A stretch of 64,000 bases of DNA from Mesonia sp. HuA40 (GTDB lineage: Bacteria > Bacteroidota > Bacteroidia > Flavobacteriales > Flavobacteriaceae), in NCBI RefSeq assembly GCF_008017835.1, contig NZ_VRLT01000005.1:1-64000 (forward strand), in the 5' to 3' direction. This document shows positions 1 through 64,000 of the stretch, in pieces. The notes beneath the pieces are model-generated. The model saw only the letters and a program-made list of their open reading frames with translations, searched no databases and was not told where the DNA came from. How positions within the stretch are numbered: position 1 is the stretch's first letter; every line of letters starts with the position of its first letter. Position numbers and translations under genes: made by a program.

Positions 1-258
1 ATTTTTCTCAATACCTAGCTAACTAAGTATCTCGACTCAAAACTATTCTATTTAGCCTTTGTTTTAATTTCGCATTTTTTACTCGTTTCCAAGTAAAAAT
101 ATACACTGTCAATTCAATAAATCAATGAACTTTTTACTCCGCCTCAGCTTTAATAAAAACCTCAACTTCGTTTGTTAGATGTAAAGGAATCGAACCTTTA
201 TTTATTTACCAATCATCTTGTTTTTAAGATCATTTAACACTTGTTGTGTTAGCGGCTG
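1..258 (-). other. Probable leader of a leftward rRNA operon (16S lies outside the window)
   Basis: No open reading frame is present. Read on the minus strand, the region follows three tandem promoters and contains GTTCATTGA at 122-130, followed by TTTATTGAATTGACA. This resembles the boxA-like motif in the leaders of Flavobacteriaceae 16S genes as I remember them. A small hairpin with a tRNA T-arm-like shape lies at about 182-201. The 16S 5' end itself is not in the window, so the assignment is an inference from promoter density, the boxA-like motif and the absence of any coding frame. The alternative is the leader of some other strongly expressed leftward transcript. Confidence 0.6.
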
Positions 259-289
259 CAAAGATAGAAACTTTTTTGTTTCTGCCAAA
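259..289 (-). promoter_or_regulatory. Consensus Bacteroidota promoter, proximal of three
   Basis: On the minus strand the -33 element TTTG (286-289) is followed by a 19-base spacer and the -7 element TATCTTTG (259-266). This is an exact match to the Bacteroidota sigma-ABfr pattern TTTG-N19-TAnnTTTG. It faces the presumed rRNA operon to the left. Confidence 0.75.
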
Positions 290-349
290 ATAAATTTAAA
301 GTTTTTTTAAAAATTTATTTTTGCTAACCGCTTAGCTTATTTAAGAAGG

Positions 350-380
350 CAAAGATAAAAAGTCTTTCTTTATCTCACAA
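350..380 (-). promoter_or_regulatory. Bacteroidota-type promoter, middle of three
   Basis: The -7 element TATCTTTG (350-357, minus strand) is exact. The -33 element is weaker (TTG at 378-380, 20-base spacer). It lies about 90 bases upstream of the proximal promoter in the same orientation. Tandem promoters are usual for rRNA operons. Confidence 0.6.
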
Positions 381-442
381 CCCCTAAACTAAACTATTTC
401 GCTTTTTAATGAACTTACAAAGACTTGCGTCGTTTGCGGGTG

Positions 443-473
443 CAAATGTAGAACCTTTATTCTATTGCGCAAA
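443..473 (-). promoter_or_regulatory. Consensus Bacteroidota promoter, distal of three
   Basis: On the minus strand TTTG (470-473), a 19-base spacer and TACATTTG (443-450) match the Bacteroidota consensus exactly. It is the furthest upstream of three promoters that fire leftward. The stretch 480-730 between it and the SusC gene holds nothing recognisable apart from low-complexity A/T and one run of seven C. Confidence 0.75.
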
Positions 474-736
474 CTTTTTATAGGCTTTTTTTTATTTTAT
501 TTTTTAATGAAATACTAATGGCTTGCTAACAAGTGGTTTAACCACCCAAAGTTTTTTGAAAATTTTATCCAGGCTTACTAAAATGGAAGTTTACTTAATT
601 ATACTCGGATTCTATAGGCTTATTCTTATAGCAAAAATTCAAGTTTAAATAATACCCCCCCTTCCTCCTATTTAAGCTGACTCAATTATTAATAGGTAAC
701 GAGAATAATTCAGCGAAAGCGATGGGGAAAGAATTG

Positions 737-782
737 GTCTTTTAAAAAGATACATTTACAACCCTAATACATTTTAAAAGAC
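737..782. repeat. 11-base perfect inverted repeat upstream of susC-like gene
   Basis: The arms GTCTTTTAAAA (737-747) and TTTTAAAAGAC (772-782) are exact reverse complements separated by 24 bases. They lie about 160 bases before the SusC start. The site could be a regulator-binding site or an mRNA hairpin. There is no T-run typical of a terminator. Its function is unknown. Confidence 0.4.
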
Positions 783-939
783 AGTTTTGACTTCTTCTTA
801 CAAAATTAAACGACACGTTAATGAATTAAATCTATTTTTAACATAATTAACATTTAATCTGTTAAAAAAAGAAGTTTTAACATTTTGTTCTATCAATTTT
901 TGTACATTAGAATTGGCTAATTCAAATAAAACAAGAAAT

Positions 940-3900
940 ATGAAAACTAAAATGAAAGTGATTTCATCACTTCTGTTTTTTTTCATGAGTACATTAATTA
1001 TGGCTCAAGAAAAAACAGTTACTGGAACGGTAACCGATGAAACAGGTATGCCTCTACCTGGTGTAAACGTATTAATTGAAGGCACTACACAAGGAACACA
1101 GACTGATTTCGATGGAAATTATAGTATTAGTGCTTCTTCAGAATCAACCTTAGTATTTAGCTATGTGGGAATGGTGACCACTAAAGAAATGGTAGGGAAC
1201 AAATCTACTATAGATGTAATTTTGAAAGCTGACGCTTCAGAGTTAGATGAAGTAGTAGTGACCGCTTTAGGTATTGAGCGTGAAAAGAAATCATTAGGTT
1301 ATGCTACCCAAGAAGTTAGTGGTAACGAGGTTTCTGATGTACCCCAATCAAACTTTGTGAACTCGCTTCAAGGTAAAGTTGCCGGTTTACAAGTCAATCC
1401 TTCAGGTACTATGGGGGGATCGTCTAATACTGTTATTCGAGGAAATGCTTCTTTAACAGGAAATAATCAAGCCCTATACGTAATCGATGGTATCATTATA
1501 GATAATAGTAATAATAATACTACCGATCAGCAAGGAGGTCGAGGAGGATACGACTACGGTAATGCTGCAACAGATATTAACCCCGAGGATATTGCCTCTA
1601 TTAACGTTCTAAAAGGAGCTGCAGCAACTGCGCTTTACGGATCAAGAGCCGCCAATGGTGCTATTATTATTGAAACTAAGAAGGGACAAAAGCGTAAAGG
1701 TATAGGGGTAAGTGTTTCATCAACGGTAATGGTTTCTGAAGTAAATGATGAGACTTTACCGGAGTATCAAAATGAGTATGGTGCTGGTTACGGTCCCTAT
1801 TATTCTGATAGGATCGGGACCGATGTAAACGGCGATGCTATTTACTGGGAAGACCAGCCCGGTTCTCAACCTTGGGATCCTTATTTTACCAACGTAGATT
1901 CAAATGGTAATGGTGTTTATAACACTTTGTACACGCCGTTTACTGAAGATGCCTCGTATGGAGCAGCATTTAATCCTAATATAATGGTAAATCAATGGAA
2001 CTCTATCTATCCGTCTTTACCTACTTTTGGGCAAGCAACACCATGGTTGCCAGGTAAAAATGACCCAAATTCAATTTGGGAAACGGGAATGACTACCATC
2101 AATTCTTTTGCATTAGATGGCGGAAGCGACACAGGAACGTTTCGCTTAAGCGTTACTAACTTTGATCAAGAGGGTGTTTTACCAAATAGTAAAATAAAAA
2201 GGAATACAATTAAGTTTAGCGGCCAGCAGGATCTTACTGAAAAATTTAAGGCAGGTGCTACCTTTAATTATGTAAAAACAGATGGTAAAGGAAGATATGG
2301 TACGGGTTATGATGCTGAAAACCCGATGCAGCAGTTTAGGCAATGGTGGCAGACAAACGTTGACTTAAAAGAACAAAAAGAAGCTTATTTATTAACGCGT
2401 CAAAATATTACTTGGAATCCAAGAAGTAGAACTGATTTAAGACCTATTTATTCGGACAACCCATACTGGACCCGTTATGAAAATTACCAAACCGATAATC
2501 GTCACAGATACTTTGGTAATTTCAATTTAAACTATGAGCTTAATGATGTTTTTAGTGTATTAGGAAGATTTACTTTTGACACCTACAATGAAATCCGTGA
2601 AGAACGAAGAAATGTAGGAAGTTCTGGAGTATCTGGTTACTCTAAATATTTAAATTCACAATCTGAATACAATTATGACATCATACTATCTTTTAATAAA
2701 GATTTAAGCGATGATTTAAATCTAGAGGGTATTGCAGGTTGGAATTTAAGACGTCAAGATTGGAATAGTATTTCGCAATCTACCAATGGCGGTCTTCGCG
2801 TTCCTGGTTTATATAGTTTAAGTAATACGGTATCTAACTTATTAGCACCAACCGAATACGAAGCCACAAAAATGGTAGATGGATTATATGCTCGTGCAAG
2901 TTTAGGGTATTTAAATACTTATTTTATTGAAGGTACACTTAGAAGGGATCGTTCTTCTTCGCTTCCGGCTGATAATAATTCTTATTACTATCCTTCTATC
3001 TCAACCAGCATTTTACTTTCAAATATAATTGAAGAAGATTGGTTGTCTTTTGCCAAATTTAGAGCAAACTATGCAGAGGTTTCTAATGATACCGATCCGC
3101 AGAGAATAATCCAGACTTTAGCTTTGCTTGATCCGTTTGGGGGAGCCGCTGTAGCTAGTAATGTTAACCTACTGCGTAATCCTGATTTGAAACCAGAACG
3201 ATTAAAGGCTTATGAGTTTGGTCTAGAAGCTAATTTCCTCAAAAACCGACTTGGATTTGATGTAACATATTATAACAATACTACTGAAGATCTAATTACC
3301 CCTGTTTCGATTTCAAATGCGACTGGTTTCTCTGAAACGATTAGAAATGCAGGTTCTTTAGAAAATAAAGGGTTTGAAGTGCAAATGCGTCTTAACCCAA
3401 TAAAAATGGAAGATTTCAGTTGGAATATGACAGTAAATTGGGCGCGTAACAGAAGTGAAGTGATATCTTTAGAGGAAGGATTGGATAATTTACCTTTGGC
3501 AAGTTTACAAGGAGGAATAACAATAGATGCCAGCCCAGGGCAGCCATACGGAGCCATACGAGGTACCGATTATGTTTACAATGAAAATGGCCAGCGTGTT
3601 GTAGGTTCTAACGGGTATTATTTAACTACCGATAGCAACAACAATATCATTGGTAATATTCAACCAGATTGGACTGGTGGTATTCAAAACACTTTTAAAT
3701 ACAAGAACTTAAGTTTAGGGTTTTTAATTGATATACAAAAAGGTGGTGATATCTTCTCTCTTGATACTTGGTACGGTTATGCTACAGGTTTGTATAAAAA
3801 CACAACTGGCTTAAATGACCTTGGAAATCCGTTAAGAGATCCAGTAACCAATGATGCAGATAGCGGTGGTTTAATTCTACCTGGAGTAACCGAAGATGGT

Positions 3901-4230
3901 CAACCCAACACCACCCGCGCTAGTTTTAACACGTATGCAAATCCATACGGATATGCTCGTGCGGCTAATAAAGATCACGTTTACGATGCTTCTTTTGTTA
4001 AACTACGTGAAGTAAACTTAACATATAGATTTAATGACAATCTCTTAGAAAAAACATTTATTAATACCGCTTCAATTTCTTTGATAGGTAGAAATTTATG
4101 GATAATCGATAAGAATATACCGTTTTCTGATCCAGAAGCTGGGTTAAGCTCAGGAAATGTACAAGGTTACCAATCTGGTGCTTATCCTGCCGTACGTGAG
4201 TTTGGTGCAAGTCTTAAATTAACCTTTTAA
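940..4230 (+). CDS. SusC/RagA-family TonB-linked outer membrane protein
   Basis: This is an outer membrane channel that takes up a ligand captured by its SusD partner and is powered through TonB. The 1096-residue protein has a signal peptide (residues 1-23, ending IMAQ). A CarboxypepD_reg-like beta-sandwich (about 26-105, VTGTVTDETG) follows, then a plug (about 110-250, with VIDGIIIDNS and a LKGAAATALYGSRAANGA segment) and a long beta-barrel ending in FGASLKLTF. The length is normal for the family. I chose ATG 940, not the upstream TTG 913, because only ATG 940 places a lysine-rich start in front of the hydrophobic core. A weak -7-like TACATTAG at 903-910 also lies between them. It is followed after 9 bases by the SusD gene. 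No glycoside hydrolase, protease or regulator is adjacent, so the substrate is unknown. Confidence 0.95.
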   Translation: MKTKMKVISSLLFFFMSTLIMAQEKTVTGTVTDETGMPLPGVNVLIEGTTQGTQTDFDGNYSISASSESTLVFSYVGMVTTKEMVGNKSTIDVILKADASELDEVVVTALGIEREKKSLGYATQEVSGNEVSDVPQSNFVNSLQGKVAGLQVNPSGTMGGSSNTVIRGNASLTGNNQALYVIDGIIIDNSNNNTTDQQGGRGGYDYGNAATDINPEDIASINVLKGAAATALYGSRAANGAIIIETKKGQKRKGIGVSVSSTVMVSEVNDETLPEYQNEYGAGYGPYYSDRIGTDVNGDAIYWEDQPGSQPWDPYFTNVDSNGNGVYNTLYTPFTEDASYGAAFNPNIMVNQWNSIYPSLPTFGQATPWLPGKNDPNSIWETGMTTINSFALDGGSDTGTFRLSVTNFDQEGVLPNSKIKRNTIKFSGQQDLTEKFKAGATFNYVKTDGKGRYGTGYDAENPMQQFRQWWQTNVDLKEQKEAYLLTRQNITWNPRSRTDLRPIYSDNPYWTRYENYQTDNRHRYFGNFNLNYELNDVFSVLGRFTFDTYNEIREERRNVGSSGVSGYSKYLNSQSEYNYDIILSFNKDLSDDLNLEGIAGWNLRRQDWNSISQSTNGGLRVPGLYSLSNTVSNLLAPTEYEATKMVDGLYARASLGYLNTYFIEGTLRRDRSSSLPADNNSYYYPSISTSILLSNIIEEDWLSFAKFRANYAEVSNDTDPQRIIQTLALLDPFGGAAVASNVNLLRNPDLKPERLKAYEFGLEANFLKNRLGFDVTYYNNTTEDLITPVSISNATGFSETIRNAGSLENKGFEVQMRLNPIKMEDFSWNMTVNWARNRSEVISLEEGLDNLPLASLQGGITIDASPGQPYGAIRGTDYVYNENGQRVVGSNGYYLTTDSNNNIIGNIQPDWTGGIQNTFKYKNLSLGFLIDIQKGGDIFSLDTWYGYATGLYKNTTGLNDLGNPLRDPVTNDADSGGLILPGVTEDGQPNTTRASFNTYANPYGYARAANKDHVYDASFVKLREVNLTYRFNDNLLEKTFINTASISLIGRNLWIIDKNIPFSDPEAGLSSGNVQGYQSGAYPAVREFGASLKLTF

Positions 4231-4239
4231 ATTATGACA

Positions 4240-5661
4240 ATGAAAAAATATATCATACCCCTATTCTCACTATTGCTGTTAATTACTGCATGTAGTGATG
4301 ATAAATACGAGCGATTGAATGAAGATCCTAAAAATCCGGAAAGCGTTCCGGCAGGATTTCTATTTAGCAATGCAACAAAAAGTTTGTCTGATCAAAATGC
4401 AAACTTAAATGTAAATACTAATATATTCAGGTTCATAAGTCAGTACCTAACCGCTACGACTTATTTAGATGAACCGAATTATGAATTGAGAGAAAGAAAT
4501 ATACCTCAAAACCATTGGTCCGTTTTATATAGAAATGTATTACGTGATCTAAAAGATGCGAAAGAAATCGTGCTTGAGAACGAAGACTTATTAACGCAAG
4601 AAGAAGTTGATGCACGAGCTGCACAAATTACCGTTATTGAAGTGTATACCTGGCAGTTTCTGGTTGATACCTTTGGCGATATCCCCTATACCGAGGCATT
4701 AGCTAAAGACAATTATCTGCCAAAATACGATGATGCGGCTGAAATTTATGAAGACTTAATAATGCAGTTAATTGCCATAAATAGTGATTTTGCAGGCCAA
4801 GGATTCTCAAGCCAAGATTTAATTTATGGTGGAGATATGGCTAAATGGCAAAAGTTTAGCAACTCCCTCTTATTACGATTGGGAGCCCGATTAATTAATG
4901 TTAACGCTACTTTAGCTAATGATGCTATACAAGCAGCAACCACTAATGGAGTAATGACATCTAACGATGACAATGCTTTGTTTTATTATTTAGATTCACC
5001 ACCAAACACCAACCCAATTTGGGAAGATGTGATACAAAGCGGTCGTAATGATTATGTGGCCGCCAATACGATAGTTGACTATATGAATACTTTAAATGAT
5101 CCGCGCCGAATGGCTTATTTTGACGACAACCTTAGCGGATATATTGGCGGAATATACGGTGCAGAAAGTCCATACGGCTCGCATACTCATCTCAGTGATA
5201 AAATGACGGATCCATCTCACCCAGGCATTCTAATGGACTATGCCGAAGTAGAATTCCTTTTGGCTCAAGCTGCCGCTGAAGGTGTAGGTGGAGTAAGTAA
5301 TGCCGCTTCGCATTATGAAAACGGAATTACGGCTAGCATAACTTACTGGACAGGAGATTCATCTTTAGCAACCACCTATCTGGCCCAGCCAGGCATAAGC
5401 TATAATGCCGCCAATTGGAAAGAGTTGGTAGGTAAACAATTCTGGATTGCAATGTTTGATAACCCAATGCAAGGTTGGTATGTTTGGAGAAAATTAAACA
5501 ATCCAGCCTTAAACACAGCAGCTCAATCGGGTAACCCAGTACCTTTACGATATACTTATCCTATCAATGAGCAGAACTTAAACGCTGCCAATTATGAAGC
5601 TGGTTCTGCAGCTATTGGAGGTGATGACCAACAAACACCCTTATTTTGGGATGAAGATTAA
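4240..5661 (+). CDS. SusD/RagB-family outer membrane lipoprotein (SusD-like_2 type)
   Basis: This surface lipoprotein forms the lid over the SusC channel and binds the nutrient. The 473-residue protein has a lipoprotein signal with lipobox LITAC (cysteine about residue 18), followed by SDDKYERLNEDP, the usual start of SusD-like_2 proteins. A mostly helical body follows, and residues about 395-415 carry the family pattern KQFWIAMFDNPMQGWYVWRK. ATG 4240 is preferred over ATG 4234; both are in frame and differ by two codons. It is presumably co-transcribed with the SusC gene and closed by a hairpin terminator 49 bases downstream. The ligand cannot be inferred. Confidence 0.93.
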   Translation: MKKYIIPLFSLLLLITACSDDKYERLNEDPKNPESVPAGFLFSNATKSLSDQNANLNVNTNIFRFISQYLTATTYLDEPNYELRERNIPQNHWSVLYRNVLRDLKDAKEIVLENEDLLTQEEVDARAAQITVIEVYTWQFLVDTFGDIPYTEALAKDNYLPKYDDAAEIYEDLIMQLIAINSDFAGQGFSSQDLIYGGDMAKWQKFSNSLLLRLGARLINVNATLANDAIQAATTNGVMTSNDDNALFYYLDSPPNTNPIWEDVIQSGRNDYVAANTIVDYMNTLNDPRRMAYFDDNLSGYIGGIYGAESPYGSHTHLSDKMTDPSHPGILMDYAEVEFLLAQAAAEGVGGVSNAASHYENGITASITYWTGDSSLATTYLAQPGISYNAANWKELVGKQFWIAMFDNPMQGWYVWRKLNNPALNTAAQSGNPVPLRYTYPINEQNLNAANYEAGSAAIGGDDQQTPLFWDED

Positions 5662-5709
5662 TTTGATAACAATAGCCGGTCCGTTCCACTAGACTATATA
5701 TTGTTAGGA

Positions 5710-5735
5710 AACCCGAGCGAATGCTCGGGTTTTTT
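5710..5735 (+). terminator. Rho-independent terminator of the SusC/SusD operon
   Basis: A nine-base stem AACCCGAGC / GCTCGGGTT with loop GAAT is followed by TTTT. Confidence 0.9.
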
Positions 5736-5780
5736 AATTTTTATAAACTATTATTCCTAATTAGATTGATCTTTATTCAA

Positions 5781-6452
5781 TTAGAAATTCTTTTTGATGT
5801 TCAATACATTAATTTCTAAAGCAGCCGGTTGTTTCTTTAGAATACCCCTTTGGAAAGAACGTTGTAAAATATGCTCGATATAATAATCCTCTTTTACCTT
5901 AGAAGGGTCATACTCCTCCTTTAGTGAAATATTAAACATGCTAGCGGTAGTATTGTACCAAAAGGCACGCCAACCACTTTTTAGATTTTTTACAATGTCA
6001 AAGGTAGTTTTACCTGTTTGCCTATACATTAATTTAACTAAGATCTGTCCTTCAGTTTTAGTAAGATTTTTAAGTTCTTGAGTAAACTCCTCTTCGATAT
6101 ACCGTTGAATTATTTTAGTGTAACGCCGTTTATCTGCCTTTCGTTCAAGATTTTCGAGCCGTTTATTTAATGTCTGTAAACGTTCGGCAGCTAGTGTAGC
6201 ATAAGGCCATACCTTTCTAGTTTTTCGTTTTAAAATTAAATATTCCCTGCGCTCTAATCTACTCTTGAATTTCATTGGGCTAAGCAACACAACCTCATCT
6301 AATTCAACAGGATCCACTATCGTACTATCATTTTCTACCAAATATTTTAATTTAACTCCATTATTCTCATTCGAGGGTTGTGTGTTTACCTTCTGAGAAA
6401 AACCTAGAACAGGAATGATAAAAGAGAATGTAAAAATTAAAAACTTGTGCAC
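5781..6452 (-). CDS. DUF4294 family exported protein
   Basis: This is a Bacteroidota-restricted family of unknown function. The 223-residue protein from GTG 6452 starts with a signal peptide (HKFLIFTFSFIIPVLGFSQ). A charged, mostly helical DUF4294 domain follows, with a conserved LERREYLILKRKTRKVWPYA segment and a later GWRAFWYNTTASMF segment. The open frame extends upstream to 6530. However, a -7-like element TACTTTTG (6485-6492) lies inside that extension, and the extra residues would sit in front of the signal peptide, so the GTG start is more likely. The gene is divergent from the aminopeptidase at 6557. The basic helical character suggests an envelope-associated role, but no activity is known. 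Confidence 0.85.
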   Translation of the reverse strand: MHKFLIFTFSFIIPVLGFSQKVNTQPSNENNGVKLKYLVENDSTIVDPVELDEVVLLSPMKFKSRLERREYLILKRKTRKVWPYATLAAERLQTLNKRLENLERKADKRRYTKIIQRYIEEEFTQELKNLTKTEGQILVKLMYRQTGKTTFDIVKNLKSGWRAFWYNTTASMFNISLKEEYDPSKVKEDYYIEHILQRSFQRGILKKQPAALEINVLNIKKNF

Positions 6453-6484
6453 GATTTTTATTTTAAAATTATCGAAAACCGTAC

Positions 6485-6492
6485 CAAAAGTA
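6485..6492 (-). promoter_or_regulatory. -7 promoter element for the DUF4294 gene
   Basis: TACTTTTG on the minus strand matches TAnnTTTG and lies about 33 bases upstream of the GTG 6452 start. No clear TTTG is found at the expected -33 distance. On the opposite strand TACATTCG (about 6524-6531) may serve the divergent aminopeptidase gene. Confidence 0.4.
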
Positions 6493-6556
6493 AGGTACAA
6501 ATCGCCAAATGAAAAATTTATTGTGTACATTCGTGAATCAAAAAAAATAAATTTCT

Positions 6557-7645
6557 ATGCTTGAAGATTCACTATTAAACAAGTCATCATTAAATTTTCT
6601 TGAAAGCTATTTAAATAATGCTGCTCCCACAGGATATGAATGGGAGGGTCAAAAGCTTTGGATGAACTACCTAAAACCTTACGTGGATAGTTTCATCACA
6701 GATACTTACGGAACTGCAGTAGGAGTTATAAACCCAGATGCACCTTTTAAAGTTGTTATCGAAGGACATGCTGATGAAATTTCTTGGTATGTAAATTATA
6801 TAAACGAAGACGGACTGATTCACGTAATTAGAAATGGAGGAAGTGACCACATGATTGCTGCATCTAAACGAGTTAATATTCATACTAAAAATGGAATCGT
6901 TAAAGGCGTATTTGGCTGGCCAGCCATTCACACAAGAGATAAAAGCAATGAAGAACACCCTAAATTAGAAAACATTACCATTGATGTAGGTTGCACAACC
7001 AAAGAAGAAGTAGAAAAACTTGGTGTGCATGTAGGTTGCGTTATCACCTATCCTGATGAATTTTTTATCTTAAACGAAAATAAATTTGTGTGTCGTGCAC
7101 TAGATAATAGGATGGGCGGTTTTATGATTGCTGAAGTAGCAAGGCTTTTAAAAGAAAACAAAGTTGAGTTACCATTTGGTCTTTATATAACCAATTCTGT
7201 ACAAGAAGAGATTGGTTTGAGAGGTGCTGAAATGATTACCCAGCGAATAAAACCAAATGTCGCGATTGTTACAGATGTTACCCACGACACCACAACCCCA
7301 ATGATTGACAAAAAGAAAGAGGGCGAAACAAAAATAGGCGATGGCCCAGTAATAAGTTATGCTCCCGCTGTTCAAAATAAACTAAGAGAAATGATTATTG
7401 ACACTGCAACAGAGAAAAACATTCCTTTTCAACGTGCGGCAGTTAGCAGAGCTACTGGTACCGATACGGATGCCTTTGCTTATAGTAATGGCGGTGTGGC
7501 TTCTGCTTTGATTTCTTTACCCCTTCGCTATATGCATACCACTGTTGAAATGGTTCACAGGGATGATGTAGAAAACGTGATCAAACTGATTTACGAAAGT
7601 TTATTAAAAATTAAAAACGGAGAAACTTTTAACTACTTTGATTAA
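6557..7645 (+). CDS. M42 family metallopeptidase (glutamyl/leucyl aminopeptidase type)
   Basis: A cytoplasmic di-metal aminopeptidase that trims peptides, usually as a dodecameric tetrahedral particle. The 362-residue length is typical of M42. The expected ligand and catalytic motifs are present in order: EGHADEISW (metal His71 and the nearby Asp73), RALDNRMGG (bridging Asp), SVQEEIGLRGA (catalytic and metal Glu), VTDVTHDT (metal Asp) and MHTTVEMVHRDD (metal His). The start at ATG 6557 is the first in frame and lies just after a divergent promoter region. It is monocistronic, with a strong terminator downstream. The exact residue preference is not predictable. Confidence 0.93.
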   Translation: MLEDSLLNKSSLNFLESYLNNAAPTGYEWEGQKLWMNYLKPYVDSFITDTYGTAVGVINPDAPFKVVIEGHADEISWYVNYINEDGLIHVIRNGGSDHMIAASKRVNIHTKNGIVKGVFGWPAIHTRDKSNEEHPKLENITIDVGCTTKEEVEKLGVHVGCVITYPDEFFILNENKFVCRALDNRMGGFMIAEVARLLKENKVELPFGLYITNSVQEEIGLRGAEMITQRIKPNVAIVTDVTHDTTTPMIDKKKEGETKIGDGPVISYAPAVQNKLREMIIDTATEKNIPFQRAAVSRATGTDTDAFAYSNGGVASALISLPLRYMHTTVEMVHRDDVENVIKLIYESLLKIKNGETFNYFD

Positions 7646-7665
7646 ATCTTTATAGTTATCGTTTT

Positions 7666-7708
7666 AAAACAAGGGCCTTTGAATTTTCAACAGCCCTTGT
7701 TTTTTTTT
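7666..7708 (+). terminator. Rho-independent terminator after the M42 peptidase gene
   Basis: The stem AAAACAAGGGC / GCCCTTGTTTT has a 16-base loop and is followed by a T-run. Confidence 0.88.
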
Positions 7709-7779
7709 AAATAAAAATTCACTATTTATTAAGTAGCTCCTTAGATTATCTTTTTTAAATTTAGAAAAGAAAAGTTAGA

Positions 7780-8871
7780 ATGCAGCTAGATATAAATCGC
7801 CTACAGCAATTGGATAGTTCTCCAAAAGAATTCGCCGCCTTAGCTAATTTAATTTATATAAAGGATAAAGAACTAACCATTGAAAGGCATAAGCATGGTA
7901 GAGGGTTTTATTACACAGATAACCAAAAAAGAAAAATAAAAGCTAGAAAGCAAATTGAACGCTTTAAAAAGCTACGTATTCCGCCTGGTTGGCAAGAGGT
8001 TAAAATATCGCCTTTAGAAAACGGTCATTTACAAGCCGTAGGAAGAGATACTAAACAAAGAAAAGTGTATAAGTATCATCCTATATGGTCTAAATTTAAA
8101 AATCAGACCAAATTTTTTAAAATGCTTGCTTTCGGCAAAAAACTACCTATCATACGTAAGCGTTTAGAAAAAGATTTGAGTAGGCCAGGGATGCCAAAAG
8201 AAAAGGTATTAGCCATTGTCATTAAGCTGCTAGAAGAAACCCATATACGGGTGGGGAACCAATATTACGCCAAAAAAAATAAAACTTACGGTTTATCTAC
8301 TTTGCGCAGTAAACATATTTCTAGAAAGGAGGATGAAATGTCTATCGATTTCATCGGGAAAAAGGGGAAAAAACATCATATAGTTGTAGATGACCCCGAA
8401 CTTATGCGATTGATTAATAAATGTGAAGAAATACCCGGTTGGGAGTTGTTTAGCTATTACGATAAAAATGGTGACAAAGAAACCATTGATAGCGGTTTGA
8501 TTAATAATTACATACAATCTAGTTGCGGAGAATTTTACTCGGCAAAAGACTTTAGGACGTGGGGAGCTAGTTGTATTTTTTATGAATATTTAGTAGACCT
8601 CCCTAAAACCGAGGATCAAAAAGTAATTGAAAAGAATATTCTTAAGGCATACGATGAAACCGCAAAGAATTTGGGGAACACAAGAGAAGTTTGTAAAAAG
8701 TACTACGTACACCCAATACTACCTCAACAATATAGAAAGGGCGCTTTAAATGAAATTGATAACGTTTCAGAAAATAAATACTTATCACCTACAGAGTGTC
8801 AAATTTTAAAATTAGTTGAGAGCTATGAGTTAAATATTCCTAAAAAAGAAAGTTCGTGCGCAAAAAATTAA
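7780..8871 (+). CDS. DNA topoisomerase IB (poxvirus-like)
   Basis: Relaxes supercoiled DNA by transient single-strand cleavage through a 3'-phosphotyrosine. The 363-residue length fits bacterial TopIB. Catalytic residues can be placed by motif: Arg157 in HIRVGN, Lys178 in LRSKHI, Arg259 in DFRTWG and nucleophile Tyr309 in KKYYVHP. Asn300 (LGNT) stands where the vaccinia enzyme has a histidine, as I recall is usual in bacterial members. The N-terminal domain (about 1-125) is the DNA clamp. The gene stands alone between two terminators. TopIB is sporadic in bacteria but common in Flavobacteriaceae, so recent transfer is not implied. Confidence 0.93.
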   Translation: MQLDINRLQQLDSSPKEFAALANLIYIKDKELTIERHKHGRGFYYTDNQKRKIKARKQIERFKKLRIPPGWQEVKISPLENGHLQAVGRDTKQRKVYKYHPIWSKFKNQTKFFKMLAFGKKLPIIRKRLEKDLSRPGMPKEKVLAIVIKLLEETHIRVGNQYYAKKNKTYGLSTLRSKHISRKEDEMSIDFIGKKGKKHHIVVDDPELMRLINKCEEIPGWELFSYYDKNGDKETIDSGLINNYIQSSCGEFYSAKDFRTWGASCIFYEYLVDLPKTEDQKVIEKNILKAYDETAKNLGNTREVCKKYYVHPILPQQYRKGALNEIDNVSENKYLSPTECQILKLVESYELNIPKKESSCAKN

Positions 8872-8880
8872 ATGCCTATT

Positions 8881-8912
8881 AAAAAACCATCTCAAATAAG
8901 AGATGGTTTTTT
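8881..8912. terminator. Bidirectional terminator between topoisomerase IB and purC
   Basis: The arms AAAAAACCATCTC and GAGATGGTTTTTT with loop AAATAA give a hairpin with a T-run on both strands. It serves the two convergent genes. Confidence 0.9.
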
Positions 8913-8928
8913 AATTATATTTAGGGTT

Positions 8929-9888
8929 TTAATTTTTTTTACTACTCAAATATTGTAAAATATTTTTTTCAATTCTTTGTGTTAAATTTTCAACAGGCTC
9001 TTTCCTAAATTTTTCGCCAGTAATTTTTTCATATAGCTCTATATAGCGTGTTGAGACAAGTTCACAAAATGAATCACTCATTTCGGGTAAATTTTGACCT
9101 GGCTTACCTTGAAAATTGTTTTCAATTAACCATTCTCGAACAAACTCCTTAGATAATTGTTTTTGTTTTTGATTGTTCTTTTGCCTCTCCTCATAACCGT
9201 CAGCGTAAAAGTAGCGTGAAGAATCGGGTGTATGTATTTCATCGATTAATACAATTTCTCCCGATTTTGTTTTTCCGAATTCATATTTAGTATCTACTAA
9301 AATCAATCCGCGTGAAGCGGCAATCTCAGACCCTCGTTGAAAAAGCGCATAAGTATATTTTTCTAATTGTAAATAATCTTCTTCGCTTACTATACCCTTT
9401 TGAATGATATTTTCTCGCGAGATATCTACGTCATGATCCCCTTGCTCTGCTTTGGTGGCTGGCGTGATTATGGGTTCAGGTAATTTGTCATTCTCTCTTA
9501 GCCCCTCTGGAAGAGCAACACCACATAAAATTCTATTTCCTGCCTTGTACTCTCTAGCGGCGTGGCCGGCCAAATAGCCACGAATAACCATTTCTACCTT
9601 AAAAGGCTCACAACTTTTCCCTATAGCTACGTTAGGATCTGGCGTTGCTTTTAGCCAATTGGGTACAATATCTGCAGTGTCTTGCATCATTTTTGTTGCA
9701 ATCTGGTTTAGTATTTGACCTTTATAAGGAATGCCTTTAGGTAATATGACATCAAAAGCACTCAACCTATCGGTTGCAATCATGACTAATAAATCATTTT
9801 CTAAAAAATATACCTCGCGTACTTTCCCTTTATAATGGTTTTTTTGACCAGGGAATTTGAACTGAGTTTGAATTAAGGTATTTGTCAT
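8929..9888 (-). CDS. purC: SAICAR synthase (phosphoribosylaminoimidazole-succinocarboxamide synthase)
   Basis: Catalyses ATP-dependent condensation of CAIR with aspartate in purine synthesis, in the cytoplasm. The 319-residue protein is of the longer, yeast-like PurC type. It opens with [21 protein letters not shown], the family nucleotide-binding start. The diagnostic [29 protein letters not shown] and [12 protein letters not shown] segments follow. The stop is 16 bases from the bidirectional terminator. It lies 3 bases downstream of the phoH stop, so the two are very likely co-transcribed. Pairing of phoH with purC is, from memory, common in this family. Confidence 0.96.
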
Positions 9889-9891
9889 TTT

Positions 9892-10845
9892 TTATTCTGG
9901 AGTTTCTATTTTTTTATAGGCTGCGATTACTTCTTTTACCAATTTATGTCTTATTACATCTTTATCGTCAAGAAATACCATACCAATTCCTTTAATATCT
10001 TTAAGTACCAAAAGGGCTTCTTTTAAGCCAGAGGTAACGCGCGGCGGAAGATCTATTTGACCTGGATCGCCTGTAATCATGAATTTAGCGTTTTTGCCCA
10101 TTCGTGTTAAAAACATCTTCATTTGGGCGTGGGTTGTGTTTTGTGCTTCATCAAGAATTACAAAAGCATCGTCAAGAGTTCTACCACGCATAAACGCCAT
10201 GGGGGCTATTTGGATAGTTCCTTTCTCAATAAAAGATTCAAGCTTTTCATGCGGAATCATATCGCGTAAGCCATCATAAAGTGGCTGCATATAAGGATCT
10301 AATTTCTCTTTCAAATCACCTGGCAAGAATCCTAAATTTTCTCCCGCTTCAACTGCGGGTCGGGTTAAAATTATTCTTTTAACTTGTCTTTCTTTTAGTG
10401 CTTTTACAGCTAGTGCAACGCCGGTGTATGTTTTACCTGTACCGGCAGGACCAACTGCGAATACCAGATCATTCTTTTGGCAGAGCTCAACCAGTTTACG
10501 CTGGTTTGCCGTTTGGGCCTTAATTAACCTGCCCCCTACGCCGTGAACTAAAATATCTGAACTGGAAAGACTTGTCTCGTAATCTTCTTTTTTATCACTT
10601 GTGAGAATACGCTCAATCCCGTTTTCATCAAGTTTATTATACTTAGCAAAATGCTCTAACAGCATATGAAGACGCTTATCAAATTCTATTAATCGTTCTT
10701 CATCTCCAAATGCTTTAATTTTATTTCCTCGAGCAACAATTTTAAGTTTCGGAAAATAGCGTTTTAACAATTGTATGTTACTATTTTGAGACCCGAAAAA
10801 TTCTTTTGGGCTTATCTCTTGTAATTCTATTTCAACTTCGTTCAA
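9892..10845 (-). CDS. phoH: PhoH family ATPase
   Basis: A cytoplasmic P-loop ATPase of the PhoH/PhoL family, linked to RNA metabolism but of unsettled exact role. The 317-residue protein has an N-terminal region of about 110 residues. The ATPase domain carries Walker A GPAGTGKT (about 132-139) and Walker B FVILDEAQNTT (about 230-240), followed by TGDPGQIDLP. It is the first gene of a two-gene unit with purC. The start ATG 10845 is followed by an acidic N-terminus typical of the family. Confidence 0.92.
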   Translation of the reverse strand: MNEVEIELQEISPKEFFGSQNSNIQLLKRYFPKLKIVARGNKIKAFGDEERLIEFDKRLHMLLEHFAKYNKLDENGIERILTSDKKEDYETSLSSSDILVHGVGGRLIKAQTANQRKLVELCQKNDLVFAVGPAGTGKTYTGVALAVKALKERQVKRIILTRPAVEAGENLGFLPGDLKEKLDPYMQPLYDGLRDMIPHEKLESFIEKGTIQIAPMAFMRGRTLDDAFVILDEAQNTTHAQMKMFLTRMGKNAKFMITGDPGQIDLPPRVTSGLKEALLVLKDIKGIGMVFLDDKDVIRHKLVKEVIAAYKKIETPE

Positions 10846-10938
10846 ATGGGCGTGTATTTATTGGTCTTTTATAATTAAATTCGCATCACAAATTTAAGCA
10901 AAAACTAAATAAAGTTTAGCATTTAAAGATTAACTTTT

Positions 10939-11769
10939 ATGCCCATTATTACGCTTACGACAGACTTTGGAATTAAAGACCCCTCTATTGGGGCTATAAA
11001 GGGTTCTATTTTTAGTGAGCTTGGTGATGTTAATATTGTTGATATAAGCCATGAGGTATCTCCTTTTCATACTTTAGAGGCGGCTTATATTATCAAAAAT
11101 GCTTATCACACTTTTCCAAAAGGCAGCATTCATATTATTGGGGTAGATTCAGAAATCACACCAGAAAACAAACATTTAGCCATTGCTTTAGATGATCATT
11201 ATTTTATTTGTGCAGACAATGGTATCCTTTCGTTAATCGCATCAGAAATTAATCCACAAAAAATTGTAGAAATCAATATCCACGATGCAGTCGAAACCAC
11301 TTTTCCGGTTTTAGATATATTTGTAAAAGTAGCTTCTCATATTGCACGAGGTGGTACGCTAGAGGTTATTGGAAAACAGATTACAGCAATTAAACAACTA
11401 AAAGCGATAAAGCCTCAAATAAATGATGCTCAAAATCAAATACAAGGTCACGTTATATATATAGACAACTATGGCAATGTGGTAACCAATGTAACGCGTA
11501 ACACCATTCAGCAAATAGGAAAAGGGCGTGATTTTGTAATAAGTGCGCGAACCACACGTTTTACAAAAATATACGATACATATAGCCACGCTATAAATTT
11601 TAATGAGACTAAAGAAATTCGAGAAGAAGAAGGTAAAAAAATGGCTATTTTTAATACGGCCAATTTTTTAGAAATTGCAATTTACAAAAGTAACCCAAAT
11701 ACAGTAGGTAGTGCCTCGACTCTACTAGGGCTAAAATTATTAGATACCATAACTATAAATTTTGATTAA
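10939..11769 (+). CDS. SAM hydroxide adenosyltransferase (DUF62 / chlorinase-fluorinase superfamily)
   Basis: By family, most likely hydrolyses S-adenosylmethionine to adenosine and methionine; true halogenases are rare relatives. The 276-residue protein begins with ITLTTDFG (Asp9), the family's adenosine-binding start, then IGAIKGSI. The C-terminal domain carries YIDNYGNVVTNVTRN. It is the first gene of a plus-strand unit whose next two genes overlap by one base each (TAATG), so translation is coupled. The physiological reason for its link to gliding genes is unknown, but the order recurs in Flavobacteriaceae as far as I recall. Confidence 0.88.
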   Translation: MPIITLTTDFGIKDPSIGAIKGSIFSELGDVNIVDISHEVSPFHTLEAAYIIKNAYHTFPKGSIHIIGVDSEITPENKHLAIALDDHYFICADNGILSLIASEINPQKIVEINIHDAVETTFPVLDIFVKVASHIARGGTLEVIGKQITAIKQLKAIKPQINDAQNQIQGHVIYIDNYGNVVTNVTRNTIQQIGKGRDFVISARTTRFTKIYDTYSHAINFNETKEIREEEGKKMAIFNTANFLEIAIYKSNPNTVGSASTLLGLKLLDTITINFD

Positions 11770-12065
11770 TGATTGTAAGAATAGTTAAATTGTCATTTAA
11801 ACCAGAAGCCATACAGGGCTTTCTATCTCTTTTTGAAGATTATAAAATGAAAATTAGAGGATTTGAAGGTTGCCAATTCTTAGAGCTTTATCAAGACAAA
11901 AAACAAGACAACATTTTTTTCACCTATAGCTATTGGGATGATCAAGAGGCTTTAGACCGCTATCGCCATTCAGAAATATTTAAATTAATTTGGCCAGCAA
12001 CTAAAGCAGGTTTCAATGCCAAACCAGAGGCTTGGTCACTAAATAAACTTTATACTTTAGATTAA
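11769..12065 (+). CDS. Antibiotic biosynthesis monooxygenase (ABM) family protein
   Basis: A 98-residue dimeric alpha-beta barrel fold of the ABM/DUF4937-like type. VRIVKLSFKPE opens the first strand, GCQFLELYQDK the second, and FFTYSYWDDQEALDRYRHSE is the typical tryptophan-containing segment. Members range from quinol monooxygenases to heme-degrading enzymes, and many have no known substrate. Its start shares one base with the upstream stop, and its stop overlaps the gldF start in the same way, so the operon is translationally coupled. A specific function is not assigned. Confidence 0.8.
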   Translation: MIVRIVKLSFKPEAIQGFLSLFEDYKMKIRGFEGCQFLELYQDKKQDNIFFTYSYWDDQEALDRYRHSEIFKLIWPATKAGFNAKPEAWSLNKLYTLD

Positions 12066-12796
12066 TGAGAGCTATTTACTTAAAAGAACTGCAATCTTTT
12101 TTTGCTAACCTCACTGGCTATTTGGTGATTGGTCTATTTTTAACACTAAACGGTTTATTTTTGTGGGTCTTTAACACAGGATACAATATACTTGATTTCG
12201 GTTTTGCCAACCTCACTCCGTTTTTTACTATTGCTCCTTGGATTTTTATATTTCTAATTCCTGCGGTAAGTATGCGTAGCTTTTCTGAAGAAAAAAAGCA
12301 GGGTACACTAGAGCTATTACTAACTAAGCCAATTTCTCACAATCAATTAGTATGGGGTAAATATTTAGGCGTTTTAACCATAAGTTTAATGGCTATTTTA
12401 CCTACCACGCTTTACGTATTTAGCATTTATCAATTAGGTAAAACACCAGGAAATGCTGATTTTGGTGCACTTTTCACTAGTTATATTGGTTTAATTTTAT
12501 TGAGTGCCACCTATGCTGCCATAAGTTTATTCTGCTCAAGTATTTCAAAAAATCAAATTATCGCATTTATGGCTTCTGTACTGTTGTTATTTATTTTCTT
12601 TTTTGGCCTAGATAATTTAGAAAGCATTAATCTCCTAGGAAACCAACAGTATGACTTTTCTTATCTTGGCATTAATTATCACTATAAAAGTATAAGTCGT
12701 GGCGTAATAGACACTCGCGATCTAATTTATTTTTTTAGTATTATAGCTTTATTTATTTTTTTAACCAAAAATCAAATCCGTAAAGAAATTGCTTAG
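12065..12796 (+). CDS. gldF: Gliding motility ABC transporter permease GldF
   Basis: An inner membrane ABC-2-type permease with about six transmembrane helices. It works with GldG and the ATPase GldA and is needed for gliding in Flavobacterium johnsoniae. The 243-residue protein contains the ABC-2 signature FSEEKKQGTLELLLTKPIS after the second helix. It overlaps the ABM gene by one base and is followed after one base by gldG. The ATPase gene gldA is not in this window, which matches its usual separate location. Identification rests on this pairing with GldG as well as on sequence. Confidence 0.9.
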   Translation: MRAIYLKELQSFFANLTGYLVIGLFLTLNGLFLWVFNTGYNILDFGFANLTPFFTIAPWIFIFLIPAVSMRSFSEEKKQGTLELLLTKPISHNQLVWGKYLGVLTISLMAILPTTLYVFSIYQLGKTPGNADFGALFTSYIGLILLSATYAAISLFCSSISKNQIIAFMASVLLLFIFFFGLDNLESINLLGNQQYDFSYLGINYHYKSISRGVIDTRDLIYFFSIIALFIFLTKNQIRKEIA

Positions 12797-12797
12797 T

Positions 12798-14468
12798 ATG
12801 CTTAAACAACTAAAACCATTGCTCCTCTTTATATTGGGTATTGTTTTAATCAACATTTTGGGAAACTTTTTCTTTTACCGATTTGATTTCACCTTTACAC
12901 AGCAGTACACCTTATCAAACAACACCAAAAACATAATTGCTGATGTTACAGAACCTGTTGCTATAAGCGTATTTTTGAAAGGAGATTTTCCTGGTGAATT
13001 TAAAAGGCTTCAATTGGAAACCCAGTATTTGCTAGAAGAGTTTGCCGCCTTGAATAAAAATGTCAAATTTCAATTTATCAATCCCCTTAATCAAGAGGAA
13101 GATGCTCAACAAGTAGCTCAGAGATTTTACCAATCAGGAATGACGCCAGAATCGCTCAATATAAGAGAAAATGGCAAGTTAACAGAGCGGCTTATGTTTC
13201 CTTGGGCTGTTGCCGAATTAAATGGCAAACAAGTAAAAATTCCGCTTTTAAAAAAGAATATTACTAGCAACAATGAAGAGATAGTAAACCTTTCTATTGC
13301 AAATCTTGAATATAATTTTACCAGTGCGCTAAACCAGTTGATATACGAAAAGACCAAAAAAATTGCGGTAATGCGCGGAAATGGAGAATTGGCAGATCCT
13401 TATATAGCCGATTTTGTAAATTCGCTAAAAGAGTTTTACTATATAGCTCCTTTTACTTTAGATTCTACTGCCTTAAATCCTGTTAAGACATTAAAACAAC
13501 TTGAAGGGTTTGACTTGGTAATTGAAGCTAAACCTAGTATGGCTTTCACAGAAAAAGAAAAATTTGTTTTAGACCAGTACCTAATGCAAGGCGGTAAAAT
13601 GCTTTGGCTGACAGAAGGCGTTATAATAGAAAAGGATAGTTTATTTAGCAATCAAGAAAACACTGCTCTTGCGATGCCAAAAAACTTGAATTTACAAGAT
13701 TATTTTTTTAGCTACGGTATACGAATTAATCCAAGCTTGGTACAAGACCTTGTATCGGCACCATTGATTTTGGCGCAGGGTGAAGGCAACAACACTCAGT
13801 TTAAACCAATACCTTGGTATTATTCGCCCTTAGCAATAAGCACAAATAACCATCCTATAATCAAAAATATTGAGGCGGTAAAACTCGAGTTTTCTAGCCC
13901 CATAGACACACTTGAAAGAAAGGGATTAAAAAAAACCATTTTATTACACAGCTCACCGAAAACTAAATTAGAACAAGTACCAAGTTTACTTAATTTACAG
14001 GAACTCATAAGTCAAACTGAAGTTAAAGGTTTCAATCAAGGCACCAAGAATATAGGTGTTTTAATAGAAGGAAAATTTAAATCGGTTTATGACAAAAGAA
14101 TTAAACCGGTAGATTATAAAGACTATAGAGAAAGAAGTGATTCAACTCAAATGGTGGTTATAGCCGATGGGGATATTGTTAAAAATGAATTTGGTAAAAA
14201 TGGCCCTATTGAATTGGGTTTTGACCGATTTACAGGAACCACTTATGGAAACAAGTCGCTTTTGATAAATGCGGTAAACTATATGTTAGATGACAAAGGT
14301 CTTTTGGCACTTCGTAGTAAAGATGTAAAATTGGCTTTCTTAAATACAGAAAAAGTTGCACAAGAACGTTTAACTTGGCAACTTTTAAATTTAGGCTTAC
14401 CGCTACTAATATTAATAATAGCTGCAGCTCTTTACTATAATCTTAGAAAGAGAAAGTATGCTCGCTAA
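12798..14468 (+). CDS. gldG: Gliding motility-associated ABC component GldG
   Basis: The partner of GldF: a large periplasmic domain anchored by a helix at each end (about residues 7-25 and 525-547). The 556-residue length is normal. The N-terminal part has FDFTFTQQYTLSNNTKNI, the typical GldG start, and the middle carries the ABC_transp_aux-type domain with MLWLTEGV and MVVIADGDIVKNE. ATG 12798 is preferred to the in-frame TTG 12789, which lies inside gldF. The gene ends 5 bases before a convergent small gene, with no visible terminator between them. Confidence 0.9.
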   Translation: MLKQLKPLLLFILGIVLINILGNFFFYRFDFTFTQQYTLSNNTKNIIADVTEPVAISVFLKGDFPGEFKRLQLETQYLLEEFAALNKNVKFQFINPLNQEEDAQQVAQRFYQSGMTPESLNIRENGKLTERLMFPWAVAELNGKQVKIPLLKKNITSNNEEIVNLSIANLEYNFTSALNQLIYEKTKKIAVMRGNGELADPYIADFVNSLKEFYYIAPFTLDSTALNPVKTLKQLEGFDLVIEAKPSMAFTEKEKFVLDQYLMQGGKMLWLTEGVIIEKDSLFSNQENTALAMPKNLNLQDYFFSYGIRINPSLVQDLVSAPLILAQGEGNNTQFKPIPWYYSPLAISTNNHPIIKNIEAVKLEFSSPIDTLERKGLKKTILLHSSPKTKLEQVPSLLNLQELISQTEVKGFNQGTKNIGVLIEGKFKSVYDKRIKPVDYKDYRERSDSTQMVVIADGDIVKNEFGKNGPIELGFDRFTGTTYGNKSLLINAVNYMLDDKGLLALRSKDVKLAFLNTEKVAQERLTWQLLNLGLPLLILIIAAALYYNLRKRKYAR

Positions 14469-14473
14469 AATAT

Positions 14474-14740
14474 TTACAAAGCGTTGATTCTTGAAATTAA
14501 GCCGTGTGCTTTAGTTTCAATTTCTTTGCTAACTTCTTTAAGGTGTTTACCCTTATGCTCTACATCTCTTTGGTTAATTTTTGTGATCATAGCATTGAAA
14601 TCGCTAACGGCATCTGCAATAATAGCATCTGTTTCTTTTGCGTCTTCCTCTGGATGAGCTATTTGATATATGATAGCGGTTTCAATAATATCACTCATCA
14701 CATAATTTAAATCTTTCTTCAAGTTTCTTTTACTTGCCAT
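14474..14740 (-). CDS. Conserved small helical protein of unknown function
   Basis: I do not recognise a named family. The 88-residue protein is charged and almost entirely helical. Its N-terminus is basic (MASKRNLKKDL), and the centre has the acidic stretch HPEEDAKETDAIIADAVSDF. It has no signal peptide or membrane segment, so it is probably cytoplasmic. A -7-like TAATTTTG lies at 14761-14768 on the minus strand, about 20 bases before the start. It is convergent with gldG and probably monocistronic. Coding is supported by composition and by the good promoter spacing. Confidence 0.75.
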   Translation of the reverse strand: MASKRNLKKDLNYVMSDIIETAIIYQIAHPEEDAKETDAIIADAVSDFNAMITKINQRDVEHKGKHLKEVSKEIETKAHGLISRINAL

Positions 14741-14806
14741 AGCATTATAAATTTAAATGTCAAAATTAGACTATTTAAACGTGTAAAAAAAGAATTCTAG
14801 TTAATT

Positions 14807-15793
14807 TTAAATACTTACGTGAAGAACAGTGGCTTGTTTGGTAGAAATGGAAACTTCTTTCTTTAATTGATATGGAACAAGGACGCTCTGCCCAGCCTGA
14901 ACCCTTAGCGTATTTTGTTTATTTTTAATTATTATTTGTCCTTCAATAACAATTAAAATAACAAACGAATTTCTTATTTCAACAGAAAAGTCTGTTGTAT
15001 CCAACAAATTAAGTTTTTGAGTAGTAAAAAATATATTTTCAACCAATCTAATTGGTTGATTAATTTTGTCTTTATAAGATATTTTATAATGAATAGGGAA
15101 AGAAAAATCAATAGCATCTATTGCCAAATCTGTATGTAATTCACGCTTATTCCCATCAATGTCAACACGATCCCAATCGTAAACGCGATAAGTCACATCG
15201 CTGGTTTGTTGTATTTCGGCTAATAAAGTTCCCTTACCTATAGCGTGAATTAATCCAGGGCTTATAAAAAAAACATCCCCGGGATTAACCGGCTCTTTTT
15301 TTAAAATTGAAGCTAATTTACCTTGATTTAATGCTTTTAAATAGTTCTCTTTGGTACAAGATTGTTTAAAACCTGTAATTAAATGGGCATCATCATCAGT
15401 TTTTACTACATACCACATTTCAGTTTTACCAAAACTGTTATGGCGTTTTTGCGCTAAATAATCGTCGGGATGTAGTTGCACCGATAAATTCTCGCTAGCG
15501 TCTATAAACTTAATTAAAAGCGGAAAAGTATTTCCAAATTTCTCAAAGATTTTAGGCCCTACTAATTCTCCTTTATAATTTTGTAAAAGAGCGTTTAAAG
15601 TTTGACCTTCAAATGGTCCTTGAGCAACCACAGAAGAATCACCTTCTACATCACTTATTTCCCAGCTTTCTCCTATTTTATCAAAATCAGCTTGCTTATT
15701 AAACTCCTCTATAAGTCGATTCCCTCCCCATAACTTTTGCTTTAAGATAGGGTTGAATAAAAGCGGGGTTAGTTTAGCTTTCTTTTCCTTCAT
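14807..15793 (-). CDS. manA: Class I mannose-6-phosphate isomerase
   Basis: Interconverts mannose-6-phosphate and fructose-6-phosphate with a zinc cofactor, feeding GDP-sugar and glycan synthesis. The 328-residue protein is of the short Bacillus-like class. LKQKLWGGNRL is the family start. SVQLHPDD supplies zinc Gln and His, KTEMWYVV supplies Glu, and PGLIHAIG supplies the last His, followed by IQQTSDVTYRVYDWDR. A second cupin forms the C-terminus. The gene starts 20 bases inside the end of the PTPS gene, so the two are co-transcribed. Confidence 0.94.
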   Translation of the reverse strand: MKEKKAKLTPLLFNPILKQKLWGGNRLIEEFNKQADFDKIGESWEISDVEGDSSVVAQGPFEGQTLNALLQNYKGELVGPKIFEKFGNTFPLLIKFIDASENLSVQLHPDDYLAQKRHNSFGKTEMWYVVKTDDDAHLITGFKQSCTKENYLKALNQGKLASILKKEPVNPGDVFFISPGLIHAIGKGTLLAEIQQTSDVTYRVYDWDRVDIDGNKRELHTDLAIDAIDFSFPIHYKISYKDKINQPIRLVENIFFTTQKLNLLDTTDFSVEIRNSFVILIVIEGQIIIKNKQNTLRVQAGQSVLVPYQLKKEVSISTKQATVLHVSI

Positions 15794-16187
15794 ATTTTAC
15801 AAAATTCCTGGGTGTTTCGTATAAGGTAATAGCGAGCTTTAAATCTTCATCTAAATATGGTCGCAGATAATTATAAATAACAATGGCAATGTTTTCTGCT
15901 GTAGGATTTAGGTCCTTAAATTCTGGAACTTCCAAATTGAGGTTTTTATGATCTAAAACGTCTTCAACCTTTTCTTTAATTAATTGCTTTAATAGCCCTA
16001 AATCAATAACAAAACCAGTGATTGGATCTACCGGTCCAGTTACTTGAACTTCCAGCTCATAATTATGACCGTGATATAGCGGATTGCTACACTTACCAAA
16101 TACGGCTTTATTTTTTTCATCGCTCCATTCTTTATTAAAAAGCCTATGAGCCGCATTAAAATGTGCTTTCCTACAAACGCTAACCAT
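15774..16187 (-). CDS. 6-pyruvoyl-tetrahydropterin synthase-family protein (PTPS type)
   Basis: A tunnelling-fold enzyme acting on dihydroneopterin triphosphate, making 6-pyruvoyl-tetrahydropterin, or 6-carboxytetrahydropterin for queuosine synthesis if it is QueD. The 137-residue protein has zinc His14 (HFNAAH) and His39/His41 (HGHNY) and the catalytic Cys33. The spacing is C-x5-HGHNY, as in animal-type PTPS, rather than the C-x3-HGH spacing of E. coli QueD. The sequence therefore leans toward PTPS, but such proteins can serve queuosine too. It lies 1 base after idi and overlaps manA. Confidence 0.85.
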   Translation of the reverse strand: MVSVCRKAHFNAAHRLFNKEWSDEKNKAVFGKCSNPLYHGHNYELEVQVTGPVDPITGFVIDLGLLKQLIKEKVEDVLDHKNLNLEVPEFKDLNPTAENIAIVIYNYLRPYLDEDLKLAITLYETPRNFVKYEGKES

Positions 16188-16188
16188 A

Positions 16189-16704
16189 TTATTTTGAAAT
16201 ATATTGATAATACTTTTCGAAAATAATTTTAAACCAAGCGGTATAAATATGGGGATTGGCTTCGATGTCTTTTTTCAAAAAATCTAAAGTAACCCATTTC
16301 CAAGATGCTACCTCTTCTTCGTTAATTTGAGGTACATCATTATAATGCCCAATTAAGATATAGTCAAATTCATGTTCTGTTAAACCATTGTCAAACGGGG
16401 CCTTATATATAAAAGAAGTAACTTCTTTTAAGGGCGTTGTAAAACCCATTTCTTCTTGCAGTCGCCTTTCGCCGGCCTGCGTATTGGTTTCGCCTGGCTT
16501 TTGATGACTACAGCAAGTATTGGTCCATAACCCTGGGGAATGATATTTACCTAAGGCACGTTGTTGAATCATCACTTCATTTTTGTCGTTAAAGACAAAA
16601 ACCGAGAATGCTCTATGCAACAGAGCCTTTTCGTGAGCTTCAATTTTTTCCATCAAACCGATTTGCTCATCCTTCTCGTTTACCAAAATCACTTGTTCTT
16701 CCAT
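16189..16704 (-). CDS. idi: Type I isopentenyl-diphosphate delta-isomerase
   Basis: Interconverts isopentenyl and dimethylallyl diphosphate in isoprenoid synthesis, in the cytoplasm. The 171-residue Nudix-fold protein carries LHRAFSVFVFN, the active-site cysteine Cys65 in TNTCCSH, the Nudix-like GERRLQEEMGF and the metal/active Glu in HEFDYILIG. ATG 16704 is chosen over an in-frame TTG 16713 because two adjoining -7 elements end only six bases upstream of it. It is first in the idi-PTPS-manA cluster. Confidence 0.94.
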   Translation of the reverse strand: MEEQVILVNEKDEQIGLMEKIEAHEKALLHRAFSVFVFNDKNEVMIQQRALGKYHSPGLWTNTCCSHQKPGETNTQAGERRLQEEMGFTTPLKEVTSFIYKAPFDNGLTEHEFDYILIGHYNDVPQINEEEVASWKWVTLDFLKKDIEANPHIYTAWFKIIFEKYYQYISK

Positions 16705-16710
16705 AGTTAT

Positions 16711-16726
16711 CAAAAATACAAAAGTA
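16711..16726 (-). promoter_or_regulatory. Two abutting -7 elements upstream of idi
   Basis: On the minus strand TACTTTTG (16719-16726) is followed directly by TATTTTTG (16711-16718); both match TAnnTTTG. The second ends six bases before the idi ATG. A transcript from it would have almost no leader, while the first would give about ten bases. No clean TTTG lies at the -33 distance. Confidence 0.5.
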
Positions 16727-16766
16727 TTTGAGATAAACTAAATTATAATGGCGGTTTAGCCCTTTT

Positions 16767-19094
16767 TTAGAACCTGTTTTGCCCTTGAATTCCAACCACG
16801 AAAGCACCTTGTATACCCGCTTCACGAACAACCAACTTATATTGATCTGCTTCCTCTCTAGTTTTAAATAACTTAGAGAAATATCTTCGTAGCCCATCGG
16901 GATAAACATGGTTAAATACACCAGAAACTTCATTAAAACCAACCAAAGGATTGTTTTTATTTACGGCTGCGATTTGAACGGTATAATAAATCTCATTACC
17001 AGTAAAATCGTAAGTTGTAGTGAGCTCCTTATTTTCTGCTTTGTCTTTTATTTGCTGACTTTCTTGCTGACGTTTACTGATATTTTTTCTTAAAATCTCT
17101 GGGGTTTCATTATCATTTAATATGATAAATTCTGACCTACGATTTAATTGATGTTCTTGTTCTGAGCAAGGTATGTTGTTTTCACAATGATTAATTAATT
17201 GTGTTTCGCCATAACCCTTTCCTGATATTCGTCCTGAAGATATACCTTGTTTGCGAAGGTATGATACGGTTGCTTTTGCTCTTTTTTCTGATAACAACAT
17301 ATTGTAGGCATCTCCTGCTCTACTGTCGGTATGCGATCGGATATCAATTTTCATCTCAGGATACTTTTTAAGTACTGCAACGATTTTTTGTAATTCCACC
17401 TCAGCATCTGCTCTTATCTGACTATCATCTAAATCAAAATAAATAGGGTCGAGTTGCAGCAGACTTCTTAAATCATCTCCTTTTCCCGCTTTAGTTACGC
17501 CCAAGGTTGAATTACCACCTTTCTCTACATTCAATGGAAGATCAAAATTTTTCTCAAATTCAGAACCTGATTTTAAGAGCTTCTCATCTGTTTTGAATTG
17601 ATTTTTTGAAACTCGTATAATATAACGTGTATCGCAATCAAGAGTAAATTCATAGCCTCCTTCATCATCTGTAACCGTTTCATCTAGGAAAGTTAAATTT
17701 TCATCATACAACTCTACTTTCACTCCTGCAATGGGTTGTTGGTTCTCGGTTTGCGTAATTACTCCACTCACATATTGTTGACAGGCGGTTATTAAATCCT
17801 CTTTTTGAGTGAAATGATAAATATCATCTTCGCCTAATCCGCCTGGACGGTTACTAGCAAAAAAACCTTTTTTGCTTCCTTCTGTAAATACGAAGCTAAA
17901 ATCATCTTTTGAACTGTTTACAGGCGCACCAACATTAAAAACTTCGCCAAATGTATCATCCTCTTTCAAAACGGTCACAAATATATCTAGACCTCCTAGA
18001 CCAATATGCCCATCACTGGCAAAATAAAGCTCATTTTTATCTGAAAAGTATGGGAAGGTTTCCCTGGCTTCTGTATTAATGTGCTCGCCTAAATTTACAG
18101 GATCTCCAAAGCCGTCAGCTAAAATTTCGACAAAATAAATATCGGACATTCCTCTAGTACCTGGCATATCTGAAGCGAAAAATAACTTAGTCTCGTCTTT
18201 ATTCAAGGTAGGATGAGCTACGGAATAGTTATCATTATTAAAGGGTAACTCCTCTGGTGTTCCCCAAGGGGCATCTATACTTTCACGTTCTGATTTATAT
18301 ATTTTTAAAAAATTGATTCCCTCTTCACTTTTTCCGTATTTTTTCTTGTTGTAATTATTTCGGGTAAAATAGAGCGTTAAGCGATCTTTTGTCATACAAG
18401 CCGAAGATTCGTGGAATTTTGAATTAATGGTTTCTTCAAATGGGGTTGGCTCGCTCACAATTTGATTATCTTCATTAAGCTTTACAAAATATAAGTCTAA
18501 GTAAGGTTGTTTATTCCATTCATGAACCCTTTTTACTGTAGAAGCAACTTCCTTATTGGATGCAAAAATCAACAAACTATCAACCACTTGGGGCGAAAAG
18601 TCTGATAACTTTGAATTGATATTAGCCAATTCAATTTCAAATTTTCCAGACTGCAATTCAATTAATTCGAGGTAATTTCGTTCTCCCTTTAAAAGTTCAA
18701 CCCGCGAATCATTTTCTTTTAATTTTTCAAATTCTAGAAGCACCGAATCCGATTTTTTGTACTGTTCATTACTTTTTAAAGCCATGGCATATCTGAACAA
18801 ATAACTCTCATCTAGATTTTCTGACTTCAATCCATAGAGCTTTTCATACCAGTTGAGTGCTTGAGTAAGTTCTCCGTTAAAATAATAAGAGTCCCCAAGT
18901 TTTTTAAAAAGGTTTTCAGACTCATAGCCCGCTTTTGCCACTTCTAAGTATATTTCTCGAGCATCTATAAAGGCATACCTATCGAACATTTTATCTGCTT
19001 CTTTTAACTTATCTTCTTGAGCCAATAATGAGCTTTGAAAGAAGAAGGTGAAAAGAAAAAGTAAGTAAGTGATATTTTGCATTTTCATAACCAT
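16767..19094 (-). CDS. OmpA-family protein with TPR, PD40, CarboxypepD-like and SPOR-like regions
   Basis: Probably an envelope protein that links outer membrane machinery to peptidoglycan. The 775-residue protein starts with a signal peptide, then TPR-like helices (about 25-125). PD40/WD40-like beta-propeller blades follow (about 200-440; repeated LFFASD, LYFASDGHIGLGG and FFASNRPGGLGEDD motifs). A CarboxypepD-type sandwich (about 450-515) and an OmpA peptidoglycan-binding domain come next (about 560-670; YFDLDDSQIR, RSHTDSRAGDAYN, NRRSEFII). The last 75 residues resemble a SPOR domain (YYTVQIAAVNK). It lies 4 bases after the PorP/SprF gene, third in an adhesin operon. ATG 19094, 19088 and 19082 are all possible starts. 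Confidence 0.9.
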   Translation of the reverse strand: MVMKMQNITYLLFLFTFFFQSSLLAQEDKLKEADKMFDRYAFIDAREIYLEVAKAGYESENLFKKLGDSYYFNGELTQALNWYEKLYGLKSENLDESYLFRYAMALKSNEQYKKSDSVLLEFEKLKENDSRVELLKGERNYLELIELQSGKFEIELANINSKLSDFSPQVVDSLLIFASNKEVASTVKRVHEWNKQPYLDLYFVKLNEDNQIVSEPTPFEETINSKFHESSACMTKDRLTLYFTRNNYNKKKYGKSEEGINFLKIYKSERESIDAPWGTPEELPFNNDNYSVAHPTLNKDETKLFFASDMPGTRGMSDIYFVEILADGFGDPVNLGEHINTEARETFPYFSDKNELYFASDGHIGLGGLDIFVTVLKEDDTFGEVFNVGAPVNSSKDDFSFVFTEGSKKGFFASNRPGGLGEDDIYHFTQKEDLITACQQYVSGVITQTENQQPIAGVKVELYDENLTFLDETVTDDEGGYEFTLDCDTRYIIRVSKNQFKTDEKLLKSGSEFEKNFDLPLNVEKGGNSTLGVTKAGKGDDLRSLLQLDPIYFDLDDSQIRADAEVELQKIVAVLKKYPEMKIDIRSHTDSRAGDAYNMLLSEKRAKATVSYLRKQGISSGRISGKGYGETQLINHCENNIPCSEQEHQLNRRSEFIILNDNETPEILRKNISKRQQESQQIKDKAENKELTTTYDFTGNEIYYTVQIAAVNKNNPLVGFNEVSGVFNHVYPDGLRRYFSKLFKTREEADQYKLVVREAGIQGAFVVGIQGQNRF

Positions 19095-19098
19095 TTTT

Positions 19099-20028
19099 TT
19101 AGAAGAATCGTGGCGTTAGCATTTTGTTGTATTTCTTGAATAATTCAAATCTCAAAAAGGCTTCTAAGCTACCATTGTTGTAGGCTGAATATGAAGTTGT
19201 TTCCATATCGTAGGCAACACCTATTAACCAGGAGTCTGAAATTTGAAATGCAGCCAGTGCACTTATAGCCGAATCCCAACGGTAAGCGACTCCTAGCGTA
19301 AATTTATCATACAACAAGAAGTTTGTAGAAACATCTATTTGCAAGGGAGAGCCCGTTGTAATTTTTGATAGTAAAGTAGGCTTAAATTTTAAATTAGGAG
19401 AAACTTGCCAAACATAACCCCCTGTTAGATAAAAAGAAGCCTTTTCTTTTACCAATGTTTTCGAATTAGAATTATTGGATTGATCAAAATGTTCGGTTTC
19501 AACCAAATTTGGAACGCTAATTCCAACATAATAATTTTCATCATATAGCATGGCACCTAAACCGAATTGTGGCGAAAACTTCTTATCAATATTTTCGGCA
19601 AAGTTGGGATCATTAGGGTCTCTAATTGACAATTTATTAAAATCTACATCGAGTAAATTTGCTCCCAATTGCAAACCGAAGTTAAGCCTCAAACTTCGAT
19701 TAAGAAAAATACCGTAGCTATAACTTGCTTGAATAGTATTTTCTTGCATTGGCCCTACCTCATCACGCATAATATTTAAGCCTACACTCATAGTCTCATT
19801 TATCGGGCTATGACCACTTAAATGCTGTGTGGTTGGAGCTCCTTGTACGCCCAACCATTGTGAACGATGCATTAGAACGGCACTAAGCACATCTCGACTA
19901 CCAGCATAGGCCGGGTTAAAGCTAAGCGGATTGTACATATATTGTGTAAATTGCGCGTCTTGCTGTGCATTACTAAATGGTACAACAAGCACCATACTTA
20001 TGATTAAAAGAAAAATATTCTTGTTCAT
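19099..20028 (-). CDS. PorP/SprF family type IX secretion membrane protein
   Basis: An outer membrane beta-barrel protein of the PorP/SprF family. In F. johnsoniae SprF is needed to secrete or attach the adhesin SprB, and homologues are typically paired with type B sorting-domain substrates. The 309-residue protein has a signal peptide and the hallmark start QQDAQFTQYMYNPLSFNPAYAGSRD. GAMLYDENYYVGISVPNL and FTLGVAYRW segments follow. It sits 9 bases after the repeat adhesin gene and 4 bases before the OmpA gene. It is very likely the cognate partner of that adhesin. Confidence 0.95.
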   Translation of the reverse strand: MNKNIFLLIISMVLVVPFSNAQQDAQFTQYMYNPLSFNPAYAGSRDVLSAVLMHRSQWLGVQGAPTTQHLSGHSPINETMSVGLNIMRDEVGPMQENTIQASYSYGIFLNRSLRLNFGLQLGANLLDVDFNKLSIRDPNDPNFAENIDKKFSPQFGLGAMLYDENYYVGISVPNLVETEHFDQSNNSNSKTLVKEKASFYLTGGYVWQVSPNLKFKPTLLSKITTGSPLQIDVSTNFLLYDKFTLGVAYRWDSAISALAAFQISDSWLIGVAYDMETTSYSAYNNGSLEAFLRFELFKKYNKMLTPRFF

Positions 20029-20037
20029 ACTACTTTA

Positions 20038-23000
20038 TTAATTGATGTACAAATAACCGTCTAAATCTCGCTCTTGATTATTACTGTCTTTATACTTTAA
20101 GGTATAAAAGTAAGTTCCTGAAGGTAATTTTTCATCCTTATTAAGGGTGGCTCTGCCCTGACTAAAGCCGGTAAAAAACTTATTGTCTTGTCCATAACCT
20201 TTCGCTTCATAGACCAACACTCCCCAACGATTAAACACCTTCAATTCATTATCAGGATAACGTTCGATACCCTGAATAATAAGTACGTCATTTTTACCAT
20301 CGCCATTAGGAGAAATAGCATTGTATACGTGTAAAGGTTCTAGATGATAACCGTTTTTCTCGAAAATTGGTGCATGTTTTAGTAATGTAAAACTACTAGG
20401 ATTACTCCCCTCTGTTTGATACGAATAGGAGGGAAAATTAGGACTATCTACATCTATATAAGACAATATTTGTCCTGTAAATATCTCTTCTTCCCATTCT
20501 CCTTGACTATCTGTTTGTACTTGAATCATATTTCCTTGACCATCGGTGATTTGTACCGGAATGTTTGGAATACCTGGTTCGTTGATATCTTGGGTTCCGT
20601 TACCGTTTACATCCAAGTAAACAATCCCTCCAAAAACTTCAACTTCATTACCCGTGGTGTAAAATCCGTCAGGCACTTCACTGGTAGTATTGTTTGCCAC
20701 TACTACGGTAAGCGTCGGGTTTGTTCCTTGGGTTTGTACCGCACCAGCAGGAAAATCTGGATCTGTAGTTTGAATTTCGCTACGGGTTATACCCTCTGGT
20801 AGGCTAACACTCCAATTTCCGGCAGCATCGGTAACCAAGGTTTGTTGTATACCCAATGCATCGGTTATTTCTACATCAATATTAGGCAAGTCGGGTTCGC
20901 CGGCATCTTGTGTGCCATTATTATTTGAATCCTCATACAAATGACCTTGAAGCATTCCAAATTGGGTATTAGGCACAAAGAAACCATCTGGCACTTCGCT
21001 TGTAGAAGTATTTTGTACCACTACAGTTATTGTTGGATTTGATCCCTCGGTCTGAACCACATTCGCAGGCATATCTGGATCGGTTAAGACTATATCTGAA
21101 GTGGTTAAACCTTCTGGCACCGTTACCTTCCAATCTCCATTAGCATCTGTAGTAATTACTTGTATTATACCATTCACATCTATGATTTGCACATCTACAT
21201 TAGGTAAATTAGGTTCTCCAGTATCCTGAGTTGCATTATTATTACTATCAAAATAAATATGCCCTGTTAACTCGCCGAGAGGTAAGTTTGAATCTGTAAA
21301 GCCATCGGGAGTCTCAGCTGTTACGGTATTGGCTACTACGTTAGTTGTTGTAGGATCAGTACCTTGGGTTTGCACAAAACCAGGTGGTAAGTCGGCATTG
21401 TTAATGTTTGAGGTCGCAGTCCCTGCATTTACCACTACCAACCAATCTCCATTGGCGTCGGTAACCGTATTATAAGTTAAGTTTGCTGCATCTTGAACGA
21501 TAATTCCAACATTTGAAAAATCGGGTTCACCACTATCCTGGGTTCCGTTACCATTTACATCGTGATATACATGACCTTGTAAAGTTCCTGTTGCTTGATT
21601 TGTAAATGAAAAACCATCGGGTGTTTCGCTTATCGTATTATTGGCAGTAACAGCGGTGACGCTAGGGTCTGTACCTTCGGTTTGAATTGCACCAGCAGGG
21701 AAATCAGGGTCACTTCTATCAATAGCCGATTGTGTATTACCGGCTGGCACGTTTACACTCCAATCTCCCGTAGTATTGGTGGTTACCACTTGAATTATTC
21801 CTTGCGAATCGGTTATTACCACATCTACATAACTTAAATCGGGCTCACCGGCATCTTGAGTTCCGTTTCCGTTGCTATCAAAATATAGATGCCCCTGTAG
21901 CGTACCTAAATTTTGAGCTGGCAGATAAAATCCGTCTGGAATTTCATTCAAAACATTATTCGCTGTAACGGCGGTAGTGGTAGGATTCGTACCTTGGGTT
22001 TGAACGGCTCCTACTAAAAAATCTGGATCGTTAACATCTATTAAAGAAGTTGTACTTCCCACTGGAGTGGTAATAGACCAATCTCCAGTTGTATTAGTAG
22101 TTACCACCGTAGTATTACCCAAGCTATTGGTTATCTGAACATCTACATTGGGTAGATTAGGTTCTCCCCCATCTTGAACACCGTTATTATTTTGGTCGTG
22201 GTACAAGTGGCCTAGCAGTGTGCCCTCCGCAAAGAAACCATCATTGGTATTGGGTCCGTCATCGCTTGTAATTTGACCTGTCACAATAGTGCTTGTTGTA
22301 GGATCTGTTCCTTCGGTTTGCACCACCCCGTTTGGCAAATCACTATTCTCAATATCTGACACTGCAGTACCTGCTGGCAAATTAACAGACCAGTCTCCGT
22401 TTCCATCAGTGGTAATTACTTGAGTTGTATTAAACACATCGGTAATATTTACCCTAAGGTTTGCAATACCTGTTTCTTGATTGTCTTGGGTACCGTTACC
22501 ATTGGCATCAAAGTAAACTCTACCCTCTAAGGTACCTACTTCATAAAATCCATCATTTACTGTAGTCCCATCATCGCTTACCACTGTATTCAAAGTAACA
22601 AAACTTGTGGTAGGATTGGTTCCTTCTGTCTGTATAGCACCAGTAGGAAAATCGGGATCATTTACATCTATAAAAGCGGTAGTATTCCCAATAGGAACCA
22701 TAGCACTCCAATTTCCAGCGGCATCTGTAACCACAACCAGGTTAGTACCTAAAGAAGTTGTAATGTTTACATCTACATTTGCCAAATCTGGTTCTGTAGG
22801 GTCTTGACTTCCATTTCCATTTTTATCAAGATAAGCATGCCCCTCTAGTGTACCTGATTCAAAAAAACCATCATTTAACACTCCATCATCGCTAACCGTT
22901 TGATTGTTCACCACCATGGTTGTAGTAGGATTAGTTCCTTCGGTTTGTACCGCTCCTGTGGGGAAATCGGTATCATTAACATCTATAGTAGAGGTAGCAT

Positions 23001-23910
23001 TTCCTGCTGGCAAAATAACCGACCAGTTTCCGTTTGCATCAGTAATTAAGGCATGAGTAATTCCCAAAGCATCAACAACGTTCACATCGATATTGGCTAA
23101 ATCTGGTTCACTTGTGTCTTGTGTTCCGTTACCGTTTACATCTAAATAAAGATGCCCTTCTAATATACCTTGTTCATAAAAACCATCATTTTCGGTAAAA
23201 GTATTGGTATTATTGATTACCGTAAAAGGTGTAGGATCTGTTCCTTCGGTTTGTATAGCCCCTGTGGGGAAGTCGGGGTCGTTATCATCTATATCAATAC
23301 TTACGTTTACAGCTGCAACCGTAGCTAGCCAGTCTCCATTGGCATCTGTACTCACACTGGTAACTTGCCCAAAAGTATCGGTAATGTTTATGGTTACATT
23401 AGGCATATCGGGTTCGCCTGAATCTTGCGATCCATTACCATTTACATCAAAATATAAATGACCATTTATTTGACCTTCAAAATAAAAACCATCATTATCG
23501 GTAAAATTATCGACATTGGCAACAGCATTAATGGTTTGAGGATTGGTACCTTCTGTTTGAATATATCCCGGAGGTAAATCAGTATTATCAATAGCAATAG
23601 TGGTTGGCCCCGGTTCTATAACCGCTATCCAATCGCCATTGGCATCGGTTGAAACAGCTTGAGAAATAGTTACCCCAAAAATTAAAACATCTACATTAGG
23701 GATACCATTCTCAAACGGATCTTGGGTACCATTATTATTAGCATCTCGATAAATTCTACCCGATACCGTGGTAGTGGCAAATATGCTGTTGTTTCCTAAA
23801 ATAATAGCGTCTATGCTAAAAATTGACGGCGGTTGTTGTTGCTGAGAGTAAGTAAAATCAAAAACAAATAAGAAAAAGAGTAAAAACAGAACTCGTAAAA
23901 ACACCTTCAT
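20038..23910 (-). CDS. Large SdrD_B-like repeat adhesin with type B T9SS sorting domain
   Basis: A predicted surface protein of 1290 residues from ATG 23910 (signal peptide with a long phenylalanine-rich core, ending TYSQQ). It contains 11 tandem repeats of about 100 residues. Each opens with a GHLYxDxNGNGTQDxGEPDLPNV-type segment, in which the spaced Asp/Asn/Glu residues suggest calcium binding. Each closes with a QTEGTxP motif. The last ~95 residues form the gliding motility-associated C-terminal (type B) sorting domain: AISPNGDGKNDVL, KVFNRWGVLVYE, SGTYFYTL. An in-frame GTG at 23955 is rejected because a -7-like TACTTTAG (23956-23963) directly abuts it. It leads an operon with its SprF-like exporter and an OmpA protein. 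The ligand is unknown. Confidence 0.93.
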   Translation of the reverse strand: MKVFLRVLFLLFFLFVFDFTYSQQQQPPSIFSIDAIILGNNSIFATTTVSGRIYRDANNNGTQDPFENGIPNVDVLIFGVTISQAVSTDANGDWIAVIEPGPTTIAIDNTDLPPGYIQTEGTNPQTINAVANVDNFTDNDGFYFEGQINGHLYFDVNGNGSQDSGEPDMPNVTINITDTFGQVTSVSTDANGDWLATVAAVNVSIDIDDNDPDFPTGAIQTEGTDPTPFTVINNTNTFTENDGFYEQGILEGHLYLDVNGNGTQDTSEPDLANIDVNVVDALGITHALITDANGNWSVILPAGNATSTIDVNDTDFPTGAVQTEGTNPTTTMVVNNQTVSDDGVLNDGFFESGTLEGHAYLDKNGNGSQDPTEPDLANVDVNITTSLGTNLVVVTDAAGNWSAMVPIGNTTAFIDVNDPDFPTGAIQTEGTNPTTSFVTLNTVVSDDGTTVNDGFYEVGTLEGRVYFDANGNGTQDNQETGIANLRVNITDVFNTTQVITTDGNGDWSVNLPAGTAVSDIENSDLPNGVVQTEGTDPTTSTIVTGQITSDDGPNTNDGFFAEGTLLGHLYHDQNNNGVQDGGEPNLPNVDVQITNSLGNTTVVTTNTTGDWSITTPVGSTTSLIDVNDPDFLVGAVQTQGTNPTTTAVTANNVLNEIPDGFYLPAQNLGTLQGHLYFDSNGNGTQDAGEPDLSYVDVVITDSQGIIQVVTTNTTGDWSVNVPAGNTQSAIDRSDPDFPAGAIQTEGTDPSVTAVTANNTISETPDGFSFTNQATGTLQGHVYHDVNGNGTQDSGEPDFSNVGIIVQDAANLTYNTVTDANGDWLVVVNAGTATSNINNADLPPGFVQTQGTDPTTTNVVANTVTAETPDGFTDSNLPLGELTGHIYFDSNNNATQDTGEPNLPNVDVQIIDVNGIIQVITTDANGDWKVTVPEGLTTSDIVLTDPDMPANVVQTEGSNPTITVVVQNTSTSEVPDGFFVPNTQFGMLQGHLYEDSNNNGTQDAGEPDLPNIDVEITDALGIQQTLVTDAAGNWSVSLPEGITRSEIQTTDPDFPAGAVQTQGTNPTLTVVVANNTTSEVPDGFYTTGNEVEVFGGIVYLDVNGNGTQDINEPGIPNIPVQITDGQGNMIQVQTDSQGEWEEEIFTGQILSYIDVDSPNFPSYSYQTEGSNPSSFTLLKHAPIFEKNGYHLEPLHVYNAISPNGDGKNDVLIIQGIERYPDNELKVFNRWGVLVYEAKGYGQDNKFFTGFSQGRATLNKDEKLPSGTYFYTLKYKDSNNQERDLDGYLYIN
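20350..23790 (-). repeat. Eleven tandem ~300-base coding repeats
   Basis: Eleven imperfect repeats of about 300 bases lie inside the adhesin gene, one per SdrD_B-like domain. The most conserved blocks encode NGNGTQD and QTEGTNP. Repeats 6 to 10 share a PDGF-type linker, while repeats 3 to 5 share a SDDG-NDGF linker. This suggests at least two rounds of internal duplication. Confidence 0.85.
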
Positions 23911-24081
23911 ACAGAAAGAAAATTTATTGGTTAGGTTTAATAAAAGCTTATCCACTAAAGTAAAGAAGAATAAAATTATAATTTGGGGTAAAGGTACGCA
24001 TTATTTAATAAAAATTAATTGGTTAAAAGTAACTTACTTTTTTATTATTAATTATAATTAACCAGAATTAAAAACAGTAGG

Positions 24082-24111
24082 TTTCGTTTCAACAAATTTT
24101 AAGTATTTTTG
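24082..24111 (+). promoter_or_regulatory. Promoter of prfC, placed almost at the start codon
   Basis: TTTC (24082-24085), an 18-base spacer and an exact -7 element TATTTTTG (24104-24111) are followed by only four bases and then ATG. The expected transcription start falls at or next to the A of the ATG, so the mRNA may be leaderless. Confidence 0.55.
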
Positions 24112-24115
24112 CCGC

Positions 24116-25702
24116 ATGAAGTTAAAACAAGAAATAAACAAGCGTAGAACCTTTGGTATCGTTTCACATCCTGATGCTGGTAAAACAACGCTTACAGAAA
24201 AATTATTGCTTTTTGGAGGGGCCATTCAAGAGGCTGGAGCGGTAAAATCTAATAAAATAAAAAAAGGCGCCACTAGTGATTTTATGGAAATTGAGCGCCA
24301 ACGTGGTATTTCTGTGGCCACCTCGGTACTAGCTTTTGAATATAAAGATATTAAAATCAATATTCTCGATACGCCGGGTCACAAGGATTTTGCTGAAGAC
24401 ACTTTTAGAACTTTAACTGCCGTAGATAGTGTTATTGTGGTCGTAGATGTAGCTAAAGGTGTCGAAGAACAAACCGAAAAATTGGTTAAAGTTTGCCGTA
24501 TGCGCAAAATACCCATTATTGTTTTCATCAATAAGCTAGACCGAGAAGGAAAAGATGCTTTTGATTTGCTTGATGAAATTGAGCAAAAGTTAGGCTTACA
24601 CGTCACTCCACTAAGTTTTCCTATTGGTATGGGATATGATTTCAAAGGAATCTATAATATCTGGGAGAAAAATGTAAATCTATTTACTGGAGACCCTCGA
24701 AAAGATATTGAGGAAACGGTAGAAATAGATGAAATTGAAAACCCAGAACTCGATGAACTAATTGGCGAAAAACACGCCGAAGAGCTAAGAGATAATTTAG
24801 ACTTGGCCTTAAGCGTTTATCCTGAGTTTGATATTGAAGAATACAGAAAAGCCGATTTACAACCTGTATTTTTTGGTAGTGCTTTAAATAATTTTGGAGT
24901 AAGAGAATTGCTTGATTGTTTTATAAAAATTGCTCCTAGCCCAAGACCCAAAGAAAGCGATACGCGTTTGGTAGAACCTACAGAAGATAAGTTTAGCGGA
25001 TTCGTGTTTAAAATACATGCCAATATGGATCCTAAACACAGAGATAGACTAGCCTTTGTGAAAATTGTCTCGGGAACTTTTGAGCGTAACAAGCCCTATT
25101 TACACGTAAGAAATCAAAAGAAGGTGAAGTTTAGTAGTCCCAATGCCTTTTTTGCAGAGAAAAAAGAAATCGTAGATATTTCATATCCGGGTGACATCGT
25201 AGGCCTGCACGACACAGGCAACTTTAAAATAGGTGACACGCTTACCGAAGGCGAAAAAATGCAATACAAAGGAATACCTAGTTTTAGCCCAGAGCATTTT
25301 AGATACATCAACAATGCAGACCCCATGAAGTCAAAGCAGCTAGAAAAAGGTATTGACCAATTGATGGATGAAGGAGTGGCGCAACTGTTTAAACTCGAGT
25401 TGAATAACCGAAAGGTAATTGGTACTGTAGGCGCCTTACAATTTGAGGTTATACAGTACAGATTGGAACATGAGTATGGGGCAAAATGCAATTATGAAAA
25501 TCTAAACGTGTATAAAGCGCTATGGGTAGAACCCTCTGATGAAAAAAATGAGGAGTTTAAAGAGTTTAAAAGGGTAAAGGCTAAATATTTAGCCAAAGAT
25601 AAAAAGAACCAATTGGTATTTTTAGCCGATTCTGCATTTTCATTGCAAATGACCCAACAAAAATACCCAACAATTAAATTTCATCTCACTTCTGAGTTCT
25701 AA
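24116..25702 (+). CDS. prfC: Peptide chain release factor 3
   Basis: A translational GTPase that removes RF1 and RF2 from the ribosome after termination. The 528-residue length is typical. The G-motifs are SHPDAGKTTL (G1), an effector region with RGISVATSV (G2), DTPGHKDF (G3) and FINKLDREG (G4). RF3-specific domains follow, with KIHANMDPKHRDRLAF and VGALQFEVIQYRLEHEYG. Transcription is from a promoter just before the ATG, and the gene ends in a bidirectional terminator. Confidence 0.97.
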   Translation: MKLKQEINKRRTFGIVSHPDAGKTTLTEKLLLFGGAIQEAGAVKSNKIKKGATSDFMEIERQRGISVATSVLAFEYKDIKINILDTPGHKDFAEDTFRTLTAVDSVIVVVDVAKGVEEQTEKLVKVCRMRKIPIIVFINKLDREGKDAFDLLDEIEQKLGLHVTPLSFPIGMGYDFKGIYNIWEKNVNLFTGDPRKDIEETVEIDEIENPELDELIGEKHAEELRDNLDLALSVYPEFDIEEYRKADLQPVFFGSALNNFGVRELLDCFIKIAPSPRPKESDTRLVEPTEDKFSGFVFKIHANMDPKHRDRLAFVKIVSGTFERNKPYLHVRNQKKVKFSSPNAFFAEKKEIVDISYPGDIVGLHDTGNFKIGDTLTEGEKMQYKGIPSFSPEHFRYINNADPMKSKQLEKGIDQLMDEGVAQLFKLELNNRKVIGTVGALQFEVIQYRLEHEYGAKCNYENLNVYKALWVEPSDEKNEEFKEFKRVKAKYLAKDKKNQLVFLADSAFSLQMTQQKYPTIKFHLTSEF

Positions 25703-25726
25703 ACTCTATTTTAGAAATAAAACTAA

Positions 25727-25757
25727 AAAAAACCTAACTACTGCAGTTAGGTTTTTT
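25727..25757. terminator. Bidirectional terminator between prfC and the tandem T9SS array
   Basis: The arms AAAAAACCTAACT and AGTTAGGTTTTTT (loop of 5) give T-runs on both strands, between two convergent units. Confidence 0.9.
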
Positions 25758-25775
25758 AATTATGGCTTAGATAGC

Positions 25776-26465
25776 TTATTCTATAATGATTTTCTTCATT
25801 TTCTGCCCTATTTCACCCTCAATTTTTACAAAATAAATACCCGGTGAAAGTTGAGATACATTATAACTGCTTTGTGGTTTTTTAAAATGCATTTCTTCTT
25901 TTCCGTTAACGGAAAAAATACGAACTGTTTTAATATTGCTGCCAGCACTTATATCTAATTGAAAACTGCTTGTTGCGGGATTAGGATAAAGATCAACTTC
26001 TAATTTTTCATTGCTAGAAACCCCAAGTTGTTGGTTACGGTATATGGCTTGATCGCCATTGGCGTTAGTTATTGTTAGTTCAATATAATTGGATTTGTAA
26101 CTAAAGACGTAAAAAAATGGATTGTTTGAAAGATTAATGCTAAACATTATTTTTTCATCATATTCTGTTATTTGCCGAGGCAAGCCGTCACAGTCTAAAG
26201 GTGTACTTGCATCATTGATATTAAAAGTTTGGTTTTGACTATAGTTTAATGTTCCTTGAATGGGATAACAGGGTGCATTAAGGGAATAATCTGCACCGTT
26301 AGCAAAATTTGCGAAATAAGAATTACTAAACCCACTGGGTACAAAAAAATCTGTATTGTTAATAACTAATTTCTCTAAATACCAAGTATGATTTTCTAGC
26401 GGGGCTACTTGCGCAAAGCTAGTTAGGCTTAACAAGCAAATAACTAATTTTATGACTGTTTTCAT
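25776..26465 (-). CDS. Tandem T9SS type A exported protein, copy 1 (last in operon)
   Basis: A small secreted or surface protein of unknown role. The 229 residues comprise a signal peptide (ending TSFAQ) and a core of about 130 residues. The type A sorting domain (Por_Secre_tail) starts at about residue 155, with VDLYPNPATSSF, VRIFSVNGKEEM and LSPGIYFVKI. The core opens with ENHTWYLEKLVIN and has two spaced cysteines (PCYPIQG, LDCDG). This pattern is loosely META/HslJ-like (weak inference). The C-terminus GQKMKKIIIE differs from the other three copies. That suggests it keeps the original 3' end while the others arose by duplication. Confidence 0.85.
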   Translation of the reverse strand: MKTVIKLVICLLSLTSFAQVAPLENHTWYLEKLVINNTDFFVPSGFSNSYFANFANGADYSLNAPCYPIQGTLNYSQNQTFNINDASTPLDCDGLPRQITEYDEKIMFSINLSNNPFFYVFSYKSNYIELTITNANGDQAIYRNQQLGVSSNEKLEVDLYPNPATSSFQLDISAGSNIKTVRIFSVNGKEEMHFKKPQSSYNVSQLSPGIYFVKIEGEIGQKMKKIIIE

Positions 26466-26469
26466 AGAA

Positions 26470-27174
26470 TTAAATTTTTAAAAGCTTAATATTATTCTTA
26501 ACGTATTCACCCTCAATTTTTACAAAATAAATACCTGGTGAAAGTTGAGATACATTATAACTGCCTTGTGCTTTTTTAAAATGCATTACTTCTTTTCCGT
26601 CAACGGAAAAAATACGAACTGTTTTAATATTGTTCCCAGCATTTATATCTAATTGAAAACTGCTTGTCACAGGATTAGGATAAAGATCAACTTCTGATTT
26701 TTCATTACTAGAAATCCCAAGTTGTTGGTTACGGTATATGGCCTTATCGCCATTGGCGCTAGTTACTGTTAACACTATATAATTAGGTTGATAATTGAAG
26801 GCGTAAGAAAAATTATTATTGATATTACTTATATTTATATATGTATGAGATATTAATAAGTCATACTCATCTACTCCATTTAAAGATGGACAAGTGGATA
26901 AAGTTACATAAGCATAATTCATTTTAAACTTTTGATTATTCAAATGTGTTATTCCACCTTCAAGATAAACAGCAGAGCAAGGTGAATTAAAATAATATAA
27001 CGAGCCATTTAAAAATTCAGTAGTATAACTATTTTGATAAGCCGTTGGCGGCAGAAAATCATTTCCACCTATTACCAATTTTTCTAAATACCAAGTATGG
27101 TTTTCTAGTGGGGCTACTTGCGCAAAGCTAGTTAGGTTTAACAAGCAAATAACTAATTTTATGACTGTTTTCAT
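26470..27174 (-). CDS. Tandem T9SS type A exported protein, copy 2
   Basis: A 234-residue paralogue of copy 1. The signal peptide and first ~35 residues and the last ~90 residues are nearly identical to its neighbours. The core (about 45-140) has diverged strongly (SPCSAVYLEGGITHLNN, STCPSLNGVDEYDLL). It ends in EYVKNNIKLLKI after the sorting domain. Four bases separate it from copy 1. It keeps two cysteines in the core at equivalent places. Export across the outer membrane by the T9SS is expected; function is unknown. Confidence 0.85.
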   Translation of the reverse strand: MKTVIKLVICLLNLTSFAQVAPLENHTWYLEKLVIGGNDFLPPTAYQNSYTTEFLNGSLYYFNSPCSAVYLEGGITHLNNQKFKMNYAYVTLSTCPSLNGVDEYDLLISHTYINISNINNNFSYAFNYQPNYIVLTVTSANGDKAIYRNQQLGISSNEKSEVDLYPNPVTSSFQLDINAGNNIKTVRIFSVDGKEVMHFKKAQGSYNVSQLSPGIYFVKIEGEYVKNNIKLLKI

Positions 27175-27178
27175 AGAA

Positions 27179-27883
27179 TTAAATTTTTAAAAGCTTAATA
27201 TTATTCTTAACATATTCACCCTCAATTTTTACAAAATAAATACCTGGTGAAAGTTGAGATACATTATAACTGCATTGTGGTTTTTTAAAATGCATTACTT
27301 CTTTTCCGTTAACTGAAAAAATACGAACTGTTTTAATATTGCTCCCAGCATTTATATCTAATTGAAAACTGCTTGTTGCGGGATTAGGATAAATATTAAC
27401 ATCTGATTTTTCATTGCTAGAAATCCCAAGTTGTTGGTTACGGTATATGGCCTTATCGCCATTGGCGCTAGTAATTGTTAAGACAATATAATTGGACATA
27501 TTAGTAAAAGCATAAGTAAATGGGTTTGGATGACCAGTATAGAAATCATAAAACTCGAATATATACGTGGTATCAAACATATCAGCATCTGGGACACTCG
27601 GACATTCGCCTGGTCCTACCGAAGAATTGGTTATAGTGAATTGACTATTCCCGTTATCATAAATCATTATACCAAGCAAATCCGAACAAGATTGCACTAA
27701 AAAATAATCTTGTTGATTGTTCCAGTTAAAATCATTATAAGGATTTAAATTTTGAGGCGGAAATACATCATTCCCGTTAATTACCAACTTTTCTAAATAC
27801 CAAGTGTAGTTTTCTAAGGGCGCTATTTGTGCAAGGCTACTAAAGCTCAATAAACAAATAACTAATTTTATAATTGCCTTCAT
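27179..27883 (-). CDS. Tandem T9SS type A exported protein, copy 3
   Basis: A 234-residue paralogue with the most divergent core of the set (FNWNNQQDYFLVQSCSD, GPGECPSVPDADMFD). The ends are conserved, except that the signal peptide starts MKAIIKLVICLLSFSS and the sorting domain reads VNIYPNPATSSF. It is spaced four bases from copy 2 and four from copy 4. The combination of frozen ends with a changing middle is seen directly in the sequence. Recombination between copies is an inference. Confidence 0.85.
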   Translation of the reverse strand: MKAIIKLVICLLSFSSLAQIAPLENYTWYLEKLVINGNDVFPPQNLNPYNDFNWNNQQDYFLVQSCSDLLGIMIYDNGNSQFTITNSSVGPGECPSVPDADMFDTTYIFEFYDFYTGHPNPFTYAFTNMSNYIVLTITSANGDKAIYRNQQLGISSNEKSDVNIYPNPATSSFQLDINAGSNIKTVRIFSVNGKEVMHFKKPQCSYNVSQLSPGIYFVKIEGEYVKNNIKLLKI

Positions 27884-27887
27884 AGAA

Positions 27888-28585
27888 TTATATTTTTAAA
27901 AGCTTAATATTATTCTTAACGTATTCACCCTCAATTTTTACAAAATAAATACCTGGTGAAAGTTGAGATACATTATAACTGCCTTGTGGTTTTTTAAAAT
28001 GCATTACTTCTTTTCCGTCAACGGAAAAAATACGAACTGTTTTAATATTGCTCCCAGCATCTAAATCTAACTGAAAACTGCTTGTCACAGGATTAGGATA
28101 AAGATCAACTTCTAATTTTTCATTAACAGAAACCCCAAGTTGTTGGTTACGGTATATGGCTTGATCGCCATTGCCGTTAGTTACTGTTAACACAATAAAA
28201 TTAGATTGATAAGTGAAGGAATAAGAAAAAGGATTATTTGGTGCATTAGTATTAACATAATCGTTGATTATTTTTAAATCAAAATCTATAACTTGCTGAG
28301 ATAAGCCGTCACAATCTAATGGATAGCCCGCAAAATTAATATTAAAACTTTGGTTTTGATTGTAGGTCAATGTACCATCAACTGGATAACAAGCGGCTAA
28401 AAAAATAAAATCTGCACTATTGGCAAAATTTGCAGTATAACTATTTTGATAGGCACTTGGTGGCAGAAAATCATTCCCGTTAATCACCAATTTCTCTAAT
28501 ACCAAGTATGATTTTCTAGCGGGGCTACTTGCGCAAAGCTAGTAAGGCTTAACAAGCAAATAACTAATTTTATGGTTGTTTTCAT
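27888..28585 (-). pseudogene. Tandem T9SS type A exported protein, copy 4, frameshifted near the start
   Basis: The full-length reading begins at ATG 28585 with an intact signal peptide (MKTTIKLVICLLSLTSFAQ) and continues to ENHTWY. It then meets TAG because one base is missing at about 28498: the codons TGG TAT TTA GAG of the other copies read TGG TAT TAG AG here. Past the gap the frame is open to 27888 and encodes a normal core (AACYPVDG, PLDCDGL) and sorting domain. Re-initiation at TTG 28505 would give 205 residues without a signal peptide, so it is probably not exported. A sequencing error in a short A-run remains possible. Confidence 0.8.
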
Positions 28586-28596
28586 GATTTAAATTT

Positions 28597-29011
28597 TTAT
28601 TGTATTACAAGATTTTTTGATGCAATGATTTCACCATCACAATAAGGAATAACCACATAAATTCCAGAGGCATAGTTGGAAACATCAATACTTAAATTGG
28701 GATTCTTTACTTTTAATATATAATTATCGTAAACGGCAAGAGGTGTAAAAGTAATTCTAATTTGGTCTAAAGATGTACCTTGGGTTATATGATTTTCCTG
28801 CACCCGCTCTTTAAAAGGATTAAGACCTTGACCTTTAAACGAAAAAGGGTTTTCACTGCTTAGCCAAGCATAAACTTTGTGCTCAACCCTATAAAATCTA
28901 ATTTCAGCTTCTTTTTCTTCTATGTAATAATAATAAACTGCTGGATACGTTTCTTGCGCCAACATCGCTGAACTAGCTAATGTAAGTAAGTAAGTAAGTA
29001 ATTTTTTTCAT
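28597..29011 (-). pseudogene. Small T9SS-type exported protein, out of frame at a (TTAC)5/A7 tract
   Basis: ATG 29011 opens MKKITYLLTYIS and then stops at TAG. Downstream, in a frame one base away, an open stretch of 122 residues (28965-28597) continues with the end of a signal peptide (LASSAMLAQ). A body with YYYYIEEKEAEIRFYRVEHK follows, then a C-terminus like a type A sorting domain (SNYASGIYVVIPYCDG). Losing one TTAC unit, or one A from the A7 run, would join the two into a perfect signal peptide. The gene is thus either phase variable and currently off, or decayed. It is first of the five-gene array, 11 bases before copy 4. Confidence 0.7.
28982..29008 (-). repeat. Simple sequence repeat (TTAC)5 preceded by A7, inside a start region
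   Basis: Five exact tandem tetranucleotides (28982-29001) adjoin seven A residues (29002-29008, minus strand). They begin immediately after an ATG. Both tract types are prone to slipped-strand change of reading frame. Confidence 0.9.
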
Positions 29012-29130
29012 AAAATATTATTTTAGTTAATTTTATAAATATAACTTAATAAATAATAAAAATAAAATAATTTTTTTGAAAATTTTTTATATTCATTTTA
29101 ATATGTGTGATTAAAAATTACTAAATACCA

Positions 29131-29163
29131 AAAAAAAACTCCGAAGTTCTTACTTCGGAGTTT
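29131..29163 (-). terminator. Terminator of the tRNA-tuf-rpoBC-DUF3467 locus
   Basis: The minus-strand stem AAACTCCGAAG / CTTCGGAGTTT is followed by a run of T (plus-strand A at 29131-29138). It lies seven bases past the DUF3467 stop. The AT-rich stretch 29012-29130 next to it shows no gene. Confidence 0.88.
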
Positions 29164-29169
29164 CTTTTA

Positions 29170-29484
29170 TTAAGCTTGACCAGTAGGTCCAAAATTCAAT
29201 GGGATTGGTGGCTTATCATCGTTTTCTATAGTACCATGTGCTTGCTCAAAACGCTGTATATTTTCACCAAGTGCCTTATGCAGTCGTTTGGCGTGCTGCG
29301 GAGTAAGAATAATCCTAGATTGCACCTTACTTTTTGGGGCTCCTGGCATAATACTCACAAAATCAACCACAAATTCTGCCGGAGAATGATTTATGATGGC
29401 CAAGTTACTGTATTTACCTTGTGCCGTTTCATTATCGAGCTCAATATTTAATTGATTCTTTTTATTTTTTTGATCTTCGCTCAT
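29170..29484 (-). CDS. DUF3467 family protein
   Basis: A small cytoplasmic protein of unknown function. The 104 residues contain the DUF3467 pattern: GKYSNLAIINHSPAEFVVDF, then MPGAPKSKVQSRIILTP and HAKRLHKALGENI. It follows rpoC by 13 bases and precedes the terminator, so it is the last gene of the RNA polymerase operon. Its position after rpoC is, as I recall, conserved in Flavobacteriia and may hint at a transcription-related role. That link is inference. Confidence 0.9.
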   Translation of the reverse strand: MSEDQKNKKNQLNIELDNETAQGKYSNLAIINHSPAEFVVDFVSIMPGAPKSKVQSRIILTPQHAKRLHKALGENIQRFEQAHGTIENDDKPPIPLNFGPTGQA

Positions 29485-29497
29485 TGTACGTTCAGTA

Positions 29498-32400
29498 TTA
29501 ATTATAATTCACTTCTTGCTTGGCTTCCAGCATTTGATCCAATTCTTCTTTAGAACCAACAATAATATCATCGTATTCTCTTAATCCGGTTCCTGCTGGA
29601 ATCTTGTGTCCTACGATTACATTTTCTTTAAGTCCTTCTAAGGTATCAACTTTACCGCTTACAGCAGCTTCGTTCAATACTTTTGTGGTTTCCTGGAAAG
29701 AAGCCGCAGAGATGAAAGACTTGGTCTGTAAAGAAGCTCTTGTAATACCTTGCAGTATTGGTGTAGCAGTGGCTGGTTGTGCATCTCTAGCCGTAACCAA
29801 TTGCTTGTCTTCACGTCTTAATAAAGAATTCTCATCTCTTAATTGACGTGCAGTCACAATTTGACCTGCTTTTAGATTTGCGCTATCTCCCGCGTCTTCA
29901 ACAACTTTTTTACCAAAAATCTCATCGTTCTCATCAATAAAATCATCTTTATGAATTAATTGATTCTCAAGGAAAATAGTATCCCCTGGATCTTGAATTT
30001 TAACTTTACGCATCATTTGACGTACTACTACTTCAAAATGCTTATCGTTAATTTTCACCCCTTGCAAGCGATATACTTCCTGTACCTCATTTACCAAGTA
30101 CTGTTGTACCGCGCTAGGCCCCTTGATATTTAAAATATCTTCTGGTGTAATAGATCCATCAGATAAAGGCATACCCGCTCTTACGTAATCATTTTCTTGA
30201 ACAAGAATTTGATTAGACAATTTCACTAAGTATTTCTTAACCTCTCCCAGTTTTGATTCAACGATAATTTCACGGTTACCTCGTTTAATTTTACCAAACG
30301 AAACTACCCCATCAATCTCTGATACTACAGCTGGATTAGATGGATTACGTGCTTCAAATAGCTCTGTAACTCTAGGAAGACCTCCAGTAATATCACCAGC
30401 TTTAGATGATTTACGTGGTATCTTCACTAAAACTTTACCTATTTTAATTTTCTCCCCGTCATCTACCATCAAGTGGGCACCAACTGGTAAGTTGTACGAA
30501 CGAATTACTTCGTCGCCTTTACCCATAATTAATAAAGTAGGGATTTTCTTTTTATTTTTCGATTCAGAAATTACTTTTTCTTGGAAACCAGTTTGCTCAT
30601 CGGTTTCAACTTGATAAGTAACTCCCTGCTCAATATTTTCGAATTTAATTTTACCAGCAAATTCAGAAATAATCACCCCATTATAAGGATCCCATTGACA
30701 AATCACAGTACCTTTTTCAACTTTTGTTCCTGGCTTCACAAATAATTGTGCACCATAAGGAATTAGGTTGTTACTTAATACAATATTTGTTTTGGCATCT
30801 CTTATTTTCAATTCAGAAGTTCGCGAGATAATCACATCTACAGGATTACCTTCATTATCTTCTCCCTTAACAGTTTTAAGGTCTTCGATATCTACGATAC
30901 CCGCAAATTTAGTTTCAAGTTTACTATCTTCAGAGATGTTACCTGCAATACCTCCTACGTGGAACGTTCTCAAGGTTAACTGTGTACCTGGCTCTCCAAT
31001 TGATTGAGCGGCTACTACACCAACGGCTTCACCTTTTTGTACCGTTTTACCGGTAGCTAAGTTTCGACCATAACATTTAACACAAACCCCTTGTTTAGCT
31101 TCACATGTAAGAGCAGATCTAACTTCGACACTTTCTAATACAGAAGCATCTATTTTCTTAGCTATTTCTTCAGATATTTCTTGACCAGCTTCGGCCAATA
31201 CTTCTCCAGATATAGGGTCAATCACATCATTAAGAGCAGTTCTACCGATAATTCTTTCGGCTAAGCTTTCAACAATCTCTTCATTTTTCTTTAATGGGCT
31301 AACTTCGATTCCTCTTAGCGTACCACAATCCACTTCATTAATAATTACATCTTGCGATACATCTACCAATCTACGAGTTAAGTAACCAGCATCTGCAGTT
31401 TTAAGTGCGGTATCTGCAAGACCTTTACGTGCACCGTGCGTAGAGATAAAGTATTCTAAAATTGAAAGTCCTTCTTTAAAGTTTGATAAAATTGGGTTCT
31501 CAATAATTTCTCCACCTCCAGAGTTAGACTTTTTAGGTTTTGCCATAAGTCCACGCATACCAGTAAGCTGTCTAATCTGTTCTTTAGATCCACGAGCACC
31601 AGAGTCAAGCATCATATAAACCGAGTTAAAACCTTGGTTATCTTCGCGGATTCTCTTCATTGCCAATTCAGTAAGATTAGCATTGGTCGCTGTCCAAATA
31701 TCAATTACCTGGTTATAACGCTCATTGTTGGTAATAAGACCCATATTATAATTGGCCATAATACCTTCAACTTGCTCATTAGCATCTTGAATCATACCTT
31801 CTTTTTCGGCCGGAATAATAATATCTCCTAGCGAGAATGATAATCCACCTCTAAAAGCAAATCCATAACCTAGACTTTTAATTTTGTCAAGGAATTCGGC
31901 TGTTTCAGGTACACTAGTCACTTTTAAGATATTACCAATAATATCTCGAAGGGATTTTTTTGTCAATACCTCATTAATATAACCAGCTGCTCTTGGAACT
32001 TCTTCATTAAATAAAACACGACCAACGGTTGTTTCAATAATTTGTGGAACCAATTCTCCTTCTTCATTAAAGTCTTCTGTTTTTACTTTAATACTAGAAT
32101 TGATTTCAACCTTCTTCTCATTATAAGCAATAATTACCTCTTCTGCAGAGTAAAAAGTAAGTCCTTCACCTAATACTTTGCGCTCGGGTGTTGATTTTCT
32201 TTCTTTGGTCATATAATACAAACCAAGCACCATATCTTGAGAAGGTACAGTAACGGGCGAACCGTTAGCTGGGTTTAAAATATTATGAGAGGCAAGCATA
32301 AGCAATTGAGCTTCTAGTATTGCTTCTGGGCCTAGTGGTAAATGCACCGCCATTTGATCTCCGTCAAAATCGGCGTTAAATGCCGTACAAACAAGCGGGT

Positions 32401-33799
32401 GTAAACGAATTGCTTTACCTTCAATTAATTTAGGCTGGAATGCTTGAATTCCTAATCTGTGCAAAGTTGGAGCACGGTTTAATAAAACCGGATGTCCTTT
32501 AAGCACATTCTCTAATATATCCCAAACTACTGGTTCTTTTTTATCTATAATTTTTTTAGCCGATTTTACCGTTTTAACAATACCGCGTTCTATAAGCTTT
32601 CTAATAATAAAAGGCTTATATAATTCGGCAGCCATGTTTTTCGGCAAACCACACTCAAACAATTTCATTTCTGGACCAACAACAATTACCGAACGAGCCG
32701 AATAATCTACACGTTTACCTAACAAATTCTGACGGAAACGTCCTTGTTTTCCTTTTAATGAGTCAGATAAAGATTTAAGCGGTCTATTAGAATCTGTTTT
32801 AACAGCAGAAGATTTTCTGGTATTATCAAACAAACTATCTACAGATTCCTGAAGCATACGTTTTTCGTTACGTAAAATAACTTCAGGTGCCTTAATTTCC
32901 ATAAGACGCTTTAATCGATTATTTCTAATAATTACTCGTCTATATAGGTCATTTAAATCTGAAGTTGCAAAACGCCCTCCATCTAACGGCACCAATGGTC
33001 TTAACTCTGGTGGAATTACCGGAATGGCTTTCATTATCATCCATTCTGGTTTATTTTCTTTTCTTTCGTTAGCCTCTCTAAAAGCTTCAACCACTTGAAG
33101 GCGTTTAAGCGCTTCCGTTTTACGCTGCTTAGAAGTTTCATTGTTTGCCTTGTGTCTTAACTCGTAAGATAATTCGTCTAAGTCTAGACGTTTTAAAATC
33201 TCAATAAGACACTCTGCCCCCATTTTAGCGATAAACTTATTAGGATCTTCATCTTCTAGATAAAGATTTTCTTGCGGTAAGCTGTCTAAAATGTTTAGGT
33301 ATTCTTCTTCTGTAAGGAAATCCATTTTTTGTAAAGGTTCTCCTTCTTCATTTTTAGCGATTCCCGGTTGAATTACTACGTATCTCTCGTAGTAAATTAT
33401 CATATCTAATTTCTTTGAAGGTATACCTAATAAATATCCAATCTTATTGGGTAACGATCTAAAATACCAAATATGTGCTACAGGAACTACCAAATTGATG
33501 TGTCCCACACGGTCACGACGAACTTTCTTTTCGGTAACCTCTACTCCACAACGGTCACAAACAATCCCGCGGTAACGAATGCGTTTGTATTTTCCACAAG
33601 CACATTCATAATCTTTCACAGGACCGAAGATTCGCTCACAAAAAAGACCGTCTCTTTCTGGTTTGTGCGTACGGTAATTAATGGTTTCAGGTTTAAGCAC
33701 TTCTCCTCTAGATTCTGCTAAAATAGCTTCTGGAGATGCTAAACCTATAGAGATTTTATTAAATCTCTTTTGTGTATTCTTGTCATTATTTCTTGCCAT
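29498..33799 (-). CDS. rpoC: DNA-directed RNA polymerase subunit beta'
   Basis: The largest RNA polymerase subunit. At 1433 residues it has normal Bacteroidota length. An N-terminal zinc finger ([20 protein letters not shown]) and the catalytic magnesium loop NADFDGDQM are clear. A second cysteine cluster ([13 protein letters not shown]), a bridge/trigger region and a long C-terminal section with [16 protein letters not shown] follow. It lies 55 bases after rpoB in the same operon. The start ATG 33799 gives the typical MARNNDKN opening. Confidence 0.98.
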
Positions 33800-33854
33800 A
33801 ATATATGGTACTAAAGAATTTTGCTAATTTGAATAATCGCTGTTACTACTTGAA

Positions 33855-36800
33855 TTATTCTTCTAATTTAATATCTAAACCTAAACCTTTTAATTCGTGC
33901 ATTAATACGTTAAAAGATTCTGGTAGTCCTGGTTCTGGCATTGGCTCACCCTTCACGATTGCTTCGTAAGTTTTAGCCCTTCCTATTACATCATCAGATT
34001 TTACCGTTAAGATTTCACGTAGTGTACTTGATGCTCCATAAGCTTCAAGTGCCCAAACTTCCATCTCTCCAAAACGCTGTCCTCCAAATTGAGCTTTACC
34101 TCCAAGTGGCTGTTGCGTAATTAATGAGTATGGCCCAATACTTCTGGCGTGCATTTTATCTTCAATCATATGACCTAACTTTAACATGTAGATGATTCCT
34201 ACAGTTGCCGCTTGATCAAAACGATCACCAGTTCCCCCATCATATAGATAGGTATGTCCAAATCGTGGTATCCCAGCTTTATCGGTTAAATCATTAATTT
34301 GGTCTATAGTTGCACCATCAAAAATTGGTGTAGCATATTTCTGACCTAATTTCTCGCCTGCCCATCCTAATACGGTTTCATAAATCTGACCGATATTCAT
34401 ACGAGAAGGTACACCAAGTGGATTAAGTACAATATCAACTGGCGTTCCATCTTCAAGGAATGGCATATCTTCTTGTCGAACAATACGAGCCACAATACCT
34501 TTGTTACCGTGACGACCTGCCATTTTATCTCCTACTTTAAGTTTACGCTTTTTAGCAATATAAACTTTGGCCAATTTAATGATACCTGATGGCAACTCAT
34601 CTCCTACAGAAATAGTAAACTTTTCTCTTCTAAGGTTACCTTGCAGGTCATTTTCTTTAATTTTATAATTGTGTATTAAGTCGGCTACCAAAGCGTTAGT
34701 ATGATCATCGGTTGTCCAAGTTCCCTGTGTTAAATGCGTATAATCATCAACAGAATTTAACATCTTCAAGGTATACTTCTTACCTTTTGGTAAGATATCC
34801 TCACCTAAATCATTTTTAACACCCTGTGCCGTTTTACCGCCTACAATAGCAAAAAGCTTATCGATTAACTCATTTTTAAGCGTTTCAAATTTAACTTTGT
34901 ACTTATCTTCGAGTTTGGCAATTTCCTCTTTATCTTTTGCACGCTTTCTTTTATCTTTTACCGCACGAGCAAAAAGTTTCTTGTTAATTACTACTCCATT
35001 TAAAGAAGGTGAAGCTTTTAAAGATGCATCTTTAACATCTCCTGCTTTATCTCCAAAAATAGCGCGTAATAACTTTTCTTCGGGAGTAGGATCAGATTCT
35101 CCTTTTGGAGTAATCTTACCAATTAATATATCGCCTGGCTTAACTTCTGCTCCGATACGAATCATTCCGTGCTCATCCAAATCTTTGGTGGCTTCTTCAG
35201 ATACGTTAGGTATATCATTGGTCAACTCTTCATTACCTAATTTGGTGTCTCTCACCTCCAATGAATATTCATCGATATGAATAGAAGTAAATAAATCTTC
35301 ACGAACAACACGCTCAGAGATAACAATTGCATCCTCAAAGTTGTATCCTTTCCAAGGCATAAAGGCAACTTTCATGTTTCTACCCAGCGCCAATTCTCCG
35401 GCTTCGGTAGCATAACCTTGACAAAGTACCTGTCCTTTAGCAACTCGATCTCCAACCTTTACAATAGGTTTTAAGTTTACCGAAGTACCTTGGTTGGTTT
35501 TTCTAAACTTAATTAAATCGTAGGTCTTATCATCAGAGTCAAAACTTACCATGCGTTCTTCTTCTGTACGATCGTATTCTATGGTGATTTTTCGTGCATC
35601 TACATATTTAACTGTTCCAGATCCTTCTGCATTTATCAATACTCGTGAATCTGAAGCAACCTGTCTCTCTAAACCTGTTCCTACGATTGGTGAATCTACA
35701 CGCAATAATGGAACTGCTTGACGCATCATGTTTGATCCCATCAAGGCACGGTTTGCATCATCATGCTCCAAGAAAGGAATCAATGATGCAGATATTGAAG
35801 AAATTTGGTTAGGTGCTACATCCGTAAAGTGAACTTCTTTAGGATCTACAACAGGGAAATCACCTTCCATTCGGGCAATAACCTTTTCGGCATCGATTGT
35901 CCCGTCTTCTTTGGTAGGAATGTTGGCCTGTGCAATTAACTTTTCCTCTTCTTCTTCGGCAGAAAAATAAACTGGGTCATTATCCAAATCTATCTTGCCT
36001 TCTTCTACTTTTCTATATGGAGTTTCGATGAATCCCATAGCGTTCACCTTAGCGTAAACCGATAGCGAAGAAATCAGTCCAATATTCGGTCCTTCCGGGG
36101 TTTCAATAGGACATAATCTTCCGTAATGTGTATAGTGAACATCTCGCACCTCAAAACCTGCACGCTCTCTAGATAAACCTCCTGGTCCTAAAGCAGACAA
36201 TCTACGCTTATGCGTAATTTCGGCTAAAGGGTTGGTTTGGTCCATAAACTGCGAAAGTTGGTTGGTACCAAAGAAAGAATTAATAACAGAAGACAAAGTC
36301 TTCGCGTTAATCAAATCTATTGGAGTAAACACTTCGTTATCACGAACATTCATTCGCTCACGGATGGTTCTAGCCATACGAGCTAGCCCCACACCAAACT
36401 GTTGTGATAATTGCTCTCCTACAGTTCTAACACGACGGTTAGACAAGTGATCAATATCATCAATTTCGGCTTTTGAATTAATTAACTCAATTAAATATTT
36501 TATAATGGTTATGATATCTTCTTTGGTAAGCACTTGCTTATCCATTGCGATATCTAAACCTAGTTTTTTATTCATTCGGTAACGTCCAACTTCACCCAAA
36601 TTATAGCGCTGATCAGAGAAGAAAAGCTTATCTATAATTCCTCGAGCGGTTTCCTCATCAGGCGGTTCTGCGTTACGCAATTGTCTATATATGTGCTCTA
36701 CCGCTTCTTTTTCTGAATTGGTAGGGTCTTTTTGAAGTGTATTATGAATAATAGCGTAATCGCCTGTGCTATTATCTTCTTTATGTAATAAAATGGTTTT

Positions 36801-37667
36801 TGTACCGGTTTCAAGAATTTCTTCGATATGTTCTTTCTCTAATTCAGTATCTCGATCAAGAACAATTTCGTTTCTTTCTATAGAAACCACTTCTCCAGTA
36901 TCTTCATCTACAAAATCTTCATACCAAGTGTTAAGTACACGGGCAGCAAGTTTTCTACCCAACACCTTTTTAAGTCCAGATTTAGATACTTTTACTTCTT
37001 CAGCAAGATCAAATATTTCTAAAATATCTTTATCTCGCTCAAAGCCGATTGCTCTAAACAAGGTGGTAACTGGTAATTTTTTCTTTCTATCGATATAAGC
37101 ATACATTACGCTATTGATATCGGTAGCAAATTCAATCCAAGAACCTTTAAAAGGAATTACTCTTGCAGAATATAGTTTTGTTCCGTTTGCATGAAAAGAT
37201 TGCCCAAAGAAAACGCCTGGTGAGCGGTGTAATTGAGATACAACCACACGTTCTGCTCCGTTAATACAGAAGGTACCACTAGGGGTCATGTAGGGTATAG
37301 TTCCCAAATAGACATCTTGCACTATAGTTTCAAAATCTTCGTGCTCGGGATCTGTACAATATAATTTTAAACGGGCTTTTAGAGGCACACTGTAAGTTAA
37401 GCCTCTTTCTATACATTCTTGAATAGAATATCTAGGAGTATCAATAAAGTAATCTAGAAATTCTAAAACAAATTGGTTGCGGGTATCGGTAATGGGAAAA
37501 TTTTCTAGGAAAGTATTATATAATCCTTCATTCCCTCTTTCTTCTGATTTGGTTTCTAACTGAAAAAAATCTTGAAACGATTTTATCTGAATATCCAAAA
37601 AGTCAGGATAATCTGGTCTGTTTTTAACAGAAGAAAAATTCAATCTTTCAACTTGCGTTTCTAACAT
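33855..37667 (-). CDS. rpoB: DNA-directed RNA polymerase subunit beta
   Basis: The second-largest RNA polymerase subunit, 1270 residues. The rifampicin-binding cluster is visible as [26 protein letters not shown], which has the wild-type residues at the Asp, His and Ser/Arg positions commonly changed in resistance. [12 protein letters not shown] and the C-terminal [18 protein letters not shown] segment are typical. It is separated from rplL by 172 bases that contain two hairpins, and is followed by rpoC. Confidence 0.98.
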
Positions 37668-37758
37668 CTATTTGACGGAATTTGAAAGTATTTAATTTTA
37701 ATTTGAAGCTCTAAAAATTAAACACTTAATTAAAGTTATAATGTTTGCGACTAAACGC

Positions 37759-37817
37759 TGCGTATACATACGCAAAATGGTTTAGACCTTCAAGACACAA
37801 TGCTTGAGGTCTAAACC
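37759..37817 (-). promoter_or_regulatory. Two hairpins between rplL and rpoB (attenuator or RNA-processing candidate)
   Basis: In the 172-base gap the mRNA can form a long stem between GGTTTAGACCT and AGGTCTAAACC, extended by CAAG/CTTG (37779-37817). A smaller stem TGCGTA/TACGCA follows (37759-37774). Neither has a T-run. The position matches the rplL-rpoB attenuator and RNase III site of E. coli; the function here is inference. Confidence 0.6.
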
Positions 37818-37839
37818 TAAATAATATTGCTTGTTAAGC

Positions 37840-38214
37840 TTATTTAAGCTCAACCTCAGCTCCTGCCTCTTCTAATTGAGATTTTAATGCCTCAGCTTCG
37901 TCTTTAGCAACACCTTCTTTTACTGGAGCAGGTGCACCATCTACTAATCCTTTAGCATCTTTTAATCCTAAACCAGTTAATTCTTTAACCAATTTAACTA
38001 CTGCTAATTTAGAAGCTCCAGCTGACTTAAGAATCACGTCGAATTCTGTTTGCTCTTCAGCTTCTTCACCACCAGCGGCAGCACCACCAGCAACAGCTAC
38101 TGCTGCAGCAGCAGGCTCAATACCATATTCTTCCTTTAAAATATCAGCTAACTCATTAACTTCTTTTACTGTTAAGTTAACTAACTGTTCTGCGAAATCT
38201 TTTAAATCTGCCAT
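37840..38214 (-). CDS. rplL: 50S ribosomal protein L7/L12
   Basis: The flexible stalk protein that recruits translation factors. The 124 residues comprise an N-terminal dimerisation region, an alanine/glycine/glutamate-rich hinge (about 36-52) and a C-terminal domain ([35 protein letters not shown]). It follows rplJ in the standard rplKAJL order. Confidence 0.98.
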
Positions 38215-38275
38215 TTTCTATCGTTTTAAAATGTGTAATTTAGTTTATATAATTGTTAAAAAGTGCGTACGTTTT

Positions 38276-38797
38276 TTATCCTTCTTTTTCAGAAAGAGTC
38301 TTTAAAATACCAGCGATTTTTCCGCCTCCAGATTTAAGGGCAGAAACAACGTTTTTAGCAGGCGATTGTAATAGACCAATGATATCTCCAATAACTTCGT
38401 CTTTAGACTTGATATTGGCTAAGGCCTCTAGGTTTTCATCACCAACATAGATAGCTTCATCAATAAAAGCTCCCTTCAATAATGGCTTTTCAGACTTCTT
38501 TCTAAATTCTTTGATTACTTTAGCTGGAGCATTTCCAGTTTCAGAAATCATAATAGAAGTATTTCCTTTAAGTACTTGTGGTAAGTCTCCGAAATCTTTA
38601 TCAGAGCTTTCCATAGCTTTTGCTAATAAGGTATTTTTAACTACAGATAGCGAAACGTTTGCTTTAAAACAAGCTCTTCTTAAATTTGAAGTAGTTCCAG
38701 CATCTAAACCAGAGATATCTGCTAAATAGATGGTAGATGTATCTGCTAACTGGGCTGTTAAATCCTTTATTACTTGTGATTTTTCTTCTCTTGTCAT
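38276..38797 (-). CDS. rplJ: 50S ribosomal protein L10
   Basis: The stalk base protein that carries L7/L12 dimers. At 173 residues it has normal length, with MTREEKSQVIKDLTAQLADT at the start and a central VVKNTLLAKA segment. Only 10 bases separate it from rplA. Any L10 autoregulatory leader would therefore have to lie inside rplA, unlike the long rplA-rplJ gap of E. coli. Confidence 0.97.
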   Translation of the reverse strand: MTREEKSQVIKDLTAQLADTSTIYLADISGLDAGTTSNLRRACFKANVSLSVVKNTLLAKAMESSDKDFGDLPQVLKGNTSIMISETGNAPAKVIKEFRKKSEKPLLKGAFIDEAIYVGDENLEALANIKSKDEVIGDIIGLLQSPAKNVVSALKSGGGKIAGILKTLSEKEG

Positions 38798-38807
38798 AAT
38801 GATTTAT

Positions 38808-39506
38808 TTATTGCTCAGTATACCTTTTAGTATCAATTGCAACACTTGGGCTCATTGTACTAGACATGTGAATACTTTTAATATACACACCTTTAGCCGC
38901 TTGCGGCTTCAATTTCACCAAAGTAGTTAATAATTCTCTTGCGTTTCCAGCAATTTTCTCTGCATCAAAAGAGGCTTTTCCTATACCTGCGTGCACGATA
39001 CCAGTTTTATCAACTTTAAAGTCAATTTTACCAGCTTTTACATCAGCTACAGCTTTAGCGATATCCATAGTTACCGTTCCGGTTTTAGGGTTAGGCATCA
39101 AACCTCTAGGCCCTAAAACTCTACCTAATGGTCCTAATTTACCCATTACGCTCGGCATTGTGATAATCACATCAACGTCTGTCCAACCTCCTTTTATTTT
39201 ATCTAAGTACTCATCTAAACCTACAAAGTCTGCACCAGCATCTTTAGCTTCTTGCTCCTTATCTGGAGTTACTAAAGCCAATACTTTTACATCTTTACCA
39301 GTACCGTGAGGAAGCGTTACCACCCCTCTTACCATTTGATTCGCTTTACGCGGATCAACGTTTAGACGCACTGCTAAATCTACAGAAGGATCAAAATTTA
39401 CGTTTGACACCTCTTTAATTAAAGCAGAAGCCTCGGCTACCGTGTATGATTTAGAAGAATCTATTTTAGATTGAGCTTCTTTTTGCTTTTTTGTTAATTT
39501 TGCCAT
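38808..39506 (-). CDS. rplA: 50S ribosomal protein L1
   Basis: An rRNA-binding protein of the L1 stalk and translational repressor of its own operon in many bacteria. The 232-residue protein has [23 protein letters not shown] at the RNA-binding face and [16 protein letters not shown], the family signature. It lies 18 bases after rplK. Confidence 0.98.
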
Positions 39507-39524
39507 TTTTTAGTTCTTTATAGA

Positions 39525-39962
39525 TTAAAATGGTGCTTCACCTTTAACATTCACTCCCATAGATCGAGCAGTACCTGCTACCATCTTCATGGCTGAATCT
39601 ACTGTGAATGCATTTAAATCTTGCATTTTGTCTTCTGCTATAGCTTTTACTTGATCCCAAGTAATACTAGCGACTTTTTTACGGTTTGGCTCTCCAGAAC
39701 CTTTCTTAACTTTGGCTGCTTCCATAATTTGCACTGCAGCAGGTGGTGTTTTAATTACAAAATCAAAAGATTTATCTTTATATACTGTAATCACAACAGG
39801 CAACACCTTTCCAGCTTTATCTTGTGTTCTACCATTGAATTGCTTACAGAATTCCATGATATTCACACCGGCCGCACCCAAAGCAGGTCCTACTGGTGGA
39901 GACGGGTTCGCCGCTCCTCCTTTAACTTGTAGCTTTACAACCTTACTTACTTCTTTTGCCAT
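39525..39962 (-). CDS. rplK: 50S ribosomal protein L11
   Basis: Binds the GTPase-associated centre of 23S rRNA. The 145-residue protein has the proline-rich start [20 protein letters not shown] and the C-terminal [13 protein letters not shown]. It is spaced 69 bases from nusG. That gap could hold the L1 binding site, but I could not identify one with confidence. Confidence 0.98.
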
Positions 39963-40031
39963 TTTTAAAAATTTAAAATTGAATTATTTTTAAAGTGGAA
40001 GCATTAACAATAATTCTATATATGTAACAAT

Positions 40032-40583
40032 TTATATTTTCTCAACTTGCATATAGCTCAACTCTACCGGTGTTTTTCTTCCAAAAATTTTCACCATCAC
40101 CTCAAGCTTGCGTTTTTCTTCATTTACCTTTTCTACAGTACCGTTAAAGCCATTAAAAGGTCCGTCTATCACTTTAACTGTTTCTCCAACTGTGTATGGA
40201 ATAGCCACGGTATCCTTTTTAACAGAAAGCTCATCCACCTTACCTAACATTCTATTTACTTCAGAACGTCTTAAAGGCACAGGGTCACCACCTTTAGTTT
40301 CACCCAAGAAACCTATCACACCATTGATACTTTTAATGATATGCGGCACCTCACCACTTAAATTTGCCTGAACCATTACATAACCAGGAAAATAAACTCT
40401 TTCTTTGTTTATTTTCTTACCATTTCTAATTTGTATAACTTTCTCTGTAGGCACTAGAACTTGATCTACAAAATCTTCTAAACCTTGATAAGAAATCTCT
40501 TTCTCGATATAATCTTTAACCTTATTCTCTTGACCACTTACCGCACGAACAACGTACCACTTCTTCAAATTATCTTCAGACAT
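40032..40583 (-). CDS. nusG: Transcription termination/antitermination protein NusG
   Basis: Binds RNA polymerase and couples transcription to Rho or the ribosome. The 183 residues include the NGN domain (KWYVVRAVSGQENKVKDYIE, FPGYVMVQANL) and a C-terminal KOW domain (VGETVKVIDGPFNGFNGTVEKVN). It lies 14 bases after secE, in the usual order. Confidence 0.97.
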   Translation of the reverse strand: MSEDNLKKWYVVRAVSGQENKVKDYIEKEISYQGLEDFVDQVLVPTEKVIQIRNGKKINKERVYFPGYVMVQANLSGEVPHIIKSINGVIGFLGETKGGDPVPLRRSEVNRMLGKVDELSVKKDTVAIPYTVGETVKVIDGPFNGFNGTVEKVNEEKRKLEVMVKIFGRKTPVELSYMQVEKI

Positions 40584-40597
40584 ATTACTTGTAATTC

Positions 40598-40795
40598 TTA
40601 AGATTTAACCCAATCAAAATACTGCTCAATCACAGAACTAAAAACAGTATCCACCCCCCAAATTGCTAAAGAGAATATTACCGAAAAAACAAGCACTATA
40701 ACCGTAAGTCTTTGCCCTTCTGCATATGAAGGCCAAGTAACATGATTTTTCAATTCACTATAAGACTCAGATATATATTTTACGATTCCTGCCAT
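40598..40795 (-). CDS. secE: Preprotein translocase subunit SecE
   Basis: A single-helix component of the SecYEG channel, of the short 65-residue form usual outside enterobacteria. An amphipathic helix (ESYSELKNHVTWPSYAEGQRL) is followed by one transmembrane segment (about 28-50). It is the first protein gene after tRNA-Trp. Confidence 0.95.
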   Translation of the reverse strand: MAGIVKYISESYSELKNHVTWPSYAEGQRLTVIVLVFSVIFSLAIWGVDTVFSSVIEQYFDWVKS

Positions 40796-40933
40796 TTTAT
40801 TAAGGTTTACAAAAGATGAGCATCTTTATCTCTTCTCTGAAGAAAAAAAGGCGCATCGCCTTTGAATTTGTTTTAATTCAGCAAATCGGTCTTAATATAA
40901 AACCGATTTGACCAGCACTTTTCCAGTGCTTTG

Positions 40934-41006
40934 CACGGGTTGAGAGACTCGAACTCCCGACACCTGGTTTTGGAGACCAGTGCTCTACCAACTGAGCTAA
41001 ACCCGT
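40934..41006 (-). tRNA. tRNA-Trp (anticodon CCA)
   Basis: A 73-base cloverleaf with acceptor ACGGGTT/AACCCGT, anticodon stem CTGGT/ACCAG with loop CTCCAAA, and T-arm loop TTCGAGT. The 3' CCA is not encoded. It lies between tuf and secE, a placement shared by many bacteria. Confidence 0.96.
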
Positions 41007-41057
41007 AGGATTTAGGTTAAGGTCTGCAACCAAACCTTAACCTAAACTATATTTAAA

Positions 41058-42245
41058 TTAGTCTAAAATTTCAGTAACCTGACCAGCACCTACTGTTCTA
41101 CCCCCTTCACGGATAGCAAAACGAAGACCTACATTCATTGCGATTGGCTGAATCAACTCAACATGAATAGTTAAGTTATCACCTGGCATAACCATCTCAA
41201 CTCCATCAGGAAGACTAATAGTACCTGTAACATCAGTTGTTCTTACGTAGAACTGAGGACGGTAGTTGTTGTGGAATGGCGTGTGACGACCACCTTCTTC
41301 TTTTTTCAAGATATACACCTCTGCCTTAAACTTAGCGTGAGGAGTTACAGAACCTGGCTTAGTAATAACCATACCTCTAGAGATTTGAGTCTTCTCAATA
41401 CCTCTCAATAAGATACCAGCGTTATCACCAGCTTCACCTCTATCTAATATCTGACGGAACATTTCAATACCAGTAATAGTTGAAGTTAATTTCTCTGCAC
41501 CCATACCGATAATCTCTACAGGATCTCCAGTGTTTGCGATACCAGTCTCAATACGACCAGTTGCAACAGTACCACGACCTGTAATAGAGAATACATCTTC
41601 AATAGGCATCAAGAATGGCTTATCAACATCACGCTCTGGTAACTCGATCCAGTTATCAACAGCTTCCATAAGCTCTAATACTGTATCAACCCACTTTTGC
41701 TCTCCTTCTAAAGCTCCTAATGCAGAACCTGCAACGATAGGACCGTTGTCACCATCATACTCATAGAAAGATAACAAGTCTCTAACTTCCATCTCTACTA
41801 GCTCTAAAAGCTCTTCATCATCTACTAAATCAACTTTGTTTAAGAAAACAACAATTCTAGGAATCCCTACCTGACGACCCAATAAGATGTGCTCACGAGT
41901 TTGTGGCATAGGACCATCTGTAGCAGCAACCACAAGAATAGCACCGTCCATTTGAGCAGCACCAGTTACCATGTTCTTTACGTAATCGGCGTGACCTGGA
42001 CAGTCAACGTGCGCATAGTGACGATTTGCAGTAGCATACTCTACGTGAGAAGAGTTAATTGTAATACCTCTTTCTTTTTCTTCTGGAGCATTATCAATTT
42101 GATCAAAAGCAGATGCTTCTGAATACCCAGCATCAGCTAATACCTTAGTAATAGCTGCAGTTAAAGTTGTTTTTCCGTGATCTACGTGTCCAATTGTACC
42201 TATATTCAAGTGCGGTTTGGAACGATCATAAGTTTCCTTTGCCAT
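41058..42245 (-). CDS. tuf: Elongation factor Tu
   Basis: The GTPase that delivers aminoacyl-tRNA to the ribosome. At 395 residues it has normal length. [10 protein letters not shown] (G1), [12 protein letters not shown] (G2 region), [12 protein letters not shown] (G3), NKVD (G4) and GSALGA (G5) are all present, followed by domains II and III ending [10 protein letters not shown]. It is preceded by four tRNA genes and followed by tRNA-Trp. No second tuf copy is in the window. Confidence 0.99.
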
Positions 42246-42353
42246 AATTAATACTTGTTTTAATCTTAGTTATATATTAGTGTTCAAATTATATACAATA
42301 CAAAAAACAACTTTAAAAAGCTGCTAGTATAAGTAAGCGACTTACGCTTTTTG

Positions 42354-42425
42354 AGCCAACGACGAGAATTGAACTCGTGACCTCTTCCTTACCAAGGAAG
42401 CGCTCTACCCCTGAGCTACGTCGGC
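42354..42425 (-). tRNA. tRNA-Thr (anticodon GGT)
   Basis: A 72-base cloverleaf with acceptor GCCGACG/CGTTGGC, anticodon stem CTTCC/GGAAG with loop TTGGTAA. No encoded CCA. It lies directly upstream of tuf. Confidence 0.96.
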
Positions 42426-42494
42426 CTAGTGATTCAGAGTTACTTTTATACAAGTAAAGCCCTACCCTCTTTAGCTTTCACTTAAAGAAAATAG

Positions 42495-42567
42495 AGCGGG
42501 AGACCAGGTTCGAACTGGCGACATTCAGCTTGGAAGGCTGACGCTCTACCAACTGAGCTACTCCCGC
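42495..42567 (-). tRNA. tRNA-Gly (anticodon TCC)
   Basis: A 73-base cloverleaf with acceptor GCGGGAG/CTCCCGC, anticodon stem TCAGC/GCTGA with loop CTTCCAA. No encoded CCA. Confidence 0.96.
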
Positions 42568-42591
42568 ATTCCAAATTATCTCTAAATTTTG

Positions 42592-42674
42592 TGGGGAGAG
42601 CAGGATTCGAACCTGCGAAGTTAAAAAACAACAGATTTACAGTCTGTCCTCGTTGGCCGCTTGAGTATCTCCCC
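42592..42674 (-). tRNA. tRNA-Tyr (anticodon GTA)
   Basis: An 83-base class II tRNA with a long variable arm. The acceptor is GGGGAGA/TCTCCCC and the anticodon loop CTGTAAA is closed by CAGA/TCTG. No encoded CCA. Confidence 0.96.
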
Positions 42675-42711
42675 AATTTAATTAATTTTGAATCATTATT
42701 TCATAGAATAG

Positions 42712-42785
42712 AGCCGATGGAGGGACTCGAACCCACGACCTGCTGATTACAAATCAGCTGCTCTAGCCAGCTGAGCTACATCGGC
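42712..42785 (-). tRNA. tRNA-Thr (anticodon TGT)
   Basis: A 74-base cloverleaf with acceptor GCCGATG/CATCGGC, anticodon stem GCTGA/TCAGC with loop TTTGTAA. It is the first gene of the large tRNA-tuf-rpoBC locus, about 50 bases after its promoter. Confidence 0.96.
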
Positions 42786-42833
42786 ACTTTGTTTCGTCTA
42801 TTCTTAAAGAACTACCGCTTTTCTAACGGACTG

Positions 42834-42864
42834 CAAATATAGAGTTGTTTATCAATTACGCAAA
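42834..42864 (-). promoter_or_regulatory. Main promoter of the tRNA-tuf-secE-nusG-rpl-rpoBC locus
   Basis: On the minus strand TTTG (42861-42864), a 19-base spacer and TATATTTG (42834-42841) match the Bacteroidota consensus exactly. It fires into tRNA-Thr(TGT). The rest of 42786-42913 holds no gene. Confidence 0.85.
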
Positions 42865-42913
42865 ACTTTTTTTTACTTTTTTTTGTATTTTTTTTCAATA
42901 CCTTAATTTTCAA

Positions 42914-43807
42914 TTATTTAGAACGTGGGTGAGCTGAAAGATAAACTTTGCGCAAACCTTGAATGTCATTTTTTGCATAAACCTCTGTAGAGGCTAAACT
43001 AGAATGACCTAATAACTCTTTGATTTCTTGTATATTAGCGCCTTCTGTTAATAAGTGAGTAGCAAAACTATGTCGTAATATATGCGGACTACAAACCTTT
43101 TTTTGAGAAAAAGTTCTAAAAATTTGATTGACTTTCTTGTAAACCCATTTGGCATAAACTGGATTACCTTTGTCTGTAATAAAAAGATAAGAACTCCCCT
43201 TTTTTAACTGTGATAAATGTTTTTCACGAAAATTTAGATATGCTTCAATTGGAAATACCAATCTATTTAATAATGGTATACGTCGTTCTTTATTGCGCTT
43301 TCCTAAAACATTAACCGTCATTTGTTCTAGGTCTAAATTTTCTAAACGCAAATTCATTAACTCTCCTCGTCGCATACCTGTAGCATACAGCAACTCGATA
43401 AGCAAACGATCTCTAGAGGCTGAAAAGCTATTGTTGGGCAAAGAATCAAACACTCTTTTCATTTCTTCTTTAGAAAAGGGTACACGTAAATTTTTCTTGA
43501 CCTTAATAGGTTTATGTTGGCTTAAAGGGCTTTTCTCTATCTCACGTATTTTTAACAAAAAAGAATAAAAACTACGTAAAGTAGAAATCTTACGGTTGAT
43601 ACTACGATTTTCTAAACCTTGCTGAGAAAGCTCTACAAACCAGGCCCTGCAAGAAGAGTAAGTGGTTTTTACAATGCTGGTGTCGGGTTTATTCTGTTGC
43701 AAGTAATCCTCAAAACCAACCAAATCATTTTTATAAGCCATGAGTGTATGAGAAGAATAGTTTTTCTCAACCTTTAAGTAATCCAGGAATTTTTGAATAG
43801 CATCCAT
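42914..43807 (-). CDS. xerC: Tyrosine recombinase XerC
   Basis: Resolves chromosome dimers by strand exchange at dif. The 297-residue protein has an N-terminal SAM-like core-binding domain (about 1-90) and a catalytic domain with Arg146 (GMRRGEL), His242 and Arg245 (HILRHSFATH), His268 (LLGHSS) and nucleophile Tyr277 (STEVYAKN). All catalytic residues are intact. The size and chromosomal setting fit housekeeping XerC rather than a mobile-element integrase. It starts five to ten bases after a hairpin that ends the acyl-CoA dehydrogenase transcript. Confidence 0.92.
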   Translation of the reverse strand: MDAIQKFLDYLKVEKNYSSHTLMAYKNDLVGFEDYLQQNKPDTSIVKTTYSSCRAWFVELSQQGLENRSINRKISTLRSFYSFLLKIREIEKSPLSQHKPIKVKKNLRVPFSKEEMKRVFDSLPNNSFSASRDRLLIELLYATGMRRGELMNLRLENLDLEQMTVNVLGKRNKERRIPLLNRLVFPIEAYLNFREKHLSQLKKGSSYLFITDKGNPVYAKWVYKKVNQIFRTFSQKKVCSPHILRHSFATHLLTEGANIQEIKELLGHSSLASTEVYAKNDIQGLRKVYLSAHPRSK

Positions 43808-43815
43808 AAATAGAA

Positions 43816-43849
43816 AAATCAGGTTAAATATAGTAGTTTAACCTGATTT
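43816..43849 (-). terminator. Hairpin between the acyl-CoA dehydrogenase gene and xerC
   Basis: The perfect 13-base arms AAATCAGGTTAAA and TTTAACCTGATTT have an eight-base loop. On the minus strand the second arm is followed by TTC. It may end transcription of the upstream gene, or act in the xerC leader, since xerC begins at 43807. Confidence 0.65.
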
Positions 43850-43896
43850 ATTAGGTAATGTGTAGTTATTTCTTGGTTTTAGAAACCCAAATAACA

Positions 43897-45054
43897 TTAG
43901 GTTGCCGGCTTATAACTTTTACCATCTATAATCATTTTGGCGATAATCTCTTTTAAAATCTCACTAGTTCCTCCTCCAATAGGTCCTAATCTTGAATCGC
44001 GAAGCAATCGTGCTAAAGGATAATCCTCAATATAACCATAACCGCCTAACATTTGTAAGCAGTCGTAAATAGCGCTATCTGCCATTTTAGTTGAAAGTAA
44101 TTTTGACATACTGGCCTCTTTAACAACATAGGCTCCTTCATCAAGTTGTTTAGTGATAGCATAATTAAACGTTTTGCACATTTCTACTTCACTTGCAATT
44201 TCGGCCATTTTATGCCTTAAGGCCTGAAACTTGTTTATGGTTTTACCGAAGGCTTCTCGCTCGCTCATATACTGCAGGGTATAATCTAATGCAAACTCGG
44301 CTCTAGCGTGCGCATTTACTCCCATTATTAATCTTTCTAAAGCAAAATGCTGCATAATATAAGGGAATCCTTTACCTTCTTCTCCCATTAAATTTTCTGC
44401 AGGAATTTCAACATCTGTGAAGCTAATTTCACCAGTGTCTGAAGCGCGCCATCCCAATTTATCTAATTTTGTAGCTGCAATTCCCGGAGTATCACGATCA
44501 ACAACAAAGATACTCATTCCTTTATTCCCTTTTTCTGGAGTCGTTTTGGCAGCTACCACAAGATAATCAGAATAAACACCATTGGTTATAAAGGTTTTTG
44601 ATCCATTCAAAATGTACTTATCTCCTTTTTTAACTGCGGTTGATTTCATACCGGCTACGTCAGATCCGCCGAAAGGCTCTGTAATGCAAAGACAACCTAT
44701 TTTATCTCCAGCAATACTGGGAGCCAAATATTCTTCTTTTATACGCGCATCTCCTTCTTTTTCTAAGTGAGTCATCGCTAGATAGGCGTGTGCCCACATT
44801 GCAGCTGCAAATCCTCCAGAATTAATTTTTTGTAATTCCTCGAGAAAAATAACGGTGTAAAAAAGATCTAAATCTAGTCCGCCGTATTGCTCTGGGTAGT
44901 TAATCCCAAAGTATCCCATCTCTCCAAATTTTTTCCAGATAAAACGCTCTATAGTACCTGATTTTTCCCATTTATCGATATGCGGAACGACTTCTTTCTG
45001 TAAAAACTCCTTTAAACTCTGCCTAAAGAGTTCGTGCTCTTCTGTAAAATACAT
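43897..45054 (-). CDS. Acyl-CoA dehydrogenase
   Basis: An FAD enzyme that desaturates an acyl-CoA, in fatty acid or branched amino acid breakdown. The 385-residue protein has the standard three-domain layout, with CLCITEPFGGSDVAGMKSTA at the flavin site and QMLGGYGYIEDYPLARLLRD near the end. The segment that carries the catalytic glutamate in medium-chain enzymes reads GGGTSEIL here, with no Glu. Glu240 in HFALERLIMG instead matches the helix-G glutamate of isovaleryl-CoA and long-chain dehydrogenases. An isovaleryl-like activity is possible; the substrate is not certain. Confidence 0.92.
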   Translation of the reverse strand: MYFTEEHELFRQSLKEFLQKEVVPHIDKWEKSGTIERFIWKKFGEMGYFGINYPEQYGGLDLDLFYTVIFLEELQKINSGGFAAAMWAHAYLAMTHLEKEGDARIKEEYLAPSIAGDKIGCLCITEPFGGSDVAGMKSTAVKKGDKYILNGSKTFITNGVYSDYLVVAAKTTPEKGNKGMSIFVVDRDTPGIAATKLDKLGWRASDTGEISFTDVEIPAENLMGEEGKGFPYIMQHFALERLIMGVNAHARAEFALDYTLQYMSEREAFGKTINKFQALRHKMAEIASEVEMCKTFNYAITKQLDEGAYVVKEASMSKLLSTKMADSAIYDCLQMLGGYGYIEDYPLARLLRDSRLGPIGGGTSEILKEIIAKMIIDGKSYKPAT

Positions 45055-45096
45055 ATTTCTTCTTTTTCTTTTAACAATTGCTGTTTATTTGATTTT

Positions 45097-45966
45097 TCAA
45101 TCAATCTTCAAATATAATTGTATTCTATCTAATTTATGAGCTGGAAAGGACTCAATTTTTGCCAACTCGTTAAAATTTTTAATTTTTTGATGTAACTTAC
45201 GGTATTGCACTACATCTCTTGCACTCTCATAATTAAAGTAAGGAATTTCTGAAAGTTCAATCACCTCTATGGTATTAAGATCTCTTATGCTGTGTGCTGG
45301 AGGGGTTTTTACCGTGCTTTGTGCTAGCAAATTTTTCTGGGCTTCATAATTTAACCCATAAATATCTTTTAGTTGAATATCGTGAAGAAATCCGCCAAGT
45401 TTTGTTCTGTATTTGATTATACGATTGGCTAAAACTTCACCAATACCTTTAACTTGTAACAGCTCTTCAAAGGTTATAGTATTCAAATCACTTTTATTAG
45501 CATAACTAAGATGCTTTGGTTCTGCAGCTTTACGGATTTGATTCTGCTTCACCCAATCTGGAAACTTAAACAGCGGAGCGATGGCAGTAAGTAAAGAATC
45601 TGAAACCTTTGTTACCGCTTGAAATTCTTGTGCAGAATTAATCCATTGCTCTTTGGCTCTAAAAGCATGAAGTCTTTCTATTTCATCTACCTTCATACCT
45701 AGGAGATATCCTTTGTAATCGCTTATAAAATTAGGATTAAATGGTTTTTGCTGATACGCCACTCTTTCCGCGGCAGCTTTTTGTTTTAAACTATCTATTT
45801 GAGCTTCATACACTTTATCTTGCTTAAGACTAACTGTTCTAGCCCCAACAAATAGATGCTCTTTAAAAGCAATGATAAAAAAGCCAAGAACTAGAAGGAT
45901 TATAAAAACAAAAATCCCATTTTGTTCTCTTTTATTGAACCTAAAATGGGATAATTTGCTTTTCAT
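45097..45966 (-). CDS. Helix-hairpin-helix membrane-anchored protein (ComEA-like)
   Basis: Possibly a DNA-binding protein on the outer face of the inner membrane. The 289-residue protein has one transmembrane helix (about 17-35). A charged linker follows, then tandem helix-hairpin-helix motifs (LNTITFEELLQVKGIGEVLANRI at about 157-180 and two weaker copies after it). The HhH block resembles ComEA of natural transformation systems. The family also includes members with no proven role in uptake, so competence is only suggested. It lies 11 bases after the symporter gene. Confidence 0.85.
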   Translation of the reverse strand: MKSKLSHFRFNKREQNGIFVFIILLVLGFFIIAFKEHLFVGARTVSLKQDKVYEAQIDSLKQKAAAERVAYQQKPFNPNFISDYKGYLLGMKVDEIERLHAFRAKEQWINSAQEFQAVTKVSDSLLTAIAPLFKFPDWVKQNQIRKAAEPKHLSYANKSDLNTITFEELLQVKGIGEVLANRIIKYRTKLGGFLHDIQLKDIYGLNYEAQKNLLAQSTVKTPPAHSIRDLNTIEVIELSEIPYFNYESARDVVQYRKLHQKIKNFNELAKIESFPAHKLDRIQLYLKID

Positions 45967-45977
45967 CGACTTTTATT

Positions 45978-48071
45978 TTACACTTTAATTTTTTGCTTTT
46001 TAAATAACTCACCGGCTTTTAATTTTCTCAAATACTCCCGTAAATCATCACGTACTTCTCCAGATAATATATACAACCCGATTATATTAGGGAATGACAT
46101 CGCTAAGATCATCATGTCTGAAAAATCTAACACAGCCCCTAAACTTACCGATGCTCCTACTACCACAAACAATAAAAATAGTAATTTATAAATTAATTCT
46201 GACTGGTTTGACTTCCCAAATAAATAAGTCCAAGCTCTCATACCATAATAAGACCAAGAAATCATTGTTGAAAAAGCGAATAAAAATACCGCGGCCGCCA
46301 ATACATAGGGAAACCAAGATATTACACTAGCAAAGGCTTCTGAGGTAAGCTGAGCTCCGCCTATTCCTTCAACTTCGTGCATTCCTGTAAAAATTAAAAC
46401 CAATGCGGTAAGCGTACAAACTACTACGGTATCGATAAAAGGCTCTAGCAAAGCTACAAAACCTTCTGATGGAGGATGATTTGTTTTTGCGGCACTATGG
46501 GCAATAGCTGCAGAACCTACACCTGCTTCATTAGAAAAAGCAGCTCTCTGAAAACCTACAATAAGCACCCCGATAATTCCCCCTTTTAGTGCCGTAGGAT
46601 TAAATGCGCCTTCAAAAATAGCATTAAAGGCTGGGCCAATATTTTCAATGTTTATACCAATAACAATTAAGGCTCCCAAAACATAAATGGCTGCCATAAA
46701 AGGAACCACCTTACCGGTAACTTTAGCAATACTTGAAATACCTCCAATAATTACTACTGCTACCAAAGCCGCAACCACAAGTCCGAAGATAAAGCCGTGT
46801 CCCTCTAAAAATTGAAATTGGCCCGATAAGATCTCAAAAGATTGATTGGCTTGAAACATATTACCTCCTCCAAAAGAAGCTCCTACTCCTAAGACGGCAA
46901 AGAAACCTGCTAAAAATTTACCTAAACCAGACATATTTCTTTTTTCTAATCCGTAGCGGAGGTAGTTCATTGGTCCCCCAAAAATCTTTCCTTCTTTACT
47001 GATAAACCTATATTTTACACCCAAAGTACATTCTACAAATTTAGAAGACATACCTAACAACCCGGCTAAAATCATCCAAAAGGTTGCGCCAGCACCACCC
47101 AATGAAATTGCCACTGCTACACCAGCAATATTCCCTAAACCTACAGTTGCCGAAACCGCTGTAGCTAATGCTTGAAAATGGGTAATTCTACCTGGAGCAT
47201 TGGGATCGTCATATTTTCCTTTAGCTAAATCTAAGGCGTGGCGAAACCCTCTTAGGTTTATAAAGCCCATTCTTAAAGTGAAAAAGGCAGCCCCTAAAAT
47301 TAACCAAACTACAATAAAGGGAATAGGAAAAGTAATAGGGTCTCCGTTGGGGTGTGTCAATATTACTGGCTCATCGTATTTTATCTTAGCAAAAAAATGT
47401 GCTCCTGCTTCAATTACATCTTCAGTATTTTGGTAATCGTAAATGGTATTGCCTTCAGACGTCAAATGGGTTAAAGTTCCACTTGCAGATGCTTTAACTT
47501 CTATAATTCCGTCTTTTTCCGATTTAATTATAGCAATGGCCTGGTTTCTATTTACATGTTCTCCTTCTTTTACCAACCACTTCTCTAATTTATAGGTGTC
47601 TTGAATTCCTGAATACCAATTAGGAATAGGGACATTTTTTTCATCGGCATAAACGATAGGATCGTATAAGCCTATAGCCGAAAAAGGATCCCAAAATAAA
47701 ATTGAAGCTAGATTATCTACAATGGGTTTAAAAGCGCCATTAAAGTTTTCTGTAATTGACTCGGCAGGTATACGGTAAGATTTGGTTAGGGTGTTTTGTT
47801 CAGCATCTGTAATTACCACTGTATAATCAATACCCTCAACAACACCAGTTGCTTTGTTAGATTTTAGCGAAGTGCCTTGGTCGCTCCACTTAAAAGTGTA
47901 AGGGGGAACGCCCCCTGTGACATTCAATTCAATAATTCCGTCATTAATTAAATTTGACGGATTAATTAGCTCTGGTACGACTTTAATATCTTTCTCATTA
48001 AAATCTTCTTGAGCTTGCAACGTTGAAAAAATCAGTAAAAAAAATAAAAACGAAAGTAAATACTTTCTCAT
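45978..48071 (-). CDS. AGCS-family sodium:alanine symporter with long exported N-terminal extension, copy 1
   Basis: Imports alanine/glycine-type amino acids with sodium. The 697-residue protein is about 230 residues longer than ordinary AGCS transporters. It begins with a signal peptide (ending LQAQ). A SprB-repeat-like domain (about 48-95, GGVPPYTFKWSD), a hydrophobic segment (LASILFWDPF, 121-130) and a biotinyl/lipoyl-like hairpin (about 165-212, with Lys186 in KSEKDG) follow. The transporter core starts near 240, with the signature ATAVSATVGLGNIAGVAVAI and FSNEAGVGSAAIAHSAAKT. A paralogue with the same extension is at 51397. The role of the extension is unknown. Confidence 0.92.
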   Translation of the reverse strand: MRKYLLSFLFFLLIFSTLQAQEDFNEKDIKVVPELINPSNLINDGIIELNVTGGVPPYTFKWSDQGTSLKSNKATGVVEGIDYTVVITDAEQNTLTKSYRIPAESITENFNGAFKPIVDNLASILFWDPFSAIGLYDPIVYADEKNVPIPNWYSGIQDTYKLEKWLVKEGEHVNRNQAIAIIKSEKDGIIEVKASASGTLTHLTSEGNTIYDYQNTEDVIEAGAHFFAKIKYDEPVILTHPNGDPITFPIPFIVVWLILGAAFFTLRMGFINLRGFRHALDLAKGKYDDPNAPGRITHFQALATAVSATVGLGNIAGVAVAISLGGAGATFWMILAGLLGMSSKFVECTLGVKYRFISKEGKIFGGPMNYLRYGLEKRNMSGLGKFLAGFFAVLGVGASFGGGNMFQANQSFEILSGQFQFLEGHGFIFGLVVAALVAVVIIGGISSIAKVTGKVVPFMAAIYVLGALIVIGINIENIGPAFNAIFEGAFNPTALKGGIIGVLIVGFQRAAFSNEAGVGSAAIAHSAAKTNHPPSEGFVALLEPFIDTVVVCTLTALVLIFTGMHEVEGIGGAQLTSEAFASVISWFPYVLAAAVFLFAFSTMISWSYYGMRAWTYLFGKSNQSELIYKLLFLLFVVVGASVSLGAVLDFSDMMILAMSFPNIIGLYILSGEVRDDLREYLRKLKAGELFKKQKIKV

Positions 48072-48165
48072 AAGATATCTTGTTTTTTGATAGAATAGAT
48101 AGCAATATTAAAAAAAAATTAAATTTTTAGCTTACTATTTAAAGAAAAAGTACTTGTTATCTCGT

Positions 48166-49197
48166 TTATAATTTAAAATTAAGGCTAGGATATTTGCTTT
48201 TAAGTTTACGCATTTGATTCATATTTCCCACAATTACCAATTGTGAAAACTCGTCTAAATTCATATCAGCCTCGGGATTTATTGTGTATCCGCCGGTTTT
48301 ATCGTGAACCCCTATAATACTGCATCCCGTATCTTTTCTAAGGTTTAATTCGGCAATGCTCATAGGCGTTGAGCGTCCTAATAAAGAGAAATTAATTTTC
48401 TTAACCAGAATTTGATCTTCTACCTCCTCGTTCTCATTAATATTTGCCAATTCTCCCATAAACTCAATCAAATCTGGGTTTACTACCAAAGAAGCCATAT
48501 GACTACCACCAATACGATCGGGCATAATAACTTGATCTGCTCCTGCTAATTTTAGCTTTTTATTTGAGCTTTCATCTGTAGACCGGCTTATTATGGTAAG
48601 GTTTTGATTGAGTTGTCTTGCCGAAAGCACAACAAAAAGGTTATCGGCATCGCTGGGCAAAGAGCACAAAAGCACATTCGCTTTTTCTATACCTGCCATT
48701 TCTAACACCTCATCTTGGGTGGCGTCACCAGCAATATAATAAAAACCCTCTTGTCGGATTTGATCGAGTTGTTCTTCAGAATTTTCAATTATAACAAAAT
48801 TCATTTTATTTGAACTCAATTTTTGTACTGCCTCTTTACCATTTCGGCCATAGCCACAGACTATAATATGATTGGTAAACGCTGAAATTTCTTTTTGCAT
48901 ACGTTTTTGTTTTAAAGTGCCAATATTGTTGGCACTCAGAATAAATTCAATAACCGTTGATATCGCATATCCAAAAATAGATATACTCAATATGATGTAA
49001 ATTCCAGTAAATAATTTTTGGTCTGGCGTTAAGGGTACTACCTCACCAAAACCCACTGTAGTAACGGTAATTACCGTCATATAAAAAGCATCTATCCACG
49101 AGTAATCGGCAAGCGTCTTAAAACCTATCACGCCACCTATCACAATCACAACGAGTAAAACTAAAGCGATAAGTACTTTGGTTGAGATTTTTTGCAT
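48166..49197 (-). CDS. Two-helix potassium channel with RCK (TrkA-N/TrkA-C) domains
   Basis: A ligand-gated K+ channel of the MthK type. The 343-residue protein has a first helix (about 8-28), a pore loop with filter TVGFG (47-51) and a second helix (about 62-85). The RCK nucleotide-binding domain (IIVCGYGRNGKEAV at about 110-123, with AGDATQDEVL) and a TrkA_C domain ending at 343 follow. The tyrosine of the common GYG filter is Phe here, as in many prokaryotic channels. It lies 3 bases after the PspC gene. Confidence 0.93.
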   Translation of the reverse strand: MQKISTKVLIALVLLVVIVIGGVIGFKTLADYSWIDAFYMTVITVTTVGFGEVVPLTPDQKLFTGIYIILSISIFGYAISTVIEFILSANNIGTLKQKRMQKEISAFTNHIIVCGYGRNGKEAVQKLSSNKMNFVIIENSEEQLDQIRQEGFYYIAGDATQDEVLEMAGIEKANVLLCSLPSDADNLFVVLSARQLNQNLTIISRSTDESSNKKLKLAGADQVIMPDRIGGSHMASLVVNPDLIEFMGELANINENEEVEDQILVKKINFSLLGRSTPMSIAELNLRKDTGCSIIGVHDKTGGYTINPEADMNLDEFSQLVIVGNMNQMRKLKSKYPSLNFKL

Positions 49198-49200
49198 ACT

Positions 49201-49431
49201 TTACAAATCAAATACAGAACTTCTTTTGGTATAGATTAAATCCTTTAATTTTAGCCAAAAGGCAAGCGTTAAATAAACAGCAAAGCCAACTCCTAAAGTA
49301 GCAAATGAAAGGTAAATAAAAAACAAGCGCACGCTTTTAACCTTTATGCCCAACCTATCGGCTAGGCGAGTACTTACATAAAAGCCATTGCGTTCAAAAT
49401 AATAGCGAATTTTATAAATAAGGTTAAGCAT
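49201..49431 (-). CDS. PspC domain small membrane protein
   Basis: A 76-residue protein from ATG 49431, consisting of one PspC domain: FYVSTRLADRLGIKVKSVRLFF, then a transmembrane helix (about 35-58) and a short basic tail. PspC proteins act in envelope stress responses, but single-domain forms in Bacteroidota are uncharacterised. The frame is open upstream to 49461, inside the DUF2851 gene. ATG 49431 is chosen because it directly precedes the domain and avoids the overlap. It is tightly packed with the K+ channel gene. Confidence 0.85.
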   Translation of the reverse strand: MLNLIYKIRYYFERNGFYVSTRLADRLGIKVKSVRLFFIYLSFATLGVGFAVYLTLAFWLKLKDLIYTKRSSVFDL

Positions 49432-49435
49432 AGGG

Positions 49436-50707
49436 TTATTTGTTAAGCAAAGATACACCAATTTGACAATTTAAACATTTTTGTTTTTTACAGTAATCTT
49501 GATATAAGCTTAGTAAGGATTGTGATTGCCAAGCATTTTGTACCATTTCAGGCTTTAATTGTTTAAATTTTTTTACACTAGAATTTTCTTCCGCTTTAAG
49601 CGTACTCATCACGCTAAACAAATCATCTATCACTTCCTTTCCGCGAGCCTTGTGATAACTAAAACTGAAGGGGACCAATACATTAATGATTAATAAATCT
49701 ATGAAAGAAGAGGATAATTTTTTTACGCTAGATTTGGATTTAACATCAAAGTTGTAATGCGTTTCCCAATACGGGCTGGTTTTAATATCAGTTAGGAAAT
49801 CTCTCCATAATTGAATATCGGGTTTTTCAATCAGTAAATTAAAAAAATTGGCCGAATCCTGATATAAGTAAGCTAACTGAGCTAGCCGAATGGTAGGAAA
49901 ATTAGGTGGTCTTAATCTAAAAAATGCCAAAGGGTTTGTAATACTTTCTAATTGGTATTTATGACGAAGAAAAGTAAATTCTTTTTGGAGTTTTTGGTAA
50001 TAGACATCTTCTTTCTCACTTTCTAATAATCTACATACCCCCATAAATAAGGCTTCTAGCACTTGAACTTCTTGCGTTTTACGGACTAGGTTAAATGGAA
50101 TTTTAGCTGCCATCTCTTGAAAAGATGAACCATTTACATTAAGACCAAAGCCTTTTGCAAAGAGAATAAACAAAACTTTTTCCCAATCGTTTTTGGTGTT
50201 TTTTAATAAAAGTTGAATGTACTCTGTTTTTTGCTCTAAACGGCGTACGTATAATTTCTCTTGCCAGCTATGGATTATAAAAGTTGAAAAATCTGGCAAG
50301 AGGTTTTCGCAGTTGATAAATTTTTTTTGCCTAGATAATTCTTGGTAGTGCGCTAAGCTTTCTCGATTTACGTAATGCTTCATACAAAGACTAGGTATAC
50401 TGCTACCATCACTTCTATAAACGGGCATATCTTCTTCCCACACTACGTGCAAGATAACATTATCATAAGCTTTATCGGTATGATGGTGATGTGCAAACCA
50501 ATCGCTTGCCTTAAAGTGAATTTCAACATTACCCGCCCACAATTGGTGATCAATTTGAATCCGCGCATCAAAGAAATCGGGACCGCTTTTGTCTTCATTG
50601 TGCCAGCCTACATGTTTTACAATAACGGGAAGACCCTGACTGGTTTTTAGATCTAGGAAATTAAATTTTTTAAATTTCCATATATAATGTAAATAATCTT
50701 CTTTCAT
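49436..50707 (-). CDS. DUF2851 family protein
   Basis: A cytoplasmic protein of unknown function common in Bacteroidota. The 423-residue protein starts MKEDYLHYIWKFKKFN. The conserved N-terminal block includes GPDFFDARIQID, GNVEIHFKASDW and YDNVILHVVW, a layout reminiscent of nuclease-like folds (weak inference). The C-terminus has cysteines in KKQKCLNCQIG. ATG 50707 is preferred to TTG 50719, four codons upstream. It is the first gene of a DUF2851-PspC-K+ channel cluster. Confidence 0.88.
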   Translation of the reverse strand: MKEDYLHYIWKFKKFNFLDLKTSQGLPVIVKHVGWHNEDKSGPDFFDARIQIDHQLWAGNVEIHFKASDWFAHHHHTDKAYDNVILHVVWEEDMPVYRSDGSSIPSLCMKHYVNRESLAHYQELSRQKKFINCENLLPDFSTFIIHSWQEKLYVRRLEQKTEYIQLLLKNTKNDWEKVLFILFAKGFGLNVNGSSFQEMAAKIPFNLVRKTQEVQVLEALFMGVCRLLESEKEDVYYQKLQKEFTFLRHKYQLESITNPLAFFRLRPPNFPTIRLAQLAYLYQDSANFFNLLIEKPDIQLWRDFLTDIKTSPYWETHYNFDVKSKSSVKKLSSSFIDLLIINVLVPFSFSYHKARGKEVIDDLFSVMSTLKAEENSSVKKFKQLKPEMVQNAWQSQSLLSLYQDYCKKQKCLNCQIGVSLLNK

Positions 50708-50870
50708 ATCAAAAGACAAACAAAACCTATCCGATAGCTTTTAATCACTCATTTATAACAACATAGGCTTAAAGATACCTAATAAATTATAAACATTTAG
50801 GTTTTGCTATTTTTTTTAGCCTAAAAATAAGTGTATTTTTAGGCTAAAAAATAAGCGGTACAAAAGCAGC

Positions 50871-51035
50871 ATGGAAACTCCACCTAAAAAAGAAAATTCA
50901 AAACAAAAAAATGGCCTACGACAAAGCTCAAATGCCTTCCTAAGGTTTTTAGGTGATGTTGGTTTTTATTTATGGAGTGGTGTATTGGCCATTGGTGCTT
51001 TTTTGGCTTGGCTTATTTCTTTTTTACTAATATGA
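50871..51035 (+). CDS. Small single-helix membrane protein
   Basis: An unrecognised protein of 54 residues. The N-terminus is basic and polar (METPPKKENSKQKNG), followed by one membrane helix (about 31-53, GFYLWSGVLAIGAFLAWLIS). Its stop overlaps the next start in an ATGA arrangement, which supports real translation and coupling. It is too short for the usual gene-size cut-offs. Confidence 0.65.
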   Translation: METPPKKENSKQKNGLRQSSNAFLRFLGDVGFYLWSGVLAIGAFLAWLISFLLI

Positions 51036-51385
51036 GTTATACCCGCAGGTTATGGATCGTAAGTACTGCGATAGCACTTATCTATTTAGGACTCAAGGCC
51101 AGCCATTACAGTTTACCTGATGTCTTCAATAATTATTTAATGGATATTCTTTGCATGCCTGTTGTATTAGGTATTATTCAAGGTGTAATGCAGTTTGTTT
51201 TTCCTTCGTTTCGTTTTACGATTTTGATGCTCGTGGTATTGGTTTTGGGCTATTCTTTATATTTTGAATGCTACCTACCGCAGGTAAACAGCCGTTATAC
51301 GGCAGACCTTTTAGATGTAGGCTGCTATTTACTAGGAAGCGGTCTTTACGCTTTTTTTCAACACAAAGACCGCTCGATTACCTAA
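51032..51385 (+). CDS. Small polytopic membrane protein
   Basis: A 117-residue protein from ATG 51032 with about four hydrophobic helices and the motif PDVFNNYLMDILCMPVVLG. I recall similar Bacteroidota proteins that carry a doubtful label as citrate transporters. The small size makes a transporter role on its own unlikely. It overlaps the preceding 54-residue gene by four bases and converges on the second AGCS gene 11 bases later. Function unknown. Confidence 0.75.
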   Translation: MSYTRRLWIVSTAIALIYLGLKASHYSLPDVFNNYLMDILCMPVVLGIIQGVMQFVFPSFRFTILMLVVLVLGYSLYFECYLPQVNSRYTADLLDVGCYLLGSGLYAFFQHKDRSIT

Positions 51386-51396
51386 AATCGAAAAAA

Positions 51397-53493
51397 TTAT
51401 TCCCTAAACTTAGGGTTTATGTAAAGTTCACCCTTCTTGAGTTTGGCTAAATACAATTTTAAATCTGCTCTAACCTCCGATGATAATAAATACAACCCGA
51501 TAATATTAGGAAAAGACATGGCCAAAATCATCATATCGGCAAAAGTTAACACTGCCCCTAAACTTACCGAAGCTCCGAGCACTACAAAGACTAAAAACAA
51601 TACTTTAAAAACAAGTTCAGATTGTTTGCTTCTACCAAAAAGATAGGTCCAAGAACGCATTCCGTAATACGACCAAGAGACCATTGTCGAAAAAGCAAAT
51701 AAGAAAACAGCAAAAGCCAATACTGCTGGAAACCAAGATATCACACTACCAAAAGCGTCTGAAGTTAGCTCTACCCCGCCTAAACCTGTTCTCTCGTGCA
51801 TTCCCGAAAAGATAAGCACTAGCGCGGTCATAGTACACACCACCATAGTATCTATAAATGGTTCTACTAATGAGGTAAAGCCATCGGCGATGGGAGTATT
51901 TGTTTTTGAGGCACTGTGGGCAATAGCTGCCGAGCCTACCCCTGCTTCACTAGAGAATGCAGCTCGTTGTAGGCCAATAATCAATACCCCAATAAATCCG
52001 CCTTTGAGCGCATCGGCAGATAAGGCACCGTTAAAAATAGCTGCGAATGCCCCGCCTATATTTTCAATATGCACACCAATAACAATTAAACAACCAATAA
52101 TATAAACCGCCGCCATAAATGGAACAACTCTACCGGTTACTCGGGCAATACTGTTTATACCACCTATAATAACAGCACCTATTAGCAGGGCGAAGATGAC
52201 ACCAAACCAAAAGCCGTGACCTTGTAAGAAGGGTAATTGTTCTGATACTATTTTAAAGGCCTGGTTAGATTGCAACATATTTCCTCCGCCAAAAGAGGCA
52301 CCTACCCCAAGTACAGCAAATAATATTGCTAAGAATTTTCCTAGACCTTTTAGGTTTTTCTTTTCTAAACCATAACGCAAGTAATTCATAGGTCCGCCAA
52401 ATATACGCCCCTCTTTATTGATAAATCGGTATTTTACCCCTAGCGTACATTCAACAAATTTTAGTGACATCGCAAAAAAACCAGCTAGAAACATCCAAAA
52501 AGTTGCCCCAGCGCCTCCCAAAGATATGGCCACTGCCACACCTGCGATATTTCCTAATCCAACGGTAGCCGATACGGCTGTTGCCATGGCTTGAAAGTGG
52601 GTTATAGTTCCCGGAGCATCTGGGTTGTCATATTTACCTCTTGCTAGATCAATAGAATGCTTAAAACCACTGATGTTAATGAACCCCAAACGAAAGGTGA
52701 AAAATATACTTCCTAAAATAAGCCAAATAACAATAAACGGAATGGTATTGGTTCTTACCTCCCCATTATTATGCAATAAAGGTCGTGGCTCTTCAAATGC
52801 GATACGTGCTAAAATGTGCGCATTGGCTTGTATCACATCTTTTTGATTTTCTGGATTGTAGATTACTTCCCCTACACCTACTTTATGTTCTAAACTTCCA
52901 TTTACACTAGCAAAAACCGGAATTTCTTTACCGCTATCACTTTGTATAATTGCTATCTTATCTCCGGATTTAACAGATTCACCATCGGCTACCAACCAAG
53001 TTTTCAAGGTATAGGCAGACTTCGTTGTGGCATCCCATTTAGGAATACCAATACGCTCATGTTGGGTGTAAACCACAGGGTCATAAACGCCCAAACTGGC
53101 AAAAGGATCCCAAAATAGGATACTCGCCAGTACATCAACGGCAGGTTGTACCTTGCTGTTAAAAATTTCGGTAATCGATTGGGCCGGGATTTTAAAGGTT
53201 TTGGTAACTTCATTTCCTTGACTATCTTCTACACGAACGTGATGAGACATACCTTCAATTAGTCCGGTAGATTTAGTGGCTTGCGTAGAAGTTTCTTTAT
53301 TGCTCCAATAATACGTATAAGGAGCTACTCCTCCCCTCACTTGTAGCATGGCTACTGCATCATTAATCTCCCTACTCGGATTTTTAAGGTTTAATTCTAC
53401 CAACAGACTCTTACCCTGATTTAATTGATCTTGAGCTAAAAGCGGATTTAAACTGAGAAATAATACTAATATGCAATACAAATATTTATTCAT
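51397..53493 (-). CDS. AGCS-family sodium:alanine symporter with long exported N-terminal extension, copy 2
   Basis: A 698-residue paralogue of the symporter at 45978, alike along its whole length. It has a signal peptide (ending LLAQ), a SprB-repeat-like domain (about 50-97, GGVAPYTYYWSN), LASILFWDPF at 122-131 and a lipoyl-like hairpin at about 166-213. The AGCS core has VGLGNIAGVAVAISLGGAGA and FSSEAGVGSAAIAHSASKT. The hairpin turn reads QSDSGKEI, so the lysine seen in copy 1 (SEKDG) is not conserved in place. The two copies lie about 3 kb apart in the same orientation with different genes between, so this is not a simple tandem duplication. Confidence 0.92.
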   Translation of the reverse strand: MNKYLYCILVLFLSLNPLLAQDQLNQGKSLLVELNLKNPSREINDAVAMLQVRGGVAPYTYYWSNKETSTQATKSTGLIEGMSHHVRVEDSQGNEVTKTFKIPAQSITEIFNSKVQPAVDVLASILFWDPFASLGVYDPVVYTQHERIGIPKWDATTKSAYTLKTWLVADGESVKSGDKIAIIQSDSGKEIPVFASVNGSLEHKVGVGEVIYNPENQKDVIQANAHILARIAFEEPRPLLHNNGEVRTNTIPFIVIWLILGSIFFTFRLGFINISGFKHSIDLARGKYDNPDAPGTITHFQAMATAVSATVGLGNIAGVAVAISLGGAGATFWMFLAGFFAMSLKFVECTLGVKYRFINKEGRIFGGPMNYLRYGLEKKNLKGLGKFLAILFAVLGVGASFGGGNMLQSNQAFKIVSEQLPFLQGHGFWFGVIFALLIGAVIIGGINSIARVTGRVVPFMAAVYIIGCLIVIGVHIENIGGAFAAIFNGALSADALKGGFIGVLIIGLQRAAFSSEAGVGSAAIAHSASKTNTPIADGFTSLVEPFIDTMVVCTMTALVLIFSGMHERTGLGGVELTSDAFGSVISWFPAVLAFAVFLFAFSTMVSWSYYGMRSWTYLFGRSKQSELVFKVLFLVFVVLGASVSLGAVLTFADMMILAMSFPNIIGLYLLSSEVRADLKLYLAKLKKGELYINPKFRE

Positions 53494-53511
53494 TGGCTGT
53501 AATTTATTTAA

Positions 53512-53540
53512 TAAAAAAATCCTGCTTTTGGCAGGAATTT
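53512..53540 (-). terminator. Terminator after the cysteine/cystathionine synthase gene
   Basis: The minus-strand stem TCCTGC/GCAGGA with a five-base loop is followed by seven T. Confidence 0.85.
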
Positions 53541-53558
53541 TTGTTTTATTTTAATTTT

Positions 53559-54539
53559 TTAGTCTAGGAAACCTTGGGCTTTCATCCAATCATCATTAAA
53601 CATTTTACCTACATAGCGACTTCCATGGTCGTGAAATAATACCACCACCACATCATCCTTGGTAAAATGTTTTTTTAACTGTAACAAGCCTTTCATAGCA
53701 GCACCTGCAGAATTTCCTAAAAACATGCCTTCTTCTTTAGCTAGTTTTTGGGTATATACTGCAGCATCTTTGTCGGTTACTTTGGTAAAACCATCAATAA
53801 TTGAAAAGTCTACATTTTTAGGTAAAATATCCTCGCCAATTCCTTCGGTAACATACGGGTAGATTTCCTTTTCATCAAATATACCAGTCTCATGGTATTT
53901 TTTAAAAACACTACCATAGGTATCTATACCCCATACCTTAACATCGGGGTTTTGTTCTTTAAGGTATTTACCTACACCAGAAATAGTACCTCCCGTACCC
54001 ACTCCTACTACAAAATGCGTAACCTTACCCTCGGTTTGTTTCCAAATTTCTGGCCCGGTGCTTTCATAATGTGCTTTGGCATTACTGGGGTTGTCATATT
54101 GGTTTACATACCACGAATTGGGAGTCTCTTCGGCTAAACGCTTAGAAGTAGAATAATAAGAACGAGGATCGTCTGGTTCTACATCGGTGGGGCAAACAAC
54201 CACCTCACTACCCACGGCGCGTAAAATATCTATTTTTTCTTTGCTTTGTTTATCTGCAATTACACAAACCATTTTGTAACCTTTCACAATTGCAGCGAGG
54301 GCTAGCCCCATACCAGTATTTCCCGAAGTACCTTCGATTATTGTTCCTCCTGGTTTTATCTTTCCCTCTTTTTCGGCATCTTCAATCATTTTCACCGCCA
54401 TACGGTCTTTTACCGAGTTACCCGGATTAAAAGTTTCATACTTTGCCAAAACCAAAGCAGGAATATCGGCAGCTAATTTATTTATTTTAACCAGTGGGGT
54501 ATTTCCTATGGTTTCTAATATATTGTTTTTATAATCCAT
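53559..54539 (-). CDS. PLP-dependent cysteine synthase / cystathionine beta-synthase-type enzyme
   Basis: A beta-replacement enzyme of sulfur amino acid metabolism. The 326-residue protein has the PLP lysine in NPGNSVKDRM (about Lys44), the phosphate/substrate loop GTSGNTGMG and the PLP phosphate-binding GVGTGGTISGVG. EGTSGNTG and EGIGEDILP are closer to cystathionine beta-synthase/CysM types than to CysK, which has a PTSGNTG loop. No regulatory CBS domains are attached. It is monocistronic, with its own promoter and terminator. CysM- or CBS-like activity cannot be separated by eye. Confidence 0.9.
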   Translation of the reverse strand: MDYKNNILETIGNTPLVKINKLAADIPALVLAKYETFNPGNSVKDRMAVKMIEDAEKEGKIKPGGTIIEGTSGNTGMGLALAAIVKGYKMVCVIADKQSKEKIDILRAVGSEVVVCPTDVEPDDPRSYYSTSKRLAEETPNSWYVNQYDNPSNAKAHYESTGPEIWKQTEGKVTHFVVGVGTGGTISGVGKYLKEQNPDVKVWGIDTYGSVFKKYHETGIFDEKEIYPYVTEGIGEDILPKNVDFSIIDGFTKVTDKDAAVYTQKLAKEEGMFLGNSAGAAMKGLLQLKKHFTKDDVVVVLFHDHGSRYVGKMFNDDWMKAQGFLD

Positions 54540-54558
54540 CGTGCAATTTTTTCGGCTG

Positions 54559-54586
54559 CAAAGATAAGAAACATATTACGAGTAAT
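54559..54586 (-). promoter_or_regulatory. -7 element and inverted repeat upstream of the cysteine synthase gene
   Basis: On the minus strand the exact -7 element TATCTTTG (54559-54566) lies about 20 bases before the start. The inverted repeat ATTAC-N2-GTAAT (54575-54586) sits in the place of spacer and -33, where a repressor or activator could act. No clear TTTG is present at -33, which fits a promoter that needs an activator. Confidence 0.5.
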
Positions 54587-54678
54587 AAAATTCTAATAAA
54601 TGCTTAACAAAATAGGTTTAAAATCTTATAAGTATAAGAATTTGATAATTAAAATCCGCTTTAAGCGAGAGGCAAAAA

Positions 54679-55920
54679 TCAGTCGAACTTTATCGCCTTC
54701 ACCGGGTTTATTCTCGCAATTAATATACTAGGTATTAAAAGCATAAATAAACAAAGTAAAAGTGTACCAAAATTTATTAGTACTACGTAATTCCAATTTA
54801 GAAATACAGGTGCTTCGGTAACATAATAGGTTTCTGGGTTGAGGGCAATCAGCTTAAAATGTTTTTGAATAACCAACAAACCAATACCAATTACATTACC
54901 CCAAAATAAACCCTTTAGTATTAAATAGGCGGCGTTATAAAGGAATATTTTACGGATACTCCAATCTGTTGCGCCCAAGGCCTTAAGCATTCCAATCATG
55001 GGGGTTCTTTCTAGTATGAGTACCAGTAAAGCTGTTATCATATTAATGCCTGAAACCAAAATCATAATTCCAATAATAAGTCCGATATTAAAATCGAATA
55101 AGGCCAACCACTCAAAAATTGAAGCATATTCTTGCTGAATGCTAACGGCATCTAAGAAAGAACTAATGTGTTCATAAATTGCTCTTCCCTTTTGGGGAAG
55201 CTCTTTAAAGTTATCTACAAACACCTCAAAATAACCAATTTGATTAGCATCCCATTTATTTAAACGTTGTATTTGGGTAATATCGGCTAGTAAAAAAGTT
55301 TCGTCAAATTCCTGAAAGCCAGAATTGTATATTCCTACCACTTCAAACGCCACTAAGCGAGGGCGTTTTTGATTTTCATCATTCATAAAATAGACCACCA
55401 CTTGATCATCTAACTCAAATTTCAATCGCTTGGCAAGATAAGAAGAGATTAGAATTTCTTTACTATTGGGTGCGTTTGCTTTATATTGGGGCAATCTTCC
55501 AGACACCAAATACTCTTCAAAATACGTCCAGTTATAATCTTGACCTACCCCTTTGACTACAATTCCTTCAAAAGTTTCGGCGGTACGTATGACCCCATAT
55601 TTGGTAGCTACTGCCTGAATGTGTTTTATACCATCAATTTGATTAAAATCGGGGTAAAATTCTTGATGCTTATCGATAGGAATAACCGAAATCTGTGCGT
55701 CTGTATTATTAATACTGCTTATTTTAACATGCCCATTAAATGCCGCTATTTTATCGCGGATCTTTTGCTGTAGCCCCACACCTGTAGCCACGGCAACCAA
55801 CATCATAACCACTCCTACTGCAATTGCAGTAACCGCTATTTTAATAATTGGTGCAGATATACTACTTTTATAATCTTTAGCACCGATAAGGCGCTTACTT
55901 ATAAAAAATTCGAAATTCAA
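54679..55920 (-). CDS. FtsX-like ABC transporter permease (LolC/LolE type)
   Basis: Probably moves lipoproteins from the inner membrane toward the outer membrane, with an ATPase encoded elsewhere. The 413-residue protein has a first helix (about 30-50), a long MacB-like periplasmic domain, and three C-terminal helices with the family segment LVSGINMITALLVLILERT. I start it at TTG 55920 (NFEFFISKRLIGAKDY). The open frame extends to TTG 55941, but that would overlap the divergent gene and add only basic residues. Start choice is uncertain. Confidence 0.87.
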   Translation of the reverse strand: MNFEFFISKRLIGAKDYKSSISAPIIKIAVTAIAVGVVMMLVAVATGVGLQQKIRDKIAAFNGHVKISSINNTDAQISVIPIDKHQEFYPDFNQIDGIKHIQAVATKYGVIRTAETFEGIVVKGVGQDYNWTYFEEYLVSGRLPQYKANAPNSKEILISSYLAKRLKFELDDQVVVYFMNDENQKRPRLVAFEVVGIYNSGFQEFDETFLLADITQIQRLNKWDANQIGYFEVFVDNFKELPQKGRAIYEHISSFLDAVSIQQEYASIFEWLALFDFNIGLIIGIMILVSGINMITALLVLILERTPMIGMLKALGATDWSIRKIFLYNAAYLILKGLFWGNVIGIGLLVIQKHFKLIALNPETYYVTEAPVFLNWNYVVLINFGTLLLCLFMLLIPSILIARINPVKAIKFD

Positions 55921-55929
55921 TTTTAGCTT

Positions 55930-57156
55930 ATGTTTTTTCAATTGGTCAAAAATACACTTTTTCTTGCGGTTTTAGGTCTGGTTTCTTGTCAGGCTCAAAC
56001 AAATTCAGAAAAACAAACCAACAATTCCGAGCGCCCGGCTTCACCCTCAAAAACTTTAGTGGTAGGCGCCAACCAAACTCAGGCTTATTTTAATCAACTT
56101 AAAGGTAAACGTATCGGTATAGTAGGGAATCAGACCTCGGTTATATTTAAGGAAAACGGAGCGTATAATCATTTGGTCGATAGCTTATTGGCACATAATT
56201 TTAATATTGTTCGTGTTTTCTCACCCGAGCATGGTTTTAGAGGTAAGGCAGATGCAGGTGAGCAAGTAAAAAACGGTATTGATACAAAAACGGGACTACC
56301 CATCATTTCCCTATATGGAAAAAACAAAAAACCCACTCTAGCTCAACTAGAAGGTATAGATTTACTCATTTTTGATATACAAGATGTAGGCACACGGTTT
56401 TACACTTATATTTCAACTTTGCATTATGTATTAGAGGCTGCAGCCGAAAATAATATTGCTGTTCTGGTTCTCGATAGGCCAAATCCCAATGGCGCTTATG
56501 TAGACGGTCCCGTTTTAGAACTACAACATAAAAGTTTTGTTGGGATGCATCCTATACCTGTTGTTCACGGTATGAGTATAGGCGAATATGCCCAAATGAT
56601 TATAGGCCAAAATTGGCTCGAAAAAGGCGTAAAACCCGAATTGAAAGTTATTCCAGTAAAAAATTACAAGCGCCAAGACTCATATACACTACCTATAAAA
56701 CCTTCGCCAAACCTCCCCAACGCTCAGGCTATAAAACTATACCCTAGTCTTTGTTTTTTTGAAGGCACTCAGGTGAATGCAGGGCGTGGTACCGCCTTGC
56801 AATTCCAAGTTTTTGGTTCACCTTTTTTATCCAAAAACTATTTTGATTATTCCTATACCCCCAAAGCTAATGAAGGGGCCAAAAATCCAAAACACAAAGG
56901 CCAATTGTGCTACGGAAAAAACTTATCAACTATTACACCCCTAAATAAAATACAATTGAATTGGTTAATAGAGGCCTATGAAAATACTGCCGATAAAAGT
57001 AAATTCTTTAACTCTTTTTTCACCAAGTTAGCGGGCACTACAAAATTACAATCTCAAATCGAAACAGGTTTAAGCCCAGAAGCCATTCGCAAAACTTGGA
57101 AACCTGCACTTGAAGAATTCAAGAAAATGAGAGCTAATTATTTGATTTACGAATAG
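55930..57156 (+). CDS. DUF1343 family exo-beta-N-acetylmuramidase (NamZ-type) lipoprotein
   Basis: By family, removes N-acetylmuramic acid from the non-reducing ends of peptidoglycan fragments, for recycling or feeding. The 408-residue protein has a lipoprotein signal with lipobox LVSC. The DUF1343 pattern follows: KGKRIGIVGNQTS, VRVFSPEHGFRGKADAGE, LIFDIQDVGTRFYTYISTL, LDRPNPNGAYVDGP and FEGTQVNAGRGT. ATG 55930 is used; TTG 55942 would also leave an adequate signal. The start lies nine bases from that of the divergent permease, so each promoter must lie within the other gene. Confidence 0.92.
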   Translation: MFFQLVKNTLFLAVLGLVSCQAQTNSEKQTNNSERPASPSKTLVVGANQTQAYFNQLKGKRIGIVGNQTSVIFKENGAYNHLVDSLLAHNFNIVRVFSPEHGFRGKADAGEQVKNGIDTKTGLPIISLYGKNKKPTLAQLEGIDLLIFDIQDVGTRFYTYISTLHYVLEAAAENNIAVLVLDRPNPNGAYVDGPVLELQHKSFVGMHPIPVVHGMSIGEYAQMIIGQNWLEKGVKPELKVIPVKNYKRQDSYTLPIKPSPNLPNAQAIKLYPSLCFFEGTQVNAGRGTALQFQVFGSPFLSKNYFDYSYTPKANEGAKNPKHKGQLCYGKNLSTITPLNKIQLNWLIEAYENTADKSKFFNSFFTKLAGTTKLQSQIETGLSPEAIRKTWKPALEEFKKMRANYLIYE

Positions 57157-57319
57157 CTTGGGTGTAATTATGGGTAACTGTAAAACTATTAAATTCTATA
57201 AATCTTTATAGTCATCTCGCGTTGATACTTTTTGATGAAAAACACTCGTTCTATTGTAAATAAGTTCGGTCCAGGCCACAATAAAGCTCTATGCTATCTT
57301 GGCGAACAAATTATTCTAT

Positions 57320-57814
57320 TTAAACTTTAATTTTCTCTTTCATCGCCTCAACAATTGCATAAGCGGCCGGACAGATAGCCACATTTTTAAGTGTTAAATT
57401 AGAAATTTGATGAAATTTTTTTCTGTCGGTGTGCGGAAATTCGGCGCAAGCCTTTGGGCGCACTTCATAAATCAAACACGTGTTATCTTCGGCCAGAAAA
57501 GCACAAGGCACCTGCTGCAAAACATAATCTTGATCTTCATCAATACGCAAATAGGTAGCTATAAAATTAGCTGGTTTCATTCTCAAGAATTTCGAAATCC
57601 GATTTATATCTTTATCGGTGAAAAGCGGTCCGGTAGTTTTACAGCAGTTAGCACAATCTAAACAATAATCTTTAGCAAATTCTTCCTCGTGTAAATCTTG
57701 CATCAAGACATCAAGCTGTTTGGGGGGCTTTTTTTTAAGCTTAGCAAAAAACTTTTTGTTCTGCTTATGCTTATCTTTGGCGTTTTTGGGTAGGTTTTTC
57801 AGCAAATCTTCCAT
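57320..57814 (-). CDS. YkgJ family cysteine cluster protein
   Basis: A putative Fe-S or zinc-binding protein of unknown function. The 164 residues from ATG 57814 begin with a lysine-rich stretch. The cluster follows: CLDCANCC, then a CAFLAEDNTCLIYEVRPKACAEFP segment with more cysteines. The frame is open upstream to 57904, but that part overlaps the divergent gene and a -7 element lies at 57819-57826, so the shorter start is taken. The C-terminus ends KEKIKV. Confidence 0.88.
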   Translation of the reverse strand: MEDLLKNLPKNAKDKHKQNKKFFAKLKKKPPKQLDVLMQDLHEEEFAKDYCLDCANCCKTTGPLFTDKDINRISKFLRMKPANFIATYLRIDEDQDYVLQQVPCAFLAEDNTCLIYEVRPKACAEFPHTDRKKFHQISNLTLKNVAICPAAYAIVEAMKEKIKV

Positions 57815-57818
57815 ACCA

Positions 57819-57826
57819 CAAAAGTA
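57819..57826 (-). promoter_or_regulatory. -7 element four bases from the YkgJ-family start codon
   Basis: TACTTTTG on the minus strand matches TAnnTTTG and is followed by four bases and the ATG. This is the same geometry as upstream of prfC. A transcript would be leaderless. No good -33 element is seen, so confidence is modest. Confidence 0.35.
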
Positions 57827-57832
57827 AATGAA

Positions 57833-58558
57833 ATGAAACAAGATAAAACCTATAATCCCGATATTTTTGGAGAAGCCGTTCACGATTATTTTACTAACGG
57901 TCAAGCCGAATCAATTCGCGTTTGGCAAGAAGATTTCGATGAAGATGAAATTCCCACCGCCTATCTTTTTAGAGCTTTCGAGGATATGCTAATTATAGAG
58001 CAAAAAGCGCTTAAAAACAGTTTTGGTCATTGTCTTGATGTTGGTTGCTGCGCGGGCAGTCACTCCTTGTATTTGCAGCAAAAGGGATTAGAAGTTACCG
58101 CCATAGACATTTCTGCTAAAGCTATAGAAGTATGTCGCTTACGCGGAATTAAGGATGCTCAAGTAAAAAGCTTTTTTGAGGTTGAAGAACAATTTGACAC
58201 TATCCTGATGCTTATGAACGGTAGTGGTATTATAGGGAAACTCAATCAATTGGATTCTTTTTTTAAACAGCTTAAAATGATTTTAAAACCTGGTGGACAA
58301 TTGTTAATCGACTCTTCAGATTTGCGGTACTTATATGAAGAAGAAGACGAATCCCTATCAAAAATAACCTCACAAAACTATTATGGAGAGGTTCAATATC
58401 AAATACAATATAAAGAACAAAAAAGCCAGTGGTTTGACTGGCTTTATATCGATTTTGAAAAATTAAAATTAGCTGCTTCGGCTCAAGGATTTTCGTGTAA
58501 ACAATTGGTTGCGGGCGAGCACTATGATTACTTAGCACAAATTACTTATAATAATTAA
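57833..58558 (+). CDS. Class I SAM-dependent methyltransferase
   Basis: A cytoplasmic methyltransferase of unknown substrate. The 241-residue protein has motif I LDVGCCAGSHSLYLQQKG (about 64-81), an acidic strand end VTAIDIS and motif post-II LMLMNGSGIIGKL, with KPGGQLLIDSSD further on. The N-terminal part (NPDIFGEAVHDYFTNGQ) is typical of a Bacteroidota group. Its start is 18 bases from that of the divergent YkgJ gene. It converges on the amidohydrolase gene with a 9-base gap and no visible terminator. Confidence 0.88.
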   Translation: MKQDKTYNPDIFGEAVHDYFTNGQAESIRVWQEDFDEDEIPTAYLFRAFEDMLIIEQKALKNSFGHCLDVGCCAGSHSLYLQQKGLEVTAIDISAKAIEVCRLRGIKDAQVKSFFEVEEQFDTILMLMNGSGIIGKLNQLDSFFKQLKMILKPGGQLLIDSSDLRYLYEEEDESLSKITSQNYYGEVQYQIQYKEQKSQWFDWLYIDFEKLKLAASAQGFSCKQLVAGEHYDYLAQITYNN

Positions 58559-58567
58559 TACTGGCAT

Positions 58568-60190
58568 TTAATATACTTTTTCGCCATTTACATAAGTTGC
58601 CAAAACACGGGTAAGCGGCAACTGCTGCTCATTCACTTTCATCAAATCTTGGTTTACCACAACAAAATCGGCAAATTTTCCCACGGCAATACTGCCTTTT
58701 TCTTGTTCTTCAAAATTAGCATAGGCTGCCCAAATGGTCATTCCTTTTAATGCTTCTTCTCTCGACAAAGCTTGGGTTTTTTGAAATCCGTTGGCCGGAT
58801 AGTTATCCAAGTCTTTTCGAGCTACAGCCGCATAAAAAGTAAGTATGGGGTTTACTTGCTCTATAGGAAAATCGGTTCCTAAAGCTACCAATCCCGCGGC
58901 CTCTAAAAGTTTCTTATAGGCATAAGCATTTTGCAATCGCTTTTCACCTAGCCTATCTTTTGCCCAATACATATCGCTTGTTGCGTGGGTGGGCTGTACA
59001 GACGGAATGATATTTTTATCAAAATAATTAAAATCTTGGGGAGCTACCACCTGCGCGTGCTCAACTCTCCACCTTCTGTTGGGTTTTTCTTTTAAAAGAT
59101 TTTTGTAAGTGCGCAACACCACGGCATTTGCAGAATCTCCTATGGCATGGGTATTCATTTGCCAAGAAGATTGAGAAAGTTTTTGGGCTAGTGCTTTAAA
59201 ATCGTCTATACCAATAAGCATACTTCCATAATGTCCTTTTTTATCGGAGTAAGGCTGTTTTAGCACAGCCCCTCGAGAACCCAAAGCGCCATCGGCAAAA
59301 ACCTTTACAGATCTAAGGTTTAAAAAATCGGTTTTTAGTGGCCCTCGTGCTATAAAATAATCAATCTCCTCTGCATTATTGGCTAGCATAGCATACAGTC
59401 TAACTTTTAGCACCTCTGCCTGTTGCAAACTATCAATCAATTCTATTTTATCTTTGTTTAATCCTGCATCGGCTATACTGGTTAAACCGTTTTCAAAAGC
59501 TATCTTTTGTGCTGCTAGCAAAGCATCAATTTGGTTAGCACGCGTAGACTCTGGAATAATAGCTTGCACCGGCTGCATGGCATTATCTATCAACACTCCT
59601 GTTAATTCTCCTTGGTGCTTTAATAATTGCCCACCTGATATTTCGGTATCGTTATTAAGATTGGCCAATTGCAAGGCTTTTGTATTGGCCAAAAGCGCGT
59701 GCCCATCTATGCGTGTAAGCACCACTGGCGTGTCAGGAAACAAGTCATCTAAAGCTTTGTTTGTAGGAAATTCCTTATTGGGCCAATCGTTTTGATCCCA
59801 ACCCCTTCCTACAATAAACCGGCGTTGTTCTTGCTCTTGAAAAGCTTTTAACTTTTCTAAAACCTCATCAAAACTCTTGGTACCGGTTAGCTCTACCCTT
59901 TGCTGCTGCATTCCTAAGTTATAAAAATGAGCATGTGCGTCAATAAAGCCAGGATAGATGGCTTTGCCTTTGGCATCATAAGATTGCTTGGGTTTATAAC
60001 GCAAATGCAAATCTTCGTAATTTCCCAAGGCCACTATCTTTCCGTCTTTAACAGCAAAACCCTTCACCACATCAAATGAATCATTCACGGTATAAACTTT
60101 GGCATTGCTTACTATTAAATCAACCTCTTCGCGCTGTTGACAGGCGCTAAAAAGTATAAGCATGCAGCAACTAAACAGTATATTCTTCAT
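58568..60190 (-). CDS. Amidohydrolase, YtcJ-like lipoprotein
   Basis: A metal-dependent hydrolase of the amidohydrolase 3 family, presumably acting outside the cytoplasm because it carries a lipoprotein signal (lipobox FSAC, cysteine about 18). The 540 residues include the small beta-sandwich start (VDLIVSNAKVYT) and the metal motif YPGFIDAHAHFYNLG. LTRIDGHALLANTKAL, NTHAIGDSAN, RRWRVEHAQV and VALGTDFPIEQ supply the other family histidines and aspartate. The substrate is unknown. It lies 12 bases after the outer membrane barrel gene, so it is probably co-transcribed. Confidence 0.9.
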   Translation of the reverse strand: MKNILFSCCMLILFSACQQREEVDLIVSNAKVYTVNDSFDVVKGFAVKDGKIVALGNYEDLHLRYKPKQSYDAKGKAIYPGFIDAHAHFYNLGMQQQRVELTGTKSFDEVLEKLKAFQEQEQRRFIVGRGWDQNDWPNKEFPTNKALDDLFPDTPVVLTRIDGHALLANTKALQLANLNNDTEISGGQLLKHQGELTGVLIDNAMQPVQAIIPESTRANQIDALLAAQKIAFENGLTSIADAGLNKDKIELIDSLQQAEVLKVRLYAMLANNAEEIDYFIARGPLKTDFLNLRSVKVFADGALGSRGAVLKQPYSDKKGHYGSMLIGIDDFKALAQKLSQSSWQMNTHAIGDSANAVVLRTYKNLLKEKPNRRWRVEHAQVVAPQDFNYFDKNIIPSVQPTHATSDMYWAKDRLGEKRLQNAYAYKKLLEAAGLVALGTDFPIEQVNPILTFYAAVARKDLDNYPANGFQKTQALSREEALKGMTIWAAYANFEEQEKGSIAVGKFADFVVVNQDLMKVNEQQLPLTRVLATYVNGEKVY

Positions 60191-60202
60191 ACGTTCTTCT
60201 TT

Positions 60203-61948
60203 TTACCAATCAAATTGATAGGTGGCTCCTGCCATAATTTGCAGACCTTGTGTTGGGTAAGCATACCAACGCTCATAATTATCGCCCAGCAGGTTGTTCC
60301 CTCTTAAAAAGAAGCCCCATTGCTCGGTGAATTGATAATCTACGCGTAAATTGGCATCTATAAAAGCGTCTAGCGTTTGGGTTTGTGCACTAGACTCTGG
60401 GGTGCTATTTATGATAAATAAACTATCTTTTCTCTCGCCCATCGCCAACATACTCGCGCTTATTAACCATTTTTGATCAATCGCATAATTTAACATAAGT
60501 TGACTTTCAAATTGTGGTAAATTCCAAGCTTCTGGCTCTCTGTCTTCCCCGTAGCTATAAAAACTTCCGTTTAATTTTAGGTTAAATTGATCGTTAATAT
60601 CCAATTGTAATTCTGCAAATAATTGTAATGTATTTACCTCATCGTAAACCACGCCAAAGCTATTGAAGTATTCGTAACCCTCACGAGAGGTTACGTTTTG
60701 GTTATCTGTGCTATGTTTAAATAAAGCCTTATTCACCTCGTTTTGGTAACTGGCTTTTACATTATAGCTTAAGGCTTCGGTAAATTTACCTTTACCACCT
60801 ACAAAAACATTATATTGTTTATCGGTTGGGGCAACCACCAATGCCGGCGCTACAAACGGATTGTTTTGGGTAAAACCATAATAAGAGTTTTGTTTTAATC
60901 CGCCTTGAGCGCCCCCATAAACCGTAAAGTAATCGCCTGCTAAGCGGTAACTACCACTGACTTTTGGGTAGATATAAAAATTATTTTTCTCGTTTTCAAC
61001 ATCCATACTGTAAACCAGTTCGGCACCTAATTGCACCGAGTAATCTTGATCTGACAAGACGATACGCGGACTAATACTCGAATTCAGGTAAGCGTATTTA
61101 GGCATAAAACTTACATTATTGGGTTGTTCGTCAAAATTACCATTTACATAATCAAATTTTAGCTCTAGGTCTACAGGCATTTGCGTTAAAGGCAGTTCAA
61201 ATTTAGGGGTTAAAACCAATCTATTCTCACCTGCACCCCAATTATCTGCGAAGCGCATATAGCTTAAATCAATAGCTTGAAATACCCCTTCTCCCGTATT
61301 TAAATATGCATCTAGTCCGCCACCTAAATAAGCGTGACCGGTTTCTATACCGTCTAATAAAGGTTCTGGAATAGAAAATTCTTGCGGTAAACCGTACCAA
61401 TTAAAAGACTGGTGTAAAGCATTAATTTGTGTACCCCAGGTAAAACTACGTGTTTCTTGCTCATAACCTAACTTGAGTTGGGTATCATAAAACTCATCAT
61501 CTAAGGCTACTCCGTCTATTCCTCCTTGGGTAGATTGGTGTGTAAAACTTAAATTGAGATCTTGGTAACGACTTAGCGGGATACGTCCGAAAAAAGCAGC
61601 GTCTACATTAAAGTAGTTGCCCACACCCAAAGAAGCATAATTATCAAAACTTGCGGGTAAAGCCTGTTGTTGCACTCGGGCCGCTCTACCCTTTGCTGGG
61701 GTAAAAGTTGAGGCTACTGGAAAAGAATTAATGGTGTAGTTTACTTTTTTCTTTTGTCGCTCGGTAGAATCATTGATTACTGGGTTCTGCTTAATTTTAA
61801 AAGCATCGCTTACCGTGGGCGAATATGGTTTTACAATTATCAAGCGTTCGGTATCTATATCGCCTTGCTCTTCTTTGTCTTCTTGGGCAAAACTTAAGGC
61901 TGTGCTAACAAGGAATAAGCCAATGGATATACCTAATTTAAAACGCAT
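60203..61948 (-). CDS. TonB-dependent receptor-like outer membrane barrel without a plug
   Basis: A predicted outer membrane beta-barrel of 581 residues from ATG 61948, with a signal peptide (ending LSFAQ). A periplasmic stretch of about 90 residues (ERLIIVKPYSPTVSDAFKIK) takes the place of a plug domain. Many alternating strands follow, ending in the aromatic GATYQFDW. Such proteins are often labelled TonB-dependent receptors, but no plug is visible. It lies 41 bases after the TPR gene. The frame is open to 61978; ATG 61948 directly precedes the signal peptide. Confidence 0.82.
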   Translation of the reverse strand: MRFKLGISIGLFLVSTALSFAQEDKEEQGDIDTERLIIVKPYSPTVSDAFKIKQNPVINDSTERQKKKVNYTINSFPVASTFTPAKGRAARVQQQALPASFDNYASLGVGNYFNVDAAFFGRIPLSRYQDLNLSFTHQSTQGGIDGVALDDEFYDTQLKLGYEQETRSFTWGTQINALHQSFNWYGLPQEFSIPEPLLDGIETGHAYLGGGLDAYLNTGEGVFQAIDLSYMRFADNWGAGENRLVLTPKFELPLTQMPVDLELKFDYVNGNFDEQPNNVSFMPKYAYLNSSISPRIVLSDQDYSVQLGAELVYSMDVENEKNNFYIYPKVSGSYRLAGDYFTVYGGAQGGLKQNSYYGFTQNNPFVAPALVVAPTDKQYNVFVGGKGKFTEALSYNVKASYQNEVNKALFKHSTDNQNVTSREGYEYFNSFGVVYDEVNTLQLFAELQLDINDQFNLKLNGSFYSYGEDREPEAWNLPQFESQLMLNYAIDQKWLISASMLAMGERKDSLFIINSTPESSAQTQTLDAFIDANLRVDYQFTEQWGFFLRGNNLLGDNYERWYAYPTQGLQIMAGATYQFDW

Positions 61949-61989
61949 AGAAGTATTGAATTTATGATTATATAACATAGCTATTTTTT

Positions 61990-64000
61990 CTAATTTTGAG
62001 GGGTTTCTACAGAAGAATTGGTTTTGGCTTCATTGGTTTTTATACGAATCAATTCAGCTTTAGCTTCTTCAACCAAATCGGGGTAGGCTTTAAAATTCTT
62101 AATGATATTTTCTAACACATAGGTACTCTGATAGGCATCATTCAAATCATAGAAGTTTTTTGCCATCACGAGAAGTCCTTTGCCTCCAAATTTCTTATAA
62201 CCCGAATAATCTCTGGCTAAAGTTTGCACCGCTTCGTTTGACTTTTGATAATCGCCATCTTCGCGTAAAAAGTAAGCATCATAATAATGTGCTTCTGCTG
62301 CCAATGCTCCTTGTGCTATTTTCTTTACCGCTTCATACGCCTTTCTAGCCTTTGCATCATCGCCTAATTTTATCGCCGCCCGAGCAATAAAAACTTGCGC
62401 ATCACTCTTTATACTGTTTTCTATTTTCTGATTTTCAAGTACGCGATCGGCGTAGGTGATGGTTTGTGCATACTGCTCTTGCGCATAATAGGCTTTCATT
62501 AAATTTGACTGCGCAAAGGTGATATTTTGTGGGAAATCTGCTTCTTGTTCCAGTCGAGTTAAAATTGGAATAGCCGATTTATAATCTTCTTGTTCTAGGT
62601 AAACCTGACCCAGTCGGGCTAAGGATTGCTCTGTAAACTCACTGCGCGACTGATTGATTACATATTGGTAATGCGGAATGGCCGCTGCATAATTTTCATC
62701 GGCGTAATTGATTTGAGCCAAATAAAAGTGAGCCGATAAAGCGTGTAAACCTTTTGGAAATTGATTCAAGTATTTTTCAAATCCTTTTTTGGCTTGGGTC
62801 ATTTTATTTTCAATAAAAGGCAATTCTGCCGCCTCATAAGTAGCGTTATCGATATCAGAATCGGCTACCTCAACAAAATCAAGACCGCTTACCCATTGGG
62901 CATACTCCTCTGTTCTTCCTAAATCTACATAAATGCTACGCGCGGTTTTTACCGCTTGGTTGGCTTCGGTGGTATTGGGGTAATCGGCTACGACCTTTTT
63001 AAATGTTTTCAATGCCTGTTCGCCTTGATTGTTGTTATAATACAGCAATCCTACTTTTAGCATAGATTTTGAAACATACGAGCTAGTAGGTAGTTCTTTT
63101 TGCAAACGTTTATATGCTTCAAGAGCTTGGTTGGTTTTACCTTCGGCTACATAGGTATTTCCCAATTCGTACAAGGCATCATCTTTATAAATACTTGTAG
63201 GATACTTGGTAATGAAATTGTTTAAATCTTCAATTTTACGCTCATTCTTATCTACAAAACCATAGCTTATAGCTTTTTGAAAGTACGCATAATCAGAGTC
63301 AATACCCTTTAAACCAATGGCTTTATTATAAGCCTCCATCGCGGGCCAATAATCACTGCTTACAAAATAACTATCGCCTAGTCTTAAATAGGTGTCGTTC
63401 TTTTGTGCTAATGGCACCGATTCTTGTTCGCTATATTTTTTAAAATGCTTTATGGCTTGGGTATAGTCTTTGGTTTTAAAATAGGCATAAGCAATATTAT
63501 AATCTATGGCTTGCACGGCCTCGGTTTCATTGGCTTTTGGCATACCTAGAAACTCCTTGTACCCAATTAAAGCTTCTTTAAAATTACCTAAATTATATTG
63601 CGTCTCGGCCTTCCAATAGGTAGCTTTAGCCGTAAATAAGGCATCGCTACGATTAGCCAGAGATTGATTAAAGTAATGTAATGCTTCGCTGTAACGGTTC
63701 TCATTATATAGCTCTACCCCTCTATAAAAACTAACTTTTTGATACACTTGCTTATCGCTGAAGCGTTTGCTACCCTCTAAAAGATCTAGTGCTTTTTTAT
63801 AGTTTTTACTAGTGATATAAGAATCGATTAAAAGGTTCTGTATCTCGGTCGTGGCCGGATTATTTGGGTAACGCTCAACAAAATCGGTTAATACTTCGGG
63901 AATACTTTTGTAGGAGTTTCCTATTTCATAGCTCAACTTGGCATAATTAAGCGCAGCGTCTTCTTGAATCTTAGGCTCAAAATCCATTTCAGAGGCATTT
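61990..64000 (-). CDS. TPR-repeat protein, N-terminus cut by the window edge
   Basis: A scaffold of tetratricopeptide repeats, probably periplasmic given its partner. At least 669 residues are visible and the frame is open to the window end, so the true start lies outside. About 15 TPR-like units can be traced by their pattern (for example YELGNTYVAEGKTNQALEAY and YLAQINYADENYAAAIPHY). It is followed by the plugless barrel gene. This TPR-plus-barrel pair suggests a joint envelope complex, with an unknown role. Confidence 0.88.
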   Translation of the reverse strand, partial: NASEMDFEPKIQEDAALNYAKLSYEIGNSYKSIPEVLTDFVERYPNNPATTEIQNLLIDSYITSKNYKKALDLLEGSKRFSDKQVYQKVSFYRGVELYNENRYSEALHYFNQSLANRSDALFTAKATYWKAETQYNLGNFKEALIGYKEFLGMPKANETEAVQAIDYNIAYAYFKTKDYTQAIKHFKKYSEQESVPLAQKNDTYLRLGDSYFVSSDYWPAMEAYNKAIGLKGIDSDYAYFQKAISYGFVDKNERKIEDLNNFITKYPTSIYKDDALYELGNTYVAEGKTNQALEAYKRLQKELPTSSYVSKSMLKVGLLYYNNNQGEQALKTFKKVVADYPNTTEANQAVKTARSIYVDLGRTEEYAQWVSGLDFVEVADSDIDNATYEAAELPFIENKMTQAKKGFEKYLNQFPKGLHALSAHFYLAQINYADENYAAAIPHYQYVINQSRSEFTEQSLARLGQVYLEQEDYKSAIPILTRLEQEADFPQNITFAQSNLMKAYYAQEQYAQTITYADRVLENQKIENSIKSDAQVFIARAAIKLGDDAKARKAYEAVKKIAQGALAAEAHYYDAYFLREDGDYQKSNEAVQTLARDYSGYKKFGGKGLLVMAKNFYDLNDAYQSTYVLENIIKNFKAYPDLVEEAKAELIRIKTNEAKTNSSVETPQN

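Follow-up and report, generated by a model that had tools for sequence, protein, structure and literature searches.

Repeat-based switching of gene expression is best known in host-adapted bacteria such as Neisseria and Haemophilus. Among the systems described there, NalP of Neisseria meningitidis is a secreted subtilisin-like protease that is switched by slippage at a poly-C tract within its coding region (PMC5472700). The proteins examined in this study resemble NalP, as judged from its description, in combining a secreted subtilisin-like protease with a putative slippage tract in the coding region; however, NalP is an autotransporter, whereas the proteases studied here end in a type IX sorting tail, stand next to a partner gene and have repeats of several kinds. 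AutA and AutB of N. meningitidis differ from these proteases in both protein family and secretion route. The partners can be placed among the proteins with type IX sorting tails (PF18962, TIGR04183), as all 17 of those scanned match PF18962. A high density of short tandem repeats has been described for the Bacteroidota (PMC12699852). Among the matches listed, the titles and opening lines of abstracts of open-licence PMC articles do not mention switching by repeats, either of type IX cargo or in the Flavobacteriaceae, and a search of PMC2831843 for 'Bacteroid' and 'Flavobacter' gave no match. The protease is complete in marine relatives, often with another short repeat at the corresponding position, and this suggests an on/off switch of secreted proteases that has been little described.

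The locus of interest lies on the minus strand of the window, by which we mean the whole 64-kb stretch of DNA analyzed, taken from a genome of 2.64 Mb in 62 contigs (G000). An ATG start codon (29011-29009) and seven A residues (29008-29002), together occupying 29002..29011, are followed by a 20-base (TTAC)5 tract (28982..29001, read as 29001-28982). The frame opened by this ATG ends at a stop after 12 codons (28973..29011, reading MKKITYLLTYIS*), and the 122-codon open frame downstream (28597-28965) lies in another frame, which confirms the out-of-frame start reported in a preliminary description of this DNA. Upstream on the same strand is a gene for a 104-aa protein (29170..29484) that is present in 16/16 genomes of the genus and served as a synteny anchor; we take the outer neighbors, named by eye, to be rpoC and prfC. 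(TTAC)5 occurs once in the window and in none of 100 dinucleotide-preserving shuffles of it; among perfect tracts of 4-12-base units it alone exceeds three copies, three other tracts having exactly three. A chance origin of the tract was ruled out by the shuffles together with this uniqueness. TTAC tracts of at least four units were found in two of the 16 genomes of the genus, both times at the start of the protease or stump gene and nowhere else in these genomes. The window gene carries a 5' coding tandem repeat that sets the reading frame, which is a defining feature of slippage phase-variable (contingency) loci.

To place this gene, the corresponding locus was retrieved from each of the other 15 genomes in the genus, with the 104-aa neighbor as anchor. 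At this position G004 has a 967-codon open frame (953 codons from an internal ATG) followed by a gene for a 233-aa partner protein. The large protein is a subtilisin-like (S8) protease (Pfam PF00082, E 2.4e-29) that keeps the active-site residues and has a sorting tail scoring 24.8 bits, just under the cut-off of 27. An identical A7(TTAC)5 precedes this intact gene, likewise out of frame. The window gene aligns with the G004 protease at its ends only, over roughly the first 20 and last 100 codons with nothing between: about 20 codons (28906..28965, minus strand; alignment row L022) correspond to the N-terminus at 85% identity and about 100 codons (28597..28908, minus strand) to the C-terminal sorting tail at 45% identity. 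The S8 catalytic domain (PF00082) is absent, and searches of the stump against Pfam and NCBIfam gave no match at E 0.001; the sorting-domain-like C-terminus noted previously thus matches no family model, although it aligns with the G004 tail. The same stump occurs in G001 and G012, a broken C-terminal piece stands at the locus in G015, and no such gene appears at this locus among the open frames listed for the remaining 11 genomes of the genus. The description 'off state of a phase-variable gene', which had been given to the window copy, fits the intact G004 gene better.

The window copy is probably a relic in decay, derived from a family of slippage-switched cassettes that each encode a secreted protease and its partner. 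Such a cassette would consist of two genes, the first for a large S8 protease, exported by means of a signal peptide and a sorting tail of type IX, and the second for its smaller secreted partner. At the gene start of many members, in or before the signal-peptide codons, lies a short tandem repeat. Replication slippage would change the repeat length and bring the start codon into or out of frame, thereby turning production of the protease on or off. Several replacements of the repeat unit would have taken place with its position kept. In the lineage of the window the protease has lost its middle; what remains of it, with the tract at the start, the N-terminal codons and the tail, is out of frame, and the partner genes are present in two to four tandem copies. 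The tracts, frames, homology, internal deletion, synteny and partner adjacency are observed directly, and the logic of a switch is well supported at the level of the family; switching in the cell is what we infer, with a tract that would change length reversibly, a frame that would govern export and a partner that would restrain or assist the protease.

The extent of the family was examined with an N-terminal-domain profile (A1, 12 rows), run over 397 genomes of the family with the 12 best candidates per genome scored. Matches were obtained at 53 places, distributed over 42 genomes. Of these, 11 were strong (E below 1e-28), with open frames of 927-1006 codons and one exception of 237; G339:C1 was a fragment, and the remaining 41 were weak, all with frames of 133-677 codons. 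Four further long-type loci (G450, G002, G004 and G010) and ten short-type loci came from searches of three genera. The resulting long set comprises 16 loci in 11 genomes, two of which supply seven of the loci, so that these are not independent; the short set comprises 51 loci with none dropped; a 62-codon fragment in G015 and three stumps stand outside both sets. An order-wide draw of 395 genomes returned one long-type match at E 1e-12, G057, which was already included. The active-site D, H, N and S are kept in 14/14 aligned long-type proteins, five out-of-frame ones among them, two of the 16 being too short for the alignment. The sorting tails of the proteases scored below the cut-off or gave no match in the Pfam scan. 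Against defence and toxin models the G004 protease matched general subtilase and IetS-type entries, and the one partner protein compared matched none.

Repeats of five kinds are found in the 160 bases before the domain at 10 of the 16 long loci. They are C-runs of 14, 13 and 10 in G316, the last of these at G316:C62, C-runs of 8 and 7 and 11-mers of 6.7 and 3.3 copies in G339, a 10-mer array in G056, an 8-mer of 4.5 copies in G140, and five TTAC units in G004. Under a strict rule set after seeing the data (a C/G run of at least 7, or at least three copies totaling at least 18 bases), a 5' coding tract within these 160 bases is present at 10/16 long versus 0/51 short loci (Fisher 3e-8, the loci being non-independent), and a looser first rule admitted T-runs and 12-15-base repeats at 4/51 short loci (Fisher 2e-5, with the same non-independence). 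Extending the region to 500 bases upstream gave tracts at 12/16 long versus 1/51 short loci, the former including poly-G runs of 11 (G057) and 9 (G450) about 200 bases before the protease. A coding tract is lacking in six members of the long type. A tree was built from 13 proteases, G010 and two broken loci being omitted; on it six unit labels ('none' included) need six changes, and labels are somewhat clustered, as few changes being seen in 13/200 shuffles. G316:C82, with a C-run, and G056, with the 10-mer, form a sister pair with support 97/97. Because the tree needs six changes and these sisters differ in unit, the place of the repeat appears to have been kept while its unit changed.

These comparisons bear on the alternative that the tract is chance low complexity in a signal peptide rich in leucine, the shift having arisen by simple decay or through an error of assembly. 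The stump is indeed decaying and has a second frameshift 0.5 kb away, four long-type members lack any tract within 500 bases of the domain, and the G010 protease gene is split into two frames without any tract. Nevertheless, we regard this alternative as unlikely in view of the same tract, at the same length, before the intact G004 protease and of the five repeat kinds at homologous gene starts, set against none at the starts of the 51 shorter homologues under the strict rule.

The reading-frame state of the long loci was compared using one genome per species, at the level of species assemblies. Among the ten loci with a coding tract the start codon is in frame at three (G316:C74, G316:C82 and G339:C2a) and out of frame at seven, the fragment G339:C1 among them, as against 6/6 in frame among the long loci without one (Fisher 0.011); the state of G056 was judged from its three frames. 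Five of the seven out-of-frame loci (G004, G339:C6, G339:C2b, G140 and G056) retain the catalytic D, H, N and S within a frame longer than 900 codons, and the other two are broken. G056 may contain a second frameshift; an otherwise intact gene stands behind the repeat in G004, G339:C6, G339:C2b and G140, which is not the case for the window stump. When six tracts in other genes are counted with the ten protease tracts, 13/16 are 'off' (0.17 against two in three expected), a proportion compatible with that expectation but also with decay. We favor a switch over decay because the place of the repeat is kept, the unit changes and active sites remain intact behind out-of-frame starts. The phase-variable anatomy originally proposed for the window gene can be recognized across the family, with its varied 5' repeats and its in-frame and out-of-frame members, but the window gene itself is a stump.

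The second component of the proposed cassette is represented in the window by tandem genes on the minus strand, separated by 4-base gaps. Four genes do follow the stump, as previously described, of which the first (27888..28585) is frameshifted just after the signal peptide and reads MKTTIKLVICLLSLTSFAQVAPLENHTWY*, being one base short after conserved Trp-Tyr codons and so running into a stop; the corresponding genes of G001 and G012 are open. The other three are intact and encode proteins of 234 aa (27179..27883), 234 aa (26470..27174) and 229 aa (25776..26465; PF18962, TIGR04183), identified in the ORF list and, for the first two, the Pfam scan, each with a sorting tail. G001 has three such copies, G012 two and G004 one. 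The window copies (25776-28585) differ mainly in mid-gene, the signal peptide and tail being far more alike, a pattern such as would be left after gene conversion.

A partner gene of 231-267 aa starts 3-50 bases downstream at 15/16 long loci, and at the fragment G339:C1 partners lie several hundred bases further on. All 15 adjacent partners match the partner-domain profile A5 at 8.8e-22 or better, this profile having been built largely from the same partners. In the alignment of 17 partners one W is invariant and two cysteines are nearly so; besides the sorting tail, Pfam matches were restricted to DUF3244, weakly in 5/17, and TcfC in one. Comparison of the partner with solved structures gave eight matches, all within the sorting tail. 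The partners show dN/dS of about 0.2-0.5 (dS 0.12-0.19, dN 0.02-0.07). With 10-12 best candidates taken per genome, the partner domain was found in 53/397 genomes, seven of which gave a strong long-type protease match in the same draw, and a strict tie between partner and protease was ruled out by these counts. Because the partner adjoins the protease and survives its loss, our guess would be an inhibitor or immunity protein.

Against this background, the preliminary description of the window gene as one that still works, encoding a small secreted protein under phase variation, can be assessed. The start codon, the tract and the 122-codon frame are all retained, and the frame stays open across a block about 40% diverged from G012, in which 122 codons are likewise open. 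This block of about 200 bases (28700..28898, minus strand) was delimited by windowed identity and dN/dS; it is about 60% identical to G012, falling to 55-63% inside the stump, and lies between windows of 92-94%, and the flanks of G000, G001 and G012 are 92-100% identical by window except for 84% just behind the block versus G001. Within the block dN and dS relative to G012 are both about 0.55. It was probably imported or replaced, and the genome of the window contains no paralogue as donor at E 0.001. Along the stump, dN/dS is about 0.3 in codons 1-22 (G000 versus G012, with five differences only), about 1 in codons 23-86 and above 1 in codons 87-122, and G012 versus G001 gives about 0.56 over 75 codons, values that suggest constraint that is at most weak and yet not wholly absent. 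Tract length does differ among these close relatives, which are species-level genomes, at 5, 3 and 3 units in G000, G001 and G012, but G001 has lost the start codon and has a frameshift within the gene, the G012 tract (TTAC TTAT TTAC) is interrupted by one changed base, and none of the four syntenic copies (G000, G001, G012 and G004) is in frame. For a product of internal deletion with no protease domain or other family match, a dN/dS of about 1 in its middle and a frameshifted first partner gene, a working function is quite improbable, and the window copy is most likely a dead relic.

Runs of A7 and of C can promote slippage in principle, but expression of the out-of-frame genes by polymerase slippage or ribosomal frameshifting at the tract is very improbable, since units of 8, 10 and 11 bases offer no slippage site and members in both wrong frames exist.

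The occurrence of similar tracts elsewhere was surveyed as runs of at least nine C or G in 12 chosen genomes, which gave 28 distinct tracts, 27 of them viewed (G316:C20 was left out). Three belong to the G316 proteases, two lie upstream of long proteases, six are inside genes, ten are intergenic or unclear, and six are 5' coding in other genes with none in frame. Weak metalloprotease matches were obtained for three of these six genes (G316:C45, G339:C1 and G057:C2), the first two with a sorting tail; for the remaining three no Pfam match was obtained. A switch of this kind, should it be real, may thus extend beyond S8 proteases. One gene of 890 codons with a sorting tail and weak M43/reprolysin matches (L251:1043-4924) lies out of frame behind C9 and is followed by a partner-like gene for a 397-aa protein with a sorting tail, giving the same layout with another protease type.

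Several further runs were observed in other settings. A ten-G run of the window's own genome (G000:C22; L261 1444-1453, minus strand) encodes Gly-Gly-Gly in frame within a DUF6252-like protein of about 190 aa (26.7 bits, cut-off 27.2), and similar runs occur in similar-looking genes of G002 and G056, one in a shortened frame. Intergenic poly-G of genus g43 (L138:169-179, L141:3685-3693, L266:1022-1030, and L248 at 1571 and 3336) lies in the context TTTGGA or TTTAGA, G9-11, TAAAnT, twice upstream of a long protease; two L254 runs lack this context. Given the promoter consensus that we assume here, this poly-G might alter promoter spacing. The G316 contigs C20 and C80 (the end of L254) begin or end exactly inside C/G runs of 17 and 14, as if the assembly had broken at the tract.

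For the Flavobacteriaceae as a whole, the chances seem evenly balanced that repeat-switched type IX proteases occur with a secreted partner, perhaps an inhibitor or immunity protein, that their repeats have been lost and reborn with another unit, that in one genus poly-G between divergent genes may play this part at the promoter, and that lineages without the protease, such as that of the window, keep and multiply the partner. If this is true, marine Bacteroidota would use repeat switching for extracellular proteases, and the differing units at one site would provide a natural series for the birth and loss of switches. It would also raise the question of why a secreted protease should be hedged, whether as a public good, as an activity aimed at phages or rivals, or as one from which the maker itself has to be protected.
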